From the NCBI GenBank assembly GCA_016210425.1, contig JACQUE010000058.1, positions 1 through 11,340 on the forward strand: DNA of 11,340 bases. Direction: 5' to 3'. Positions within the stretch are counted from its first letter, which is position 1. The number at the start of each line of letters is the position of its first letter. Positions 1-11,340 of the stretch are shown in pieces. The stretch is from Chloroflexota bacterium. GTDB taxonomy: Bacteria > Chloroflexota > Dehalococcoidia > JACQUE01. Made by a program: the position numbers and the translations under genes. Below the pieces are notes generated by a model, which searched no databases, was not told where the DNA came from, and worked only from the letters and a program-made list of their open reading frames with translations.

Positions 1-4
1 GGCG

Positions 5-964
5 ATGAAGGGCGGCTTCGATGTGATGTTTGAAAACTCCTTCCTAGTGAGATGCTGGGAGGAGAACAAGTGCGAGAACACGGCGTGTCCTTGCTATCAG
101 TCGGAGAACCTTCGGTGCTGGCAGGTCGTGGGCACCTTTTGCGGCGGTGAGGTAACATGCCACTTTGCTCACGACATCGGTAGCTGCACCGAGTGCCCTG
201 TCTTTAAGACAAGCTGCCAGCGCGATGAGATCACGGCCATAGGCGAAGGCTTCAACAACATGATGCTCCTCCTCAAGCTGGAGGCCCGGACCAAGGAGGA
301 GATGCGCAGCCAGCTTCTGGATAAGCTGATTTCTGCCCAGGAAGAGGAGCGCAAGCGCATCGCCCGAGAGCTGCACGACCAGACGAGCCAGTCGCTCACG
401 TCACTGATCTTGGGGCTCAAGACCCTGGAGACGGCGTCCGACTCGAGCAAGGTTAAGCAAGGCGCCCTTGACCTGCAGGACCTGACGCTCCACGCGCTAG
501 ACGAGGTGCGGCGGCTCAGCATCGAACTCCGTCCGGCGGCTCTGGATGAGCTGGGCCTGGTTGCCGCCCTGCGAAGCTACTTCCGCGAGAGCTCGCAGCG
601 CTCCCATATCAATATCGACTTCCGCACCCAGGGGCTCAAGGAAAGGCCACCCGCGACCATGGAGACAGCCCTGTACCGCATAATTCAAGAGGCTGTTACC
701 AACGTAATAAAACACGCTGAGGCCAAGAACATCAGCATCATATTGGAGCAGCGGGACGGAACCATCCTGACGCGGATTCAGGATGACGGCAAGGGCTTCG
801 AGGTGAGAGGCATTCACACCTCTGCGGTATGGGGGAAAGGCCTGGGGCTCCTTGGCATGAGGGAGAGGGCAGCCCTCCTCGGTGGCGAGCTGACTGTCGA
901 ATCGGGTCGGGGAGAAGGGACCACCGTACGGGTGACAATGCCCATGAGAGTGGTGGGGGGTTAG
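5..964 (+). CDS. Cys-rich (two-CW-like) sensor histidine kinase, NarL/LiaS/DegS class
   Basis: Soluble sensor kinase expected to autophosphorylate on histidine and pass phosphate to the NarL-type regulators downstream. Numbering from the ATG at 5: residues 17-71 hold ten cysteines (17, 23, 28, 30, 38, 46, 52, 61, 64, 71) with CW at 17-18 and 38-39, a two-CW-like arrangement. A helical linker (about 85-115) leads to a HisKA_3 dimerisation domain with ERKRIARELHDQTSQSL, phosphoacceptor His124. The HATPase_c domain has an N-box at 229-238 (EAVTNVIKHA), G1 DDGKGF at 260-265 and G2 GKGLGLLGMRER at 277-288. No membrane segment is visible, so it is probably a cytoplasmic redox, metal or ligand sensor (inference). 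Start is uncertain: the frame is open to the window edge, and ATG at 26 has AAGGGCGG upstream at a usable distance. The stop lies 2 nt before the next ATG, so the two are co-transcribed. Confidence 0.88.
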   Translation: MKGGFDVMFENSFLVRCWEENKCENTACPCYQSENLRCWQVVGTFCGGEVTCHFAHDIGSCTECPVFKTSCQRDEITAIGEGFNNMMLLLKLEARTKEEMRSQLLDKLISAQEEERKRIARELHDQTSQSLTSLILGLKTLETASDSSKVKQGALDLQDLTLHALDEVRRLSIELRPAALDELGLVAALRSYFRESSQRSHINIDFRTQGLKERPPATMETALYRIIQEAVTNVIKHAEAKNISIILEQRDGTILTRIQDDGKGFEVRGIHTSAVWGKGLGLLGMRERAALLGGELTVESGRGEGTTVRVTMPMRVVGG

Positions 965-966
965 CA

Positions 967-1353
967 ATGGCCAAGATAAAGGTTGTGTTGGCAGATGACC
1001 ATGCTGTGCTTCGGGCTGGATTAAGGGTCCTCCTCAACGGCGAGCCCGACATAGAGGTTATCGACGAGGCGGCAGATGGCCTGACGGCTGTTCGGAAGGC
1101 TCGAGAGCTCCATCCCAACGTCATCGTGATGGATATCAGCATGCCGGGCATGGATGGGCTGGAGGCCATCCGCCAGGTGAGGGAGAAGGCGCCCCAGGTG
1201 CGGACCCTGGTGCTGACCATGCATGAGGGTGAGGAGTATATATTGCGGGCGCTGGAGGCGGGGGCCTCAGGCTATGTCTTAAAGAAAGCAGCGCACACAG
1301 ACCTACTAAAGGCTATCAGGGCGGTGAACCGAGGCGAGGCCTTTCTCGGATAG
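967..1353 (+). CDS. Stand-alone receiver-domain response regulator, lacks the LuxR output domain
   Basis: 128-residue protein made only of a CheY-like receiver domain. Acidic pocket D10-D11, phosphoacceptor D56 (VMDISMP), T84 (LVLTMHE) and K106 (GYVLKK) are all present, so it should accept phosphate. It is about 69% identical (88/128 by eye, ungapped) to the receiver of the regulator at 1794, but the frame stops immediately after EAFLG, where the paralogue continues into linker and GerE HTH. No HTH coding was found in the following 440 bp. The ATG at 967 follows a purine-rich GGTGGGGGG and lies 2 nt after the kinase stop, implying translational coupling; a longer frame upstream overlaps the kinase and is not credible. 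It may be a truncated NarL-type regulator or a genuine single-domain regulator acting as phosphate sink or by protein contact. Confidence 0.85.
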   Translation: MAKIKVVLADDHAVLRAGLRVLLNGEPDIEVIDEAADGLTAVRKARELHPNVIVMDISMPGMDGLEAIRQVREKAPQVRTLVLTMHEGEEYILRALEAGASGYVLKKAAHTDLLKAIRAVNRGEAFLG

Positions 1354-1634
1354 GCCGTCGCGGTGTACCGACGATGTCTTCACGCGGCACCTCAATGGCT
1401 TCACCGGCGATGAGGCCAACTCGCTCAGCGAGGAGCAGGGTGTTGGAGATGGCTTTCAGGCCGGTTCTCAGCATTCGTTCCTCAGTGCCTTAGCGCCATC
1501 TTGATCCCCGGCTTCTCCGATCCCCCTGCTTCCCCGGGGCGCAGGCAAAGCCAGTAGGTCTTCACTGGCTTCACCGACGCCCGTCATGCCGTCCGCCGTC
1601 CGTGTTGCTTGGGTGAGGCCTCCGGTTGCGAAAT

Positions 1635-1654
1635 CCTATCGTATGGTAGGTTTT
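1635..1654 (+). terminator. Weak possible intrinsic terminator after the kinase/receiver operon
   Basis: CCTATC-GTAT-GGTAGG forms a 6-bp stem (one G-U pair) followed by TTTT and then a G run. The stem is short and the U tract poor, so terminator function is tentative. Confidence 0.25.
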
Positions 1655-1670
1655 GGGGGTGGGTAGGGGA

Positions 1671-1699
1671 TTCCCTAACACGCGGAAGCTTGTTAGAAT
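1671..1699 (+). promoter_or_regulatory. Candidate extended -10 promoter for the full-length response regulator
   Basis: TAGAAT at 1694-1699 is preceded by TG at 1691-1692 (extended -10, TGTTAGAAT). Seventeen bases upstream is TTCCCT (1671-1676), a poor match to TTGACA. The same arrangement, TTCCCC-17-TGCTAGAAT, occurs before the glycosyltransferase at 2560-2588. The dyad CTAACA/TGTTAG (1675-1696) overlaps the spacer and -10, a possible operator. The start site would leave a leader of roughly 85-90 nt. Confidence 0.45.
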
Positions 1700-1793
1700 T
1701 GAGGCGTCGCTCTCCAACTATGAGTCCGGGCCGGCGTGGCCGATAATCTGGGGAAGGCGACTGCCGGCCAACCCTGGGTAAGGAGTGTCCAGC

Positions 1794-2453
1794 ATGTCCA
1801 AGATCCGAATTCTTGTTGCGGATGATCATGCCGTCCTTCGGGCTGGGCTTGCTGTGTTGCTGAATGCCCAGACGGATCTGGAGGTAGTGGGGGAGGCGGC
1901 AGATGGGCTGGAGGCCATCAGGAAGGCCCAGGAGCTGAAACCGGACGTCGTTGTGATGGATATCAGCATGCCGGGGATCGACGGGCTGGAGGCCATTCGC
2001 CACCTAAAGGAGAGGATGCCGCTGGTCAAACCGCTGGTTCTTACGATGCACGAAGGGGAGGAATTTCTATTCCGAGCCCTTCAAGCTGGGGCCTCCGGCT
2101 ACGTGCTTAAGAGGTCAGCCCACACCGACCTTATTGAGGCTATTCGGACTGTGTGCGACGGCGATGCCTTCCTTTACCCATCGGCGATCCGGCTTCTGGT
2201 GAAGGACTACCTGGACGGGGTGAAAGAGGGCTCCGAGCACGATAGTTATGACGGGCTCACCGACAGGCAGCGCGAGGTGCTGGGCCTTGTCGCCCAAGGC
2301 TATACGAATCAGGAGATAGCGAACCGCCTTGTGGTCAGCGTTAAGACGGTTGAGAAGCACAAGGCCGACATCATGGAGAAGCTGGATATCCGCAACCGGG
2401 CCGGCCTCGTCAAGTATGCCCTGAGGAAGGGGTTGCTGACCGCCGACCTGTAG
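1794..2453 (+). CDS. NarL/FixJ-type response regulator (receiver + LuxR/GerE HTH)
   Basis: 219-residue DNA-binding response regulator, probably controlled by the kinase at 5-964. The receiver domain (1-125) has D10-D11, phosphoacceptor D56 (VMDISMP), T84 and K106 (GYVLKRS). A short linker precedes a GerE-type helix-turn-helix at about 155-217 with the family pattern LTDRQREVLGLVAQGYTNQEIA and recognition helix SVKTVEKHKADIMEKL. The ATG at 1794 has AGGAG 8 nt upstream; the GTG at 1785 overlaps that site and is rejected. The receiver is about 69% identical to the 128-residue regulator at 967, so the pair probably arose by duplication. It has its own candidate promoter and ends at a long hairpin, so it may be transcribed separately from the kinase. 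Targets are unknown. Confidence 0.93.
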   Translation: MSKIRILVADDHAVLRAGLAVLLNAQTDLEVVGEAADGLEAIRKAQELKPDVVVMDISMPGIDGLEAIRHLKERMPLVKPLVLTMHEGEEFLFRALQAGASGYVLKRSAHTDLIEAIRTVCDGDAFLYPSAIRLLVKDYLDGVKEGSEHDSYDGLTDRQREVLGLVAQGYTNQEIANRLVVSVKTVEKHKADIMEKLDIRNRAGLVKYALRKGLLTADL

Positions 2454-2474
2454 AGCTGGATTCCGGAATCTTAC

Positions 2475-2514
2475 CATGGAAAAGGCCTTACCATTCGGTG
2501 GGGTCTTTTCCATG
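2475..2514 (+). terminator. Long hairpin, probable terminator of the response regulator
   Basis: Arms at 2475-2492 and 2497-2514 pair over all 18 positions, counting three G-U pairs, around an ATTC loop; the lower stem is CATGGAAAAG / CTTTTCCATG. The U run lies within the 3' arm rather than after it, which is atypical. It starts 21 nt after the stop at 2453. Because the ATG at 2476 is inside the 5' arm, that codon is a poor start for the downstream glycosyltransferase. Confidence 0.6.
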
Positions 2515-2559
2515 AGCACGGTTCACATTCCCTTTTTGGGGAGACTATTAGCTAGCTGT

Positions 2560-2588
2560 TTCCCCTCCCATGTGGAGGTTGCTAGAAT
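2560..2588 (+). promoter_or_regulatory. Candidate extended -10 promoter for the glycosyltransferase operon
   Basis: TGCTAGAAT (TG at 2580-2581, TAGAAT 2583-2588) is an extended -10, with TTCCCC (2560-2565) 17 bp upstream. Transcription would start near 2595, giving a leader of about 28 nt before the ATG at 2623 and supporting that start. Confidence 0.45.
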
Positions 2589-2622
2589 AGGCGTACATCC
2601 AGGGAAAGATGGGCAGCCCACG

Positions 2623-3831
2623 ATGCCGTCTCTCAAAAGCCTAAACGCCCGCCAGAAGCGGCTCTTCCTGAAGGCAGTGGAACCTCCGCTGGCCTTGGCG
2701 CACTTAGCCTCCCGACTGCTCACGCTGGACCTCCTCCGCGACCACTCGCTGCCGGAGCCCGGCCCCATCCGTATCCTCATCGTGCGCCTGGATACCATCG
2801 GCGACGTGCTCCTCAGCGAGCCGGCGATAGCCGCCCTGCGCGACCGTTATCCCCAGGCCCGCATAGACCTGGTCGCTAGTCGCTGGGGGCACGAGCTCCT
2901 GGCGGGCAATCCGGCGGTCGATGGCTTTGTCGAGTACGAGGGGCCGTGGCATGCCGCCTGGCGCGGGCGCAAGGTGCGCTGGGGCCAGGAGCTACGCCGG
3001 ATGCTGGCGGTGCTGCAGCGCCTGCGGCGGACGCGCTACGACCTGGCGGTGGAGCTGCGCGGCGATTTCCGGGATATCGTGTTCCTGGCTCTGACGAAGG
3101 CCAAGGCCAAGGTCGGAAACAGCCACCGCGGTGGAGGCTTCCTCCTCCATTACGATGCCCGGGCGGACCTGACCTGCCACCGCGTCGACTTCGCGCTCGC
3201 CATCGCCAGGGTAGCCGGCGCCGCGATGCCGGCACGTCCGCCGCGACTCTACCTGACCGAGGGCGAACGCCGGCGGGCGGAGGATCTCCTGCCGCCTGAT
3301 AAGGAATACATCGCTGTGCACCTGGGGGCCGGCTTCCCCAGTAAGCGCCTGCCCATCTCTACATTCGCCGCCGTGGGCCGCCGCCTCTGCGAAAAGGAGA
3401 CGCACCGGCGCCTGGTGATTGTGGGCGGAACCGAGGACAGGGATCTGGCCGATGAGTTTGCGAAGCTCAGCGGTCTTCCGGTAGTGGACCTGGCCGGGCG
3501 CGTGAGCCTTCGGGAGACGGCGGCGGTCCTGGAGCGCTGCCGCCTCTTCATCGGCAACGACAGCGCCCCCATGCACCTGGCCGCCGCCGTCGGCACGCCG
3601 GTTGTCGCCGTCTTCGGGCCCTCGGAGCCCGCCAACTACCGTCCTTACGGCGTCCCTCATCGCATCGTCGAGACCTCGCTGCCCTGCCGGCCCTGCGACC
3701 ACGTCCACTGTATCCAAAGCGACTACCTCTGCATGACCGGCATCAGCGCCGATGAGATCGTCGGGGCCGCCGAGGAGTTACTGGCGCTTGCGGGGGCCAT
3801 GGCTGGCCGGCCAAGCGGGAGTACCCAGTGA
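2623..3831 (+). CDS. Glycosyltransferase family 9 (heptosyltransferase-type)
   Basis: 402-residue GT-B fold glycosyltransferase of the heptosyltransferase family, expected to transfer a sugar (classically a heptose from ADP-heptose) to a cell-surface glycan at the inner face of the membrane; the acceptor here is unknown. The N-terminal Rossmann domain opens with ILIVRLDTIGDVLLSEPAI (D57, GD 60-61). The C-terminal domain has HLGAGFPSKRLP (about 233-244), IVGG before a D/E-rich helix, and the nucleotide-sugar motif GNDSAPMHLAAAVGTP (311-326). A four-Cys cluster (355, 358, 363, 370; CRPCDHVHCIQSDYLCM) near the C-terminus is usual in part of the family. The ATG at 2623 is preferred, since the in-frame ATG at 2476 lies in the upstream hairpin and before the candidate promoter. 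No strong Shine-Dalgarno is seen. The stop lies 11 nt before the preferred start of the next gene. Confidence 0.9.
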   Translation: MPSLKSLNARQKRLFLKAVEPPLALAHLASRLLTLDLLRDHSLPEPGPIRILIVRLDTIGDVLLSEPAIAALRDRYPQARIDLVASRWGHELLAGNPAVDGFVEYEGPWHAAWRGRKVRWGQELRRMLAVLQRLRRTRYDLAVELRGDFRDIVFLALTKAKAKVGNSHRGGGFLLHYDARADLTCHRVDFALAIARVAGAAMPARPPRLYLTEGERRRAEDLLPPDKEYIAVHLGAGFPSKRLPISTFAAVGRRLCEKETHRRLVIVGGTEDRDLADEFAKLSGLPVVDLAGRVSLRETAAVLERCRLFIGNDSAPMHLAAAVGTPVVAVFGPSEPANYRPYGVPHRIVETSLPCRPCDHVHCIQSDYLCMTGISADEIVGAAEELLALAGAMAGRPSGSTQ

Positions 3832-3842
3832 AGGAGGAGCCG

Positions 3843-4790
3843 GTGCCAAGAAAGCGGTACGTTCCCCTGGACATGGCGGGCGTCAAGCGCGTCCCCATCG
3901 CCTCCATCCGCCACAAGGTGCATCTCTCCGATCTGGCCCATCCGGGCGTCAAAGGCGCCTCCTTCGCCGGCTTCCTCGATTCGCTGCCGCGCCAGCTCGC
4001 CGCCGAAGACCTGCGGGCGCTCGTTGAGGCCATCGTGGCTGCCCACCGGGAGGGCCGCGCGATCATCTGGGGCATGGGCGCGCACGTCATCAAGTGCGGG
4101 CTGAGCTCGCTGGTTATCGACCTCATGCTCCGCGGCCTCATCACCGGCGTCGCCCTGAATGGCGCGGGCGCCATCCATGACGTGGAGCTGGCGCTGGCCG
4201 GCGAGACATCGGAGGACGTGGCCGCCGGCCTGGACGAGGGGGTCTTCGGCATGGCCGAGGAGACGGGGGCCTTCTTCTGCCGGGCACTAGCAGGTTCGCC
4301 CGAGCCAGGCCTGGGGCATCTTGTTGGGAAGGCGCTTCTCGCCGAGGGAGCGCCTCATGCCGAGCAGAGCATTCTCGCGCAGGGGGCCGCTCTGGGGGTT
4401 CCCGTGACGGTACACGTAGCCTTAGGCACCGATACCATCCATATGCACCCCGGCATTAACGCCGAGGCGCTGGGAGCGGCCACAATGGCGGATTTCCGGC
4501 TCCTTGCGGCAGAGGTGGCGGATATGGACGGCGGAGGCGTCTACCTCAACGTGGGCTCGGCTGTCCTCCTGCCCGAGGTCTTCCTTAAAGGCCTTACCCT
4601 GGCGCGCAACCTGGGGCATCGGGTTGCCGGCTTTACGACGGCCAACCTGGACATGCTGCAGCACTACCGGCCGCTGCAGAACGTTGTGCGCCGGCCGGCC
4701 GGCACGGGTGGTCGGGGCTACACCTTGACCGGCCACCACGAGATCATGGTGCCGCTGCTGGCGCAGGCAATATTGGAAAAAATACCTTAA
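3843..4790 (+). CDS. Deoxyhypusine-synthase-like protein, function unknown
   Basis: 315-residue protein that reads like a member of the deoxyhypusine synthase-like NAD/FAD-binding superfamily. This is recognition by motif style, not a search result. Marked motifs: GAHVIKCGLSSLVIDLM (79-95), NGAGAIHDVELALAGETSED (106-125), GTDTIHMHP (195-203), NVGSAVLLPEVFLKG (236-250) and GRGYTLTGHHEI (290-301). The glycine-rich turns and buried hydrophobic strands suggest a dinucleotide-binding Rossmann fold. True deoxyhypusine synthase modifies archaeal/eukaryotic eIF5A; bacteria lack that target, so the substrate is unknown. The GTG at 3843 has AAGGAGG (3831-3837) 5 nt upstream. The alternative GTG at 3828 overlaps the previous stop and lies upstream of that site. 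Tight linkage to the GT9 gene suggests a role with envelope or nucleotide-sugar metabolism (inference). No terminator follows. Confidence 0.7.
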   Translation: MPRKRYVPLDMAGVKRVPIASIRHKVHLSDLAHPGVKGASFAGFLDSLPRQLAAEDLRALVEAIVAAHREGRAIIWGMGAHVIKCGLSSLVIDLMLRGLITGVALNGAGAIHDVELALAGETSEDVAAGLDEGVFGMAEETGAFFCRALAGSPEPGLGHLVGKALLAEGAPHAEQSILAQGAALGVPVTVHVALGTDTIHMHPGINAEALGAATMADFRLLAAEVADMDGGGVYLNVGSAVLLPEVFLKGLTLARNLGHRVAGFTTANLDMLQHYRPLQNVVRRPAGTGGRGYTLTGHHEIMVPLLAQAILEKIP

Positions 4791-4823
4791 GAAGTGCCTA
4801 CGGATCGATGATGATTAAAGGGG

Positions 4824-4859
4824 TTGACAAGATCAGAATTAAGGCCTTGACAAGATCAG
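4824..4859 (+). repeat. Direct repeat of TTGACAAGATCAG in the promoter region
   Basis: Two exact 13-bp copies, TTGACAAGATCAG, at 4824-4836 and 4847-4859, spaced 23 bp start to start. The downstream copy supplies the -35 of the promoter below. The upstream copy has no matching -10 at 16-18 bp, so it may be a binding site or a duplication. Confidence 0.8.
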
Positions 4860-4875
4860 CTTTCGGCGCTAGAAT
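4847..4875 (+). promoter_or_regulatory. Sigma-70 promoter for the riboswitch transcript
   Basis: TTGACA (4847-4852), a 17-bp spacer and TAGAAT (4870-4875) make a near-consensus housekeeping promoter. Transcription would start near 4882, about 60 nt before the riboswitch aptamer. Confidence 0.85.
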
Positions 4876-4942
4876 ACACTCAAGTTCATGTTGTCACAAA
4901 TCTGGGTGAATGTGGGTGGAGGTTATTAAAACAGAAGAAAGT

Positions 4943-5055
4943 GACCGACGCCTAATCCTGGCTGGGAACGGGGGATCCAACCTCTTGGGGTGAATCTCGT
5001 CTCGGCGAGAAGGGTGACCTTTCCACCCTAACCCGTCAGCTAACCTCGTCGGCGT
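4943..5055 (+). ncRNA. c-di-AMP riboswitch (ydaO/yuaA leader)
   Basis: Structured leader that binds cyclic di-AMP, usually as a genetic OFF switch. Conserved blocks are visible in order: CGCCTAATCC (4949-4958), GGGAACGGGGGATCCAAC (about 4964-4981), TTGGGGTGAATCTC (about 4985-4998), AGGGTGACCTTTCCACCCT and ACCCGTCAGCTAACCTCG. These last two match the class signature closely. The closing stem P1 is CCGACG (4945-4950) with CGTCGG (5047-5052). The 3' strand of P1 (TCGGC, 5049-5053) can alternatively pair with GCCGA (5075-5079), the 3' arm of the following terminator. Ligand binding would therefore free the terminator, consistent with OFF logic (inference). The gene downstream is a small zinc ribbon rather than the usual K+ transport or cell-wall genes. 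Confidence 0.93.
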
Positions 5056-5057
5056 TG

Positions 5058-5096
5058 AAAGGCCTTTCGCATGTGCCGAAGGCCTTTTTCTGTTTT
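5058..5096 (+). terminator. Riboswitch-controlled intrinsic terminator
   Basis: AAAGGCCTTTCG (5058-5069) pairs with CGAAGGCCTTT (5077-5087), with one bulged base, and is followed by a U-rich run to 5096. It starts directly after the aptamer P1 stem and shares bases with the proposed antiterminator, so it is the expression platform. Confidence 0.88.
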
Positions 5097-5169
5097 CTAG
5101 AGGAAGCCGGCACTTATCGAGATTGGTTGTAGCTGTTGGATCGTATAAACGAGGAGAGGAGTCAGGAAG

Positions 5170-5352
5170 ATGCAAGTGGTTGCTCGGTGTCCTAGGTGCA
5201 GCGGATATCTCATTAAGGAGCGCGATTACCTGGGCATCTATCTCACGTGCCTGCAGTGTGGCAACAGCATAGATCTGAAGACGATGACAGGCGCGCATGC
5301 ACCGGACCGCCCGCTAAGCCGGCGGTTGCCTTCACCCGATAGGTACGGATAG
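5170..5352 (+). CDS. Small zinc-ribbon protein under c-di-AMP riboswitch control
   Basis: 60-residue protein with one zinc-ribbon knuckle pair: C7-P-R-C10 and C27-L-Q-C30 separated by 16 residues, expected to bind one zinc ion. The core (residues 1-37) is compact; the tail is Arg/Pro-rich and basic, suggesting a flexible end or nucleic-acid contact (inference). There is no signal peptide or membrane segment, so it is likely cytosolic. The ATG at 5170 follows a purine-rich stretch with GGAGAGGAG and, nearer, AGGAAG immediately before the start. It is the only gene between the c-di-AMP riboswitch terminator and the shared terminator at 5399-5427, so it is the direct target of that switch. I recognise the ribbon type but not a specific family; regulation or nucleic-acid binding is possible, not shown. 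Confidence 0.8.
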   Translation: MQVVARCPRCSGYLIKERDYLGIYLTCLQCGNSIDLKTMTGAHAPDRPLSRRLPSPDRYG

Positions 5353-5398
5353 AGGCCGACACCACCGCGAAACACCGGGGCCCGGGCTCCGGTCGAAA

Positions 5399-5430
5399 AA
5401 AGCTACCCCCCTTGCGGGGGTAGCTTTGCT
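5399..5430. terminator. Bidirectional intrinsic terminator shared by convergent genes
   Basis: AAAGCTACCCCC (5399-5410), loop CTTGC and GGGGGTAGCTTT (5416-5427) form a perfect 12-bp stem. It is flanked by an A run on the left and a T-rich stretch on the right, so it can stop both the zinc-ribbon transcript (+) and the cytochrome operon (-). The minus-strand cytochrome stop codon (5403-5405) and its last PPQGG codons lie inside the hairpin. Confidence 0.9.
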
Positions 5431-6125
5431 TTTGGCGACTGTTTATCCTGCCGGGCGGCCCATCGCCCGTAGTGTTTCTTCGCCCACTCCGCCGACACTC
5501 GCCCCGTGATCATACCTCGCAATGAGGCGCGAGTACCAGGATGGATGGCCGCGAAGTAGACGTGGGCGGCCAGCACGAGGGCTGCCGCAAATGCCAAGAG
5601 GTCATGCCAATCGAGGCTGTGGCCAACGAGGTCTATCGGGAGCGCATTGCGGCTGAGCATCTGCGCCAGCAGGACCGAGCCGGTAACGGCGAGCCCTCCG
5701 GCAAAGGCAATCGTCAGCAGGACATTCACCTTCTGCGCCGAAGCGTACTTCCCCTGCGGCTGCAACCGCTCTCGTAGCTGTGGGAAAAGCATGGGTAGGA
5801 CCAGGAGCCTCGCCAGGTCCTTGCGATCCCAGGCGAGGGCCTTCTTGATATCATCGCCGATGCCCCTGGGCCAGCCCAGTAGCACAACGCCAAGCAGCAA
5901 CACGGTGGATAGCGCGCCTAGGAGCCCGTGCAGCAGGGGAATCAGCCGGTAAGGGCCGACGATGATGGTGTGGGCTTTGGGCAGGAAGTAAAGGGTGAGG
6001 CCGCTGCCAAGAAGCAGCGAGAAGGCGGCTGTATGGGCCCAATGAAGTAGGCGCATGGCAGGGCGGAACCTGAGTATGGTTGCCTTGTCATGCCGGTTGC
6101 CGCTGGCATGGCCGTCAATACTCAT
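5403..6125 (-). CDS. Cytochrome b561-type membrane subunit (formate dehydrogenase gamma-like)
   Basis: 240-residue membrane protein with four predicted helices at about 27-49, 61-84, 133-157 and 174-195. Histidines sit where di-heme b561/FdhI-type subunits place heme ligands: H29 (RLLHWAH), H66 (LLHGLLG), H174 (DWHDLLAF) and H188 (AAHVYFA). It probably passes electrons between the quinone pool and the partner molybdoenzyme. The start at 6125 overlaps the end of the upstream molybdoprotein gene by 11 bp (ATGAGTATTGA), with GAAGGG 5 nt before it; this argues for translational coupling and a complex. A longer frame upstream to 6194 lies wholly inside the partner gene and lacks support. The C-terminus (after about 196) is basic and cytoplasmic in character. 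The last codons and stop are embedded in the terminator hairpin. Confidence 0.87.
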   Translation of the reverse strand: MSIDGHASGNRHDKATILRFRPAMRLLHWAHTAAFSLLLGSGLTLYFLPKAHTIIVGPYRLIPLLHGLLGALSTVLLLGVVLLGWPRGIGDDIKKALAWDRKDLARLLVLPMLFPQLRERLQPQGKYASAQKVNVLLTIAFAGGLAVTGSVLLAQMLSRNALPIDLVGHSLDWHDLLAFAAALVLAAHVYFAAIHPGTRASLRGMITGRVSAEWAKKHYGRWAARQDKQSPKAKLPPQGG

Positions 6126-6804
6126 CGAACCCTTCAAGCCCCGTTGCTTGGCTGGGGCCCATCTTGCGCCGTGGCCCCTTGGAGATGTAGGCATCCGTCG
6201 CCCAGCCCCGCTTCTCCCAGTAGCCGGTCACCTCCGCCGCCGAGAACTCGATGCGGGTCACCCATTTGGCGCTCTTGTAGCCGAACATCTGGGCAACCAC
6301 CATGCGCAGGGGTGCGCCATGCTTTGGAGGAAGGGGTTTGCCTTGCATGTGATAAGCCAAGAGCGAATCGGGAAGAGTGGCTTCGGAGAGAGCCAGGCTC
6401 TCGATGTAGCTTTCGTTGCCGTAGGTGCTTCCCGCGGAGTGCAGCGTAACGTACTTAGCCTCGGGTAGCGGCTTCACGATGCGCATCAGCGTCTCCAGGC
6501 GCACTCCCTCCCACCTGACTCTACCGACTCTCCAACCCTCGACGCATCTGAAGTCGCTGACCTGGCTGGCAGATGGAAGGCCCAGGAGTTCGTGATAGCT
6601 CAGGCGCAGCGGCCTCTCGACGAGGCCATCCACCACCAGTTCCCATGTCGCCGGATCGAAACGCGGGACAGCCCGTTCCACAGTGTTGATGCGGAACCTG
6701 TCGGAGAAGGGCAGTGGGCTGCATGCGGCGATGGCCAAACCCACGCCCGCTCCCAGCAGCCTCAGGAAACGCCTACGCTCCATCCTCTCGTGAAGAAGCC
6801 CCAT
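6115..6804 (-). CDS. Sulfite-oxidase-fold molybdopterin oxidoreductase, Tat-exported
   Basis: 229-residue enzyme of the sulfite oxidase / YedY-type molybdopterin family. The N-terminus has ERRRFLRLLGAGVGLAIAAC (9-28), a twin-arginine-like signal followed by a hydrophobic stretch and a possible lipobox at C28, so the folded protein is probably exported and may be lipid-anchored. In the molybdopterin domain C87 (VSDFRCVEGW) is the expected Mo-ligating cysteine. HGAPLRMVVAQMFGYKSAKWV (162-182) and GYWEKRGW (194-201) are family hallmarks. It lacks the C-terminal dimerisation domain of true sulfite oxidases, fitting the short YedY-like group. The gene overlaps the cytochrome b gene by 11 bp, giving a likely two-subunit periplasmic redox enzyme; the substrate cannot be read from sequence. 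ATG at 6804 has AAGGG 7 nt upstream; ATG at 6783 is an alternative. Confidence 0.88.
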   Translation of the reverse strand: MGLLHERMERRRFLRLLGAGVGLAIAACSPLPFSDRFRINTVERAVPRFDPATWELVVDGLVERPLRLSYHELLGLPSASQVSDFRCVEGWRVGRVRWEGVRLETLMRIVKPLPEAKYVTLHSAGSTYGNESYIESLALSEATLPDSLLAYHMQGKPLPPKHGAPLRMVVAQMFGYKSAKWVTRIEFSAAEVTGYWEKRGWATDAYISKGPRRKMGPSQATGLEGFDEY

Positions 6805-6916
6805 TTTGATGCCCTTATAAAAGCGGCTACAGTTAAAACAGAGGAAGAGGCCCGGCTATTCCGGGACGCAAAGCTGGGCAGCGGGCGGTTGGGTGCAAGG
6901 GGATGAAAGTGGCAGC
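6805..6916 (-). other. Intergenic spacer between transpeptidase and molybdoprotein genes
   Basis: On the minus strand it holds a short hairpin CCCGG-AATAG-CCGGG (6851-6865) followed by a pyrimidine tract ending TTTT, a weak terminator at best, and TATAAG just before the molybdoprotein ribosome site without a convincing -35. Whether the redox pair has its own promoter or depends on readthrough is unresolved. Confidence 0.4.
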
Positions 6917-9166
6917 TTAGGGGATCGCTGCCTCCAGCATCTTCCTGACCAGGGGGCCCGCGTCGGCGGAGCCCATGCCGCCGTGCTCCCAGAACATCAG
7001 CGCCAGGGCCTGGGGCTTGTCATAGGGGGCATAGGCTACAAACCAGGCGTGCGTCTTCTCGCCCGGGTTCTCAGCGGTGCCCGACTTGCCGGCCGGAGCC
7101 AGGCGGGAGCCGAGGAAGGTAGGGTAGGCGGTCCCACGGGGGTCGCCGGCGACGGCGCGCATGCCGGCCTTAAGGATGGACAACGTGTTGGCCGAGATGG
7201 GCAGATCGCTCAGCTTCTTGGGCTCGTATGTCTTAACGACGGATCCATCCAGCCCCGTCACCTTCCTGACGAGGATCGGGGTCTGGGCAGGGCCGCCCCT
7301 GGCGATGGCTGAGTACATGTTGGCCATCTGGAGCGGCGTGACCAGCACAAAGCCCTGCCCGATAGCCATGTTGACGGTGTCGCCCGTGTACCAGCCGTCG
7401 TTGAAGTTGGCCTTCTTCCACGCGGCGTCCGGTACTACTCCCTTGGCCTCGGCGATGCCCTCTACGTCCGTGAGGGCCCCCAGGCCAAAGCGGCGGGCAA
7501 AGTCCGGCAGGATCTTAGGGTCGACGCTATCCAGCTTCATGCCGATCTCGTAGAAGACCGGGTTGCACGACTCGGCGATGCCTTGGATGAGGGTCAGGGT
7601 GCCGGTATTTGTCTCCCTCCAATTCTTCATCGGGAGCTTTGGCCCCAGCCCTAACCAAACAGGCACACACTCAAAGGTGGAGTTGGCGGTGAAGCCGGCC
7701 TTCTCCACGCCCGCTGCCGCCGTAATTATCTTGAAAACGGAGCCGGCGGGGTAGGTGCTGAGGGTGGCCCGGTTAAGGAGGGGCTTGTTGGGATCGTTGA
7801 TAAGGGCCTGGTACTGCGCGCCGGTCAGCCCCTTGATGAAGGCGTTGGGGTCGTAGCCTGGGGAGCTGCTTAGGGCGAGGATGCCATTGTCTCGCGGGTC
7901 CATGACTATGGCGGCAGCCGTCCGGTCGCCCAGGATCTGGTCCACCTGACGCTGCAGGTCGATATCGATGGTTAGGTGCAGGTCGGCCGATGGCTTGAAG
8001 GGCTTTTCGGCCAGGGTGCTGACGACCTCTCCCTCGGGCCCGATTATCGCCAGCCGCGACCCCTTGGCGCCGGCCAACGTCTTCTCCTCATAGGCCTCTA
8101 TGCCCGCACGGCCCACCATGTCGCCCGCCGCGTAGCCCTCCTTCTCCAGCTTCACCAAGTCTTCTGCGGTAACCTCCGTCATATAGCCCAGGAGATGCGA
8201 GGCCACGGAACCATAGGGGTAGACGCGGATCAGCTTCTCTTTGACCATGACGCCGGGGTAGGCCTTGACCTCGGCCAGAGCGTTGACGGGGAAATCGTAG
8301 GGCATTGTGGCCACGGGCAGGAACCAGTCGGGCTGGGATGGCACTGAGACCTTGGCGTCCACCAGCTTGCGATCCATGCTGAGGCGCTGGGCCAGGAAGT
8401 CGATGAGGGCCTGCTTGTCCTTGATCTGGCTTGGCACGACACCTATCTCAGCCGTCCGCCCATCCATCACCAGCGCTTTGCCGTTCCTGTCGAAGATGGT
8501 GCCGCGGCGGGGGACATCCCGGAAGAGATGGATGCGTCTGCCCCAGGTGAGGTCCTTGAAGATGAGGGTGGGGCTCCAGGCCACCTTCCAGCCGTCCTCC
8601 TTGACGAGGCGCACCACGTCTGTCTGCTTGAGGTCGCCGAAGAGCTTAGTGTGGATGGTTACCTGGTAGTTGGTCTCAGTTACTGAGGCCAGGGAAGGCT
8701 TCTCCAGGGAGAAGGAGGTGCCCTCGATGGTGGCTTCGTCGGCGATGCCCTCGTAGCGGTCGATGAAAGCTTCCTCGGTGTAGCTTTTCTTGGACTCGGC
8801 GGAGACCAGGCGGTACATCGCCGCGTAGTTCTTCGCCTCCCAGGCCGCGAAGAACTCGTGTGCGGTCTCAAAGGGGGACGGTTCGGGCGTTGGTGTCGAC
8901 TTGGCTCCCTTGGCGGTGGGCGGATTTGCGGAGGAGCTGTTCGGAGTTGCTTCCTGACCGCCAGCCGGATTCGAGGAGGAGCTGTTCGGGGTTGCCTGCT
9001 GGCCGCCAGCCGGCTTGCTGCAGCCACTGATGGCCAGCGTCAGCGCGAGGGCAACGAGGGAGACGAAGGCTGCGACTCTAATCATGCCTCGACCTATAGA
9101 AGCGGGCCTCCCAAACGAGCGGGTAGGCAAGGCATGCCCTTCTGACCGGATTCTTCGTCCCATCAT
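6917..9166 (-). CDS. Class B penicillin-binding protein with MecA_N/NTF2-like domain
   Basis: 749-residue D,D-transpeptidase that cross-links peptidoglycan at the outer face of the membrane. Numbering from the ATG at 9166: membrane/signal segment about 30-48 ending LAISGC49 (possible lipobox); low-complexity Ser/Pro/Asn linker 50-98 with a tandem 15-residue repeat; NTF2-like domain about 99-202; PBP dimerisation domain about 215-367 (VPRRGTIFDRNG); transpeptidase domain about 417-742. Active-site motifs are intact: S476-V-F-K479 (SxxK), S533-C-N535 (SxN) and K694-S-G-T697. The layout resembles PBP2a/PBP3-like proteins, but no resistance is implied. ATG 9166 has AGGAGG 7 nt upstream; ATG 9085 would give a more classical lipoprotein signal. 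Upstream extension to 9295 has no ribosome site. It is transcribed divergently from the acyl-CoA dehydrogenase. Confidence 0.93.
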   Translation of the reverse strand: MMGRRIRSEGHALPTRSFGRPASIGRGMIRVAAFVSLVALALTLAISGCSKPAGGQQATPNSSSSNPAGGQEATPNSSSANPPTAKGAKSTPTPEPSPFETAHEFFAAWEAKNYAAMYRLVSAESKKSYTEEAFIDRYEGIADEATIEGTSFSLEKPSLASVTETNYQVTIHTKLFGDLKQTDVVRLVKEDGWKVAWSPTLIFKDLTWGRRIHLFRDVPRRGTIFDRNGKALVMDGRTAEIGVVPSQIKDKQALIDFLAQRLSMDRKLVDAKVSVPSQPDWFLPVATMPYDFPVNALAEVKAYPGVMVKEKLIRVYPYGSVASHLLGYMTEVTAEDLVKLEKEGYAAGDMVGRAGIEAYEEKTLAGAKGSRLAIIGPEGEVVSTLAEKPFKPSADLHLTIDIDLQRQVDQILGDRTAAAIVMDPRDNGILALSSSPGYDPNAFIKGLTGAQYQALINDPNKPLLNRATLSTYPAGSVFKIITAAAGVEKAGFTANSTFECVPVWLGLGPKLPMKNWRETNTGTLTLIQGIAESCNPVFYEIGMKLDSVDPKILPDFARRFGLGALTDVEGIAEAKGVVPDAAWKKANFNDGWYTGDTVNMAIGQGFVLVTPLQMANMYSAIARGGPAQTPILVRKVTGLDGSVVKTYEPKKLSDLPISANTLSILKAGMRAVAGDPRGTAYPTFLGSRLAPAGKSGTAENPGEKTHAWFVAYAPYDKPQALALMFWEHGGMGSADAGPLVRKMLEAAIP
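8922..9011 (-). repeat. Tandem 45-bp repeat in the transpeptidase linker
   Basis: Two adjacent 45-bp units (8922-8966 and 8967-9011) encode PAGGQQATPNSSSSN and PAGGQEATPNSSSAN. They form a flexible spacer between the membrane segment and the NTF2-like domain. The high identity suggests a recent slippage-type duplication. Confidence 0.85.
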
Positions 9167-9255
9167 CACCGCTCCTCCTGGAACCCGATGCCTTGTAACT
9201 GCATAATGGTAGCACACGGTAGAGGCTGCGCCAAGCGATATTGGAGCTGCCGCAA

Positions 9256-9284
9256 TTGACAGCGTTGCCCGTTGGCCGTATACT
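9256..9284 (+). promoter_or_regulatory. Sigma-70 promoter for the acyl-CoA dehydrogenase
   Basis: TTGACA (9256-9261), 17-bp spacer, TATACT (9279-9284): near-consensus. Transcription from about 9291 leaves a leader of about 100 nt, which contains a palindrome GCGCTAAGCGC (about 9356-9366). The divergent transpeptidase promoter is less clear; TTGGCG-17-TACCAT on the minus strand is only a weak candidate. Confidence 0.8.
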
Positions 9285-9391
9285 GCCGTTAGCAAGCACG
9301 CGGAAGAGTGTGCCGCCTTTTTTGTGTCGTTCGACGGGGTGGCTTTGCGACTATCGCGCTAAGCGCGCCAAATACCTCTAAGGAAGGCGTC

Positions 9392-10549
9392 ATGGATTTC
9401 GACTTCACTGAAGAACAGACCATGTACCGCAATATGGCCCGCGAGTTCGCCCAGCGCGAGATCATCCCCTTCGCCCGCCAGAACGACAGCAACGAGCGCT
9501 TCTCCCTGGAGACCCTGAAGAAGATGGCGCCCCTGGGGCTCATCGGCGGCCCCATACCCCAGGAGTACGGCGGCCTCGGTATCGACCACATCGCCTACGG
9601 CCTGAGCTGCGAGGAGATCGGGCGCGGCAGCCCGGCCGTCTTCACGACGGCCCTCACCGTCCAGGTCTCCCTCACTGGCCTCACTATCCTGCAGTGGGGC
9701 ACCGAGGAGCAGAAGCAGAAGTACCTGCCCCGCATGTGCGCCGGTGAGGTCATCGGCTGCTTCGCCCTGACTGAGCCGGACCACGGCAGCGACCCGGCCG
9801 GCATGGAGACCAGCGCCGTGCAGGACGGCGGCTCGTGGGTGCTGAACGGCACCAAGATGTGGATCTCCAACGGCGGCATCGCCGATGTCTCCATAGTCTT
9901 CGCCCAGACCGACAAGTCCAAGGCCCACCGCGGCATCGTCGCCTTCCTGGTCGACAAGGGGACGCCCGGCTTCTCCTCCAAGGACATCCACGGCAAGCTG
10001 GGCTTACGCTCCTCCAACACCTCCGAGCTCATCCTCCAGGACGTGCGCGTGCCCGCTGCGCAGATGCTGGGCCAGGTGGGACAGGGCTTCAACGTCGCCA
10101 TGAGCGCCCTGGACAGCGGACGCTACAGCACTGCCGCCTGCGCCGTGGGCATCGCCCAGGCCTGTATCGACGCCTGCGTCGACTACGCGCAGAAGCGTCA
10201 GCAGTTCGGCAAGCCTATCGGCTCCTTCCAGTTGATCCAGGATATGATCGTCGACATGGTTGCCGACACCGAGGCGTCGCGGCTTCTCGTGCTGCGCGCC
10301 GGACATCTCAAGAACAAGGGGGTGCGCAACACGCAGGAGACGGCCATCGCTAAGTTCTATGCGTCCGAGGCGGCCGTCCGCGCCGCGCGCAACGCCATCC
10401 AGGTCCACGGCGGCTACGGCTTCTCCGAGGAGTACCCGGTGGAGCGCTACCTGCGTGACGCCATCGGCCTGACCCTCTATGAGGGCACGACCCAGATCCA
10501 GAAGCTCGTCATCGGGCGCGGCGTCCTCGGCCTGAACGCGGTAACGTAG
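9392..10549 (+). CDS. Acyl-CoA dehydrogenase
   Basis: 385-residue FAD enzyme of the acyl-CoA dehydrogenase family, catalysing alpha,beta-dehydrogenation of an acyl-CoA and passing electrons to ETF. N-terminal helical domain 1-120; middle beta domain with CFALTEPDHGSD (123-134) and KMWISNGGIAD (155-165); C-terminal helical domain with YAQKRQQFGKPIGSFQLIQD (265-284), QVHGGYGFSEEYPVERYLRD (337-356) and YEGTTQIQ (363-370). E364 lies at the catalytic-base position of the short/medium/butyryl-CoA type. Length is typical (about 380). ATG 9392 follows AAGGAAGG and begins the usual MDFDFTEEQ; the in-frame ATG at 9308 adds an atypical Cys/Arg-rich extension and is rejected. Chain-length preference cannot be fixed; short-chain is suggested by the neighbouring epimerase-like genes (inference). 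Confidence 0.95.
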   Translation: MDFDFTEEQTMYRNMAREFAQREIIPFARQNDSNERFSLETLKKMAPLGLIGGPIPQEYGGLGIDHIAYGLSCEEIGRGSPAVFTTALTVQVSLTGLTILQWGTEEQKQKYLPRMCAGEVIGCFALTEPDHGSDPAGMETSAVQDGGSWVLNGTKMWISNGGIADVSIVFAQTDKSKAHRGIVAFLVDKGTPGFSSKDIHGKLGLRSSNTSELILQDVRVPAAQMLGQVGQGFNVAMSALDSGRYSTAACAVGIAQACIDACVDYAQKRQQFGKPIGSFQLIQDMIVDMVADTEASRLLVLRAGHLKNKGVRNTQETAIAKFYASEAAVRAARNAIQVHGGYGFSEEYPVERYLRDAIGLTLYEGTTQIQKLVIGRGVLGLNAVT

Positions 10550-10560
10550 GTAACCGAAAC

Positions 10561-10678
10561 TGTCATTCTGAGCCGTAGGCGAAGAATCTTGACTGGTTGC
10601 TACGGGCGCTTCGGTTGATTTAGGGCAAGACCCTTCGCCCACGGCTCAGGGTGACATGATGGATGGCTCAAGGTGACA
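10561..10678. repeat. MITE-like inverted-repeat element with an extra partial end copy
   Basis: Imperfect 31-bp inverted arms at 10561-10591 (starts TGTCATTCTGAGCCGTAGGC) and 10626-10656 (ends CGGCTCAGGGTGACA) match at 26 of 31 positions, all differences being transitions, around a 34-nt centre. A second copy of the right tip, GGCTCAAGGTGACA (10665-10678), follows 22 bp after GGCTCAGGGTGACA (10643-10656). Elements starting TGTCATTCTGAG are, from memory, dispersed in several Chloroflexota and other genomes. It contains no coding and has no U tract. Confidence 0.75.
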
Positions 10679-10726
10679 AAGTCGGCAGGTGGGCGGATGT
10701 CTCGCAGGCATGAAGGGAGGTACGCC

Positions 10727-11101
10727 TTGATAAAGAAGATCGACCACGTGGCCATCGATGTCGAGAGCATCGATGAGCTGATACCTTTCTACAGGGACAA
10801 GCTTGGCTTGTCTGTTGGTGGCTCCATGGAGGCCGGGGCCGCGCGAATGGTCTATATCCCCGTCAATGGCGTTAACGTGATACTCACCCAACTCAAAGAG
10901 CGCGAGGCGGGCAAGGCCGCCGAAGGCCTTTACCAGATCTCGTTGGAGGTCGATGACCTGGCCGCAGCCATCAAGGAGTACGCCCGCAAAGGGCTAATCG
11001 CCGCCGAGACGGAGCCCCGCGCTGCGCCCGGTGGCCAGGTGGCCTACCTGGATCAGGCGAAGACCCACGGCATACGCATACAGCTCATCCAGCGGACTTA
11101 A
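10727..11101 (+). CDS. VOC-superfamily (glyoxalase/epimerase-like) protein
   Basis: 124-residue protein of the vicinal-oxygen-chelate fold, with two beta-alpha-beta-beta-beta modules (about 1-55 and 66-122). The first module has IDHVAIDV with H7 at a usual metal-ligand position. In the second module the equivalent of the HH-I-x-x-E-V-D-D motif reads YQISLEVDD (Q70 for His), and the terminal strand RIQLIQ has Q119 where Glu is usual. The TTG at 10727 is chosen because GGGAGG (10715-10720) lies 6 nt upstream and the product then starts IKKIDHVAI, matching the next gene's IKKLLHVAI. The ATG at 10673 lies inside the inverted-repeat element. It may be a methylmalonyl-CoA epimerase paralogue or another VOC enzyme; metal use is uncertain. 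Confidence 0.8.
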   Translation: MIKKIDHVAIDVESIDELIPFYRDKLGLSVGGSMEAGAARMVYIPVNGVNVILTQLKEREAGKAAEGLYQISLEVDDLAAAIKEYARKGLIAAETEPRAAPGGQVAYLDQAKTHGIRIQLIQRT

Positions 11102-11119
11102 GGGTAAGAGGGGCTTATC

Positions 11120-11340
11120 ATGATAAAGAAGCTTTTGCATGTAGCCATCGCCGTTAAGAGCACTGCCGAGTGGGAGAGCCTCTTGCGCGACCAGCTAGGT
11201 CTCAAGGTTATCAAGTCGGAGGACGTGCCGGCCCAGGGCGTAAAAGGCACTATCTTCGCCGTCGGCGACTCGGAGATCGAGACGCTGGAGCCCATCGACC
11301 CGCAGGGCACCGTCGCCCGCTTTGTGGAGCGGCGCGGCGA
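11120..11340 (+). CDS. Methylmalonyl-CoA epimerase-like VOC protein (3' truncated by window)
   Basis: The first 73 codons of a VOC-fold protein run off the window end. The product begins MIKKLLHVAIAVKSTAEWES, continues with DQLGLKVIKSEDVPAQGVK, and reaches FAVGDSEIETLEP (46-58) and VARFVERRG (65-73). The last two match the methylmalonyl-CoA epimerase pattern of a metal-binding strand followed by VAKFLEKRGEG. H7 is the likely first metal ligand; the others lie beyond the edge. The ATG at 11120 follows AAGAGGGG and starts 18 nt after the upstream VOC stop, indicating one operon. The epimerase interconverts (R)- and (S)-methylmalonyl-CoA in propionyl-CoA metabolism, consistent with the nearby acyl-CoA dehydrogenase. 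Confidence 0.8.
   Translation, partial: MIKKLLHVAIAVKSTAEWESLLRDQLGLKVIKSEDVPAQGVKGTIFAVGDSEIETLEPIDPQGTVARFVERRG

Follow-up and report, generated by a model that had tools for sequence, protein, structure and literature searches.

A predicted c-di-AMP riboswitch ahead of a 60-aa zinc-ribbon protein, and the recurrence of this arrangement in a Chloroflexota class

A c-di-AMP riboswitch that is followed by a single tiny zinc-ribbon gene raises the question of whether such a protein belongs to the output of c-di-AMP signalling or lies behind the switch incidentally. We examined this question for a locus in an 11,340-nucleotide stretch of DNA from a Chloroflexota bacterium of the class Dehalococcoidia (the window), the features of which are collected in Table 1. 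A preliminary description had listed a promoter, an aptamer, a terminator and then one small CxxC-x16-CxxC protein, and all of these elements are present in that order. It had also taken the ribbon gene to be the only target, which holds for this riboswitch, the unit being monocistronic because the next gene is convergent, but not for the genome, in which two further RF00379 copies (contigs C61 and C178) lie ahead of other genes. The terminator said to close the ribbon gene is likewise only partly borne out: a hairpin is visible by eye between the convergent genes, but the scan at this site returns a minus-strand stem (5420-5407) alone.

Table 1. Features of the riboswitch and zinc-ribbon locus, in window positions.
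Feature	Position	Strand	Source
Sigma-70-type promoter TTGACA-17-TAGAAT	4847..4875	+	Promoter scan
c-di-AMP (ydaO/yuaA) riboswitch aptamer	4939-5069	+	RF00379 covariance-model match
Outer aptamer helix P1 (4949-4952 paired with 5051-5054)	4949..5054	+	Predicted fold
Intrinsic terminator, stem 5059-5064/5081-5086 plus flanking pairs, then T tract	5057..5096	+	Scan, fold
Shine-Dalgarno-like AGGAGAGGAG, 8 nt ahead of ATG	5152..5161	+	Read from sequence
60-aa zinc-ribbon protein, C7xxC10-x16-C27xxC30	5170-5352	+	ORF list
GC-rich hairpin between convergent genes, probably terminator for both	5399..5427		By eye
Cytochrome b561 family gene, convergent neighbour	5403-6194	minus	ORF list, domain search

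The proposed c-di-AMP aptamer was confirmed by the one RF00379 match in the window, which scores 99.9 bits (E 2.9e-23, gathering score 38), spans model positions 1-134 of 134 and has 26 of 26 consensus pairs canonical; the RNA is thus a predicted, full-length c-di-AMP riboswitch. The promoter agrees with the consensus at 11 of 12 positions, and one such site was found against 0.2 expected in shuffles of the region. Reading by eye, TTGACAAGATCAG is present twice in the promoter region (4824-4859), 23 bases apart, with the -35 hexamer in the downstream copy. The terminator hairpin starts within the 3' end of the Rfam match, just past P1, and the ribbon ATG follows the aptamer end by 100 nt. The terminator scan is weak evidence on its own, with 3 terminator-like sites found against 1.0 expected; judged by anatomy alone, the leader has a terminator-type expression platform that could stop the downstream gene. 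The source genome (54% complete, 266 contigs) contains one c-di-AMP synthase (diadenylate cyclase) domain (PF02457, 157.5 bits).

An RF00379 search of 60 genomes, comprising the source genome and 59 relatives, was positive in 21 of them and yielded 59 matches. All downstream regions of this set were read, and a small zinc-ribbon ORF, defined as an ORF no longer than 130 aa that carries a CxxC-x8..30-CxxC pattern and whose start lies within 500 nt downstream of the riboswitch, was found after 17 of the 59 riboswitches, in 13 of the 21 genomes. A class-wide search, whose tighter filters miss some weak matches, detected RF00379 in 155 of 393 genomes. Combining the 59 riboswitches with 32 from the class-wide search (23 new loci and 9 hand-picked rows) gave a sample of 91, and small zinc-ribbon ORFs lie behind 36 of these, the window included. 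The same scan returned 6 of 322 control positions on the same strand and 4 of 584 on the other strand (0.7-1.9%), and 0 of 910 Markov shuffles. A riboswitch before a small zinc ribbon is therefore a recurrent arrangement of the class, far above chance, and small zinc ribbons form the largest recurrent target group in the sample, the next cluster comprising 9 of 91. Elsewhere in the phylum, a search in which 42 of 49 positive genomes belonged to other classes provided 24 riboswitch loci from those classes, one per genome, and a ribbon ORF was found behind none of them; as sampled, the trait looks specific to the window's class.

The linked ribbons were sorted into families by eye, supplemented by clustering. 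Family A, with about 70 aa and the pattern CPRCRGSMIxERDWYGxYxTCIxCGYVHE...RQRRRQPSHGKLRL, makes up 17 of the 36. Among the best 80 of 125 confirmed loci found by protein search, which encode 55 distinct proteins, RF00379 lies directly upstream on the same strand in 75, or in 63 of 67 once 13 loci that encode one of the query proteins are removed, and the exact ending QRRRQPSHGKLRL is found in 74 of the 80. The five unlinked loci have no RF00379 match at E <= 10. Seven of eight family-A genes are linked in the class loci L216-L223, a set that overlaps the 80. With a score of at least 100 bits taken as full length, family A was detected in 135 of the 393 class genomes, which come from 15 family-level groups, and RF00379 is found in 133 of these 135 genomes versus 22 of the other 258, with 236 having neither (counts uncorrected for kinship); the window genome is among the 22 with RF00379 only, though it is half complete. 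A phylum-wide search at E <= 1e-20 found family A in 5 of 301 genomes, all five in the window's class. The preliminary description had made its proposal depend on co-inheritance of riboswitch and zinc ribbon. This stands for small zinc ribbons of the class, by riboswitches, main-family loci and genomes alike, and so more widely than was claimed, although no orthology with family A can be claimed for the window protein.

The linkage has exceptions. In the 60-genome set, 9 of the 13 genomes with full-length family A have it linked, and family A is found without a linked RF00379 in G015, G019, G053, G055, G150 and G318. Three of these (G019, G053 and G150) belong to the family-level clade f20, where riboswitch and family A lie apart in all three examined; the clade contributes 17 of the 135 family-A genomes, with lower scores of about 103-106 bits. 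Within one subgroup of 32 family-A genes, compared in 496 pairs of which 63 encode identical proteins, the codon difference is 0.382 at third positions and 0.032 at first plus second positions, and family A is under purifying selection. In the 75 linked loci, 10-111 nt separate the aptamer from the first in-frame ATG behind it, the three values of 10 being longer start readings, and a terminator-like hairpin is found between aptamer and ATG in 40 of the 75 leaders versus 48 of 225 shuffled leaders. Some family-A leaders seem too short for a terminator hairpin and may act on translation.

Neighbours of family A were clustered using a frame-composition score, since plain ORFs in GC-rich DNA give wrong frames. 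An ABM-domain protein (Pfam-tested on one member) lies downstream in 33 of the 80 loci, and LuxR-type response regulators were seen by eye near 29. Cobalamin-type riboswitches were also observed around family-A genes. In L191, L199, L202, L204 and L205 they lie some 300 to 1,600 bases upstream of the gene, on the opposite strand, and in L167 the upstream distance is about 2,400 bases; the one in L200 directly follows the gene and shares its strand.

The remaining linked ribbons fall into smaller groups. Family B (about 59 aa, MLRP..WWRR...CPEC..YE.RDRYCPGCH..TPEWRYG) accounts for 8 of the 36. A search of 245 genomes gave 13 hits, of which the 11 full-length ones are all linked, 8 by coordinates of the RF00379 searches and 3 by a further check (4 of the 11 are query rows), and the 2 partial ones are not. 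Family C (about 100-115 aa) accounts for 6; of its 16 hits, 9 are linked and 7 unlinked, and every one of the 8 hits that exceed 106 bits is among the linked ones (6 of those 8 are query rows). Five tail-less ribbons, the window protein included, form group D. One protein each of families B and C and the G017 ribbon matched no Pfam or NCBIfam family above cut-off, and neither did the window protein and one family-A protein, which also had no PHROGs match below E 0.02.

In 105 aligned family-A sequences, little or no variation is found at the four cysteines, at E22 and D24 and over most of the tail. One alternative to a partner in transcription or translation is that the zinc ribbon serves as a metal or redox buffer, for zinc storage or as a thiol sensor. 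Four cysteines within 60 aa would suit such a role, but the basic tail RQRRRQPSHGKLRL and the E-x-D-W hairpin of family A are conserved beyond what metal binding needs, so that we regard this explanation as unlikely; the window protein, it must be said, is tail-less. The ribbon may be an effector or regulator in the c-di-AMP response, as the preliminary description suggested, and our guess is that its partner is the polymerase, the ribosome or a nucleic acid.

The window protein carries the cysteine pairs CPRC and CLQC, and an AlphaFold2 model (mean pLDDT 74.4) places strands at residues 3-6, 13-19, 22-27 and 33-35. Its core, residues 5-38, scores 39.9 bits (E 6e-11) against the family-A profile; the best of 2000 full shuffles reached 9.3 bits, and the 60-aa ORF is therefore very unlikely to be a chance ORF. 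It has the family-A core CPxC-x16-CxxCG with the E-x-D hairpin, as generic ribbons do too, has RF00379 directly upstream as family A does, and shares 14 of 32 residues with the family-A protein of Tepidiforma flava (L158). The family-A basic tail is absent: the match stops at residue 38, and shuffled tails reach its score in 341 of 2000 cases. A reading of the window tail 'SRRLPS' as a worn family-A tail was dropped on the same shuffles. In this profile test the generic ribbons of the class range from about 18 to 50 bits, and the window protein falls within these limits. Since it lacks the tail and has a generic-ribbon score, its place in the regulon follows from gene order and not from orthology: it shares its superfamily and its switch with the linked ribbons, but orthology with family A is unproven. 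The homologue search proposed in the preliminary description found none for the 60-aa protein among 5.8 billion sequences, in a search that needs shared 5-residue words.

These properties bear on a second alternative, in which the class-wide association is real and the window pair is incidental, a generic ribbon having come to lie behind a riboswitch outside the regulon's function. The missing tail and the generic score are compatible with it, and such ribbons are common, the window protein having matches at E <= 0.001 in 28 of the 59 other genomes (some of these being family A). Against it, the gene order, the 100-nt spacing and the single-gene form resemble those of the linked families, and control positions are rarely positive in the same scan. 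Furthermore, tail-less ribbons also lie behind riboswitches in G017, G152, G242 and G251 (the last at 380 nt), and in G026 an 84-aa tail-less ribbon is the second gene, 16 nt after a 598-aa lipoprotein-like gene behind the riboswitch. In favour of an incidental pair, only two of 30 generic ribbon matches to the window protein in the 60-genome set, both on G026:C101, share a contig with a riboswitch. On balance, an incidental pair appears improbable, and we favour membership in the recurrent arrangement.

The direction of control was considered from the leader layout. P1 and the terminator form together in the predicted fold (-59.3 kcal/mol), the usual OFF layout, and excerpts of PMC7288161 describe B. 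subtilis KimA and KtrAB as negatively regulated by c-di-AMP riboswitches. Because of this layout and precedent, c-di-AMP most likely switches the window ribbon OFF, so that the protein would be made at low c-di-AMP. By analogy with known ydaO riboswitches, high c-di-AMP would stabilise the aptamer at P1, the terminator would form and transcription would stop; as c-di-AMP falls, RNA polymerase would read through and the zinc ribbon would be made. The opposite polarity, in which c-di-AMP binding raises zinc-ribbon expression, is very unlikely: the terminator is already present in the unconstrained fold, where ligand binding might in principle break it up, but both the coexistence of the two helices and the B. 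subtilis cases speak for OFF control. A two-state antiterminator was also tried and is not favoured, as constrained folds of the window leader gave no competing antiterminator of equal stability, and an enforced one was 4.8 kcal/mol worse than P1 in a transcript ending at 5080. Finally, that the ORF is not a gene and the riboswitch ends in an untranslated RNA is hardly credible, for the missing whole-protein homologue is outweighed by the core E-value, the Shine-Dalgarno-like sequence and the purifying selection on the family-A relatives.

Sister targets set the physiological frame for the zinc ribbons. A cluster of the GT20 trehalose-phosphate-synthase type lies behind 6 of the 91 riboswitches (one member tested, 245.6 bits) and an MFS cluster behind 4 (one tested, 37.6 bits); a sulfate permease with a STAS domain (275 bits) lies behind one. 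In the cluster behind 9 of 91, one of two members tested is a family-2-type glycosyltransferase (29.0 bits, cut-off 27), and the second had no Pfam match at E <= 1e-5.

Several further proteins were observed behind riboswitches. In the window's genome, the copy at G000:C61:3087-3217 (L008) precedes a protein of about 56-60 aa with the motif F.xYY..L...xPxAxEA..xY, as does G026:C34:7691-7812 (L098); the two proteins are identical at 10 of 26 residues (E 3e-05 for that single comparison), and the C61 protein has no Pfam match. Behind the genome's third riboswitch (G000:C178:1034-1162, minus strand; L009) lies a lipoprotein-like protein of 172 aa that has two CxxCH motifs and matches Cytochrome_C554 marginally, at 22.0 bits against a cut-off of 20.8. 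The motif 'GIDDLAKYRIVxFL', in this or a variant form, is found in a protein of about 150-165 aa behind riboswitches in L261, L268 and L273, from other classes, and in G006:C235 (L094); no Pfam family matched the G006 copy over its first 110 residues, and we would guess that it is perhaps a winged-helix regulator. Similar proteins of about 87-119 aa with 'LRNGxxVAxLxEGDPLRyxLxL' follow riboswitches in G017:C30 (L225), behind the ribbon, and in G184:C6 (L073), as the first gene.

Taken together, these data make it probable that the locus belongs to a recurrent switch-before-ribbon pairing, with OFF control by a terminator and a stress-induced adaptor as its product. The c-di-AMP level falls under low K+ or osmotic stress. 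The weakest part of this model is the adaptor itself, which would bind RNA polymerase, the ribosome or nucleic acid and would be expressed alongside the genes for trehalose synthesis, glycosyltransferases and transporters behind sister riboswitches. A more far-reaching reading, which we offer only tentatively, is that tiny ribbons of at least three separately clustered families, each recruited behind the switch and the largest with a near-invariant basic tail, may be a main output of c-di-AMP riboswitches in this class, made at low c-di-AMP and adding a second regulatory layer through RNA polymerase or the ribosome. The near confinement of a conserved, unnamed family to switch-carrying genomes (133 of 135) suggests that c-di-AMP signalling has a branch that is still unstudied. 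The pairing with family A can be tested in an isolate, Tepidiforma flava YIM 72310, whose complete genome has the two adjacent.

Known ribbons of the RPB9/RPC10/TFIIB type (PF02150, PF08271) have the CxxC..CxxC beta-ribbon in common with the window protein, and the best-ranked Foldseek matches are Pol III subunit ribbons. The fold matches are weak, with Foldseek E-values of 0.039 and above and a VIA Z of at best 3.6, and scores against the Pfam ribbon families (Lar, TFIIB, RPB9, LysW) stay below the curated cut-offs, the best being 17 bits (Lar) against 28.6. ZifS of Thermus thermophilus (TTHA0897, PDB 8yoz), a small zinc-finger protein, has 16% identity and a Z too low for a safe match. The dual CXXC motif small (seleno)protein family NF041197 of NCBIfam is likewise small with two CxxC motifs, and the window protein scores 21.1 bits against its cut-off of 40. 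A literature search that covered few subscription papers found no zinc-ribbon targets of c-di-AMP riboswitches described. The switch itself resembles known RF00379 (ydaO/yuaA) riboswitches in its full aptamer and terminator-type expression platform. Its targets set it apart: c-di-AMP is widely studied, yet the riboswitch targets named in the excerpts of PMC7288161 are genes of cell-wall metabolism, osmoprotectant synthesis and transport, sporulation and K+ transport, whereas the top target group in the sample of 91 riboswitches from the window's class is small zinc ribbons.
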